Assembly (NCBI GenBank): GCA_016745055.1
Contig: JADGDF010000027.1
Coordinates: forward strand, 1-34,436
Direction of reading: 5' to 3'
From: Thiotrichaceae bacterium
GTDB lineage: Bacteria > Pseudomonadota > Gammaproteobacteria > Beggiatoales > Beggiatoaceae
Length of the DNA stretch: 34,436 bases
Every line of letters starts with the position of its first letter. The first letter of the stretch is position 1. The translations under genes were made by a program, and so were the position numbers. Of the stretch, positions 1-34,436 are shown one piece after another. The notes below the pieces were generated by a model that did not search any database, was not told where the DNA came from, and saw only the letters and a list, made by a program, of their open reading frames with translations.

Positions 1-227
1 AACTAAGCTTTGCCCTTTGATTGAGGAACAAAAACAGGCTAACCGCCAACTGGATAAAATCCGTATTACGGTCGAACATGTAATACGAGCTCTTAAAATC
101 TTCAAAATGCTTGCGCTTCGTTACCGAAATCGTCGTAAGCATTTTGCTCTACGGTTTAACCTTATTGCTGCTATATATAATAAACTAATTATTTAAGCTT
201 GTTAATAAGTTATTTCGCAAGAGGTCT
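1..227 (+). mobile_element. Right end of an IS5-like insertion sequence (cut by window start)
   Basis: The transposase C-terminus ends at 196. About 20 bases later comes GCAAGAGGTCT (217-227), whose complement AGACCTCTTGC resembles the GAGACCTTTGC-type termini that I recall for IS5-group elements. I therefore place the IS end near 227. The left end is outside the window, so neither the terminal inverted repeat nor the target duplication can be verified. Confidence 0.5.
2..196 (+). CDS. IS5-family (DDE_Tnp_4-like) transposase, C-terminal fragment
   Basis: An open frame enters from the window edge and gives 64 residues before the TAA at 194-196. It contains EHVIRALKIFKML followed by RYRNRRKHFALRFNLIAAIYN, the closing block of the DDE superfamily endonuclease (DDE_4) transposases of the IS5 group. 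The Glu of EHVIR is in the position of the last acid of the DDE triad. The enzyme cuts and joins the ends of its own element. The fragment is truncated only by the window, so whether the full gene is intact cannot be told. Family assignment is from motif recognition. Confidence 0.75.
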   Translation, partial: TKLCPLIEEQKQANRQLDKIRITVEHVIRALKIFKMLALRYRNRRKHFALRFNLIAAIYNKLII

Positions 228-518
228 AATACGAATCCAAACAAACCTAAATACTCTCACAATGCCAATTACACAAATCATCAAAATTGATACAAGGTCT
301 GTAACAGCTACGACAATCCTGGGTACACTAATTGATAAATATGAAGTAATTACTTCAGGTGTGTCATAATTCGGAGAAAATGAATTATCACACCATACTA
401 TAAAGCTGGTTAAACATTGAATTCCAACAAAGATACATACGACAACAACCAAGTCAATAAAAAAATCCCGAAGAAAGTCAAGAGTGGGATGCAATTCAAA
501 ATATTTATCTATATCCAT
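210..518 (-). CDS. Small membrane protein ORF, C-terminus probably replaced by IS end
   Basis: The ORF has 102 residues with a hydrophobic segment at about 21-43 (FIDLVVVVCIFVGIQCL) and another at about 66-92 (IVVAVTDLVSILMICVIGIV), so it probably spans the inner membrane twice. GGGGGG lies 6 nt before the ATG and can serve as ribosome binding site. I do not recognise a family. The last codons, reading RPLAK and stop, fall inside the presumed IS terminus at 210-227. The original C-terminus therefore seems to have been cut off by the insertion, and this may be a remnant. No conserved catalytic residues are visible. Confidence 0.45.
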   Translation of the reverse strand: MDIDKYFELHPTLDFLRDFFIDLVVVVCIFVGIQCLTSFIVWCDNSFSPNYDTPEVITSYLSISVPRIVVAVTDLVSILMICVIGIVRVFRFVWIRIRPLAK

Positions 519-696
519 AATATTCCCCCCAATAATATGTAGTTAAAACATTAAATTTGTAATGAACCGGTGTCTCGCAGAGTTTTTGCGGTGTCCACGA
601 AACACTTAATTGGTAGCCCCAAATGCCTTTTTTCATAGCAACGTTATTACTCTAGTGCATCAAGTTTCACAGTGGGTGCTTAAGGTTGCTAAACAA

Positions 697-1686
697 TTAT
701 CCACCTGTCACATTCATATACCGCAAGATTTTAGGTTGATTATTGAGTTCAAATTCGTGATTTTTAGGTTTTAAATTCATGGCATGAACAATTGTCTGCT
801 TTAACGGCTCAATTTCACCAGGATGGGCGCGGACGACACGTTTTAAATCCACAGAATTTTCTTGGCCTAAACACAATAATAAACGACCTTCTGTTGTCAT
901 GCGAACTCGATTACAGGTATCACAAAAATTATGGCTGTGCGGTGAAATAAAACCAACGCGGGTATCGGTATTAGCAATGCGATAATATTTAGAAGGTCCT
1001 GCGGTTGTTTCCGTGGTTAGCAATAGGGTAAATGTTTGGGATAAATCTTCGCGAATTTTGGCGCTGGGATAATGCAAACCTGCATAATCATGTTCTACCG
1101 CTAACCCTAATGGCATTTCTTCAATAAAGCTGATGTCCATACCCTTATCAATCGCAAAGTTAACCAAGTCGGTAACTTCTTCATGATTACGATTTTTCAA
1201 AATAACAGCATTGAGTTTGATGCGTTGAAATCCAGCCGCTAATGAAGCATCAATACCTTTTAACGTATTTTCTAATTTACCTGTACGGGTGACTTTCTGA
1301 AAACGATCAGCTTTTAGGGTATCCAGGCTGATATTAATACGTTTGACACCAGCTTCTTTAATTAATTGAGCCATTTTAGCTAATTGTGAGCCATTGGTGG
1401 TAATTACTAGCTCTTTAAGGCCAGGCAAACTACTTAACTGTTCAAATAGTTGCAAAATACCGTGACGCACTAAAGGTTCTCCACCTGTAATACGGATTTT
1501 ATTTACACCTAATTCGACAAATGCTCGCCCTACCCAAGCTAATTCTTCCAGGGTCAATAGTTGCTCACGGGGCATAAAGGTCATTTTTTCATCCATGCAA
1601 TAAATGCAGCGAAAATCACATCTATCTGTAACGGACATTCGCAAGTAGGTTATTTTGCGGTTAAATTTGTCAATAAGTTCAGACAT
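697..1686 (-). CDS. moaA: GTP 3',8-cyclase MoaA (molybdenum cofactor biosynthesis)
   Basis: Radical-SAM enzyme that converts GTP to 3',8-cyclo-7,8-dihydro-GTP, the first step of molybdopterin synthesis, in the cytoplasm. The 329 residues match the family length. The N-terminal 4Fe-4S motif is C23-x3-C27-x2-C30 (TDRCDFRCIYC), followed by the SAM-binding GGEP. The second cluster motif, C255-x2-C258-x13-C272 (FCDTCNR...LLLCLG), binds GTP. The protein ends in the conserved Gly-Gly tail needed for catalysis. The ATG overlaps the end of pepP by 8 bp, so the two are probably co-transcribed and translationally coupled. No other moa genes are present in the window. Confidence 0.95.
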   Translation of the reverse strand: MSELIDKFNRKITYLRMSVTDRCDFRCIYCMDEKMTFMPREQLLTLEELAWVGRAFVELGVNKIRITGGEPLVRHGILQLFEQLSSLPGLKELVITTNGSQLAKMAQLIKEAGVKRINISLDTLKADRFQKVTRTGKLENTLKGIDASLAAGFQRIKLNAVILKNRNHEEVTDLVNFAIDKGMDISFIEEMPLGLAVEHDYAGLHYPSAKIREDLSQTFTLLLTTETTAGPSKYYRIANTDTRVGFISPHSHNFCDTCNRVRMTTEGRLLLCLGQENSVDLKRVVRAHPGEIEPLKQTIVHAMNLKPKNHEFELNNQPKILRYMNVTGG

Positions 1687-3001
1687 CCATGCCTCCTCCT
1701 GCCATTAACATTTCTATTTCGTTCACGGAACGAGGTAATGCTCTCGTGAGTACTTCATTACCTGCTTCAGTGACGAGTATATTGTCCTCAATACGTACAC
1801 CAATATTCCACCATTCCTCAGACACACCTTCAGTACCCGCAGGAATATAAATGCCAGGTTCAACTGTCATCACCATATTTGGTTCTAAAATACGCCAAGT
1901 TTGTTCAATTTTATATTCACCAACATCATGAACGTCCATGCCTAGCCAATGACAGGTGCGATGCATAAAGAATTTTTTATATGCTTCTTCTTCAATCAAC
2001 GTGTCCAATTTACCAATGAGTAGTCCCAACGCTTTCAAACCTTCGGTAATGACTTGTACGGCTGCTTCATGAGGTTCATCCCAACGATTTCCAGGATAAA
2101 CTTTATCAATAGCCGCTTTTTGCGCGGCGAGTACTAAATTGTAAATTGTTTTTTGGGGTTCAGTAAACACGCCGTTGACAGGAAAGGTGCGTGTGACATC
2201 CGCTGCGTAAAAATCAAATTCAGCCCCCGCGTCAATTAGCACCAAATCCCCGTCATTTAGAATACAATCATTTTCAGTATAATGGAGTATGCAAGCATTG
2301 GCACCTCCAGCAACAATAGCTGGATAAGAAGAATAGCGACTGCCGCTGTACATAAATTCGTGATTGAGTTCGGCTTCTAACTGGTATTCAAATAACCAAG
2401 GCTTGCAAGTTTGCATGGCACGTTGATGACTGCGCACAGTAATAGCGACGGCTGCGCGAATGGCTTGTAATTCGGCTTCACTTTTATATAAACGCATATC
2501 ATGTAACACATGATCCAACGTAAAGATTTCACGCGGTGCACAAACGCCTTTACGCGCTTGTTGGCGCAAATTATTCATCCAGCCAATGACTTTTTCGTCT
2601 AATTCAGGATGACAACCCATTGGATAATAAACCCTATGACAGCTTTCCATTAAACCAGGCACAATTTCATCAATATCGGTAATCGGAAAAGCATCATCAG
2701 CCCCATAAATCTCGCAAGCGCCTTCCAGACCTGCTCGCTTACCATGCCAGGTTTCTTTTTCTTTATCTTTTTCCCGACAAAATAAAATATATTGCCCCTG
2801 TTCTCTTTCAGGCATAATCACGGCAAGTGCTTCAGGTTCAGGAAAACCAGTGAGGTAGTAAAAATCGCTGTCAGGCCGATAAGCATAATGTACATCCCGA
2901 TTACGAATGACTTCTGGCGCAGCAGGAATCATGGCAATACTCCCTTCGCCCATGATGTCTATTAATTGTTGGCGACGTCGCTCAAATTCGCTTTTTTCCA
3001 T
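1679..3001 (-). CDS. pepP: Xaa-Pro aminopeptidase (aminopeptidase P)
   Basis: Cytoplasmic M24B metallopeptidase that removes the N-terminal residue from peptides with proline in second position. The protein has 440 residues, the length of E. coli PepP. The N-terminal creatinase-like domain covers about 1-170 and the pita-bread catalytic domain about 175-430. The dinuclear metal ligands are all present: D257, D268, H351 (HWLGMDVHD), E381 (VEPGIY) and E405 (VRIEDN). Spacing of the first three matches my memory of E. coli PepP. It is first in a pair with moaA. In many gammaproteobacteria pepP sits beside ubiH; that is not the case here. Confidence 0.95.
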   Translation of the reverse strand: MEKSEFERRRQQLIDIMGEGSIAMIPAAPEVIRNRDVHYAYRPDSDFYYLTGFPEPEALAVIMPEREQGQYILFCREKDKEKETWHGKRAGLEGACEIYGADDAFPITDIDEIVPGLMESCHRVYYPMGCHPELDEKVIGWMNNLRQQARKGVCAPREIFTLDHVLHDMRLYKSEAELQAIRAAVAITVRSHQRAMQTCKPWLFEYQLEAELNHEFMYSGSRYSSYPAIVAGGANACILHYTENDCILNDGDLVLIDAGAEFDFYAADVTRTFPVNGVFTEPQKTIYNLVLAAQKAAIDKVYPGNRWDEPHEAAVQVITEGLKALGLLIGKLDTLIEEEAYKKFFMHRTCHWLGMDVHDVGEYKIEQTWRILEPNMVMTVEPGIYIPAGTEGVSEEWWNIGVRIEDNILVTEAGNEVLTRALPRSVNEIEMLMAGGGMDV

Positions 3002-3464
3002 GTTTTATGATTACCTTGATGCAAAAATGGTCATTGACTCGTGACATAGTTTAAAGTTTATACGGAGTGTCTGCAATATCGTTGTTTTTGTTTGAGTGAA
3101 CGAAATTATTTTATTACCTCCACATTTTGGTAATCTTGCATGAGTTGTAATAAATTTATTAGATATTGAGTATTTATCTGATTTTTGTGAGAAAAAATGC
3201 TATTAAGAAGTACAACATAAGGTTAGTTTCTCCTTCATTTGATGCGATGAAAGAGGAATAGTCTTTAAACATCAAACCTTGCAATCAATCATAATCACCT
3301 GTTAGAATAAGGTTATAGTAACGCATACTAGAATTTTTTAGCTTACTTTGTTAAGCAACTTCTTTTTAAACTATATATCTAAGAATTACGCCTTACTGTA
3401 TTAATAAAGTGATACAAGCTAGTATGAAATAATTCTGCCACAGAAGTTATTTTAAGGGGTTAAC
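3002..3464. other. 463-bp divergent intergenic region, no gene seen
   Basis: This AT-rich spacer lies between divergently transcribed pepP and the zinc-ribbon gene and must hold both promoters. A weak sigma-70-like candidate for the rightward gene is TTGTTA (3348-3353), an 18-nt spacer, then TATATA (3372-3377). No ORF, RNA gene or clear repeat is visible. Confidence 0.4.
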
Positions 3465-4613
3465 ATGGCTATTTTAAAGTGTGAACACTGTGAGTGTACC
3501 AAAGAAGTTGCTAGCCAATATGCAGGGAAAGCAGTGAAATGTCCCTCTTGTGCACAACCAACTACCGTTCATGATACGATTGACTTATTAACAGGATTTT
3601 CTGAAAAATTATTAGAATTTGAAACACAACTGACAGAACTAAAGAATACTACAGCAGAACCTACGTTGGAGCCTTCTTCTGGTAATTCATTGGCAGAATT
3701 TTCTGAAAAATTATCAGTGTTTGAAACACAACTAACAGAACTAAAGAATACTACAACAGAATCTATGCTTGAACCTTCTCCTAATGATTTATTGGCAGAA
3801 TTTTCTGGAAAATTATCAGAAGTTGAAACACAACTAGCAGAATTAAAAAATACCACTACAAAATCTACACTTGAACCTTCTTCTGATAATTCATTAGTAG
3901 AATTTTCTGAAAAATTATCAGAAATTGAAACGCAACTAGCAGAATTAAAAAATACCACAACAGAGCCTACGCTCCAGCTTGCTTCTGATGATTTATTGAT
4001 AGAGCTTTCTGAAAAATTGTCAGATTTTGAAACACAACTGACAGAATTAAAGAGTACAACAGGTTCTACGCCTACACCTTCTTCTGAGTTCAGCGATGAA
4101 TTGACTCAAACATTAAGTAGGATTTTCAGAGATCATCGCATTGCAATGACAGAATTTAACGATGCGACGAAAAGTCGTGATGCGATTACCCAACGTACGG
4201 AAAAACATACTTCACATCTATTTCGTTTTAGCTTTATAGGACTATTTGCAGTGATTTTCGTTCTGTTATTTTTTATCTTTGAGCTAACAAGTTATTTTAA
4301 AACACTTTCACAGCCAATTCTCAGTGCCAATAATACTGGTGTAAAAGCTCTCAGTAGCCATCTGGTTGAAGTAAAAACTAATTTAGTTCAGTTGAATACG
4401 CTATTGAAAGAAATGAATGTTGAATCCGAAGCTGGTATGAATATCTCAGTAACAGAAGTAAACCAAGATGTCGCTAATATAAACTCTTCGATGGAAAATG
4501 TGCAGGATTCATTGAATAAAATGACTGATAGTATTACTTATCTTGTGGAACAAATGGAAAGTTTTGTTGAAAGTGAGAATGACCCTCTTAGGTATCGCTA
4601 TTACCGCCGGTAA
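3465..4613 (+). CDS. Zinc-ribbon, tandem-repeat coiled-coil, single-span membrane protein of unknown function
   Basis: The protein has 382 residues. An N-terminal zinc ribbon, C6-x2-C9...C26-x2-C29 (CEHC...CPSC), resembles the MJ0042/zinc-ribbon finger domains. Residues 45-200 hold four and a half copies of a 34-residue unit (FSEKLxExETQLxELKNTT then a Ser/Pro/Glu linker), each with a short amphipathic helix that should form a coiled coil. A strongly hydrophobic segment at about 254-274 spans the membrane. Residues 285-370 are again Leu/Asn/Glu-rich, of a coiled-coil or methyl-accepting-like style. There is no signal peptide, so the ribbon and repeats are probably cytoplasmic. The ATG follows AAGGGG by 6 nt. 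The function is unknown; a tether or signalling scaffold is possible. Confidence 0.8.
   Translation: MAILKCEHCECTKEVASQYAGKAVKCPSCAQPTTVHDTIDLLTGFSEKLLEFETQLTELKNTTAEPTLEPSSGNSLAEFSEKLSVFETQLTELKNTTTESMLEPSPNDLLAEFSGKLSEVETQLAELKNTTTKSTLEPSSDNSLVEFSEKLSEIETQLAELKNTTTEPTLQLASDDLLIELSEKLSDFETQLTELKSTTGSTPTPSSEFSDELTQTLSRIFRDHRIAMTEFNDATKSRDAITQRTEKHTSHLFRFSFIGLFAVIFVLLFFIFELTSYFKTLSQPILSANNTGVKALSSHLVEVKTNLVQLNTLLKEMNVESEAGMNISVTEVNQDVANINSSMENVQDSLNKMTDSITYLVEQMESFVESENDPLRYRYYRR
3597..4064 (+). repeat. 102-bp tandem repeats inside the zinc-ribbon gene (4 full, 1 partial)
   Basis: Units start at 3597, 3699, 3801, 3903 and 4005 (partial), each 102 bp and coding for 34 residues, beginning TTTTCTGAAAAATT or close variants. 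The bases as well as the protein are conserved, which suggests recent in-frame duplication and probable length variation between strains. Confidence 0.9.
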
Positions 4614-4653
4614 TTGCTTTTAACGGCCTAATTACAAATAAAAATCAATGCAA

Positions 4654-4731
4654 ATCAAAATTCAACCCTTGATATTTACCTGACTAATCAAAATATATTA
4701 AATAAGTAAAAATCAAAAACTGAATTTTGAT
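4654..4731. promoter_or_regulatory. ATCAAAA-rich inverted repeat upstream of BLUF gene (putative operator)
   Basis: ATCAAAATTCA at 4654-4664 is repeated exactly in inverse orientation as TGAATTTTGAT at 4721-4731. Two further direct copies of ATCAAAA lie between them (4687 and 4712). A possible -35 TTGATA (4669-4674) overlaps the block. The arrangement suggests a regulator-binding region controlling the BLUF gene that begins 64 bp downstream, but AT-richness makes chance copies likely. Confidence 0.3.
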
Positions 4732-4795
4732 GTGTGTTAAATGTAACTATTGGTTTAAACTCACTTACTCAACAACTTAATTAAGGAGTAATATC

Positions 4796-5308
4796 GTGCC
4801 TGAGCTCTATCTCTCACGTTTATTTTATGCAAGTACTGCAACTGAAAAGTATTCCTCTGCCGAATTAGGTGACATATTAACCTCTTGTCGTAAAAATAAT
4901 CCTGCTTTGGATATTACTGGCATGTTATTCTTAGGCAATAACTATTTTCTACAATGTTTAGAAGGCCCTAGAGCAAACATCAACGCACTATACAAACAAA
5001 TTCTTGCAGATGAGCGGCATGCTAAAGTGGAAGTATTAGAATTCAAGGAAGTCTTTAGCCGCTACTTTGATGAGTGGGCCATGAAATATGTAGGTTCCAT
5101 GAAAGTTATCAACAAAATTCTGAAAGAAACAGGATTAAAAGAATTCAATCCTTACATGGTTGATAATTATACCTTAAATTTGATGGTTGAAGCGTTCAGA
5201 GATTACAATGAACCCGAAAGTCCTACAGTAGCTGAAAACAGCGGCATTAAAAAGAAAAAAGGAAGTTTTGACGTGCTTGGATTTTTTAAACGTTCTTCGT
5301 CCGTTTAA
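4796..5308 (+). CDS. BLUF-domain blue-light sensor protein
   Basis: Short BLUF photoreceptor of 170 residues. The FAD-binding fold covers about 3-97. The photocycle residues are all present by alignment to AppA: Y11, N35, Q53 (in FLQCLEGP), W94 and M96. Light reorders hydrogen bonds between flavin and the Gln/Tyr pair and signals through the C-terminal helices. The rest (100-170) is a short helical and Lys-rich tail with no recognised output domain, so the partner must be another protein. AAGGAG lies 7 nt before a GTG, which fixes the start at 4796. An inverted repeat lies upstream. No GGDEF or EAL gene is adjacent; the nearest signalling genes are the kinases at 15.8-18.5 kb. Confidence 0.92.
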   Translation: MPELYLSRLFYASTATEKYSSAELGDILTSCRKNNPALDITGMLFLGNNYFLQCLEGPRANINALYKQILADERHAKVEVLEFKEVFSRYFDEWAMKYVGSMKVINKILKETGLKEFNPYMVDNYTLNLMVEAFRDYNEPESPTVAENSGIKKKKGSFDVLGFFKRSSSV

Positions 5309-5767
5309 TACGTCAAATGCCATTAAACCTATCCGAAATGGTATCAACTTCCAATTTCACAGAAATAGGTATCTTTCCCGAAAGTGCTCGTAAGTTGGGC
5401 CGAAAATCTGAAGCCCAACAAAATATAACTCTTCAATTCAATGTTAGATTTTCTATTTTCCAAAAGAACTCCCTATTACCATTTAACTTCTTTAAGCTAA
5501 AAAATGGAAAAAGAAAATTGTCCTTAACCAATTAATGGAATTACTTTCTACATTTAAGTTAGACATTCATTTTGATGTTTGGTGAAATCTTAATAATTCC
5601 TAAGTGAGCGTAAGGTCACTACTATTAAGTTAAATCTGGGCAAAGGACTCAATTTTAAACGAAATAATCCAAAACTTATGTTCTACTCTCCAACATAAAG
5701 TCATAGTTCCGCAATTTTGCGTTTTTAGGCGAGTTTAAACATATCACCACCCAATCTACCAAGCTTG
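5309..5767. other. 459-bp intergenic region with one palindrome
   Basis: GTTGGGC (5394-5400) and GCCCAAC (5413-5419) form a perfect 7-bp stem with a 12-nt loop. No T-run follows, so it reads more like a dispersed palindromic repeat than a terminator. An open frame at 5317-5535 has no ribosome site or recognisable composition and I do not call it a gene. The ubiA promoter must be here but no good -35/-10 pair stands out. Confidence 0.45.
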
Positions 5768-6646
5768 ATGTCAAAAATAAATACTAATTCTATGAAAACA
5801 CGTTTACAACTCTACATTTCTTTAATGCGTCTTGACCGCCCAATTGGTATTTATCTGTTACTGTGGCCCACATTATGGGCAGTATGGATTGCTGGTCAAG
5901 GCCAACCACATTGGTTGATTGCAATTGTATTTGTTGCAGGCGTGGTGTTAATGCGTTCAGCAGGATGTATTATCAATGATTATGCAGATAAAGACTTTGA
6001 TCCACATGTCCAAAGAACAAAAGAAAGGCCACTTGCCACTGGTCAAGTCAGTAAAAAAGAGGCTTTAGTATTATTTGCAATTTTATGTTTGATTGCATTT
6101 GGATTGGTGCTATTAATGAATCAATTTACTATTTTACTTTCATTTATAGCCATATTTTTAGCTATGACATACCCTTTAATGAAACGTTATACTCATTTTC
6201 CACAAGTTTATTTAGGGATGGCTTTTGGCTGGGCAATTCCAATGGCTTTTGCTGCACAAATAAATACGATTCCACTGCTTGCTTGGGAGTTGTTTATTGC
6301 AAATATTTTATGGACAGTTGCTTATGATACCAAATACGCGATGGTTGATCGTGAAGATGATTTAAAAATAGGTGTAAAATCAACTGCTATTTTATTTGGC
6401 CAATGGGATAAGTTGATTGTAGGAATTTTAGACGTTTGTGTTATTTTAATTTTATGGCACATTGGACAGCAATTATCAATGACTTTATCTTATTATTTGG
6501 GATTATTCGCAGCTTTAAGTTTTTTTATTTATCAACAATGGTTAATTAAGGAGCGTTTATCTCAACCGTGCTTTCAAGCTTTTTTGAATAACCATTGGGT
6601 AGGTATGAGCGTTTTTTTTGGTATTTTCTTCCATTATTGGATTTAA
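5768..6646 (+). CDS. ubiA: 4-hydroxybenzoate polyprenyl-transferase UbiA
   Basis: Integral membrane prenyl-transferase that attaches the polyprenyl tail to 4-hydroxybenzoate in ubiquinone synthesis. The protein has 292 residues with about eight to nine hydrophobic helices. Two Asp-rich, Mg-diphosphate-binding motifs are present: N70-D71-x2-D74-x3-D78 (NDYADKDFD) and YDTKYAMVDREDD starting near D187, both as in E. coli UbiA. The frame also offers TTG at 5765 and a later ATG at 5792. I chose the ATG at 5768 because its length fits the family, although no start has a clear Shine-Dalgarno. The gene stands alone; ubiC is not next to it as it is in E. coli. Confidence 0.95.
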   Translation: MSKINTNSMKTRLQLYISLMRLDRPIGIYLLLWPTLWAVWIAGQGQPHWLIAIVFVAGVVLMRSAGCIINDYADKDFDPHVQRTKERPLATGQVSKKEALVLFAILCLIAFGLVLLMNQFTILLSFIAIFLAMTYPLMKRYTHFPQVYLGMAFGWAIPMAFAAQINTIPLLAWELFIANILWTVAYDTKYAMVDREDDLKIGVKSTAILFGQWDKLIVGILDVCVILILWHIGQQLSMTLSYYLGLFAALSFFIYQQWLIKERLSQPCFQAFLNNHWVGMSVFFGIFFHYWI

Positions 6647-6647
6647 A

Positions 6648-6679
6648 AAGCCGGACTACTTTTTTTTGTAATCCAGCTT
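6648..6679. terminator. Possible bidirectional terminator between ubiA and NHL gene
   Basis: AAGCCGGACTAC pairs with GTAATCCAGCTT around a loop of eight T, giving a 12-bp stem with two mismatches. It begins just after the ubiA stop and lies between convergent genes. A trailing T-run is weak, so confidence is moderate. Confidence 0.4.
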
Positions 6680-6775
6680 AACATTTTAGAGTCAACAAGT
6701 CTAAATTTGAAGATAATAGTTTGTTATGCAGGCTCTTCAAGTTTTCAAGAGAAATTGCAAAAAAACTACGACAAA

Positions 6776-8554
6776 TTAATCTTCTTCTTCATCTTCATCC
6801 CAATCTTCGTCATCATCCTCATCTTCGTCCCAATCTTCATCATCTTCGTCGCTACCTTTTCCATTTTTGGTTTTGCTTTTCTTTTTCTTTTTCATTTCAA
6901 TACGATAAACGACATTGCGTTTGTCTCCACTGACATAAATAATACCTTTCTCATCAATGGCAACATCACTGAAGAAGTAAGTGGGAGGAGCTACAGATAC
7001 GGTACTTGGGTAAACGGTGTTACCCACGCCAAGTTTTTTGGCAATTTTCTTGATTTTTGGTTTTTTACCTTCTCTAAATTTAATACGAGAAAGCTTACGT
7101 TTGCCTGTTTCTACTACTAGCATTCTACCTTTTGCATCTATAGCAAGCCCTTCTGGCTGCGATAAACCCTTAGCAACAACGGTTGGTCCAGGAAGTTGTT
7201 GGCCATCACGAATAAGTTGTAAAATTTTGCCAGTAGACCAATCACCTACCCACAAATTGCCATCTTTTGCGACAAGCCCTGCAGGTGTCACTAAGCCAGA
7301 AGCTCCATCAGCAAGTATAGTATCTCCCTGAGCATTTCTCATAACTACGCGTGGGTTGCTGAAATTTTCGCCTAAATCGGCTACAATCAAGCTATCTTGG
7401 TATCGAATTGCATTAACAGGTGCAAGAAAGTCGTTATATTCTGCAATAATTTCCTTAGTTTCTGGATTCCAAACTTGTACTGCAGGAAAAACCCAAGACG
7501 ATAGCACAAGATTACTGCCATCAGGAGAAACAGTAATTGGAGAAATTATGCTTCCTTCGGTCAAATAGTTATACTCTTCGCTTAACTTTTCGCCTGTCTC
7601 CCCATCAAATTCTAGTAATGTATGGATATTACCAACAAAAATAGAAGTTTTGTCTCCATTTGTAGAGACAGAAATCCCATTAGGTGTAACTAATCCTCCC
7701 TTTAACACTTCTCTTATATGACCATTTGGTCCAATTTCTGAAATACTTCCATTAAAAAAGTTAGAAATAAATAAACGATCATTGGAGTCAAAGGCAAAAC
7801 GATTACCACCTGCACCCAAACCAGCAAATATAGTTTGTGTATTAGTTTGTTCATCAATAGCAAGAATTTGCTCTAACGACATATCACTGGCATACAGGTT
7901 TCCTTGACTATCAAACCTAACAGAACCAGGAAGTGTTAAAGCATCAACAACTACATCTGTTGTTCCTTGATCTATGTCTACCTTAATTATCTGTTCACCA
8001 AAGATAACAGCTCCATATAACAAATGATCAGGATTAAAAGCTATGCTAGAGCTTGAAATATTTTCATCTATCAGCCTTGGAGGATTGATTAATGTTGGAT
8101 CAAGCTCATATAAACCACTACCAAAAATATCTGCTGCTGCAGTTAATCTACCATTACTAGAAAAAGCAAGGGAGGTAATAAAAGGGGTGATGGATTGACG
8201 GCTAACATTAAGGCGGTCAGCAGAAAGTTTTCCAACTTCTCCCATAAAAAAAGATGCCCAGTAGAGGGAATTATCTGGACCTATAGCAATTTCCTCTGGC
8301 CACAAAACTCCATCACTTGGATCAAAAGTATCTAACATCTCTCCTGTTTCAGGATCAATTTTGTAAATTTCATGCGCAAAAATACTTGCGGCATAAAAAT
8401 TATTTTCTCCATCAAAAGCCACTCCATTCACGCCACCTCGAATTGTAGCGCCTTCAATCAAGATTGTTTTGGTTGATGGTGCTGCTGCAAAAGATGACGT
8501 AAATAAACCAAAACTAACAGCACAAGCCCAAACAGCTAAATAAATACCTTTCAC
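6776..8554 (-). CDS. Exported NHL/SMP30-like beta-propeller with charged C-terminal tail
   Basis: The protein has 592 residues. A signal peptide (MKGIYLAVWACAVSFGLFTS, then SFAAAP) with likely cleavage near residue 24 sends it to the periplasm or outside. About ten NHL-like strands follow, with the YGAVIFGEQIIKVD, LYASDMSLEQILAID and LWVGDWSTGKILQL style, enough for one or two six-bladed propellers. The end is unusual: a Lys-rich stretch (KKKKKSKTKNGKG) and then about 24 residues almost wholly Asp/Glu with two Trp. No catalytic residues were recognised; such propellers usually bind ligands or proteins. The start is a GTG with AGGAG 8 nt upstream. It lies convergent to ubiA and has its own upstream region. 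Confidence 0.85.
   Translation of the reverse strand: MKGIYLAVWACAVSFGLFTSSFAAAPSTKTILIEGATIRGGVNGVAFDGENNFYAASIFAHEIYKIDPETGEMLDTFDPSDGVLWPEEIAIGPDNSLYWASFFMGEVGKLSADRLNVSRQSITPFITSLAFSSNGRLTAAADIFGSGLYELDPTLINPPRLIDENISSSSIAFNPDHLLYGAVIFGEQIIKVDIDQGTTDVVVDALTLPGSVRFDSQGNLYASDMSLEQILAIDEQTNTQTIFAGLGAGGNRFAFDSNDRLFISNFFNGSISEIGPNGHIREVLKGGLVTPNGISVSTNGDKTSIFVGNIHTLLEFDGETGEKLSEEYNYLTEGSIISPITVSPDGSNLVLSSWVFPAVQVWNPETKEIIAEYNDFLAPVNAIRYQDSLIVADLGENFSNPRVVMRNAQGDTILADGASGLVTPAGLVAKDGNLWVGDWSTGKILQLIRDGQQLPGPTVVAKGLSQPEGLAIDAKGRMLVVETGKRKLSRIKFREGKKPKIKKIAKKLGVGNTVYPSTVSVAPPTYFFSDVAIDEKGIIYVSGDKRNVVYRIEMKKKKKSKTKNGKGSDEDDEDWDEDEDDDEDWDEDEEED
6779..6862 (-). repeat. Triplet-like low-complexity tract encoding the acidic tail
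   Basis: The + strand reads as repeated TCTTCATCTTCG-type triplets (coding GAA/GAT on the other strand), with two CCA codons that give Trp. Such a tract is prone to slippage and to length variation. Confidence 0.7.
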
Positions 8555-8588
8555 TAATTCTTCTCCTAAATACTCATACCAACTTTAA

Positions 8589-8594
8589 ATTATA
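8589..8594 (-). promoter_or_regulatory. Candidate -10 box for the NHL propeller gene
   Basis: On the minus strand a perfect TATAAT lies 35 bp before the GTG start of the propeller gene. No good -35 hexamer is seen at 16-18 bp, so the call rests on the -10 alone. Confidence 0.25.
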
Positions 8595-8771
8595 GCAGGT
8601 TTACTTACCTAATAAACTTTTCTCCATAGCATTTGCTGGGAAGTTCAAATCTTTTAGCTTAATTCTACTGATGTTATTTTCTCAATCCAACTTATTTACC
8701 TCATTTTGCAAGATAAATCTTGCTCTCTTCCAGCGGATAAGTAGATAACATGAGCTGTTATACATGTCAGT

Positions 8772-10877
8772 CTAATTAGGCTGATTAGATTTCATACTCA
8801 TCAAATCTGTTTGTAACTGAGTCAATGCTATTGTCCAATTCTGGTCTACAGTTTGGCGATAAAGTCTAAATTCTTCAAACCATGGAGATGTTTCTCCTTT
8901 TGTCATATATAACCATTCAGCTGGATAAGGAATTAATACTCGCGTTATTCTGCCTAATCCTGCACGTAAATGCATGTTGGTATTACTGACACCAATGTAT
9001 TCATCAATCAAATATAACAATGCTAGCATGATTTCTAAATCTTGATTACAGTGACTAAAATCATGGATTTTACGATTTAATAATTGTCCTAACTGCTGAA
9101 TTTCAGTTTGTTCAGGATTACGTTGCAGTACTAAAATGGTAGCAGATAAAGGACGTAATATATTGGCTAACATTTCCAAAGGAATATGGCGATAGACTGA
9201 ACCTGCCAAATCTTGGCCTTTTTGCGGTTTAAAACCACCCCACCAGGTAATACCAATGTAAGGAGGTTCTCCAATTGCTTTTAGCCTTTGCTGCATTGTC
9301 TCCAATTTTTCTGGTAATACTGATAATTTGAAAGGCGATGGAATTTGTGTAATCTGTCCAATTTTTAAGGCTAAAGGTAGATCGGCAACTAATAATTGAT
9401 GCGTAATATCAAGTTCGGCTAATTGACGTAATTCCTTAGCTGTCAAAACTTTATCCAAAGCTGGATGTCGTTTGGCCAGTGGTGCAATTTTATCACTGGC
9501 ATGATAAGCAAGGCTTGCTCCACGGGCTTTCAATAAGGGTGCAAAACGTAAAAATAATAGTTCATCCCCTAAACCTTGTTCTTGATGTAGCAAAAAATGT
9601 TGGCCTGTCAGATTTTTTAATAATTGAGGGACTTTACTCAGTTGGTATATTGTATTTTGTCTGGTATCGCGCCAATGATATTCTGACCAACCTTGTGTAA
9701 AATTTGCTTGTCGCAATAAAATTAAAGCATAATTTGAATGGGCAAAAGCATCTTGTGGATCAATGTCAATTGCTTTTTGGAAGTAAGTAATGGCACCAGT
9801 TAAATCTCCCATTTCTTGCAAAGCTGCGCCTAAATTACTGTAAGCTTTGCCATAATTTATATCTAATGCCAGAGCTTGTTGATAACTTTGAATAGCTTTA
9901 TCCAACTGGCCGCGTTTTTGATAAAGTATGCCTAAATTATTATAAACCTGAACAAATTGTGAATCGCGCTGCAAGACTTGTTGATAACAATCAAAAGCTT
10001 GGTCCAAATCACCGTAAGTTTGATAAACGCTGCCCAACTGATAATAAATTTCCACAGTGTGTGGAGTAAGTTGCAATGCTTGTTTATAGGCTTGAATCGC
10101 CGCTTGCCACTTATCTTGGGCCTGTAACACTTTACCCAGTTTGTGCAACACATTGGCATCATTGGGGATAAGTTGGGTCAATTTTTGGTAGCACGCCTCA
10201 CATTCAGCTAATTTCTCTTGTTGCTGTAAAATAGCCGCTAAATTACGATAAGCTTCAACATAAGTAGGTTGCAAGATAATAGCTTGTTGATAATAGGCAA
10301 TAGCTTCATCCAATTTACCTTGTTTTTGATAAATGACCGCTAGATTATAATAGGGTTTTGGATAGTCTGACTGGAAATGAATGGCGTGTTGGTAAGCTTG
10401 AATCGCAACATTCAACTTGTCTTGTGCATGTAATGTATTGCCTAAATTATTATGCGTAATGGCATGTTCAGGTAAAAAGGTTAAGATTTGTCGATAGCAG
10501 GTTTCTGCTTCTGAAAATTGCTGTTGGCCGATAAAAATTTGCCCTAAATTACCATAAGCTTCGATGAAATCAGGTTTTAAGACAATGGCTTGCTGATAGG
10601 CTTGTATTGCTTGGATAGTTTGTTGTTGAGTTGTCCAAACTTTAGCTAAATTGAGGTAATAATGCGGATTTGTTGAGTTAAATTGAATGGCCTGTTGAAT
10701 AAGGTCTAATGCTTCATTTGGATGACCCGTTTGCCAGGCTAATACACCCATCATGTGAAGTGTATCAGCATGTTGCGGCTGTTGTTGTAAAATTTGTTGG
10801 TACAAAATGTTTGCTTGAGTAAAGTCGCCCGCTTGATGGGCTTGTAGCGCTGTAACAAAGGCTGTTTGAATCTCCAT
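8772..10877 (-). CDS. TPR protein with C-terminal glycosyltransferase-like (GT-B type) domain
   Basis: The protein has 701 residues. About eleven TPR units of 34 residues fill 3-405, with the typical A-x-N-L-G-...-A-I-x-x-Y-x-x-A-L-x-x-x-P pattern. The C-terminal 280 residues contain EQGLGDELLFLRFAPLLKARG and, near 630, VSNTNMHLRAGLG. These match the domain often fused to TPRs in proteobacteria that resembles ADP-heptose:LPS heptosyl-transferase folds (GT9/GT41-like). By analogy it may glycosylate a protein or lipid in the cytoplasm; the acceptor is unknown. The ATG overlaps the ispA stop by one base (TAATG), so it is translationally coupled as the last gene of a four-gene operon. There is no signal peptide. 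Confidence 0.85.
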   Translation of the reverse strand: MEIQTAFVTALQAHQAGDFTQANILYQQILQQQPQHADTLHMMGVLAWQTGHPNEALDLIQQAIQFNSTNPHYYLNLAKVWTTQQQTIQAIQAYQQAIVLKPDFIEAYGNLGQIFIGQQQFSEAETCYRQILTFLPEHAITHNNLGNTLHAQDKLNVAIQAYQHAIHFQSDYPKPYYNLAVIYQKQGKLDEAIAYYQQAIILQPTYVEAYRNLAAILQQQEKLAECEACYQKLTQLIPNDANVLHKLGKVLQAQDKWQAAIQAYKQALQLTPHTVEIYYQLGSVYQTYGDLDQAFDCYQQVLQRDSQFVQVYNNLGILYQKRGQLDKAIQSYQQALALDINYGKAYSNLGAALQEMGDLTGAITYFQKAIDIDPQDAFAHSNYALILLRQANFTQGWSEYHWRDTRQNTIYQLSKVPQLLKNLTGQHFLLHQEQGLGDELLFLRFAPLLKARGASLAYHASDKIAPLAKRHPALDKVLTAKELRQLAELDITHQLLVADLPLALKIGQITQIPSPFKLSVLPEKLETMQQRLKAIGEPPYIGITWWGGFKPQKGQDLAGSVYRHIPLEMLANILRPLSATILVLQRNPEQTEIQQLGQLLNRKIHDFSHCNQDLEIMLALLYLIDEYIGVSNTNMHLRAGLGRITRVLIPYPAEWLYMTKGETSPWFEEFRLYRQTVDQNWTIALTQLQTDLMSMKSNQPN

Positions 10878-11767
10878 TAATATTCACGAGTAATAATATA
10901 ACTGGCAAGTTGTCTTAATGGATCAGCTTGTGTGCCAAATTCATTTAAACTATCTGTGGCTTCAGCAATTAAAATGTGTGCCATACGTTTGGATTCAGTC
11001 AGTCCTAATAAGCTGGGATAAGTCGGTTTGTTATGCACAGCATCTGCGCCTTGATTTTTACCTAATGTTTCTGTATTAGCCTCAACATCCAAAATATCAT
11101 CTTGAATTTGAAAAGCCAAACCAATACATTTGGCATAATGATCTAATTTTTCCAAGGTTGTATTATCAATAGTTTCATTACATAGCGCCCCTAATTTAAC
11201 GCTAGCCCGAATCAAGGCACCAGTTTTATGGATATGCATATTCTCTAATTCTGCAATGTTCAACGCTTGTCCCATTGCTGCCATGTCAATTGCTTGGCCA
11301 CCTGCCATACCGCGTGAACCACTAGCTAAAGATAATACTTCTACCATGTTCAAGCGATTTTTGGCCTGAATTTGTAAACTGATATCATGGCTTAAAATAT
11401 AAAAAGCTTGAGTTTGCAAGGCATCACCCACCAATATTGCAGTTGCTTCGTCAAAGGCTTTATGACAAGTGGGCTTGCCTCGTCGTAAATCATCATCGTC
11501 CATTGTGGGTAAATCGTCATGCACTAACGAATAAGCATGAATTAGCTCAACTGCGCAGGCTGGTGTGTCCAATATTTCGTGTTTGAGTTCAAATAACTGT
11601 CCCGTTAAGTACACCAGTAGCGGGCGAATACGCTTACCGCCATTGAATATCGCATAACGCATGGCTTCGTGTAAACGAATTGGTTGAATACTATCGGCAG
11701 GCAAACGGGTTTCCAATGCCGCATTAACCCGTTGTTGGTAATGGGAAATTAATTTTTTTAGAGACAT
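10877..11767 (-). CDS. ispA: (2E,6E)-farnesyl diphosphate synthase (polyprenyl synthetase family)
   Basis: Cytoplasmic enzyme that condenses isopentenyl diphosphate with dimethylallyl and geranyl diphosphate to give farnesyl diphosphate, for quinone, undecaprenol and hopanoid routes. The first Asp-rich motif, DDLPTMDDDD, is at about 84-93 and the second, DDILD, at about 223-227; GGKRIRP binds diphosphate. The 296 residues fit IspA. A TTG at 11779 would extend it by four residues, but the ATG at 11767 avoids overlap with the gene before and is preferred. dxs, its usual neighbour in gammaproteobacteria, is not here; instead it is embedded in an operon of exported and TPR proteins. Confidence 0.93.
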   Translation of the reverse strand: MSLKKLISHYQQRVNAALETRLPADSIQPIRLHEAMRYAIFNGGKRIRPLLVYLTGQLFELKHEILDTPACAVELIHAYSLVHDDLPTMDDDDLRRGKPTCHKAFDEATAILVGDALQTQAFYILSHDISLQIQAKNRLNMVEVLSLASGSRGMAGGQAIDMAAMGQALNIAELENMHIHKTGALIRASVKLGALCNETIDNTTLEKLDHYAKCIGLAFQIQDDILDVEANTETLGKNQGADAVHNKPTYPSLLGLTESKRMAHILIAEATDSLNEFGTQADPLRQLASYIITREY

Positions 11768-11771
11768 AATA

Positions 11772-12482
11772 TTAGTCAATAGATAAATGCTGAATGGCTT
11801 TTTCTAATTGAGGTTTGAATTCAATCATACGTGGTTGTTGCAAAAATTGCTTCAAGGTTGGGATGGCTTCTACAGCATTTAAACTAACCAACGTTTGAAT
11901 AATTTCCTCAGTTTGCCATTTATCATGCGTGGTGGCTAATAGGTATAAGTAGTATTGAATTGGTTGTTTAACATTAGGTGAAAGTGGACTGATTTTAAAG
12001 CTTTTGGCATCAAGCAGAAATTTTTCACCTTGATACAAATCTTGATTATTTTCACTTAATAAGCGATCACTGGTAATAATTAATTTTTCACCTTGCCAAT
12101 TTTCTGCACTGATCCAGCCTGGATAAGGATTAAGCGAAAACAGGGGTTCTTCTTGATTGTTAAGCAGGGCTTTAACGCTGATAATATCTAAAATAGGATG
12201 TCCTTCTCCCACTGACAGAATCGCTAAAAATTGTTCTGAAGGTGAAACTTTAACATCGCTCACATAACTCATAGATTGAGGTGGTTCAAGTTTATCGTGA
12301 TACATTTCATCATGATTAATCTTAAACCAGTTGGCACTGTCTTCACGGATATTAATCGCACAAATATCAGCATCCACAGTTTGCAACGTTACGCACAAAA
12401 AATTTGCGGATGGATTTGCTAGTACAGAGGCATGTCCCAAAATATTCAGCAACAAGGCTAACTTGAATATAGTTTTTATCAT
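11772..12482 (-). CDS. Exported protein of unknown function
   Basis: The protein has 236 residues, with a signal peptide of about 22 residues (MIKTIFKLALLLNILGHASV, then LANP). The mature part has short beta-strand-like segments (FLAILSVGEGHPILDIISV, EKLIITSDRLL) that could be propeller-like. The last 60 residues are helical (VEAIPTLKQFLQQP) in the manner of a HEAT unit. I do not recognise a family. The ATG overlaps the stop of the upstream TPR gene by one base (TAATG), and ispA starts 4 bp after its stop, so it belongs to the same operon. It probably acts in the periplasm. Confidence 0.75.
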   Translation of the reverse strand: MIKTIFKLALLLNILGHASVLANPSANFLCVTLQTVDADICAINIREDSANWFKINHDEMYHDKLEPPQSMSYVSDVKVSPSEQFLAILSVGEGHPILDIISVKALLNNQEEPLFSLNPYPGWISAENWQGEKLIITSDRLLSENNQDLYQGEKFLLDAKSFKISPLSPNVKQPIQYYLYLLATTHDKWQTEEIIQTLVSLNAVEAIPTLKQFLQQPRMIEFKPQLEKAIQHLSID

Positions 12483-12925
12483 TAATTTGCCAGAATACTC
12501 GCTCGTTTACGCGCATTGAGAGCGCACTCTTTATCTTCCATACCTTCGCAGGCCAATGAAATCACTACCCAATTTCTGACCCGCAACCAAGTATAATTTT
12601 TATTATTACTTGCTAACGTATTAGATTTATTGGCTAAGTTAGCAGCCCGTCGCCAATCGGCCTGTTGTAAACGCACACCTGCAAGGTTATGCCATAACAC
12701 AGGATCTCTTGGCTCAATGCGTAATGCCCGCTCCAGTAAAGACGCTGCTTTTTCACTATCTCCTGCGACAAAAGCTTCTTTTGCATCTTGTAATAAAGAA
12801 AGCACAGCAGAAGGTACTTCTGCTACCTTTAAATAGCTGGCAGTGTGAGGGTTTGCGGCTAATGTCCATTGCCCTAATAGAAGATAGCCTAGCGCTACCC
12901 ATCGAATATAAGTTGGAATCTTCAT
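12482..12925 (-). CDS. Exported TPR-containing protein
   Basis: From the ATG at 12925 the protein has 147 residues. AGGAG lies 8 nt upstream of this ATG, and a signal peptide (MKIPTYIRWVALGYLLLGQW, then TLAANP) begins exactly there, so I reject the longer frame to 12994. A TPR-like helical pair follows at about 45-105 (AFVAGDSEKAASLLERALRI, then EPRDPVLWHNLAGVRLQQ). Cysteines in LACEGMEDKEC could form a disulfide in the periplasm. It is the first gene of the operon leading to ispA. Similar small TPR proteins often help envelope assembly, but the role here is unknown. Confidence 0.8.
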   Translation of the reverse strand: MKIPTYIRWVALGYLLLGQWTLAANPHTASYLKVAEVPSAVLSLLQDAKEAFVAGDSEKAASLLERALRIEPRDPVLWHNLAGVRLQQADWRRAANLANKSNTLASNNKNYTWLRVRNWVVISLACEGMEDKECALNARKRASILAN

Positions 12926-13061
12926 CAGTTTATCTCCTGATAAATGGGATGATAATGCGTTTCTTGCCTGATTTAAACCATAAATCATCATCAATTAATC
13001 TATTATAACTGAATTAAAAGAGAATCAGAAACAATAGAGCGCCCTTAGACAAGTAGATACA

Positions 13062-13090
13062 TTTACTTATTTAATATTTCTCTGTAATAT
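13062..13090 (+). promoter_or_regulatory. Sigma-70-like promoter candidate for the foldase gene
   Basis: TTTACT (13062-13067), a 17-nt spacer and TAATAT (13085-13090) lie 39 bp before the ATG at 13130. Spacing is ideal and both hexamers are fair matches. Confidence 0.4.
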
Positions 13091-13129
13091 GAATATGCTG
13101 AAAACACTGACTGTCGTAGGAAATAAAAC

Positions 13130-13945
13130 ATGAAACAAATAAGATTTAAAAGGTTGGCAATAGTTTTAAACTGTTTGGCTTATTTGATTGTACCTTATAG
13201 CTGGGCTGACACAGAAAAAGTAATTGCGAAAATCAATGATGGACAACTGACGGAACAAGATTTAAGTGCCCATTTTCAGGCCAAGCTAGGCGAAAACGCA
13301 CCTGTACCTCAAGGACTAGAACGCACTCAAGTTCTAAATGTATTAATTAACCGCGAAATTATTGTCCAACAAGCAATTAAGGAAGGTGTGGACAAGTTGC
13401 CACAGACTCAGGCAGAGTTGGCAGAAACACGGTTGGATGTATTAACCAATGCATTTATGGCCAAATGGTTACACAGCAATAGACCAAGTGAAGCTGAAGT
13501 GAAGCAAGAATATGAGAGACAAGCTGCGTTACCTTCCCCTCAGCAGTTTAAAACTCGCCATATTTTAACCCAAATGCGTCAACAAGCTGAACTAGTCGTT
13601 ATGGAGCTAAATCGTGGTAAAGATTTTAAACAACTTGCCATGCAATATTCAATGGATATGATGAGTAAAGCGCGTGGTGGTGAATTGGATTGGCTCTTTC
13701 CCATTCAAATGTTTCCTTCTTATGCGCAATCCATTGCACTCATGCAACCTGGCAACTACACACCCATGCCGATTCAAACTCCAGCAGGTTGGCATGTTAT
13801 TTTGTTAGAAGCCGTCCGTAATGCGCCCAAACCTAAATTTGAAGAAGCCAAACCCATCATTATGCTACAAATTCAGCAAATGCGTTGGAATCAATATGTA
13901 GCCAGTTTACGACAAAAATCTAAAGTAGAATTAGTGAATCGTTAA
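13130..13945 (+). CDS. Exported peptidyl-prolyl cis-trans isomerase (PpiC/SurA-type parvulin)
   Basis: The protein has 271 residues. A signal peptide ends near residue 26 (SWADTE). A SurA_N-like helical chaperone region (about 27-130: VIAKINDGQLTEQDL, LNVLINREIIVQQAI) precedes a parvulin domain (about 138-235) with KTRHILTQM, FKQLAMQYS, ARGGELDW and AGWHVILLEA, all family hallmarks. A C-terminal helix follows. It should fold or hold exported proteins in the periplasm. The layout is that of EpsD/PrsA/PpiC-like foldases; no gene symbol is secure. AGGA lies 8 nt before the ATG. It is divergent from the ispA operon with about 200 bp between. Confidence 0.88.
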   Translation: MKQIRFKRLAIVLNCLAYLIVPYSWADTEKVIAKINDGQLTEQDLSAHFQAKLGENAPVPQGLERTQVLNVLINREIIVQQAIKEGVDKLPQTQAELAETRLDVLTNAFMAKWLHSNRPSEAEVKQEYERQAALPSPQQFKTRHILTQMRQQAELVVMELNRGKDFKQLAMQYSMDMMSKARGGELDWLFPIQMFPSYAQSIALMQPGNYTPMPIQTPAGWHVILLEAVRNAPKPKFEEAKPIIMLQIQQMRWNQYVASLRQKSKVELVNR

Positions 13946-14101
13946 ATATTATTTGTGGTGATGTTGTATCCTAATTTATGGGTCTTGAAACGAATATATA
14001 AACCATGAACATGCTCCTTTTGTATTGACTAATTATTGGTGTAAGCATGGATGTTTCTTACCTTATACTTAGAGCTAAAACGTAATAGAAAGGAATATGG
14101 A

Positions 14102-14275
14102 ATGCCTGGAGTGCTCTGGGCATTATATATAATTGTTCTGCTTTACAGTGATACTGAAATATGGATTTCAAAAATAATAGATGGGATTTTATTTACAATA
14201 TTCCACCTGTTAACTCAGTATATTATACCTAAGGCAGATCAAGTATTTTTAACTCGTAAAGTGAATAGGCAGTAA
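14102..14275 (+). CDS. Possible small membrane protein
   Basis: The ORF codes for 57 residues from the ATG at 14102, which is preceded by AAGGA at 9 nt. A longer version could start at the ATG at 14051 (74 residues), which has no ribosome site. It has hydrophobic stretches (VLWALYIIVLLY and IIDGILFTIFHLLTQYII) and a basic end. No family is recognised. It stands alone between the foldase gene and a palindromic repeat. It may be spurious, but the ribosome site and membrane-like composition give it some support. Confidence 0.35.
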   Translation: MPGVLWALYIIVLLYSDTEIWISKIIDGILFTIFHLLTQYIIPKADQVFLTRKVNRQ

Positions 14276-14327
14276 CATCGTCAGCCATTCGGATAAATTG
14301 CGCGGAACTTAACTAACTATATTCCTC

Positions 14328-14375
14328 ACTCCCAAACTTTAGTTTGGGAGTATCTGCGCAGGAAGTTCAGCTTCC
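14328..14375. repeat. Twin palindromes (perfect 11-bp stem plus 5-bp stem)
   Basis: ACTCCCAAACT (14328-14338) and AGTTTGGGAGT (14341-14351) form a perfect stem with a TT loop. Ten bases later GGAAG (14361) and CTTCC (14371) form a second stem. The pair resembles small palindromic repeats I recall from filamentous sulfur bacteria and cyanobacteria. It could also end transcription of the convergent genes on either side, but lacks a T-run. Confidence 0.6.
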
Positions 14376-14402
14376 CATTCACAAAGCAGATTGAAAGGAT
14401 TT

Positions 14403-15593
14403 CTACTCAATAATTTCTATATCAATGGGTAATTCAGTGTTAAAAACGACAACGCCTGAATCTAGGCGATAGCCAAAAAAGACCCTTAATATTCCACCGG
14501 CAATAAATTTACCTGTGTACATGGTAATTTCATGTGGATTTTGAAGAGTCACATCTGCTTGCCGTGCAGTTAACAAAGTAACATCCATATTCCACTGTAG
14601 GACATTCATTTGCTCATCCAGCATGTAAAATAATTGTACATTATCATTAGGTGCTGGTGGGACATAACCTGCAATGACTAAGATATCAACTTGTTTACCA
14701 ATATGATCTGTATCAGGGGTAATCACGCCTTTGACAATCACTTCATCAGAAAGATTTTGAGTTACTTTAGTAACAAAATCAGCGCCATTGACGGAAATAC
14801 CTCCAGCAAAGTTTGCATCTACAGTAACGGGAAAACCATCTTGGTTTATTCCACCACCACCTCCAAGACTAGGAATAACAGGAGGTGCTTTGGTGACAGT
14901 TACTTGGGTGGTGCCAAATACTTCAATATTATTTGCTAGCGTTGCTGTAATTGTGTAAACACCTGTTGTTTTAGCAGCAGTATACTGTGTCGCTACTTGG
15001 CCATCTCCATTGGTTGTACCAGAAATAGGAGCAAGTCCAGCAATGGTGGAGTCACCTGCAGGTTCTTTTACTGTAAAGTGAACTGTTTTGCCAGTAATTG
15101 GGTTACCAAACATATCAACCAGTTTAAAACCAATGGGCGTTGACGTTGCTTCTGTCACAATGTCTTGATTTTCGCCACTTGCCACTTCTAAGTTAGCAGG
15201 TAAACCCACTGTTATGGTTAAATTAGTAGTTGCTGATTGTAAGGAATCAGTGGTCAGCGTTGCGATAACTTTGTACTGGCCAAGATCTTTCAATGTATTA
15301 ACGCGAGTAGAAGCTTGCGCTTGGCTATTAACACCTGCTTGGGTGGTTGATAGTTCGTTGCTCATAAATACATTGGTTTCATTAACCAAGGTAAAGTTAA
15401 GCGTGGCATTTGTGTTTGGGTTTCCTAAGGCATCAGTGACTTGGAAAATAATATCTGTTGAGGATTGTCCTGATGGTACAATTTGCTCTCCTCCAGAAAC
15501 AACTGTCACAGCTGCAAAAATGTTTATGTGACTCATTAAACACAAACTACCCACTAAAAAAGGTATATATTTTTTTAAGGCTTGAGTAAACAT
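14403..15593 (-). CDS. Exported protein with two Big_1/invasin-like Ig domains
   Basis: The protein has 396 residues. The signal peptide ends near residue 28 (NIFAAV). Two bacterial Ig-like domains follow at about 30-130 and 133-237, each with the Big_1 signature (VTDALGNPNTNATLNFT; LVDMFGNPITGKTVHFT) and the closing YKVIATL / YTITATL strand. A Gly-rich hinge (SLGGGGGINQDG) leads to a C-terminal domain (255-396) of about 140 residues that I do not recognise. There is no autotransporter, LPXTG or dockerin signal. It is probably a surface or periplasmic binding protein. GTGAGG lies 8 nt before the ATG; a TATAAT at 15634-15639 (minus) is a candidate -10. Confidence 0.8.
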   Translation of the reverse strand: MFTQALKKYIPFLVGSLCLMSHINIFAAVTVVSGGEQIVPSGQSSTDIIFQVTDALGNPNTNATLNFTLVNETNVFMSNELSTTQAGVNSQAQASTRVNTLKDLGQYKVIATLTTDSLQSATTNLTITVGLPANLEVASGENQDIVTEATSTPIGFKLVDMFGNPITGKTVHFTVKEPAGDSTIAGLAPISGTTNGDGQVATQYTAAKTTGVYTITATLANNIEVFGTTQVTVTKAPPVIPSLGGGGGINQDGFPVTVDANFAGGISVNGADFVTKVTQNLSDEVIVKGVITPDTDHIGKQVDILVIAGYVPPAPNDNVQLFYMLDEQMNVLQWNMDVTLLTARQADVTLQNPHEITMYTGKFIAGGILRVFFGYRLDSGVVVFNTELPIDIEIIE

Positions 15594-15792
15594 GAAAAAA
15601 ACCTCACTAAAGTTTTAGATAATAATTAACTATATTATAGCGCAATTTTAAAAAAGATTATTAGTCTTACAGGATTATTCAGGGCCGTTGTACATTAACT
15701 ATTTTTAATTATATCCATAAAATAAATTTGATATTTGGGTAAAGATTCCATTATTAGCCTTAAATTTTAGGCCCAATTCATACATGATATTT

Positions 15793-16875
15793 TCACTCTG
15801 TCATACTTTTAGGCAAGGTAAAATAAAATGTACTTCCCTTATCTATTTGACTTTCAACACCCACTTGACCACCACATTTCTCAATAATTCTTTGTACAAT
15901 AGACAACCCCAAACCATATCCTTCAATTTTTGCTTGGTTGATGCGCGTGAAAGGGGTAAATAATTGTTGCTGTTGTTCTGTCGTTAAACCAGGGCCATTA
16001 TCATGAACCCAAAAACGGATAAAATCATTTTCTTGAAAAGTAGCACCTAATGTCAGATGAGGTGGGCAACCACCGTATTTTAACCCATTACTGATATAAT
16101 TTGCCCAAATCTCAGCAACCCAAGATGCATGGCCAATAGCAATAGGCCATTGTGTTGGCTGAGTAATGTCAGCCTGGTAGTCTTTGATCATTTTTGCAAG
16201 ACGTATTTGCACTTGCTCAACGATTTTACCCATATCAATTGCTTGCAGAGTAATTTTCTGTTGATTGATACTTGCTAACGATAATAATGCATCAGTAATA
16301 TTGACGATATTTTCACCGGCTTGGTTAATTATTTTCAATAATTCTAATGAATTTTTATCAACTATTGTGTTTAAATCTTCTAACAAAATTTCCGTGTAAC
16401 CAATAATAGTATTAACGGGATTTTTAATATCATGAGCAACAGAGTGAGCAAAAGCTTCTAAGTCCTGATTTTTTTGCTGTAGTGACTTTTGTAAGTATCT
16501 AATCGTTAAATGGGTATTTATACGTGCTAAGACTTCTTCTTGCTGAATAGGTTTGGTGACATAGTCGACTGCACCAACTTCAAATCCCTTGACTTTATCT
16601 ATCGTCTCCGTTTTAGCCGTCATAAAAATGACGGGAATATCTTTAGTTTGTAAATTTGCTTTCAAACGTCGGCAAACCTCAAATCCATCCATATCAGGCA
16701 TCATAACATCTAATAAGATTAAATCTGGCGGTGTTCGTTCAATCTGTTCAATCGCTTTTTTACCATTATTGGCAATTCGAACTTTAAAACCTAAATTTTT
16801 TAAATAATTAAACAACATTTTCAAGTTAGTTGGAATATCATCCACCAACAGCAATTCACCCTGTCCAATTTCCAT
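15793..16875 (-). CDS. Response regulator-histidine kinase hybrid (REC-HisKA-HATPase)
   Basis: Soluble signalling protein of 360 residues. An N-terminal receiver (about 7-122) carries phospho-acceptor D56 (LILLDVMMPDMDG), the acidic pair D12-D13 and K108 (VTKPI). A HisKA helix pair follows with H148 (SVAHDIKNP), then a HATPase_c domain with N-box (NYISNGLKYGG), DNGPGL and GYGLGLSIV. The receiver probably controls the attached kinase. It starts 10 bp after the membrane hybrid kinase gene, so the two are one operon and likely one phosphorelay. The lone HPt protein at 31.5 kb is a possible partner. No DNA-binding output is seen. Confidence 0.92.
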   Translation of the reverse strand: MEIGQGELLLVDDIPTNLKMLFNYLKNLGFKVRIANNGKKAIEQIERTPPDLILLDVMMPDMDGFEVCRRLKANLQTKDIPVIFMTAKTETIDKVKGFEVGAVDYVTKPIQQEEVLARINTHLTIRYLQKSLQQKNQDLEAFAHSVAHDIKNPVNTIIGYTEILLEDLNTIVDKNSLELLKIINQAGENIVNITDALLSLASINQQKITLQAIDMGKIVEQVQIRLAKMIKDYQADITQPTQWPIAIGHASWVAEIWANYISNGLKYGGCPPHLTLGATFQENDFIRFWVHDNGPGLTTEQQQQLFTPFTRINQAKIEGYGLGLSIVQRIIEKCGGQVGVESQIDKGSTFYFTLPKSMTE

Positions 16876-16885
16876 AATAACCTCT

Positions 16886-18529
16886 CTATTCTAAATAGGG
16901 CTTGATAAATATTTGCAATTGGTCTAAGTCAAATTCATCTGCCAAGCGTTGTAATTCCTTCGCAAAAGGTGCATATTGTGGATCTAATGTCATTAATTGA
17001 TTGGCTTGTTCACTAATGGCTTCAATATCGCCATCAAGTATAAAGTTATGCAAGGTTTGTACGATATTTGTTGGTGGTGCCAAAATTGTTTGGTTTTGCT
17101 CAGTTTCAGCCACTTGTTCTTCTTCATATACCCAGTCCAGCTTTAAATGAGTTCTCAGTTTTTCCAATAATTCCTCTGCCTGAATGGGTTTAGCCACAAA
17201 ATCATCGCAACCTGCATTAAAACAATCAAAACGATTTTTATCAAAAGCACTGGCAGACGCACCAATAATTTTTACTTGTTCCAGTGTTGAGATTTGGCGT
17301 ATTTGACGCATGGCTGCTAAACCATCCATCACAGGCATGAGCAAGTCCATAATAATTAGGTCTGGTAAAAAATGATTTGCTACTTTAATACTTTGCTCAC
17401 CATTTTCAGCTTCTTTAATTTCAAAACCTAGTGAAGACAATAAGTTAACCAGCATCATACGGTTAGGTGCTTTATCATCCACAATCAAAACTTTACGAAA
17501 TTCGCCTTGAAGACCAACAATTTCACGTTTTTGTATATTTTGGGTTTGCCAATCTATAACTTTTGGTAGGGCTAACGCAAATTCAAAAGTACTGCCTTGG
17601 CCGATAATACTTTGGATTTGAATTTTCCCACCCATCATTTCAACAAATCGTTGGCTGATGGGTAATCCTAAGCCTGTTCCTTCAACGAATTGTCCATCAT
17701 CCACTTGCCGAAATGGCTCAAAAATTGATTTTAGTTGTTCTGACGCAATACCAGGACCTGTATCTTGAATTTTAAAATGTATTTTTTCTTTATGACAATT
17801 AACTTGAAAAGTGACTTGCCCCTGAGTGGTAAACTTAATCGCATTACCTAATAAATTAATTAATACTTGACGTAAACGTACTTCATCTCCTATTACGGCA
17901 ATAGGTAAGTCTCTACAAAATTTATAATTAAGCTCAATACGTTGCTGGGCACGAATTTGCATCATATTAACAATTTCTTTGAGAAATTCCTGTAATTGAA
18001 ACGCTTGCGTATGTAATTCCATTTTACGAGCTTCGATTTTAGACAAATCTAAAATATCATTAATCAAAGTCAGCAAATGCTCACCTGATTTTTGCATGGT
18101 ATGAATTGAATCCTGCTGTTGTATCGTCAGTGTTTTGTCACGCCGTAAAATTTGGGTATAGCCTAAAATACCATTGAGTGGTGTTCTCAATTCATGACTC
18201 ATACTGGCTAAAAATTCACTTTTAGCTCGGTTAGCGGCTTCAGCTCCGTCTTTAGCCACTTTCCATTGAGATTGTATCCATTTCCGATATATTAATTCTT
18301 GTTTAAGTTCGTGCCATCGCCGCCATGAAAAAATACCCAATGCAAAAGCGGCAATGATTAATACAATAGCTATTTCATCAAGTTCCCAGTCATCATGTGC
18401 ACGAGAATATTCGAAAAAAATTTCAAATGCATTAATCATACTTGCTAAGATAAATACGCATATAGAAATTATTGAAATAATAATTAAATCTTTACGTGTA
18501 TTTTTAGGCGGAGGAATGGGATTTTTCAT
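16886..18529 (-). CDS. Membrane hybrid histidine kinase (HisKA-HATPase-REC)
   Basis: From the ATG at 18529 the protein has 547 residues; a GTG at 18562 would add 11. Two hydrophobic helices near the start (IISIISICVFILASMIN; IAIVLIIAAFALGIFSW) frame only a short periplasmic piece, so there is no real extracellular sensor. HisKA carries H112 (SMSHELRTPLNG). HATPase_c has NAIKFT, DTGPGI and GTGLGLPIS. The receiver carries D395 (LIIMDLLMPVMDG) and AKPI. The tail (about 480-547) is helical, where an HPt would normally sit, but shows no clear phospho-His motif. An external HPt seems needed. Co-transcribed with the next kinase gene. Confidence 0.9.
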   Translation of the reverse strand: MKNPIPPPKNTRKDLIIISIISICVFILASMINAFEIFFEYSRAHDDWELDEIAIVLIIAAFALGIFSWRRWHELKQELIYRKWIQSQWKVAKDGAEAANRAKSEFLASMSHELRTPLNGILGYTQILRRDKTLTIQQQDSIHTMQKSGEHLLTLINDILDLSKIEARKMELHTQAFQLQEFLKEIVNMMQIRAQQRIELNYKFCRDLPIAVIGDEVRLRQVLINLLGNAIKFTTQGQVTFQVNCHKEKIHFKIQDTGPGIASEQLKSIFEPFRQVDDGQFVEGTGLGLPISQRFVEMMGGKIQIQSIIGQGSTFEFALALPKVIDWQTQNIQKREIVGLQGEFRKVLIVDDKAPNRMMLVNLLSSLGFEIKEAENGEQSIKVANHFLPDLIIMDLLMPVMDGLAAMRQIRQISTLEQVKIIGASASAFDKNRFDCFNAGCDDFVAKPIQAEELLEKLRTHLKLDWVYEEEQVAETEQNQTILAPPTNIVQTLHNFILDGDIEAISEQANQLMTLDPQYAPFAKELQRLADEFDLDQLQIFIKPYLE

Positions 18530-18912
18530 TTTTTCACTAAATATTATAGTACTTTTATTCACAAGTAAATCTGTAGAAAAATCTAAATCTAAATAGTCAA
18601 CAAATTTTATAGGATAATAACATGAAATATTATGGAAATATGCGTTGAGGAAATAAATACCCCTAAAATTTAATTAAAATAAAGTAGCTGAATAACTGAC
18701 ACGATTTAGGGCAGAGCTAAATAAGAAAATAGCATTAGTAAGGAGGTGAATGCTCCACAGGAAGGAGGGCTTCCATTTTTTGCCCTCCTTTGCAAGTTCT
18801 TATTAAGTGAATGGTTATGAGGACATTAGGTTGAATGGGGTGGAACGTTTGGAGCAGGTTACAAACCTGCTCCAACGTAAGTTTTTAATATGTTGAATTG
18901 AATTCAAAAAAG
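18530..18912. repeat. Intergenic region with two strong palindromes
   Basis: AAGGAGGGC (18762-18770) and GCCCTCCTT (18782-18790) form a 9-bp perfect stem. TTGGAGCAGGTT (18849-18860) and AACCTGCTCCAA (18864-18875) form a 12-bp perfect stem with a 3-nt loop, extended by ACG/CGT past one bulged base. Genes on both sides run leftward. Either could end the hslVU-SPFH transcript, but neither is followed by a T-run on that strand, and unlike sequences suggest two repeat families. No gene is seen. Confidence 0.6.
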
Positions 18913-19881
18913 CTATTTAACTGCGGTATTTGGCAAAGAGAAAATTAAACCTGATTGTTCACCACCACCAATCAAAGTTTGTGGGTATTGTCCAGACCAT
19001 CTTTCAATACTGCGATAATCAATCAATTCTTGAGTAATTGAAGTCGCAATTAACTTATTGGCTTCAGCAACCGCTCTGGCTTCTGCCATAATTTGATAAG
19101 CTTTAGCATCAGCAGCAATGCGTTTTTTCTCAGCATCCGCTTTAGCTTGAGTGGTCACTTCAATCAGCTTGGTATTAGCTTCAATAGTTTTGATCTCTTG
19201 GCTCTTCTTAGCCTGCTGTTCAACCATGGTTAAACGTTGCTCTTCTTGTTTGGCTAACTGAACTTCTTCAATCTTTTTGATTACCATACTCGGTAATTTA
19301 ATTTCACGCAAATTGATGTTATTGAGCAAAAAATAAGGGGCAGAAGCTTGAAAGTCTTCAGACAATTGAACTTTTAATTCGACGCCAATTTGCGAACGTT
19401 TAGAAGCAATTTCCTCTGCTTGATATTTACCAATGACATCGCGTGCCACTTTACGAATAATAGGGTTGATGAGCTTTTGAAAATAATTCCGACCATATTT
19501 TTCCAAAATCATATTGGCTTCATCAGGGATCGGGGTGTACTGCACAGACATATCAATCCCGATAGGCAAATTCTTATTATCCATCACTTCAATGCGTCGC
19601 ACATTGCTGACACCATCTTCTTCATAGCCGCCTTGTCCTAAATAGTTGGCCGTTTGCAATTTGATGTCAAACACTTTAACATCTTGAATAAAAGGGACTT
19701 TAAAGTGAAGCCCTGGTAATTTTACTTCTTCACTGTATCTGCCAAATGTCACTAATACACCAACGGTCCCGCTTTGAATTGTGTACATGGCAGCAAATAT
19801 TGAATACCCGATTAAGTATAAAATCAGCAGAAAAACACCAATCCCGATGATGGCTCTTGGATTTGGACCATGATTAGACAT
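18913..19881 (-). CDS. SPFH/band 7 (HflC/prohibitin-like) membrane protein
   Basis: The protein has 322 residues. One N-terminal transmembrane segment (about 11-33) is followed by an SPFH domain (about 34-210: VLVTFGRYSEEVKLPGLHFK, ending near INLREIKLP) and a long Ala/Glu/Lys-rich helix (about 215-285: AEKKRIAADAKAYQIMAEAR). HflC relatives form cage-like scaffolds in the membrane, often around FtsH. Here it follows hslU by 23 bp, with GGGGTAAG before the ATG, so it is likely the third gene of the hslVU operon and shares its heat-shock control. No hflK or hflX is adjacent, so I do not assign hflC. Confidence 0.88.
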   Translation of the reverse strand: MSNHGPNPRAIIGIGVFLLILYLIGYSIFAAMYTIQSGTVGVLVTFGRYSEEVKLPGLHFKVPFIQDVKVFDIKLQTANYLGQGGYEEDGVSNVRRIEVMDNKNLPIGIDMSVQYTPIPDEANMILEKYGRNYFQKLINPIIRKVARDVIGKYQAEEIASKRSQIGVELKVQLSEDFQASAPYFLLNNINLREIKLPSMVIKKIEEVQLAKQEEQRLTMVEQQAKKSQEIKTIEANTKLIEVTTQAKADAEKKRIAADAKAYQIMAEARAVAEANKLIATSITQELIDYRSIERWSGQYPQTLIGGGEQSGLIFSLPNTAVK

Positions 19882-19904
19882 AACTTACCCCGCTGTTGAA
19901 AAAA

Positions 19905-21239
19905 CTATAAAATATACTGACTTAAATCTTCGTTTTTGACCAGCTCGGCCAAATGTTGATTGACATAATTTGCATCAATGGTCACTGCATCTCCCTGTTT
20001 TTCTGACGCATTAAATGATTCCTGCTCCAGTAAATATTCCAGCACGGTGTGCAAACGGCGTGCTCCAATATTTTCAGTACGTTCGTTGACTTCCCAAGCC
20101 ATCGCTGCAATTTGTTGTATACCATCAGGGGTAAATTCCAAACCTAACCCTTCTGTGCCCATTAATGCAATGTATTGTTCCGTCAAAGACGCATTGGGTT
20201 CAGTCAAAATACGCACAAAATCTTCCACTGTCAATGCATTCAATTCAACTCGAATGGGTAAACGTCCTTGTAATTCTGGGATTAAATCAGAAGGTTTGGA
20301 AAGATGAAATGCACCTGAGGCGATAAATAAAATATGATCCGTTTTAACCATGCCGTACTTGGTACTGACCGTACTTCCTTCAACCAAAGGTAGTAAATCT
20401 CGCTGTACCCCTTCACGCGACACATCAGCCCCATTGCTTTCAGAACGTTTGGTAACTTTGTCAATTTCATCCAAAAACACAATACCATTTTGCTCAACGC
20501 GTTCTATCGCCGCAGCCTTTAAATCATCTTCATTCACCAACCGCATGGCTTCTTCTTCTTTGAGCAGCTTCATAGCGTCTTTAATGCGTAACTTACGGCT
20601 ACGGTGTCGTTCACCGGCAATATTTTGAAACATGCTTTGCAATTGACTGGTCATTTCTTCCATGCCAGGCGGTGCCATGATTTCTACCCCGATACGCGTT
20701 TCACTCAGTTCGATCTCAATTTCTTTTTCGTCTAACTTGCCTTCACGCAGCATTTTACGGAATTTTTGGCGAGTGGCAGACTCTTTTTCTTCCAATTCTT
20801 CATCAGATTTATGACTGCCCCGAGGCGAAGGTAATAAAGCATCAAGCACCCGTTCTTCAGCCGCATCCAAAGCCTGGTTCTCAACTTCTTCTAAGGCTTG
20901 TTCGCGAATCATTTTGATAGAAATATCGACTAAATCGCGGACAATGGACTCTACATCTCTACCTACGTAACCTACTTCAGTAAATTTGGTGGCTTCAATT
21001 TTAATAAAAGGTGCATTGGCAAGTTTGGCTAAACGTCGGGCGATTTCAGTTTTACCGACACCCGTGGGTCCAATCATTAAAATATTTTTAGGCGTAATTT
21101 CGTTACGCAACACAGGTTCAATTTGCATACGTCGCCAACGATTACGTAAAGCAATAGCAACTGCGCGTTTGGCACTGTCCTGTCCAATAATATGTTTGTT
21201 TAATTCTGCTACAATTTCTGTGGGGGTCATTTCGCTCAT
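19905..21239 (-). CDS. hslU: ATP-dependent protease ATPase subunit HslU
   Basis: AAA+ unfoldase that feeds substrates to the HslV peptidase in the cytoplasm. The 444 residues match E. coli HslU (443). Walker [10 protein letters not shown] is at 57-65, pore loop GYVG at 90-93, Walker B FLDEID at 255-260 and sensor/Arg region [10 protein letters not shown] near 400. The acidic I-domain covers about 110-240. The C-terminal EDLSQYIL inserts into HslV and is intact. The N-terminus MSEMTP matches E. coli, which supports this start even though no good Shine-Dalgarno is seen. It begins 24 bp after hslV. Confidence 0.97.
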
Positions 21240-21263
21240 AATATATAGATAGACACCTTTGCC

Positions 21264-21806
21264 CTAAGATTCAGGCAGGGTTTCAATGCTCAAATGGTGA
21301 TTAGTATAAATGCAGATGTCTGCTGCGATATGGAGTGATTTTTCAACAATTTCTTGGGCACTTAATTCAGTATTTTCTAACAATGCTCGCGCGGCTGATT
21401 GAGCAAACGCACCACCTGAACCAATGGCAATCAAATCGTGTTCAGGCTCAACGACATCGCCATTGCCTGAAATAATTAAAGAAGCAGTTGTATCTGCTAC
21501 AATTAGCATGGCTTCTAAACGTCGCAATATACGATCGGTCCGCCAATCTTTGGCTAATTCTACCGCAGAACGTACCAAATGCCCTTGATGTTTTTCTAAT
21601 TTTCCTTCAAAGCGTTCAAATAACGTAAACGCATCCGCTGTTCCACCTGCAAAACCTGCTATAACCTTGTTATGATATAGTCGCCTGACTTTACGTGCAT
21701 TGCCCTTGAGCATAGTATTACCCAACGATACTTGACCATCTCCTCCCAAGGCAACAATGTTTTCTCGACGGACAGCTAAAATAGTCGTACCGTGAAATTG
21801 TTCCAC
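21264..21806 (-). CDS. hslV: ATP-dependent protease peptidase subunit HslV
   Basis: Proteasome-related threonine peptidase that forms two stacked hexamers capped by HslU. I start at the GTG at 21806 because AGGGG lies 6 nt upstream and the product then begins MEQFHGTTI, as in many proteobacteria; the GTG at 21812 is too close to the ribosome site. Removal of MEQFHG exposes the catalytic Thr of TTILAVRR. Other family marks are [17 protein letters not shown] and the ALLENT...[11 protein letters not shown] end. The product has 180 residues. A sigma-32-like promoter lies just upstream. Confidence 0.96.
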
Positions 21807-21840
21807 ACTCACCCCTCTTCATAAGCTATAAATGCCTTAT

Positions 21841-21868
21841 GATTGGGCAAATCAAATAAAAATTCAAG
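21841..21868 (-). promoter_or_regulatory. Sigma-32 (heat-shock) promoter candidate for hslVU
   Basis: On the minus strand CTTGAA (21868-21863) is followed by 14 nt and GCCCAATC (21848-21841). This compares well with the sigma-32 consensus CTTGAA, N13-15, CCCCATNT, and the start site would fall about 30 bp before the hslV GTG. hslVU is a heat-shock operon in E. coli, which makes the match credible. Confidence 0.55.
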
Positions 21869-21874
21869 TTTTTT

Positions 21875-22273
21875 CTAGCTGGATAGCTTTTGCTCTAACA
21901 TCTCAACAACGGTTTGGGCACCTGACAACCCTTGATCTGCAGCAAGTTTAAACCAGTGCAAGGCTTGTTCATCACTTTGCTCTACCCCTTCGCCTTGCAT
22001 ATACATAAATCCCAAGCCATGTTGAGCCAACGCATACTCTTGATCAGCCGCAGCTTGCATCCACTTTAAAGCTTGCTGAAGATTTAAGGCCATTCCTAAA
22101 CCATTTTGAAACATAATGGCTACACGATATTGTGCGTCAGGATGCCCCAACTCAGCGATTGGAGACAGTAGTTGCATAGCGCTTGAAAAATGTTTAGCTT
22201 CAAACGCAGAAAGACCACTGTTAAACGACATCTCATCATCTTCTGAAAATTTAGTTTCATCAAAGCGCGTCAT
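21875..22273 (-). CDS. Sel1-like repeat protein
   Basis: The protein has 132 residues and no signal peptide. Sel1-type helical repeats (36 residues) are at about 45-80 (AQYRVAIMFQNGLG...ALKWMQAAAD) and 81-117 (AQHGLGFMYMQGEG...ALHWFKLAAD), with a degenerate unit before and the start of another after. Such solenoids bind other proteins. AAGGGA lies 4 nt before the ATG. It is directly upstream of hslV (68 bp between stop and hslV start) and may be co-transcribed, though hslV has its own likely promoter. A link to proteolysis is only positional. Confidence 0.85.
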   Translation of the reverse strand: MTRFDETKFSEDDEMSFNSGLSAFEAKHFSSAMQLLSPIAELGHPDAQYRVAIMFQNGLGMALNLQQALKWMQAAADQEYALAQHGLGFMYMQGEGVEQSDEQALHWFKLAADQGLSGAQTVVEMLEQKLSS

Positions 22274-22497
22274 AATTTCCCTTTTTGATACTATTTATAT
22301 AACGAAAATGATAGCAGAATTACGTTAGCAAAAGGATGAAAAAATTTATTATTGCCAAAATAATTCACAAATTTTAGGGTGATTAATAGGATGATGTTTG
22401 TATTATTTGTTTTTGGGAATATGATGGTTTTGTTGGATATAAAGTCATACATTATTTGATTTGCCAATAAAATTAATAATGGCAAGCACACAGGTCT

Positions 22498-22535
22498 GCC
22501 CCTACAAATCTCACATATTTAGAGACCATAGGGGC
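22498..22535. repeat. Palindromic repeat-like sequence (GCCCCTA...TAGGGGC)
   Basis: GCCCCTA (22498-22504) pairs with TAGGGGC (22529-22535). The neighbouring CACACAGGTCTGCCCCTACAA resembles, in complement, the TTGTAGGGGCAGACCTGTG repeats I recall from cyanobacteria and sulfur bacteria. It lies just after the stop of the 1600-residue gene and may also act as terminator. The rest of 22274-22555 is AT-rich without a supported gene. Confidence 0.5.
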
Positions 22536-22555
22536 AAAACCTAGTTCACCCTAAG

Positions 22556-25500
22556 CTACCTTACGATGTACATTTCAACTTGACCTGTGCCAACACTATT
22601 ATACTCACCCGATATTTCAAGCGTGTAATCTCCTTCTTGCAGGTAGTAAATTATGGCAGCATCACTGGTATTAATTTTACTAACTACTTGTTTTTCAAAA
22701 GCTTTTTGATCAATTAAGGTATTTAATTTCCAGTCCTGATTACTTACAATAAAATTTCCTTCAGGAAAAGTACGCAAAATTAAATGTGCATCTAGGTTAG
22801 TTTGAATGCCTTGTTTTTGCATCCCTTGACCAATGCCTTGTAAAATCACACGAGCTGGTCCACCTCTGATTGAAAATCCCCCATATAGATAATCTTCGGG
22901 TTGTTTTCCAACATGAGCTGTCGTTATTAAGCTTGTGAGTGAACTGCTTGGTGATAAATCTAAATCATAAATAGCGATTAAGCCAATACCAGGTGGACTG
23001 TTAGGTGCTGGAAACACATTAACTGTATAGGTTGCATTTGGTTGAAGATTAAATATATTGTTTGTAACTCCTGATATTTGTTGACCGCTTTCATCTAAAA
23101 CTGCCATGATAGGTTCAAGCGGCTTATCCTGGCCTTTAGGTATTCCCATCACGCCAATAAAGACTTGTTTTAGTTGAGAGCCTTCTATGGAAAACTTGGC
23201 TTTAGGATAGGCTGTGCTGTGACTGACGTAGAAACGCGTACTCAATCCAACAAAACTACCTGGCGCACGTCGTCGCGTATTGCCAAAATCTTTTGTTACA
23301 GCATATCTGACACCAGAACCAATGAATACTTCATTGGAAGTTTGTTTAATAGTAGTTAGGCCAAGATGATCATCAGACAGCTTTGGGTCAGCGACTCCGT
23401 CACCATTAAAGTCAAATTTAAATTCGCTGCCAGTCTCTTTTATAGCTAGAATAGCTGCATTTAAACTTTGACCCGCTGCAATTGTTCGCCAAAATAAATG
23501 CAGTAGTTTCATATTATAAAAGCCAAGCACCATTCTATTTGCATCAGCCATAGGCGTAGAACTTGATGATAAGCTTTTTAGAAAGGTATCAGATTTGCTG
23601 TTATTTGGATAGGTACTGTAGTAAACAACAAAGACAGGAATTTCTTTCCGTCGTAGTTCATCCAAAGCAGCCATAATCTCAGTACCACATCTCGTCAGAA
23701 ATTCAGTCGACAGATAAATTGTCAGAAACTTGGCGTCTTCATAGCTTGTACTTAAGCTACTTTTAATATTTCCACATGTTGCCTTTTTAGGTTGAATTCT
23801 TTCACATTGTAAAATGTCACAAGCAGGAGAGTTGGATAAATAGTCAATATCATTTAAGGTATAGCCTTGATAAGAAAGGGCTGCATAGATTTTCTCAACT
23901 TCTAGCTCTTGTTGATTTTCAATGATAAGCACCTTAAATTTTCTGTCTCCGACAATTTCAAATGTTTTGCTTTCAGAAATAACATGATTACCTTGTCTGG
24001 CGTAAACTTTAGCTGTATATTTTGTACCAGACTCATGGATACTCTCATTTTTCAGCGTTTTTATATGATTAAAGCTGTAGTTTCCTTTATAAATATTATT
24101 GTTGTATACCGTATCTTTTTGGGTGTAGTACAAAGTCAAATTAGGCATACCAATAATGGGTTTTGACTCATTCAAGGTTGATACAATGTTTTCATCGGAG
24201 ATTTCTGGAGGAATAAATGTCACCCAAACATCAACTGGAAGGGAAGATGATTGGCTAATTTGCACATCAAGGTGTAGCTTTTTATTAAGTTTGCTATTGT
24301 AATTACTTAAATCAACTCTTGGAGGAGATAAATGGATTGCTTCAATCTTTAATTTGTTTTTACTAACGTCTATCGGTGTACCAATTTCCCAGTCTGAGGA
24401 AGCATTTTTCGATGTAATGTTAGGTTTTTGTCCGCTATTAATATTATTTTCCGCATTTTTAAAGGCTTGCCTGACCGTTTGGCCGTTTAAAATCTCTCCC
24501 CAAAATAGCGTGGAAAAAGTCATCCCTTGCTTGGAAAAAGTCGCTTTCTCATCTGAGGAACTGGTAATGACAAAGTCGACATTTTTGTTTTCACTAGCCA
24601 ACTCCTTAAACGAGCCTGAATAGCAGGCATCATAAATAAACTGGATTTTATAGTTTATTTTAGGGGAACTTTTATTAACTTCATTATTTCCTAAGTTTGC
24701 CAGTACTTTTTTAACAAGAGAGTAGCTCAGATTTTGATCGAGATTAACGTTATCTAAAACAATTTCTCCTTCTATCTCCTTTTCATCGCCATCTTTTCCA
24801 CCGATACCATGAGAAATAATATAAATTAATATAGAATGTTCATCTTGTTGAATGTTTCCCTCACCTTGTAAATAACCATCATCATTTTGAGAGAGTTTAT
24901 TCCTTTTGGTTGCCCATTGAGTCACTGCATATTCGACATTTTCTACGGTCAAGTCCCCATTTATATCATCCGCCAATCCATTACCATCAATGTCGATATT
25001 ATCTACATTCTTTTCCTTGGTATTGGTACTTTTTTCATTATGTGCAATATAATAAATATCTTCTTTGCGAAACCCTTTGCTGCGCAAAACCCAGTAAGCT
25101 TGATTTGCATTGACTTTCATAGCATTGTTGTAATGAACGTCCCCATCTCGTCCAGCTATAATCACTGCTTTTTGTTTAGGAAAGTACTGCCCTGTTTTAA
25201 ATGATTGAATTCTGTTATATGTAGCGTCAGCAACATAGACTTGAGTCCCATCGGCCGTCGCAGCAATACCACTTGCTCTTCCAAATTGGCCTGCATAACT
25301 GCCTTTTTCACCCCATATAGCGGCTAATTTTCCATGCTCTTTACTATTTAATTTGTGAATTTGATTAGTTTCAACATTGGACACGTAAATATAATCTTGT
25401 TTATCTGAACTAATAAATAAAGGGTTATCTAAAGGAAAATCTAATTGATGGCAACGGCTATTATTATTACAAGGCCCATTTTGCCATGTTTCAATAAATT

Positions 25501-27358
25501 CACCAGATTTAGTAAACTTTTTAATATCATGTCGGTAAGCATCGCTGACAAACACAAAATCTTTTGTGACTGTAATGCCAAAAGGCAGTTCAAATTTGTC
25601 TACATCACTGCCTCTTTTTCCAAAACTGTATTGATACACCCCCTCTTTCGTAAACACATCAACCGACGCACGAAAACTATCTACAACATAAACATAGTTT
25701 TCATCAACAGTAATCCCTGAAGGTACTATAAAGCCTTGGTATGGAGTATTATGGTTAGCTAATTGTTCCAACTCCCAAAAGGAATTAAGCAAGTACAAAG
25801 GATCATCTAAATTTAGCTGGGACATATCTAAATTATCAATAGCTTTAGGTAAAAATCCCCATTCTTTTATTAGTTGATCTAACTGTTGAGGTGCAAATTT
25901 TTGAACCGAAAAATTACCTAAATTCGTCACATAAATAAACCCATCTTCATCCACAGCAATTCCCATTGGAAATAATAATGAATTTTTTCCAATGATAGAT
26001 ACATCTTCTTTTGAAGCAAGATTTCTTTTAACAACGCGATGATTGAGCATATCTGCCACATAAAGATGACTTTTGGAGTAAGTCATGCCTAAAGGTGTAT
26101 TAAATTGCCGTTCATCACCACTGCCTGAACGCCACTCATGCTCTCCCTGTTCCTTTGTTGCACCATCTTGTGCTAGCGTATATTGTACGATTGAATTATT
26201 AGGGTAACTGTAAATAACATAGGCTTTATCTTGATAAACAGAAACAGCAACAGGTAGTAAAGCATCCTGATTTAAAATGATCTCTGAACCTTGTACACTA
26301 AATAATTCTAGGAGAGACGATTTTAGCAAAAATCTTTCAAAGTTAGCAGAAATATTTTCTTTGATAAATCTATTAATTATATCAATACCAATCTCAGTTA
26401 AACTATTTAACTTGGATATCAAGTTATAGAATTTCGATTGTTTTATCCTATTAATTTTTGTTGTTTCCTTTTGGTTTGAACGGCTGTTCCATTCCGTAAT
26501 AAATTGACCATTTTCATCAAACTTGAGAATACGGTTGTTAAGTCGATCCGCAACATAGACATTATTACCTTCGTCTAACGTAAGATTTTTTGGAAAATTA
26601 AAAGTATCTCTATCACCTAAATCATTACGCTCCCAAGAATTCCAAGTATCATAATACTGAATTCCCTCTTTTGTGACTGAATATCGACGTATTTGATCAG
26701 GTTCGCGGTCTACTAAATATAAATACCCATTACTCCCCATATCCATAGCCAACAAGTGTTTAATTGACCCTTCTGGAGTCTCTGATACATCCCAACTTCC
26801 TAAAACATTACCTTTCAAATCAAATTTAGCAATTTTATGTTTAGGTTTAGCAACCCATTGGTAAGAGTTACTTTGCGTATCAAACTGACGCACTATTTCT
26901 GAGGAGTTTGTGCCTACCACATAAATATTTTCATCGTCATCAACTACTAGGTCACTTCCTCCAACAATTGAACGTAACTCACCAAATTCATTTAATAATT
27001 GGCCATCTAGTGTAAATATACGTATGAAGTGAGAAAAATCTGCGTACCTTCTGCGGTACAACACATAGATTTTGTCATGCTTGATCTCAATTTTTAGCGG
27101 TGCAAAATGTTGATGGCTATCTAATTTCCACTGCGTAATAAAGTAGCCATGAGAATTTAATTTGATGATTGAACCACTATTGGTGTTGGCAAGATAAATA
27201 TTACCGTATTTGTCATTAGCAATATCCATTGCTTCATCAAAATACCAGGGTTGTTCTAAGACAGGAAAGTAATTAGTAAAATGGTAACTTTCTATTGTTT
27301 CAGAACAGGTCGCAGAAGTGGTCAAAAACAGGAAGAAAAATAAATAAACCAGTCTCAT
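22556..27358 (-). CDS. Giant exported NHL-propeller protein with active and degenerate C13/caspase-like domains
   Basis: The protein has 1600 residues, with a signal peptide of about 18-20 (MRLVYLFFFLFLTTSA). Residues 30-725 hold about eleven NHL repeats (LYVADMLNHRVVKRN, IYVTNLGNFSVQKF), fitting two propellers. Residues 730-985 form a clan CD peptidase domain: VIIAGRDGD at 732, a Ca-loop-like DIDGNGLADD at 789-798, catalytic H850 (ISHGIGG) and C912 (YDACYSGSF), and FWGEILNGQ at 952. A beta-rich linker follows (about 1000-1135). Residues 1141-1335 repeat the fold (FKVLIIEN; FWRTIAAGQ at 1289) but have E1219 and S1248 where His and Cys should be. The end (about 1480-1600) has GGFSIRGGP...GQVEMYIV, a beta domain also seen on other large exported proteins. 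GAGG precedes the ATG. Confidence 0.85.
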   Translation of the reverse strand: MRLVYLFFFLFLTTSATCSETIESYHFTNYFPVLEQPWYFDEAMDIANDKYGNIYLANTNSGSIIKLNSHGYFITQWKLDSHQHFAPLKIEIKHDKIYVLYRRRYADFSHFIRIFTLDGQLLNEFGELRSIVGGSDLVVDDDENIYVVGTNSSEIVRQFDTQSNSYQWVAKPKHKIAKFDLKGNVLGSWDVSETPEGSIKHLLAMDMGSNGYLYLVDREPDQIRRYSVTKEGIQYYDTWNSWERNDLGDRDTFNFPKNLTLDEGNNVYVADRLNNRILKFDENGQFITEWNSRSNQKETTKINRIKQSKFYNLISKLNSLTEIGIDIINRFIKENISANFERFLLKSSLLELFSVQGSEIILNQDALLPVAVSVYQDKAYVIYSYPNNSIVQYTLAQDGATKEQGEHEWRSGSGDERQFNTPLGMTYSKSHLYVADMLNHRVVKRNLASKEDVSIIGKNSLLFPMGIAVDEDGFIYVTNLGNFSVQKFAPQQLDQLIKEWGFLPKAIDNLDMSQLNLDDPLYLLNSFWELEQLANHNTPYQGFIVPSGITVDENYVYVVDSFRASVDVFTKEGVYQYSFGKRGSDVDKFELPFGITVTKDFVFVSDAYRHDIKKFTKSGEFIETWQNGPCNNNSRCHQLDFPLDNPLFISSDKQDYIYVSNVETNQIHKLNSKEHGKLAAIWGEKGSYAGQFGRASGIAATADGTQVYVADATYNRIQSFKTGQYFPKQKAVIIAGRDGDVHYNNAMKVNANQAYWVLRSKGFRKEDIYYIAHNEKSTNTKEKNVDNIDIDGNGLADDINGDLTVENVEYAVTQWATKRNKLSQNDDGYLQGEGNIQQDEHSILIYIISHGIGGKDGDEKEIEGEIVLDNVNLDQNLSYSLVKKVLANLGNNEVNKSSPKINYKIQFIYDACYSGSFKELASENKNVDFVITSSSDEKATFSKQGMTFSTLFWGEILNGQTVRQAFKNAENNINSGQKPNITSKNASSDWEIGTPIDVSKNKLKIEAIHLSPPRVDLSNYNSKLNKKLHLDVQISQSSSLPVDVWVTFIPPEISDENIVSTLNESKPIIGMPNLTLYYTQKDTVYNNNIYKGNYSFNHIKTLKNESIHESGTKYTAKVYARQGNHVISESKTFEIVGDRKFKVLIIENQQELEVEKIYAALSYQGYTLNDIDYLSNSPACDILQCERIQPKKATCGNIKSSLSTSYEDAKFLTIYLSTEFLTRCGTEIMAALDELRRKEIPVFVVYYSTYPNNSKSDTFLKSLSSSSTPMADANRMVLGFYNMKLLHLFWRTIAAGQSLNAAILAIKETGSEFKFDFNGDGVADPKLSDDHLGLTTIKQTSNEVFIGSGVRYAVTKDFGNTRRRAPGSFVGLSTRFYVSHSTAYPKAKFSIEGSQLKQVFIGVMGIPKGQDKPLEPIMAVLDESGQQISGVTNNIFNLQPNATYTVNVFPAPNSPPGIGLIAIYDLDLSPSSSLTSLITTAHVGKQPEDYLYGGFSIRGGPARVILQGIGQGMQKQGIQTNLDAHLILRTFPEGNFIVSNQDWKLNTLIDQKAFEKQVVSKINTSDAAIIYYLQEGDYTLEISGEYNSVGTGQVEMYIVR

Positions 27359-27504
27359 AATCTATCCTCATAAATTCACTATTCAATGAATAGCATTGTA
27401 CCTATTAAGGACTAAGATAAGAACTGGTCTACTAAATTAAATTTTGAGGTAAATAAAGCTTGTACTTTCTTTAGAAGAAAATCATTAGCTACTAAGAGAT
27501 ATTC

Positions 27505-27535
27505 AGACCTGACAAGTTTTAATGCTGCCAGGTCT
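27505..27535. repeat. Palindrome AGACCTG...CAGGTCT between erpA and the giant gene
   Basis: Perfect 7-bp arms (27505-27511 and 27529-27535) enclose a 17-nt loop containing a degenerate inner pairing (ACAAG...CTGC). It sits 40-70 bp after the erpA stop, without a T-run on that strand. It resembles the GACCTGACAGGT-type dispersed repeats found in many environmental genomes. Confidence 0.5.
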
Positions 27536-27574
27536 TCAATTATATGGGAGGTATAGACTTTGTTTACAAATTTA

Positions 27575-27928
27575 CTACACAGCAAATGACGAACCACATC
27601 CACATGTGGTATTAGCATTAGGATTACGAATGACAAACTGTGAGCCTTCAAGACCTTCACTGTAATCAATTTCTGCCCCGACCAAATATTGGTAGCTCAT
27701 TGGGTCAACTAACAATTTTACGCCTTGATTTTCAACAACCGTATCTTCTGTTTCCGTTGTTTCTGCAAAGGTAAAACCATACTGAAAACCTGCACAACCA
27801 CCGCCTTGCACAAAAACACGTAGCATTAAATTATCATTGTTTTCTTCTTCAATCAGTTGTTTGACTTTGGAAGCGGCACTATCAGTAAAAATTAAAAGAG
27901 GAGGGATTTCTTCTTCAACAGCATTCAT
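27575..27928 (-). CDS. erpA: Iron-sulfur cluster insertion protein ErpA (A-type carrier)
   Basis: Cytoplasmic A-type carrier that delivers 4Fe-4S clusters to apo-proteins, in E. coli including the isoprenoid enzymes IspG and IspH. The protein has 117 residues. The three cluster-binding cysteines are present: C45 ([11 protein letters not shown]), C109 and C111 (TCGCGSSF). The GFQYGF context and 117-residue length favour ErpA over IscA or SufA, and no isc/suf genes are near. AGGAG lies 9 nt before the ATG. It is divergent from the CHAT gene (96 bp between) and lies upstream of the giant caspase-like gene with 216 bp between. Confidence 0.93.
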
Positions 27929-28010
27929 AGCACATTACTCCTGGGTAAAAATAAGTAAGAAGTTATCATGCGGTTAATAACCAACAAATTCAATACCTTC
28001 AAATTTATAT

Positions 28011-28016
28011 TATAAT
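28011..28016 (+). promoter_or_regulatory. TATAAT box immediately before the CHAT gene start
   Basis: A perfect -10 box ends 8 bp before the ATG at 28025. Transcription from it would begin within a base or two of the start codon, giving a leaderless message. No good -35 is seen (ATTCAA at 17 bp). Confidence 0.3.
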
Positions 28017-28024
28017 AACATGTC

Positions 28025-29704
28025 ATGATTGAATTTACCCCTTTTGTTATCCAACCGCAAGCTAAACACTTTGCAAACCAACAAAATTTATATCTGCTTG
28101 TTCAACAACTAACGCATTGCTATCGCACGCATCAAGTTCAATATAGTTTGTTACAAGAAATAGGTTATCTTTTGTGGCAAACACTTCACATAGATTTACC
28201 TTTTATTCATGCGTATCAATTGCATAAAAAATTAGCATTATGCATTGAAAGTGACAATCCTTTTATTCAAGGCTTACCTTGGGAAAGTCTTTATCACCCT
28301 GAATTAGGTTTTTTAGGTAAACATCCAGATTTTACTTTATCCCGTTTGCTACCTGGCCAATCAGCCACACAACAACAAATCAAACCGCCACTCAGAATTT
28401 TATTATTCACAATTCCGCATCCAGAATTATTTTTTGAAGAAGAGCAATGCCAATTGTTAGAAATTTTATCACCTTGGATAGCACAAGGTCTAATTTATTT
28501 ACGTATCATGGATGATGGCTGTTTTTCAACCCTTTTCAAACAGCTCCATACGCAAATTTGGGACATCGTTTTTATCAGTGGTCATGCTCAATTCAAAAAT
28601 GGTCAAACTTTATTCAAATTTGGAGATAAATCCTTTCAATTAACCGATTTATTTCAAACGCAGCAAATTGCTTGTATTGTATTTGCTGCCTGTGAAACAG
28701 CTTACACAGATGGCCATTCATATAGTTTAGCGGCACAATTAGTCAATAAAAATATACCGCATGCGATTGGTATGCAAGCAAACTTACTAGACAGAGCAGG
28801 CACCTTATTTGTTAAACATTTTTGTGATGATTTACTGCAACATGGACGTTTAGATAAAGCCACCCAACACGCTCGTCAAGCGATGACTCAACTACTGAAA
28901 AAAAATGAAATTTGGCAGGCAGCAACGGATTTAAGCATAGGCCAATGGTGTTTACCTGTGTTGTATAGCATGATGCCCACTGTGCCTTTATTTTATAATT
29001 TTAAAAATCCTATGCCTCACAAGACTAGATTTTACTCTCTAGGACAGGCGATTGATTTACCAAAAATATTAATTGGGCGTCGAAATAGCTTAAACACCTT
29101 AAAAAATAAAGTATCCAGTTGTAAAGTTAATAAATTATGGGTATATGGCGTTGGTGGCGTTGGGAAAACAGCTTTAGTCAATCAACTAGTGAAGCAGTTA
29201 CAAAATTATCAGATTTTAATTTATTCGGAAAATGAAAAATATTTGTTACACACTGAACTATACCAATATTTTAAACTCTCTAAAAATTCTAGTTGGCACA
29301 ATATTATTGAAAAGCTAGAGCAAAAAAATTGCTTACTTTGGTTAGATAATATACCCATAGATGGTTATCAAGGATTATTTGACATTTTATCAAAAATAAC
29401 TTTACAAAAATTAATAATTATCGTTACTGCAAGACAAAAAAATAATAAAACTAATCATTTTTTTGAATATGTATTAAAACGACCTACTTATGAAAGCTTT
29501 CAAAAATATGTGCATTATTTAAGTTTGCCTTATGAAAAAGTACAAATACAGTTAATGTATAAACTATTCAATGGTAATTTCAAAGGTGTGCAATTACTTC
29601 AAACTTTGCCTTATCAACTAACAGGCCAAGCATTTACCCAGCAATTATTGGTAGTTAAACGTTATTTGCAAAGTTATCAAAAAAATAGGCATCATCAGCT
29701 TTAA
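28025..29704 (+). CDS. CHAT-domain peptidase fused to a STAND-type P-loop NTPase, no C-terminal repeats
   Basis: The protein has 559 residues and is cytoplasmic. The CHAT (caspase-like, clan CD) domain covers about 60-325, with catalytic H187 (FISGHAQ) and C223 (VFAACETA) and the typical IGMQANLLDRAGTLFVKHF region. A P-loop NTPase follows: Walker A YGVGGVGKT ending at K381-T382, Walker B LLWLDN with D441, then IIVTARQ, as in NB-ARC/NACHT proteins. STAND proteins normally continue into TPR, WD40 or LRR sensors; here the chain stops about 90 residues after the NTPase core. Relatives act in cell death or phage defence, which is only a hypothesis here. The only start has no Shine-Dalgarno, and TATAAT ends 8 bp before it. 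Confidence 0.85.
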   Translation: MIEFTPFVIQPQAKHFANQQNLYLLVQQLTHCYRTHQVQYSLLQEIGYLLWQTLHIDLPFIHAYQLHKKLALCIESDNPFIQGLPWESLYHPELGFLGKHPDFTLSRLLPGQSATQQQIKPPLRILLFTIPHPELFFEEEQCQLLEILSPWIAQGLIYLRIMDDGCFSTLFKQLHTQIWDIVFISGHAQFKNGQTLFKFGDKSFQLTDLFQTQQIACIVFAACETAYTDGHSYSLAAQLVNKNIPHAIGMQANLLDRAGTLFVKHFCDDLLQHGRLDKATQHARQAMTQLLKKNEIWQAATDLSIGQWCLPVLYSMMPTVPLFYNFKNPMPHKTRFYSLGQAIDLPKILIGRRNSLNTLKNKVSSCKVNKLWVYGVGGVGKTALVNQLVKQLQNYQILIYSENEKYLLHTELYQYFKLSKNSSWHNIIEKLEQKNCLLWLDNIPIDGYQGLFDILSKITLQKLIIIVTARQKNNKTNHFFEYVLKRPTYESFQKYVHYLSLPYEKVQIQLMYKLFNGNFKGVQLLQTLPYQLTGQAFTQQLLVVKRYLQSYQKNRHHQL

Positions 29705-29750
29705 CTTGCACTTAAGCTGTGAGAAATTTTGAGAATAATGAGCGGAAGTA

Positions 29751-29779
29751 TTTACTCAAAATAAAAAAGTCACTATAAT
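29751..29779 (+). promoter_or_regulatory. Sigma-70 promoter candidate upstream of tRNA-Leu (distal)
   Basis: TTTACT, a 17-nt spacer and TATAAT (29774-29779) form a good promoter that would give about 120 nt of leader before the tRNA. Confidence 0.5.
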
Positions 29780-29863
29780 GCCTGCTGAAGTAAATTGTTG
29801 TTTTCACTTCTCAGATTAGCCTGTCCATACTTTAACAGTTGGATACTAAGAGTGTGTAGCCCC

Positions 29864-29892
29864 TTTTATAAATGAAAGGGATTCTTTATAAT
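29864..29892 (+). promoter_or_regulatory. Sigma-70 promoter candidate upstream of tRNA-Leu (proximal)
   Basis: A perfect TATAAT (29887-29892) with a weak -35 TTTTAT 17 nt earlier. It would start transcription about 7 nt before the tRNA, the more usual geometry for a lone tRNA gene. CCCTTT...AAAGGG (29861-29880) forms a small hairpin over the -35. Confidence 0.4.
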
Positions 29893-29905
29893 AAAGTTTT
29901 ACAAC

Positions 29906-29989
29906 GCCGGGGTGGCGAAACTGGTAGACGCGCCAGACTCAAAATCTGGTGATGGTAACATCGTGTCGGTTCGAGTCCGACCCTCGGCA
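29906..29989 (+). tRNA. tRNA-Leu (anticodon CAA)
   Basis: The acceptor stem GCCGGGG pairs with CCTCGGC (29982-29988, one G-U), with discriminator A at 29989. The anticodon arm CCAGA/TCTGG holds loop CTCAAAA, giving CAA at 29940-29942, which reads UUG. A long variable arm (GATGGTAACATC) and GGTTCGAGTCC T-loop confirm class II Leu. CCA is not encoded: the gene is followed by TAAA. Confidence 0.97.
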
Positions 29990-30211
29990 TAAACTCGTTA
30001 TGAAATGAAAGTGACTCTAAATAAGGTTTAACATCTAGGCGGCTGGTGGGAATTTCATTTTAGACGCATATCATTTGTTAAGCTGATTCTTTTCCATTGT
30101 TAATACTATGGCATTTTGCAAACACCATCCAATGCTAGTAGCCTTAAGGCTTTTCCTTCCTGACGAATTCTGTGATCACTGCATTGTCATAACATTGCTG
30201 GGTGCCTAATT

Positions 30212-30877
30212 GTGTTTATTGAATACACTTTTACAATGGATGATGGTAAGGTATTACATTACCATGTTGATTTTACGCGATCTCGTAAAGAAGTCTTATC
30301 TGATGTACCTGATTGGACAAAATTAGATTTTCATCAATGTCCTAATTGTCCATTGATACCAGAAGAATATTCTCATTGTCCTGTTGGTGTTGATGCTTAT
30401 GAAATTCTACTCGGCTTCGCGGATATCTTATCTTGTAATGACGTTGATATCCATGTAAAAACCCCAGAACGTGAATACTTTAAACGCACTGATGCTCAAA
30501 CAGGTTTAAGAGCAATCATTGGTTTTGTGATGGCGAGCAGCGAATGTCCTATCCTTTCTTCAATGCGCGGTATGGCTTATTATCATTTGCCATTTGCATC
30601 AATGGATGAAACAGTTTTTCGGGTGACCTCTTCTTACTTACTCCATCAATATTACGTACACAAACAAAACGGTACGCCAATGGATTTAGAATTTGAAGGC
30701 TTAAAGCAACGCTTCAAAGAAACCCAAACGGTTAATTATCACTTTCTTGAACGCATTCGTGCGGCAAGTGAGGCTGATTCAAACTTGAATGTATTGGCTA
30801 CCTTGTTTACGATCTCATCTATGTTATCTCTTTCTTTAGAACGTCATCTTAAAGAGATTGAGCACTTATTTATTTAA
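30212..30877 (+). CDS. Conserved protein of unknown function with CPNCPL motif (DUF6901-like)
   Basis: The protein has 221 residues and no signal peptide. Near the start are HQCPNCPL (C43, C46) and HCPVG (C56), and later SSECPIL with a fourth Cys near 112, which together could bind a metal. The sections LSCNDVDIHVKTPER, YHLPFASMDETVFR and YLLHQYY recall a widespread proteobacterial family I know as DUF6901; the number is from memory. No catalytic role is known to me. GTG at 30212 is taken as start because relatives begin just before the YxFTxxDG segment; its ribosome site (GGGTG) is weak. The 3' end overlaps the convergent HAD gene by 12 bp. Confidence 0.8.
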   Translation: MFIEYTFTMDDGKVLHYHVDFTRSRKEVLSDVPDWTKLDFHQCPNCPLIPEEYSHCPVGVDAYEILLGFADILSCNDVDIHVKTPEREYFKRTDAQTGLRAIIGFVMASSECPILSSMRGMAYYHLPFASMDETVFRVTSSYLLHQYYVHKQNGTPMDLEFEGLKQRFKETQTVNYHFLERIRAASEADSNLNVLATLFTISSMLSLSLERHLKEIEHLFI

Positions 30878-31465
30878 ACGAAAATATGTGTAGAGCTGCA
30901 CATAACGACGTTCCATAAATCGTAAGGTCGTAAAAAAAGCTTCAGCAATCGGGCGTTTGGTTAAATTAGTATAAGGTGAGGTTACATAAACCACTTGGGT
31001 TTGTGCAATGCATGCCGCCAATACGCCTGTGAGCAACCTGTCATCCACCAACGCAATTTCATGGGCTAATTTCCCACTCAATTGTTTTACTTTATTTAAT
31101 CCTTCTGGGTAAGGTTTTTTAGCAACATTTGTGATACAATAAACCTGTGGGTACTTGCTTTGAAAGTGGTTTAAGCGGTGATGAAACGGCTTATTTGAAA
31201 GCAAAAATACTTGCTCAAAATAAGTGCTACAGGTTTGTAGCCACACCAAAATTTTGGTTGTAGGTTGAATTTCTCCATGAGCCGCTAGTACTCCGTCAAA
31301 ATCAAGCACCAATACCTTAATACCCATATTTTTTAGTTTTTGTAGAGATATTTGCGCTGTAGAAAAATGGGTCGGTGTTTTTAAATAGATATTCGCCAGT
31401 TCTTGTCGATAGCGATAACTCATCTGTAAAGTATAAATAATACGTTGACTAAATTTAAAGATCAT
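30866..31465 (-). CDS. YqeG-like HAD-superfamily phosphatase
   Basis: The protein has 199 residues. HAD motif I is D55-x-D57 (VLDFDGVLA), motif II is S90 (FLLSNKP), Lys of motif III lies in VAKKPYP (116-117) and motif IV is D141-D142 (LVDDRLLTG). The layout without a large cap fits the HAD-IIIA group (YqeG, phosphatidylglycerophosphate phosphatase GEP4 relatives). That would suit a gene close to pgsA, which makes phosphatidylglycerophosphate, but the substrate is inferred. AAGGAG is 13 nt before the ATG. Its start codon overlaps that of the divergent HPt gene; an alternative start is the ATG at 31426. Confidence 0.82.
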   Translation of the reverse strand: MIFKFSQRIIYTLQMSYRYRQELANIYLKTPTHFSTAQISLQKLKNMGIKVLVLDFDGVLAAHGEIQPTTKILVWLQTCSTYFEQVFLLSNKPFHHRLNHFQSKYPQVYCITNVAKKPYPEGLNKVKQLSGKLAHEIALVDDRLLTGVLAACIAQTQVVYVTSPYTNLTKRPIAEAFFTTLRFMERRYVQLYTYFRLNK

Positions 31466-31829
31466 GATGACAACTCAACTCCTTGACCTTGATATTCTAA
31501 CAAAATTTGAAAAACATACTCCACCTAACATTATCCCTAAAATTGTGGCAATGTTTTTCAGTGAAATTAAAACTCGTTATGAGAAGCTTGTTCAAGCTGC
31601 TGAACAAGAAGATATGGATAAATTGGAAAGGGAAGCACATGCTTTTAAAGGAAGTGCAGGCGCGTTAGGTGCTAAAAAGCTGCATGAAGTGGCGATCAAA
31701 TTAGAAGATGCGGCTAATAATCAACATATACAAGAAATTAATCAACTATTAAATAGCCTGCCAACATTAATTGATGACTCAATTGCCGCGCTAAAATTTT
31801 ACTTCCAACATATTGAATTACTTGAATAG
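31464..31829 (+). CDS. HPt (histidine phosphotransfer) domain protein
   Basis: Single-domain phosphorelay carrier of 121 residues. The four-helix HPt signature is REAHAFKGSAGALGA with phospho-acceptor H59, followed by LHEVAIKLEDAA. It shuttles phosphate between receiver domains of hybrid kinases and response regulators in the cytoplasm. The two hybrid kinases at 15.8-18.5 kb lack an obvious HPt and are possible partners, as an inference. Starts at the ATG at 31464 or 31467; neither has a good ribosome site. The start overlaps the ATG of the HAD gene on the other strand, so its promoter must lie inside that gene. Confidence 0.9.
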   Translation: MMTTQLLDLDILTKFEKHTPPNIIPKIVAMFFSEIKTRYEKLVQAAEQEDMDKLEREAHAFKGSAGALGAKKLHEVAIKLEDAANNQHIQEINQLLNSLPTLIDDSIAALKFYFQHIELLE

Positions 31830-31839
31830 TACAACGCAA

Positions 31840-32400
31840 CTAATCCTGCTCGCTATTTATTAGGGAAGGTAATGCTGCTTTTAAGTATACTGTCATTGAC
31901 CACAAAGTTAAAAGCGCCGCAATGTAGAGTAAAATATAACCCATTTCATAAATCGGCAATCCCAATAAGGGTTCGCGATACAGTAACATCAAAAGTGCGA
32001 CCATTTGTGAGGTTGTTTTTACTTTACCCACATAAGAAACAGCTACTTGGGTACGCTGTCCCAATTCTGCCATCCATTCTCTCAAAGCAGAAACGGTAAT
32101 TTCTCTGCCAATAATCACAGCCGCAGGAATAGCCATCCAAGGCGTTGGATCACTTTGTACTAGTAAAACCAAGGCAAAAGCAACAATTAGCTTATCTGCC
32201 ACAGGGTCAAGAAATGCACCAAACGCAGAAGTTTGTTGCCATTTTCGCGCTAAGTAACCATCTAACCAATCGGTTGCTGCCGCTAATGCAAAAACTGCTG
32301 TTGTGAGCACATTTACCCAGGAAAGTGGTAGGTAAAATGCGATAATAAAAACGGGTATCAGAAAGATACGTAACAGTGTTAATAAATTTGGTATATTCAC
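31840..32400 (-). CDS. pgsA: CDP-diacylglycerol-glycerol-3-phosphate 3-phosphatidyl-transferase
   Basis: Inner-membrane enzyme that makes phosphatidylglycerophosphate, the committed step to phosphatidylglycerol and cardiolipin. The protein has 186 residues with several membrane helices. The CDP-alcohol transferase motif is complete: D44-x2-D47-G48-x2-A51-R52-x8-G61-x3-D65-x3-D69. The start is a GTG, giving the family N-terminus [17 protein letters not shown]. It ends 10 bp from the convergent HPt gene, leaving no room for a separate terminator. argG lies 144 bp upstream. Confidence 0.95.
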
Positions 32401-32544
32401 GGTGCTCAGAAATAGTGTGATGAAATTATATTTTCTCGCGCCTAATATTAAATTGATTCAGGGAGTGCAAAACTTATTTTGTAAAATGAATCTTGCATTC
32501 CTTTCGTCTGTAAGGTAAGAGAAAAGCGCATGAGCGCATCAAAA

Positions 32545-33753
32545 CTATTTTGCTAACTTAGCTGCAATTCGCATCCGCAAGGCATTTAACTTAATAAATC
32601 CTTCAGCATCTCGTTGATTATAAGCGCCTGCATCATCTTCAAAAGTAGCAATATTTTCATCAAATAAGCTGTTGTCTGACTTACGGCCTGTCACGATAAC
32701 ATTGCCTTTATATAAACTAATACGCACCACACCATTTACATTTAGCTGTGATTCATCAATTAATGTTTGCAGTAACTTACGTTCGGGACTCCACCAGTAG
32801 CCATTGTAAACCAAATTTGCGTATTTGGGCATCAATTCATCTTTAAGATGGGCTACTTCGCGATCAAGCGTCAAAGATTCAATAGCACGATGGGCTTTCA
32901 GCATAACAGTACCGCCGGGTGTTTCATAGCATCCACGTGACTTCATACCCACATAGCGGTTTTCCACTAAGTCTAAACGTCCTACACCATTGTCACCCGC
33001 GACTTTATTTAAGTAGGCTAATATCTGTCCAGGTGTCATGCTCTGACCATTGATTGCCACAATATCACCTTTGACAAAGGTTAATTCCAGCTCAGTGGGT
33101 TTATCAGGTGCTTTTTCAGGGGAAACACTCCAACGCCACATTTCATCATTGGGCATAGACCATGGGTCTTCTAGCTCACCACCTTCATAGGAAATATGTA
33201 GTAAATTAGCATCCATTGAATAAGGGGATTGTTTACCTCGTTTTTGTTCAACTGGTATATTATGCTGTTCTGCATACGCTAACAATTTTTCTCGTGAGTT
33301 CAAATCCCACTCACGCCAAGGAGCAATCACTTTAACATCGGGTTTTAACGCATAAGCGCCTAATTCAAACCGTACTTGATCATTCCCTTTACCTGTAGCG
33401 CCATGAGAAATAGCATCAGCACCCGTTTTATTGGCAATTTCTACTAAATACTTGGCGATTAGTGGACGGGCAATGGAAGTACCAAGTAAATATTCACCTT
33501 CGTAAATGGTATTAGCACGAAACATGGGGAACACATAATCTCGCACGAATTCTTCACGCAAATCTTCAATATAAATTTCTTTAATGCCAAACTGTTGTGC
33601 TTTAATACGTGCAGGTTCAAGTTCTTCTCCTTGACCAATATCTGCCGTAAAAGTAACTACTTCGCAATGATATTCATCTTGGAGCCATTTTAAAATAATG
33701 GAGGTATCTAATCCCCCTGAATAGGCAAGTACAGCTTTTTTAACTTCATCCAT
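32545..33753 (-). CDS. argG: Argininosuccinate synthase
   Basis: Cytoplasmic enzyme that joins citrulline and aspartate with ATP in arginine synthesis. The 402 residues fit the shorter (type 1) class. The ATP-pyrophosphatase P-loop AYSGGLDTS is at 10-18; other family blocks are [25 protein letters not shown], and [11 protein letters not shown]. No ARG-box was searched for reliably. No Shine-Dalgarno is visible before the ATG. It begins 33 bp after the CZB-like gene and may be read from that gene's promoter, an odd pairing with no metabolic link that I know. Confidence 0.97.
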
Positions 33754-33786
33754 AGGAAAATTATCTGTTATGTAGAGTTGTGAACA

Positions 33787-34134
33787 CTATTGATGTTGGA
33801 CTTCTTCGCGCCATGCAATAATGCCCTGAACAAGTTCCTGAGCGACACTTTCAAAGCAGCTCCCATATTCCATTGCAGCAAGAGCTTCTTTTTGCTGACC
33901 GGATTCAGCCAGTTGTATTATTTTTTCTGTTTCTTCTAAGAATTTATTATAAATGGTAAAAGTTTTTTCGTAGTGGACTGAGGCACCTAGTTTTCCAGCA
34001 TTTTCTGTCAACCATTTACCTAGCGGACATTCATCAAAATGATTTTGTCCAGATTGGATGCGATTATACAACTGTTTTTTCCAAGTTGTCAGCGTCACAA
34101 TAGACATATAAATTTGATTTGCTAATTCGCTCAT
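33787..34134 (-). CDS. CZB-like (chemoreceptor zinc-binding) protein lacking the His ligands
   Basis: The protein has 115 residues. The helical layout and C36-P-L-G-K-W (DECPLGKWL) with an upstream LTTWKKQL and downstream YNKFLEETEKI match the CZB domain of chemoreceptors and the diguanylate cyclase DgcZ. CZB normally binds zinc with three His and this Cys. Here the three His positions read as non-His (Leu/Thr before W18, then Tyr and Leu near 62-65), and the nearby H32 and H54 are elsewhere. It stands alone, not fused to an output domain. AGGTGA lies 9 nt before the ATG. argG follows at 33 bp. Confidence 0.75.
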   Translation of the reverse strand: MSELANQIYMSIVTLTTWKKQLYNRIQSGQNHFDECPLGKWLTENAGKLGASVHYEKTFTIYNKFLEETEKIIQLAESGQQKEALAAMEYGSCFESVAQELVQGIIAWREEVQHQ

Positions 34135-34436
34135 AGCAAATAATCACCTAAATTTTTGTTAGAAGAAGTGCTTTTGAAATGTTCTAAAGTAAGTGTATTG
34201 TAACCGAATTATCATAAACTGTCTGGTAAAAACTTGGACTTAATGAGTAACAATCCATTTGCTTGATAAAATTTACAGTATAAATTAAGTGCTTTGTGAA
34301 CATAAATTATTAATTTAGTATTTGATTTCCTCGTCTCAAATAATAGAGTTGTATCCCGTTAAAAATCAATCAATTAGCTAGATAAAAGTTCCATAGTCCG
34401 GCACATACTCCAATTATTTCATCATATAAATCAATA
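34135..34436. other. 302-bp region at window end, no gene seen
   Basis: AT-rich sequence upstream of the CZB-like gene. Apart from the promoter candidate at 34197-34225 I see no ORF, RNA or repeat. Confidence 0.4.
34197..34225 (-). promoter_or_regulatory. Sigma-70-like promoter candidate for the CZB-like gene
   Basis: On the minus strand CAGACA (34225-34220), a 17-nt spacer and TACAAT (34202-34197) give four and five matches to the consensus. A start about 55 nt before the ATG is reasonable; argG may be read from it too. Confidence 0.45.

What the first reader, a model, noticed from the sequence alone, without database searches (positions are those of the whole stretch)
22556..27358. Tandem caspase and pseudo-caspase domains in one exported NHL-propeller protein
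The first C13/caspase-like domain keeps H850 and C912. A second copy starts at 1141 with the same order of strands and the same closing block (FWRTIAAGQ against FWGEILNGQ, 40-41 residues after the catalytic-Cys position in both) but has Glu at the His site and Ser at the Cys site. An active protease next to an inactive copy in the same chain, behind two likely propellers, suggests a regulated, possibly substrate-presenting or self-inhibited peptidase outside the cytoplasm. I know of no described system with this layout.
Basis: partly seen in the sequence, partly recalled or inferred. Interest (0 to 1): 0.8.

Follow-up and report, generated by a model that had tools for sequence, protein, structure and literature searches.

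The report
Exported protease fused to dead twin
A large exported protein of a Beggiatoa-type sulfur bacterium carries a legumain-like (caspase-fold) protease together with a catalytically dead copy of the same domain, and relatives show that this live-plus-dead pairing is kept by selection and has evolved more than once, so the dead copy is probably a working part of the machine rather than a relic.

Summary
The 1600-aa ORF has an NHL-repeat region, a C13 (legumain-type) domain D1 (aa 727-995) with H850/C912, an Ig-like linker, a second C13-like domain D2 (1139-1354) without the dyad, and a C-terminal beta region. D2 is a real duplicate: profile comparison gives E 7e-29, and a D2-only model matches legumain, GPI transamidase and caspases above everything else (Z 12.8; unrelated folds at most 8.5). 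Six other loci (five related genomes and this genome's own paralogue) show the same layout, always with a live D1 and a dead D2. D2 evolves under purifying selection (dN/dS about 0.1-0.2). The same order on a different propeller arose separately in another gammaproteobacterial family, and reversed pairs occur behind a Reg_prop propeller. Active plus pseudo caspase folds in one chain have a precedent in gingipain; the C13 type, order, Ig spacing, propellers and recurrence appear undescribed. Best reading: an exported, propeller-guided peptidase with a built-in non-catalytic partner domain. Trigger and substrate are unknown.

The parts
22556..27358 (-). whole gene, 1600 aa exported NHL / C13-like / pseudo-C13 protein
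   Evidence: ORF list and translation
27302..27358 (-). signal-peptide-like N terminus, aa about 1-19 (MRLVYLFFFLFLTTSATCS)
   Evidence: the most hydrophobic 19-mer of the protein is at residue 1; paralogues and orthologues start with similar signals. No signal-peptide program was available
25181..27301 (-). NHL-repeat beta-propeller region, aa about 20-726, probably two propellers
   Evidence: Pfam NHL 2.6e-21; matches to engineered Pizza propellers, TRIM71 and PknD propellers; repeat motifs
24374..25180 (-). D1, C13-type peptidase domain, aa 727-995, catalytic dyad intact
   Evidence: Pfam Peptidase_C13 24.0 bits against a cut-off of 22.8; profile against PDB finds legumain E 1.1e-10; model against legumain Z 17.7 over 214 residues
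24809..24811 (-). codon of catalytic His850 (SHG motif)
24623..24625 (-). codon of catalytic Cys912 (DACYSG motif)
23945..24373 (-). Ig-like beta-sandwich linker between D1 and D2, aa 996-1138
   Evidence: beta strands in the model; Foldseek alignment of the core to MALT1 caspase-Ig3 chains; conserved VW and YAR positions in the family
23297..23944 (-). D2, pseudo-C13 domain, aa 1139-1354, catalytic dyad absent
   Evidence: hhalign against D1 E 7e-29; independent profile; D2-only model against legumain Z 12.8; family alignments
23696..23725 (-). strand that should carry the catalytic His (aa about 1212-1221, FLTIYLSTEF); His loop deleted
23606..23623 (-). pseudo-Cys site, aa 1246-1251 (YYSTYP)
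22559..23296 (-). C-terminal beta region, aa 1355-1600; aa about 1440-1600 recur in other exported proteins of the family
   Evidence: matches restricted to aa about 1440-1599 in many relatives
28025..29704 (+). neighbour, divergently transcribed CHAT / NB-ARC protein; context, not shown to be linked
   Evidence: Pfam CHAT 7.3e-21, NB-ARC 9.6e-5

Best explanation
The protein is an exported (periplasmic or extracellular) cysteine peptidase of the C13/legumain fold. D1 does the chemistry with H850/C912. D2 arose by duplication of the D1-Ig unit, lost the dyad, and is kept as a non-catalytic partner domain inside the same chain. The N-terminal propellers most likely bind the ligand or substrate that brings the enzyme to its target. 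D2 most likely packs on or near D1, either completing and stabilising the active enzyme or holding a substrate segment, much as dead caspase-fold partners do in gingipain and in caspase-8/cFLIP. Shown here: export signal by sequence, active-type D1, homologous D2 with the dyad gone, conservation of the pairing, purifying selection on D2, and recurrence of the pairing. Inferred: peptidase activity, D1-D2 contact, and the propellers as targeting part. Unknown: substrate, cleavage specificity, and whether D2 activates or restrains D1.
For: D1 is a C13 domain by Pfam (and stronger in orthologues), by profile against PDB legumain and by model. D2 is homologous and has a clan CD fold in a model made from D2 rows only: the first 39 VIA rows are all legumain, GPI transamidase, caspases or metacaspases at Z 12.8-8.8, the first unrelated chain being at 8.5. 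All ten chains in which both domains are readable have His and Cys in D1 and lack them in D2, while 74 of 78 single-copy domains with both positions present keep the dyad, leaving out one D2 cut off at a contig start. D2 dN/dS is 0.10 in three recent paralogue pairs and 0.19-0.22 in older ones, in the same range as D1. The active-Ig-pseudo order occurs in two gammaproteobacterial families on different propellers; in the second one D1 and D2 are each other's sisters (99/97), and a single D2 clade is rejected at p-AU 0.019. A reversed pseudo-then-active arrangement lies behind a Reg_prop propeller in L087, with similar multi-copy chains in L091 and L094.
Against: No activity has been measured for any member. 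The models have low confidence (mean pLDDT 58 and 61) and give no reliable D1-D2 interface. Legumain, the nearest solved relative, works as a monomer (PMC4357240). In legumain the S1 pocket uses Arg44/His45; the D1s here have Ala or Ser at the Arg44 position (alignments), so specificity cannot be transferred. The window's D2 is one of the most degraded, and deletion of its His loop would fit drift in this lineage.
Confidence: 0.6

Rival explanations
1. D2 is an inhibitory domain: it covers the D1 active site until the propellers bind their ligand or D2 is cut off, as the legumain C-terminal domain or the gingipain prodomain do.
For: Clan CD enzymes are often held inactive by an adjacent domain of the same chain (Table 2 of PMC4357240, read). 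D2 is C-terminal to the catalytic domain, as the legumain inhibitory domain is (sequence).
Against: D2 resembles the protease, not the legumain C-terminal domain, and an Ig-like linker of about 110-140 residues separates the two. Nothing here shows contact with the active site. In the Reg_prop protein L087 the dead copy comes first, so one fixed blocking geometry is unlikely.
Confidence: 0.2
2. D2 is a decaying relic of a duplication and does nothing.
For: The window's D2 has lost the His loop and scores low against the domain profile. D2 branches are long for some members.
Against: dN/dS 0.10-0.22 on D2, in the same range as D1; invariant Leu, Gly, Ile, Tyr, Arg and Trp positions in ten D2s and a recurring Pro at the Cys site, 7 of 10; retention in six genomes of the order plus a partial seventh, and separate origins elsewhere.
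Confidence: 0.07
3. The enzyme is a transamidase or peptide ligase rather than a hydrolase, attaching proteins at the cell surface.
For: GPI transamidase (PIGK) and asparaginyl ligases belong to the same fold family and are among the structural or profile matches of these domains.
Against: Those matches come with family C13 as a whole. No acceptor system, sorting signal or conserved neighbour was seen. Legumain Arg44/His45 are not kept (alignments).
Confidence: 0.1

Closest known systems
Peptidase family C13 (legumain, asparaginyl endopeptidase/ligase, GPI transamidase PIGK), clan CD
   Same: D1 fold, DHG-type and [DE]AC.SG motifs; Pfam, profile and structural matches
   Different: bacterial, exported, behind beta-propellers, followed by an Ig-like domain and an inactive copy; S1 Arg44/His45 not conserved; no legumain C-terminal domain seen
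Gingipain R (family C25)
   Same: secreted bacterial clan CD peptidase; one chain holds an inactivated caspase-like subdomain (A) and an active one (B), plus an IgSF domain (PMC4626109, PMC4357240)
   Different: the dead subdomain comes first and directly precedes the active one; a different family, the most divergent of clan CD; no propellers
Separase (C50) and TPR-CHAT/Csx29 (Craspase)
   Same: clan CD protease in a large regulated chain; a second, inactive caspase-like unit in separase has been argued for (Viadiu, as cited and disputed in PMC4626109; later structures from own knowledge, not checked)
   Different: not exported, helical-repeat N terminus, other families; in separase the proposed dead unit is N-terminal
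MALT1 paracaspase-Ig3
   Same: caspase-fold domain directly followed by an Ig-like domain; among the top Foldseek matches of the D1-Ig-D2 model
   Different: no second caspase-fold domain; works by dimerisation of two chains
Pseudo-orthocaspases of bacteria
   Same: bacterial caspase-fold proteins that lost the His/Cys dyad (PMC6426788)
   Different: C14-type proteins whose own p20 domain is dead, not a dead copy fused to a live one; the word tandem does not occur in that paper
Expanded metacaspase sets of Beggiatoaceae (Thiomargarita, 59 metacaspases)
   Same: same bacterial family, known to be rich in caspase-fold proteins (PMC4853749)
   Different: counted as C14 (PFAM00656); C13 and NHL are not mentioned there

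Membership tests
Peptidase family C13 (D1) | Pfam Peptidase_C13 match above the curated cut-off | tested here: met
   24.0 bits against 22.8 in the window protein; 45-50 bits in orthologues
Peptidase family C13 (D1) | His-Gly and (Asp/Glu)-Ala-Cys-x-Ser-Gly catalytic motifs in order | tested here: met
   H850, C912; aligned to legumain motifs
Peptidase family C13 (D1) | legumain-type fold | tested here: met
   Z 17.7, 214 residues, 3.9 A on a low-confidence model
Peptidase family C13 (D1) | legumain asparaginyl S1 pocket (Arg44, His45) | tested here: not met
   Ala or Ser at the Arg44 position in the D1s compared (alignments); this defines legumain specificity, not the whole family
Peptidase family C13 (D1) | peptidase activity | not testable with these tools
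   no bench work
Pseudo-C13 domain (D2) | homology to C13 domains | tested here: met
   Pfam C13 reaches 1.4e-4 in two of ten D2s
Pseudo-C13 domain (D2) | clan CD fold | tested here: met
   VIA Z 12.8 to legumain, 175 residues, 3.0 A, but the model pLDDT is 61 and Foldseek alone gave no match at E 0.001 or below
Pseudo-C13 domain (D2) | catalytic dyad absent, not relocated | tested here: met
   family alignments; no Cys after residue 1224 and only His1287 and His1331 in the window's D2
Gingipain (C25) | inactivated caspase-like subdomain N-terminal to and directly preceding the active one | tested here: not met
   here the active domain is first and an Ig-like domain intervenes
Caspase/metacaspase family C14 | best structural and profile match to C14 rather than C13 | tested here: not met
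   legumain ranks above caspases and metacaspases for D1 and D2

The most novel reading that the evidence does not exclude
Propeller-guided exported C13 peptidases with a built-in pseudo-peptidase twin form an undescribed enzyme architecture that evolved repeatedly (NHL, Asp-box-like and Reg_prop propellers; both orders), in which the dead domain is an obligate intramolecular partner that creates or controls the active site, a bacterial extracellular counterpart of caspase/pseudocaspase heterodimers.
Probability: 0.35. Interest if true: 0.75.

Novelty: new variant of a known kind. Interest (0 to 1): 0.58.

Why it matters
Pseudoenzymes are best known as regulators of a partner encoded elsewhere. 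Here the live and the dead copy sit in one chain, and the pairing recurs independently with the dead copy held under selection, so it makes a compact, testable model of why a protease keeps a dead twin. It would also put a C13/legumain-type enzyme into a bacterial extracellular setting and give a first handle on part of the large, unexplained caspase-fold repertoire of giant sulfur bacteria.

Tried and rejected
Single-pair BLASTP between D1 and D2 was not significant, so profiles were needed. Foldseek with the D2-only model gave general alpha/beta folds (VWF A1, PYCR1) with nothing at E 0.001 or below; the VIA re-ranking put clan CD on top, and both are reported. The first genome-contig scan with the whole protein found nothing, while the alignment-based one found five loci. 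A Chloroflexota-wide search was not possible from a locus handle. Conserved gene neighbourhood: the adjacent genes seen in the orthologous loci differ, so no operon partner was proposed. Link to the neighbouring CHAT/NB-ARC gene: not used as evidence because it is divergently transcribed and no such neighbour was noticed in the orthologous loci. Relic hypothesis: rejected on dN/dS, conservation and recurrence. Literature searches for tandem caspase/pseudocaspase domains, and for NHL or propeller with C13 or caspase, found no description of this layout; the library is open-access only. One common origin of all D2s was tested and mildly rejected (p-AU 0.019); long branches make this uncertain.

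Full report
What was checked. The ORF at 22556-27358 (-) is real and 1600 aa long. Pfam finds NHL repeats and, above its cut-off, Peptidase_C13. The N terminus looks like a signal peptide, as it does in the paralogues and orthologues.

Is D2 really a copy of D1? One pair of sequences does not show it (BLASTP E 0.11). The families do. Five D1s against five D2s give hhalign probability 99.8, E 7e-29, over almost the full length. A profile made only from 76 single-copy C13-like domains of other proteins scores the D2s of relatives at up to 178 bits and the window's D2 at 19.6 bits, against at most 5.8 in 200 shuffles. An AlphaFold model from D2 rows only is of low confidence (pLDDT 61, pTM 0.62). 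Re-ranking by VIA still puts legumain (Z 12.8, 175 residues, 3.0 A), GPI transamidase, caspases and metacaspases above every other fold, the first unrelated chain being at 8.5. Foldseek alone was inconclusive.

Is D2 dead? The alignments of eight and ten D2s show no catalytic His or Cys in any of them. In the window and its paralogue the His loop is deleted, so 'Glu at the His site' is not quite right. The Cys site reads Ser1248, Thr1249 or Pro1251 by different alignments, and Pro recurs in 7 of 10 D2s. No Cys follows residue 1224 of the window's D2, and its only His residues are 1287, beside the FW block, and 1331, near the end of the domain. The second refutation test, a relocated dyad, also fails to refute.

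Relatives. The genome holds several paralogues, some cut by contig ends. In its order (43 genomes searched) the active-Ig-pseudo core is present in G000, G007, G011, G018, G059 and G061; G062 shows only an Ig-D2 part at a contig start. Named records for some of these are a Thiomargarita MAG, Candidatus Parabeggiatoa sp. nov. 2, a Thiotrichaceae MAG and Thiotrichales bacterium HSG1, so the window is inferred to be from the Beggiatoaceae/Thiotrichaceae group. Every member has a live D1 and a dead D2. In single-copy C13-like proteins of the genomes searched the dyad is kept in 74 of 78 cases where both positions can be read, leaving out one D2 cut off at a contig start.

Recurrence. In another gammaproteobacterial family, genomes G258 and G800 carry a signal peptide, a propeller of a different repeat type (WNGxLWVAVG...TSxDGxxWQ), an active C13-like domain, an Ig-like domain and a second C13-like domain. 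In the complete G258 copies the dyad of that second domain is replaced by Asn and Pro; the G800 copy has Tyr at the His site and is cut off before the Cys site. In the domain tree these D1 and D2 are sisters (99/97), apart from the Beggiatoaceae D1 and D2, and one common D2 clade is rejected at p-AU 0.019. A third type places dead copies first and a live one last (L087, behind a Reg_prop propeller; similar multi-copy chains in L091 and L094). L091 keeps His and Cys in a middle copy too, so that group is less clear-cut.

Selection. Nei-Gojobori estimates give D2 dN/dS of 0.10 in three G258 paralogue pairs with unsaturated dS (0.57-0.75), and 0.19-0.22 in older pairs where dS is near saturation. 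These values are in the range of those of D1, 0.06-0.31. D2 does not look like a decaying relic.

What kind of enzyme. D1 belongs to C13 by Pfam, by profile match to legumain (E 1.1e-10) and by model (Z 17.7). The D1-Ig part also resembles MALT1 caspase-Ig3. Legumain's Arg44/His45, which help make its asparaginyl pocket (PMC4357240), are not conserved in D1 (alignments), so the cleavage specificity is unknown.

Mechanism. The most likely reading is an exported C13-type peptidase, guided by its propellers, with a built-in non-catalytic partner domain. Whether D2 completes the active enzyme, binds substrate or restrains D1 cannot be told from sequence; the models are too weak to show packing. 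[quoted passage not shown] The membership claim is C13 for D1 and pseudo-C13 for D2, and not gingipain.

Novelty. No paper found in the open-access library describes C13 domains with propellers, or an active C13 domain fused to a dead one. Pseudo-orthocaspases (PMC6426788) and the metacaspase wealth of Thiomargarita (PMC4853749) are known, but neither covers this layout. I rate it a new variant of a known kind.

Noticed in passing
28025-29704 (+): Divergently transcribed neighbour with a CHAT (caspase-fold) domain and an NB-ARC-type NTPase; its sequence keeps a His (ISGHAQ) and a Cys (AACETA) where a CHAT dyad would be.
   Followed up: partly
L037 (C25), L038 (C170), L042 (C290), L043 (C266): Paralogues of the window gene are cut by contig ends at near-identical stretches (the NIDIDGNGLADDI region of D1 and the C-terminal 95 aa), suggesting recent duplication or conversion that broke the assembly.
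   Followed up: partly
L038:4163-5062 (+): A separate exported caspase-like ORF two genes from a paralogue (C170), next to a haemagglutinin-like secreted ORF.
   Followed up: no
L161, L162, L193: In the three G258 paralogues synonymous divergence is much lower in D2 (0.57-0.75) than in D1 (1.8-1.9), which looks like gene conversion of the D2 half.
   Followed up: no
L087:2693-6613 (-); L091:163-3837 (-); L094:737-4306 (-): Multi-copy C13-like proteins (Reg_prop propeller in L087) in which degenerate copies come first and an intact HC copy is last.
   Followed up: partly
L040:2509-7093 (-): In the Thiomargarita orthologue the propeller and the D1-Ig-D2 parts lie in two overlapping ORFs (723 and 820 aa open frames); a frameshift or an assembly error.
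   Followed up: no
22559-23040 (-): The C-terminal part (aa about 1440-1600) recurs, often in two or more copies, in other large exported proteins of the bacterial family and got no Pfam match in the window protein.
   Followed up: no

Follow-up and report, generated by a model that had tools for sequence, protein, structure and literature searches.

The CHAT gene and its surroundings

The window, by which we mean the whole 34,436-nucleotide stretch that was analysed, carries on its forward strand a gene for a protein in which a CHAT-type peptidase domain is followed by an NTPase module of an NBD and an HD1 domain (Table 1). The original prediction had assigned this gene to 28011–29704. The end is correct, but position 28011 is the first base of a TATAAT hexamer and the reading frame begins at 28025, an earlier start being ruled out by an in-frame TAA at 28016–28018.

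Table 1. Features of the CHAT locus (positions are those of the window).
Feature	Position	Strand	Basis or remark
CHAT-NBD-HD1 protein, 559 aa	28025..29704, stop included	+	ORF, Pfam, AlphaFold2 model, structure comparison; without WHD, without repeats
CHAT domain, Pfam stretch residues 44–293	28154..28903	+	separase/TPR-CHAT fold match covers residues 1–325
Catalytic His187 codon	28583..28585	+	alignment
Catalytic Cys223 codon	28691..28693	+	alignment
NBD + HD1, NB-ARC type, residues 340–559	29042..29701	+	structure comparison
Walker A / P-loop, G375–T382	29147..29170	+	alignment
Walker B strand, residues 436–441, LLWLD	29330..29347	+	present in window; missing or altered in 7/22 short rows
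C-terminal helix, residues 534–557, with R546	29624..29695	+	R546 invariant in short clade only
TATAAT, possible -10, ends 8 bp 5' of ATG	28011..28016	+	no -35 found
erpA-type Fe-S assembly gene, divergent neighbour, gap 96 bp	27575..27928	-	divergent also at sister locus L038
tRNA-Leu(CAA), 3' of CHAT gene	29906..29989	+	

Pfam recognises the CHAT domain with 75.3 bits (PF12770, cut-off 24). For the NTPase part, every NTPase model listed, NACHT among them, scored below its curated cut-off (NB-ARC, 22.2 vs 23.5; ATPase_2, 25 vs 33.2), an NCBIfam scan of the protein gave no family near cut-off and a sequence search of solved structures gave no match. An AlphaFold2 model (43 rows; pLDDT 90.7, pTM 0.90) predicts a compact two-domain protein, whose best Foldseek matches are Csx29/TPR-CHAT, SAVED-CHAT and separase. 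In VIA-align comparisons, residues 1–320 superimpose on TPR-CHAT (Z 22.2, 280 aligned residues, 3.7 Å), residues 5–323 on separase (Z 21.6), and residues 340–559 on both residues 145–411 of NRC3/ZAR1 (Z 16, 219 aligned) and CED-4 (Z 15.3). Because the matched NRC3/ZAR1 range is what we take to be the NBD plus HD1, the window protein ends where a WHD would begin. The original prediction, that the protein stops soon after its NTPase core, was thus correct, and the WHD is missing too.

The PF12770 score, the His-Cys dyad and the caspase/separase-type fold identify a CHAT peptidase by sequence and model, for which protease action is predicted. As for STAND/NB-ARC proteins of the NLR type, the P-loop and the NBD plus HD1 fold are present; the profile cut-off is not reached, and the WHD and C-terminal repeats are absent. 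H187, C223 and K381, which the original prediction had called intact, are invariant columns of a 20-row alignment. In NLRs, a WHD histidine takes part in nucleotide coordination (PMC7583971); this contact is absent from the window protein, which has no WHD.

Sensor repeats are absent from the reading frame, from its Pfam matches and from the downstream DNA, in agreement with the original prediction. The 201 bp between the stop codon and the tRNA are interrupted by stop codons in each forward frame and give no significant match to long homologues. An assembly error at the stop (29702–29704) that hides a WHD-TPR frame is unlikely, given 22 short homologues that include those of the single-contig genomes G002 and G028. 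With PADLOC 2.0.0, the window protein gave weak partial matches only (best E 2.6e-4 over 91/448 positions), no known anti-phage model being matched over most of its length, and seven long relatives gave TPR-driven matches, none of them convincing.

Two genes away from the CHAT gene lies a second caspase-like protein (22556–27358, minus strand; 1600 aa), in which NHL/ScyF-like beta-propeller repeats are combined with a caspase-like domain of Peptidase_C13 type and a hydrophobic stretch at the N-terminus. On the far side of the tRNA, a GTG-initiated gene (30212–30877, plus strand) encodes a DUF6901 protein (213.8 bits). The window's genome also holds, on G000:C326, giant frames of 1811 and 1824 aa (L003 and L004) about 5.5 kb apart, the latter combining a protein kinase with an AAA-type ATPase in one protein.

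Conservation and origin of the short form

Homologues of the protein fall into short forms, which end as it does, and long CHAT-STAND-TPR forms. Of 57 related genomes searched, 31 contained a match, and a family-wide profile search gave matches in 35 of 42 genomes at E 1e-20. With frame length and a match that extends to the profile end as criteria, intact short forms are found in 22 of the 42 genomes and 15 of the 25 genera of the window's family (the kin of Beggiatoa, Thioploca and Thiomargarita), the named hosts being Thioploca, Thiomargarita, Parabeggiatoa, Halobeggiatoa, Albibeggiatoa and Beggiatoa. Not counted are G057, where the 5' part is frameshifted (a locus of the same type as L133), and G061, where the form is cut by a contig end. 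L133 itself (Thioploca HyVt-590) is a short form with a frameshift near its 5' end, and L118 (Chlorobiaceae) a long form with a frameshift after HD1; each is either a pseudogene or an assembly error. Long relatives were found in Chloroflexota, Chlorobiota, SAR324, Thiothrix and others as well. Searching contigs with alignment A1 gave 55 loci; with the single protein, none was confirmed. In a class-wide search, for which three candidates per genome were scored, 7 of 369 genomes matched, four of them from the window's family. The match frames of the other three were 1039, 853, 760 and 512 aa long, the last with an internal stop, and no match outside the family reached the short-form end, a loose negative given that scoring. 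We found no account of a short CHAT-NBD protein in the open-licence PMC literature.

To compare the two forms we used a 64-row alignment, with 22 short and 39 long rows, leaving out L087 (cut by a contig end), L118 (frameshifted) and L121 (gapped in the NBD); the rows of alignment and tree are related sequences and not independent samples. All 22 short rows end 6–16 residues after R546, an arginine that is present in every short row and in none of the 39 long ones. Most of the long rows that are complete continue for at least 259 residues beyond it. TPRs were found in all eight long relatives scanned. The dyad residues H187 and C223 and the P-loop signature GK[ST] are retained in 22/22 short and 39/39 long rows. 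The residues that follow in the nucleotide-binding core have fared differently: the Walker B aspartate is kept in 15/22 short rows vs 39/39 long rows and the sensor-1 arginine in 18/22 vs 39/39, with at least four changes of each on the tree. The Walker B strand is wholly absent from four short rows of two lineages (L090, L091, L131 and L062), and milder changes are seen in L059 and L051, which have Glu at or near the site, and in L044, where the Asp lies one position earlier.

Mean identity is 43% among short vs 53% among long rows in the CHAT domain, 46% vs 59% round the P-loop and 25% vs 44% in the middle of the NBD. The C-terminal part stands at 42% in both, indicating that it is as well kept in the short clade as in the long one, though it now forms the protein end. 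Outside HD1, the short clade has evolved more quickly than the long one, a pattern that is also compatible with relaxed constraint.

A tree was built from alignment columns 1–400, from which the differing part is excluded. On it, the short rows occupy one side of a branch with support 100/99 when L087, L118 and L121 are left out; three apparent changes between short and long were traced to L087 and L118, and one change is left once all three rows are omitted. When the tree was rooted with seven distant CHAT-STAND rows, in a quick search in which some outgroup branches were very long, the short rows formed a clade (SH-aLRT 100), and the long rows within which it is nested were paraphyletic. The simplest history suggested by these trees is a single loss of WHD and TPRs in an ancestor within the window's family. 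Judged from alignment and tree, the short form is derived from CHAT-STAND-TPR proteins and is not damaged but conserved.

In long relatives, HD1 is followed by some 175 conserved residues (region A3), called a WHD from their position, and then by the TPRs. A profile of this region gave 15 matches in 13 of the 42 genomes, 13 of them in long CHAT frames, one in a weak fragment with an internal stop (G061) and one in a free gene (G005). The separate sensor suggested by the original prediction therefore has a mixed outcome: the search for the missing part in the window's own genome (G000) gave no match to the WHD profile, and one other genome has a separate WHD gene. This gene, in Albibeggiatoa (L141:3611-5317, on G005:C204), has an SD sequence of its own (GAGG), and the DNA upstream of it codes for neither CHAT nor NTPase; its 568-aa product begins at the WHD and continues with TPRs and a C-terminal hydrophobic helix. 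This single case in 42 genomes corresponds exactly to what is missing from the short proteins. A sensor partner of another kind than WHD-TPR could still exist.

Start region and gene neighbourhoods

We scored an SD sequence as at least 4 nt of AAGGAGGTGA at 3–13 nt from the start. As originally predicted, the window gene has no ribosome binding site, no SD of at least 4 nt lying within 20 nt upstream. By the rule, none of 20 short genes has an SD, or of 22 when L142 and L143 are added; 17 of the 22 start codons are ATG and five are TTG or GTG, and for five rows we chose the start by alignment instead of taking the first codon. Among control genes an SD was found in 62/141 (at least 200 aa) and 80/183 (at least 150 aa), in 21 of 39 divergent first genes, compared with which the short set (0/22) is lower (Fisher p 9e-6), in 4 of 9 long relatives and in 6 of 9 divergent lipoprotein partner genes. 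Inside the window, four other genes passed the control filter and one of these has an SD. Shuffled short-gene leaders give an expectation of 8.1%, or about 2 of 22, so the absence of SDs is at background for the base composition and not below it, and is low only relative to real genes. Judged from their leaders, an SD-independent start is a trait across the short clade.

The TATAAT described by the original prediction is present, followed by the 8 bases 28017–28024 before the ATG. The window contains 33 exact copies of this hexamer vs 47.6 expected from shuffles, and no -35/-10 pair was found in 27900–28100; on its own, the hexamer is weak evidence of a promoter. A TATAAT-like hexamer 7–8 nt from the start is shared, among 20 rows, by the window and L043 only, the others having none or another spacing. 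Leaders of close pairs, read by eye, likely place a -10 about 25–31 nt upstream, and AT-rich blocks further upstream are shared within the L039/L042 and the L057/L058/L090 sets. The spacing in the window would fit a leaderless transcript, and such strict spacing is not conserved across the clade.

Among the first 19 homologous short loci, nine have a divergent lipoprotein gene that lies next to a gene for an FlgO-type (PF17680) lipoprotein. By eye, L142 and L143 show the same arrangement, which brings the count to 11 of 22 short members (L039, L041, L042, L043, L056–L059, L061, L142 and L143). Conserved neighbours are thus seen for half of the short forms, but the window gene is itself beside erpA, as is its tree sister in G023 (L038), the only two such loci. 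In the window's genome the lipoprotein pair lies on another contig with no short CHAT gene beside it; L040 and L052 are on short contigs. The divergent lipoprotein has no Pfam family, and the hosts in which it and the FlgO-domain lipoprotein are kept beside short CHAT genes are mostly gliding bacteria. Long forms have a different neighbourhood, with a protein of about 156 aa that has no Pfam match and often a small zinc-ribbon protein, at 6 of 9 loci (L046, L045, L048, L050, L053 and L060).

Proposed role, alternatives and comparison with known systems

We consider it probable, with moderate confidence, that the window protein is a functional member of an old, conserved CHAT-NBD-HD1 clade that arose once by loss of the WHD and TPRs, and that it acts as a nucleotide-binding cysteine protease controlled by its expression, a partner or both. 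All that follows HD1 would have been lost once from a CHAT-STAND-TPR ancestor. The resulting protease would bind nucleotide through its NBD-HD1 mainly as a structural/assembly or stability module, as suggested by the P-loop in every row and the loss of Walker B and sensor-1 in several lineages. In the usual view of NLR-type proteins, the WHD and sensor keep them inactive; because both are missing here, the short protein probably does not hold itself off in the NLR manner, and its activity would then be set by the amount made and/or by a partner in trans. A short divergent promoter region and weak translation without an SD could keep the amount low, and a partner protein could control activity in trans. 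A likely output would be that it cleaves some cell protein, in a limited way, during filament development, stress or cell death. For the short form, we infer from sequence and model that it acts as a protease, binds nucleotide and assembles, as well as what its target and role may be.

The strongest competitor, although an unlikely one in our estimate, is that the protein is an unregulated housekeeping peptidase whose NBD-HD1 is a mere scaffold and which, in filamentous cells, trims a protein of the envelope or of division, much as HetF (CHAT, TM, TPR) works at the divisome. The lipoprotein and FlgO-type genes beside 11 of 22 short genes are consistent with this, as are the large filamentous or giant hosts (PMC4853749) and the identification of HetF as a divisome component in Anabaena (PMC8406250). 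However, the shared neighbourhood may be merely inherited gene order, neither TM nor TPR is predicted in the protein (by the compact two-domain model and, for TPR, by Pfam), and the 20 of 42 genomes without an intact copy indicate that the short form is not essential to the family.

More doubtful still is a split receptor, with the short protein as its effector half and a WHD-TPR sensor, encoded by a gene of its own, as the switch. In its wider form, giant sulfur bacteria would have split an NLR-like caspase receptor into a soluble CHAT-NBD-HD1 half, nucleotide-binding and in several lineages apparently non-hydrolysing, and a free, membrane-anchored WHD-TPR half that, at least in Albibeggiatoa, provides the absent lid and sensor in trans, the sensor being replaced elsewhere by another partner or by translation control; this we regard as equally improbable. 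The free Albibeggiatoa gene begins where short forms end, and its genome has a short form (L062). Yet the two lie on different contigs, a long form in the same genome could be the parent of L141, the free gene is confined to one genome in 42 with no WHD-profile match in the window's genome, and 15 of the 22 short-bearing genomes have no long WHD form.

That the short protein helps a long CHAT-STAND-TPR paralogue which does the sensing is very improbable: the two belong to the same subfamily and co-occur in seven genomes, but 15 genomes have the short form only, presence of the two is independent over the 42 genomes (odds ratio 1.09, p 1.0), so an obligate partnership is unsupported, and the window's genome has no long-WHD member. 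The shortened relic raised by the original prediction, a decaying CHAT-STAND-TPR gene whose 3' part was lost in the window's genome, could draw on the missing WHD and repeats, the lack of an SD and the faster evolution of the short clade, but we reject it as scarcely credible given the end point common to all 22 short rows of a single clade across 15 genera, the invariant dyad and P-loop, the new invariant C-terminal arginine and the lack of any remnant downstream. A shared end point of the homologues is also what the original prediction, together with conserved neighbours, had named as its refutation.

Across 15 genera, the clade has retained a caspase-like protease together with a core for nucleotide binding while losing both the WHD and the sensor, raising the question of how a death-type protease is kept safe without a built-in lock. 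In a protein this compact (559 aa), the role of nucleotide binding could be studied separately from sensing. Giant sulfur bacteria carry many caspase-like genes, with 59 metacaspase genes in Ca. Thiomargarita nelsonii (PMC4853749), and the short form is a candidate factor in their biology.

Like the window protein, HetF is a CHAT protease of a filamentous bacterium, but it has TM and TPR segments, and the part of PMC8406250 available to us describes no NBD-HD1 for it; the window protein has no TPR in Pfam and is compact and two-domain in its predicted model. Among the closest known systems are the long CHAT-STAND-TPR proteins of Chloroflexota, Chlorobiota, SAR324 and Gammaproteobacteria (for example L088, L104 and L096), which share the same dyad and P-loop and align with it end to end over CHAT and NBD-HD1 at about 26–34% identity, and which differ in carrying a WHD and TPRs and in having kept Walker B and sensor-1 in 39/39 rows. 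TPR-CHAT/Csx29 of Craspase and SAVED-CHAT share the CHAT fold and the Cys-His dyad, but the window protein has an NTPase module where those have TPR or SAVED, and their switch is Cas7-11 RNA recognition or a cyclic nucleotide. The NBD plus HD1 fold is shared with NB-ARC proteins such as CED-4. CED-4, too, is without a C-terminal repeat sensor, but it keeps its WHD and its CARD recruits a separate caspase, whereas the window protein carries its protease as a fused domain and has lost the WHD.
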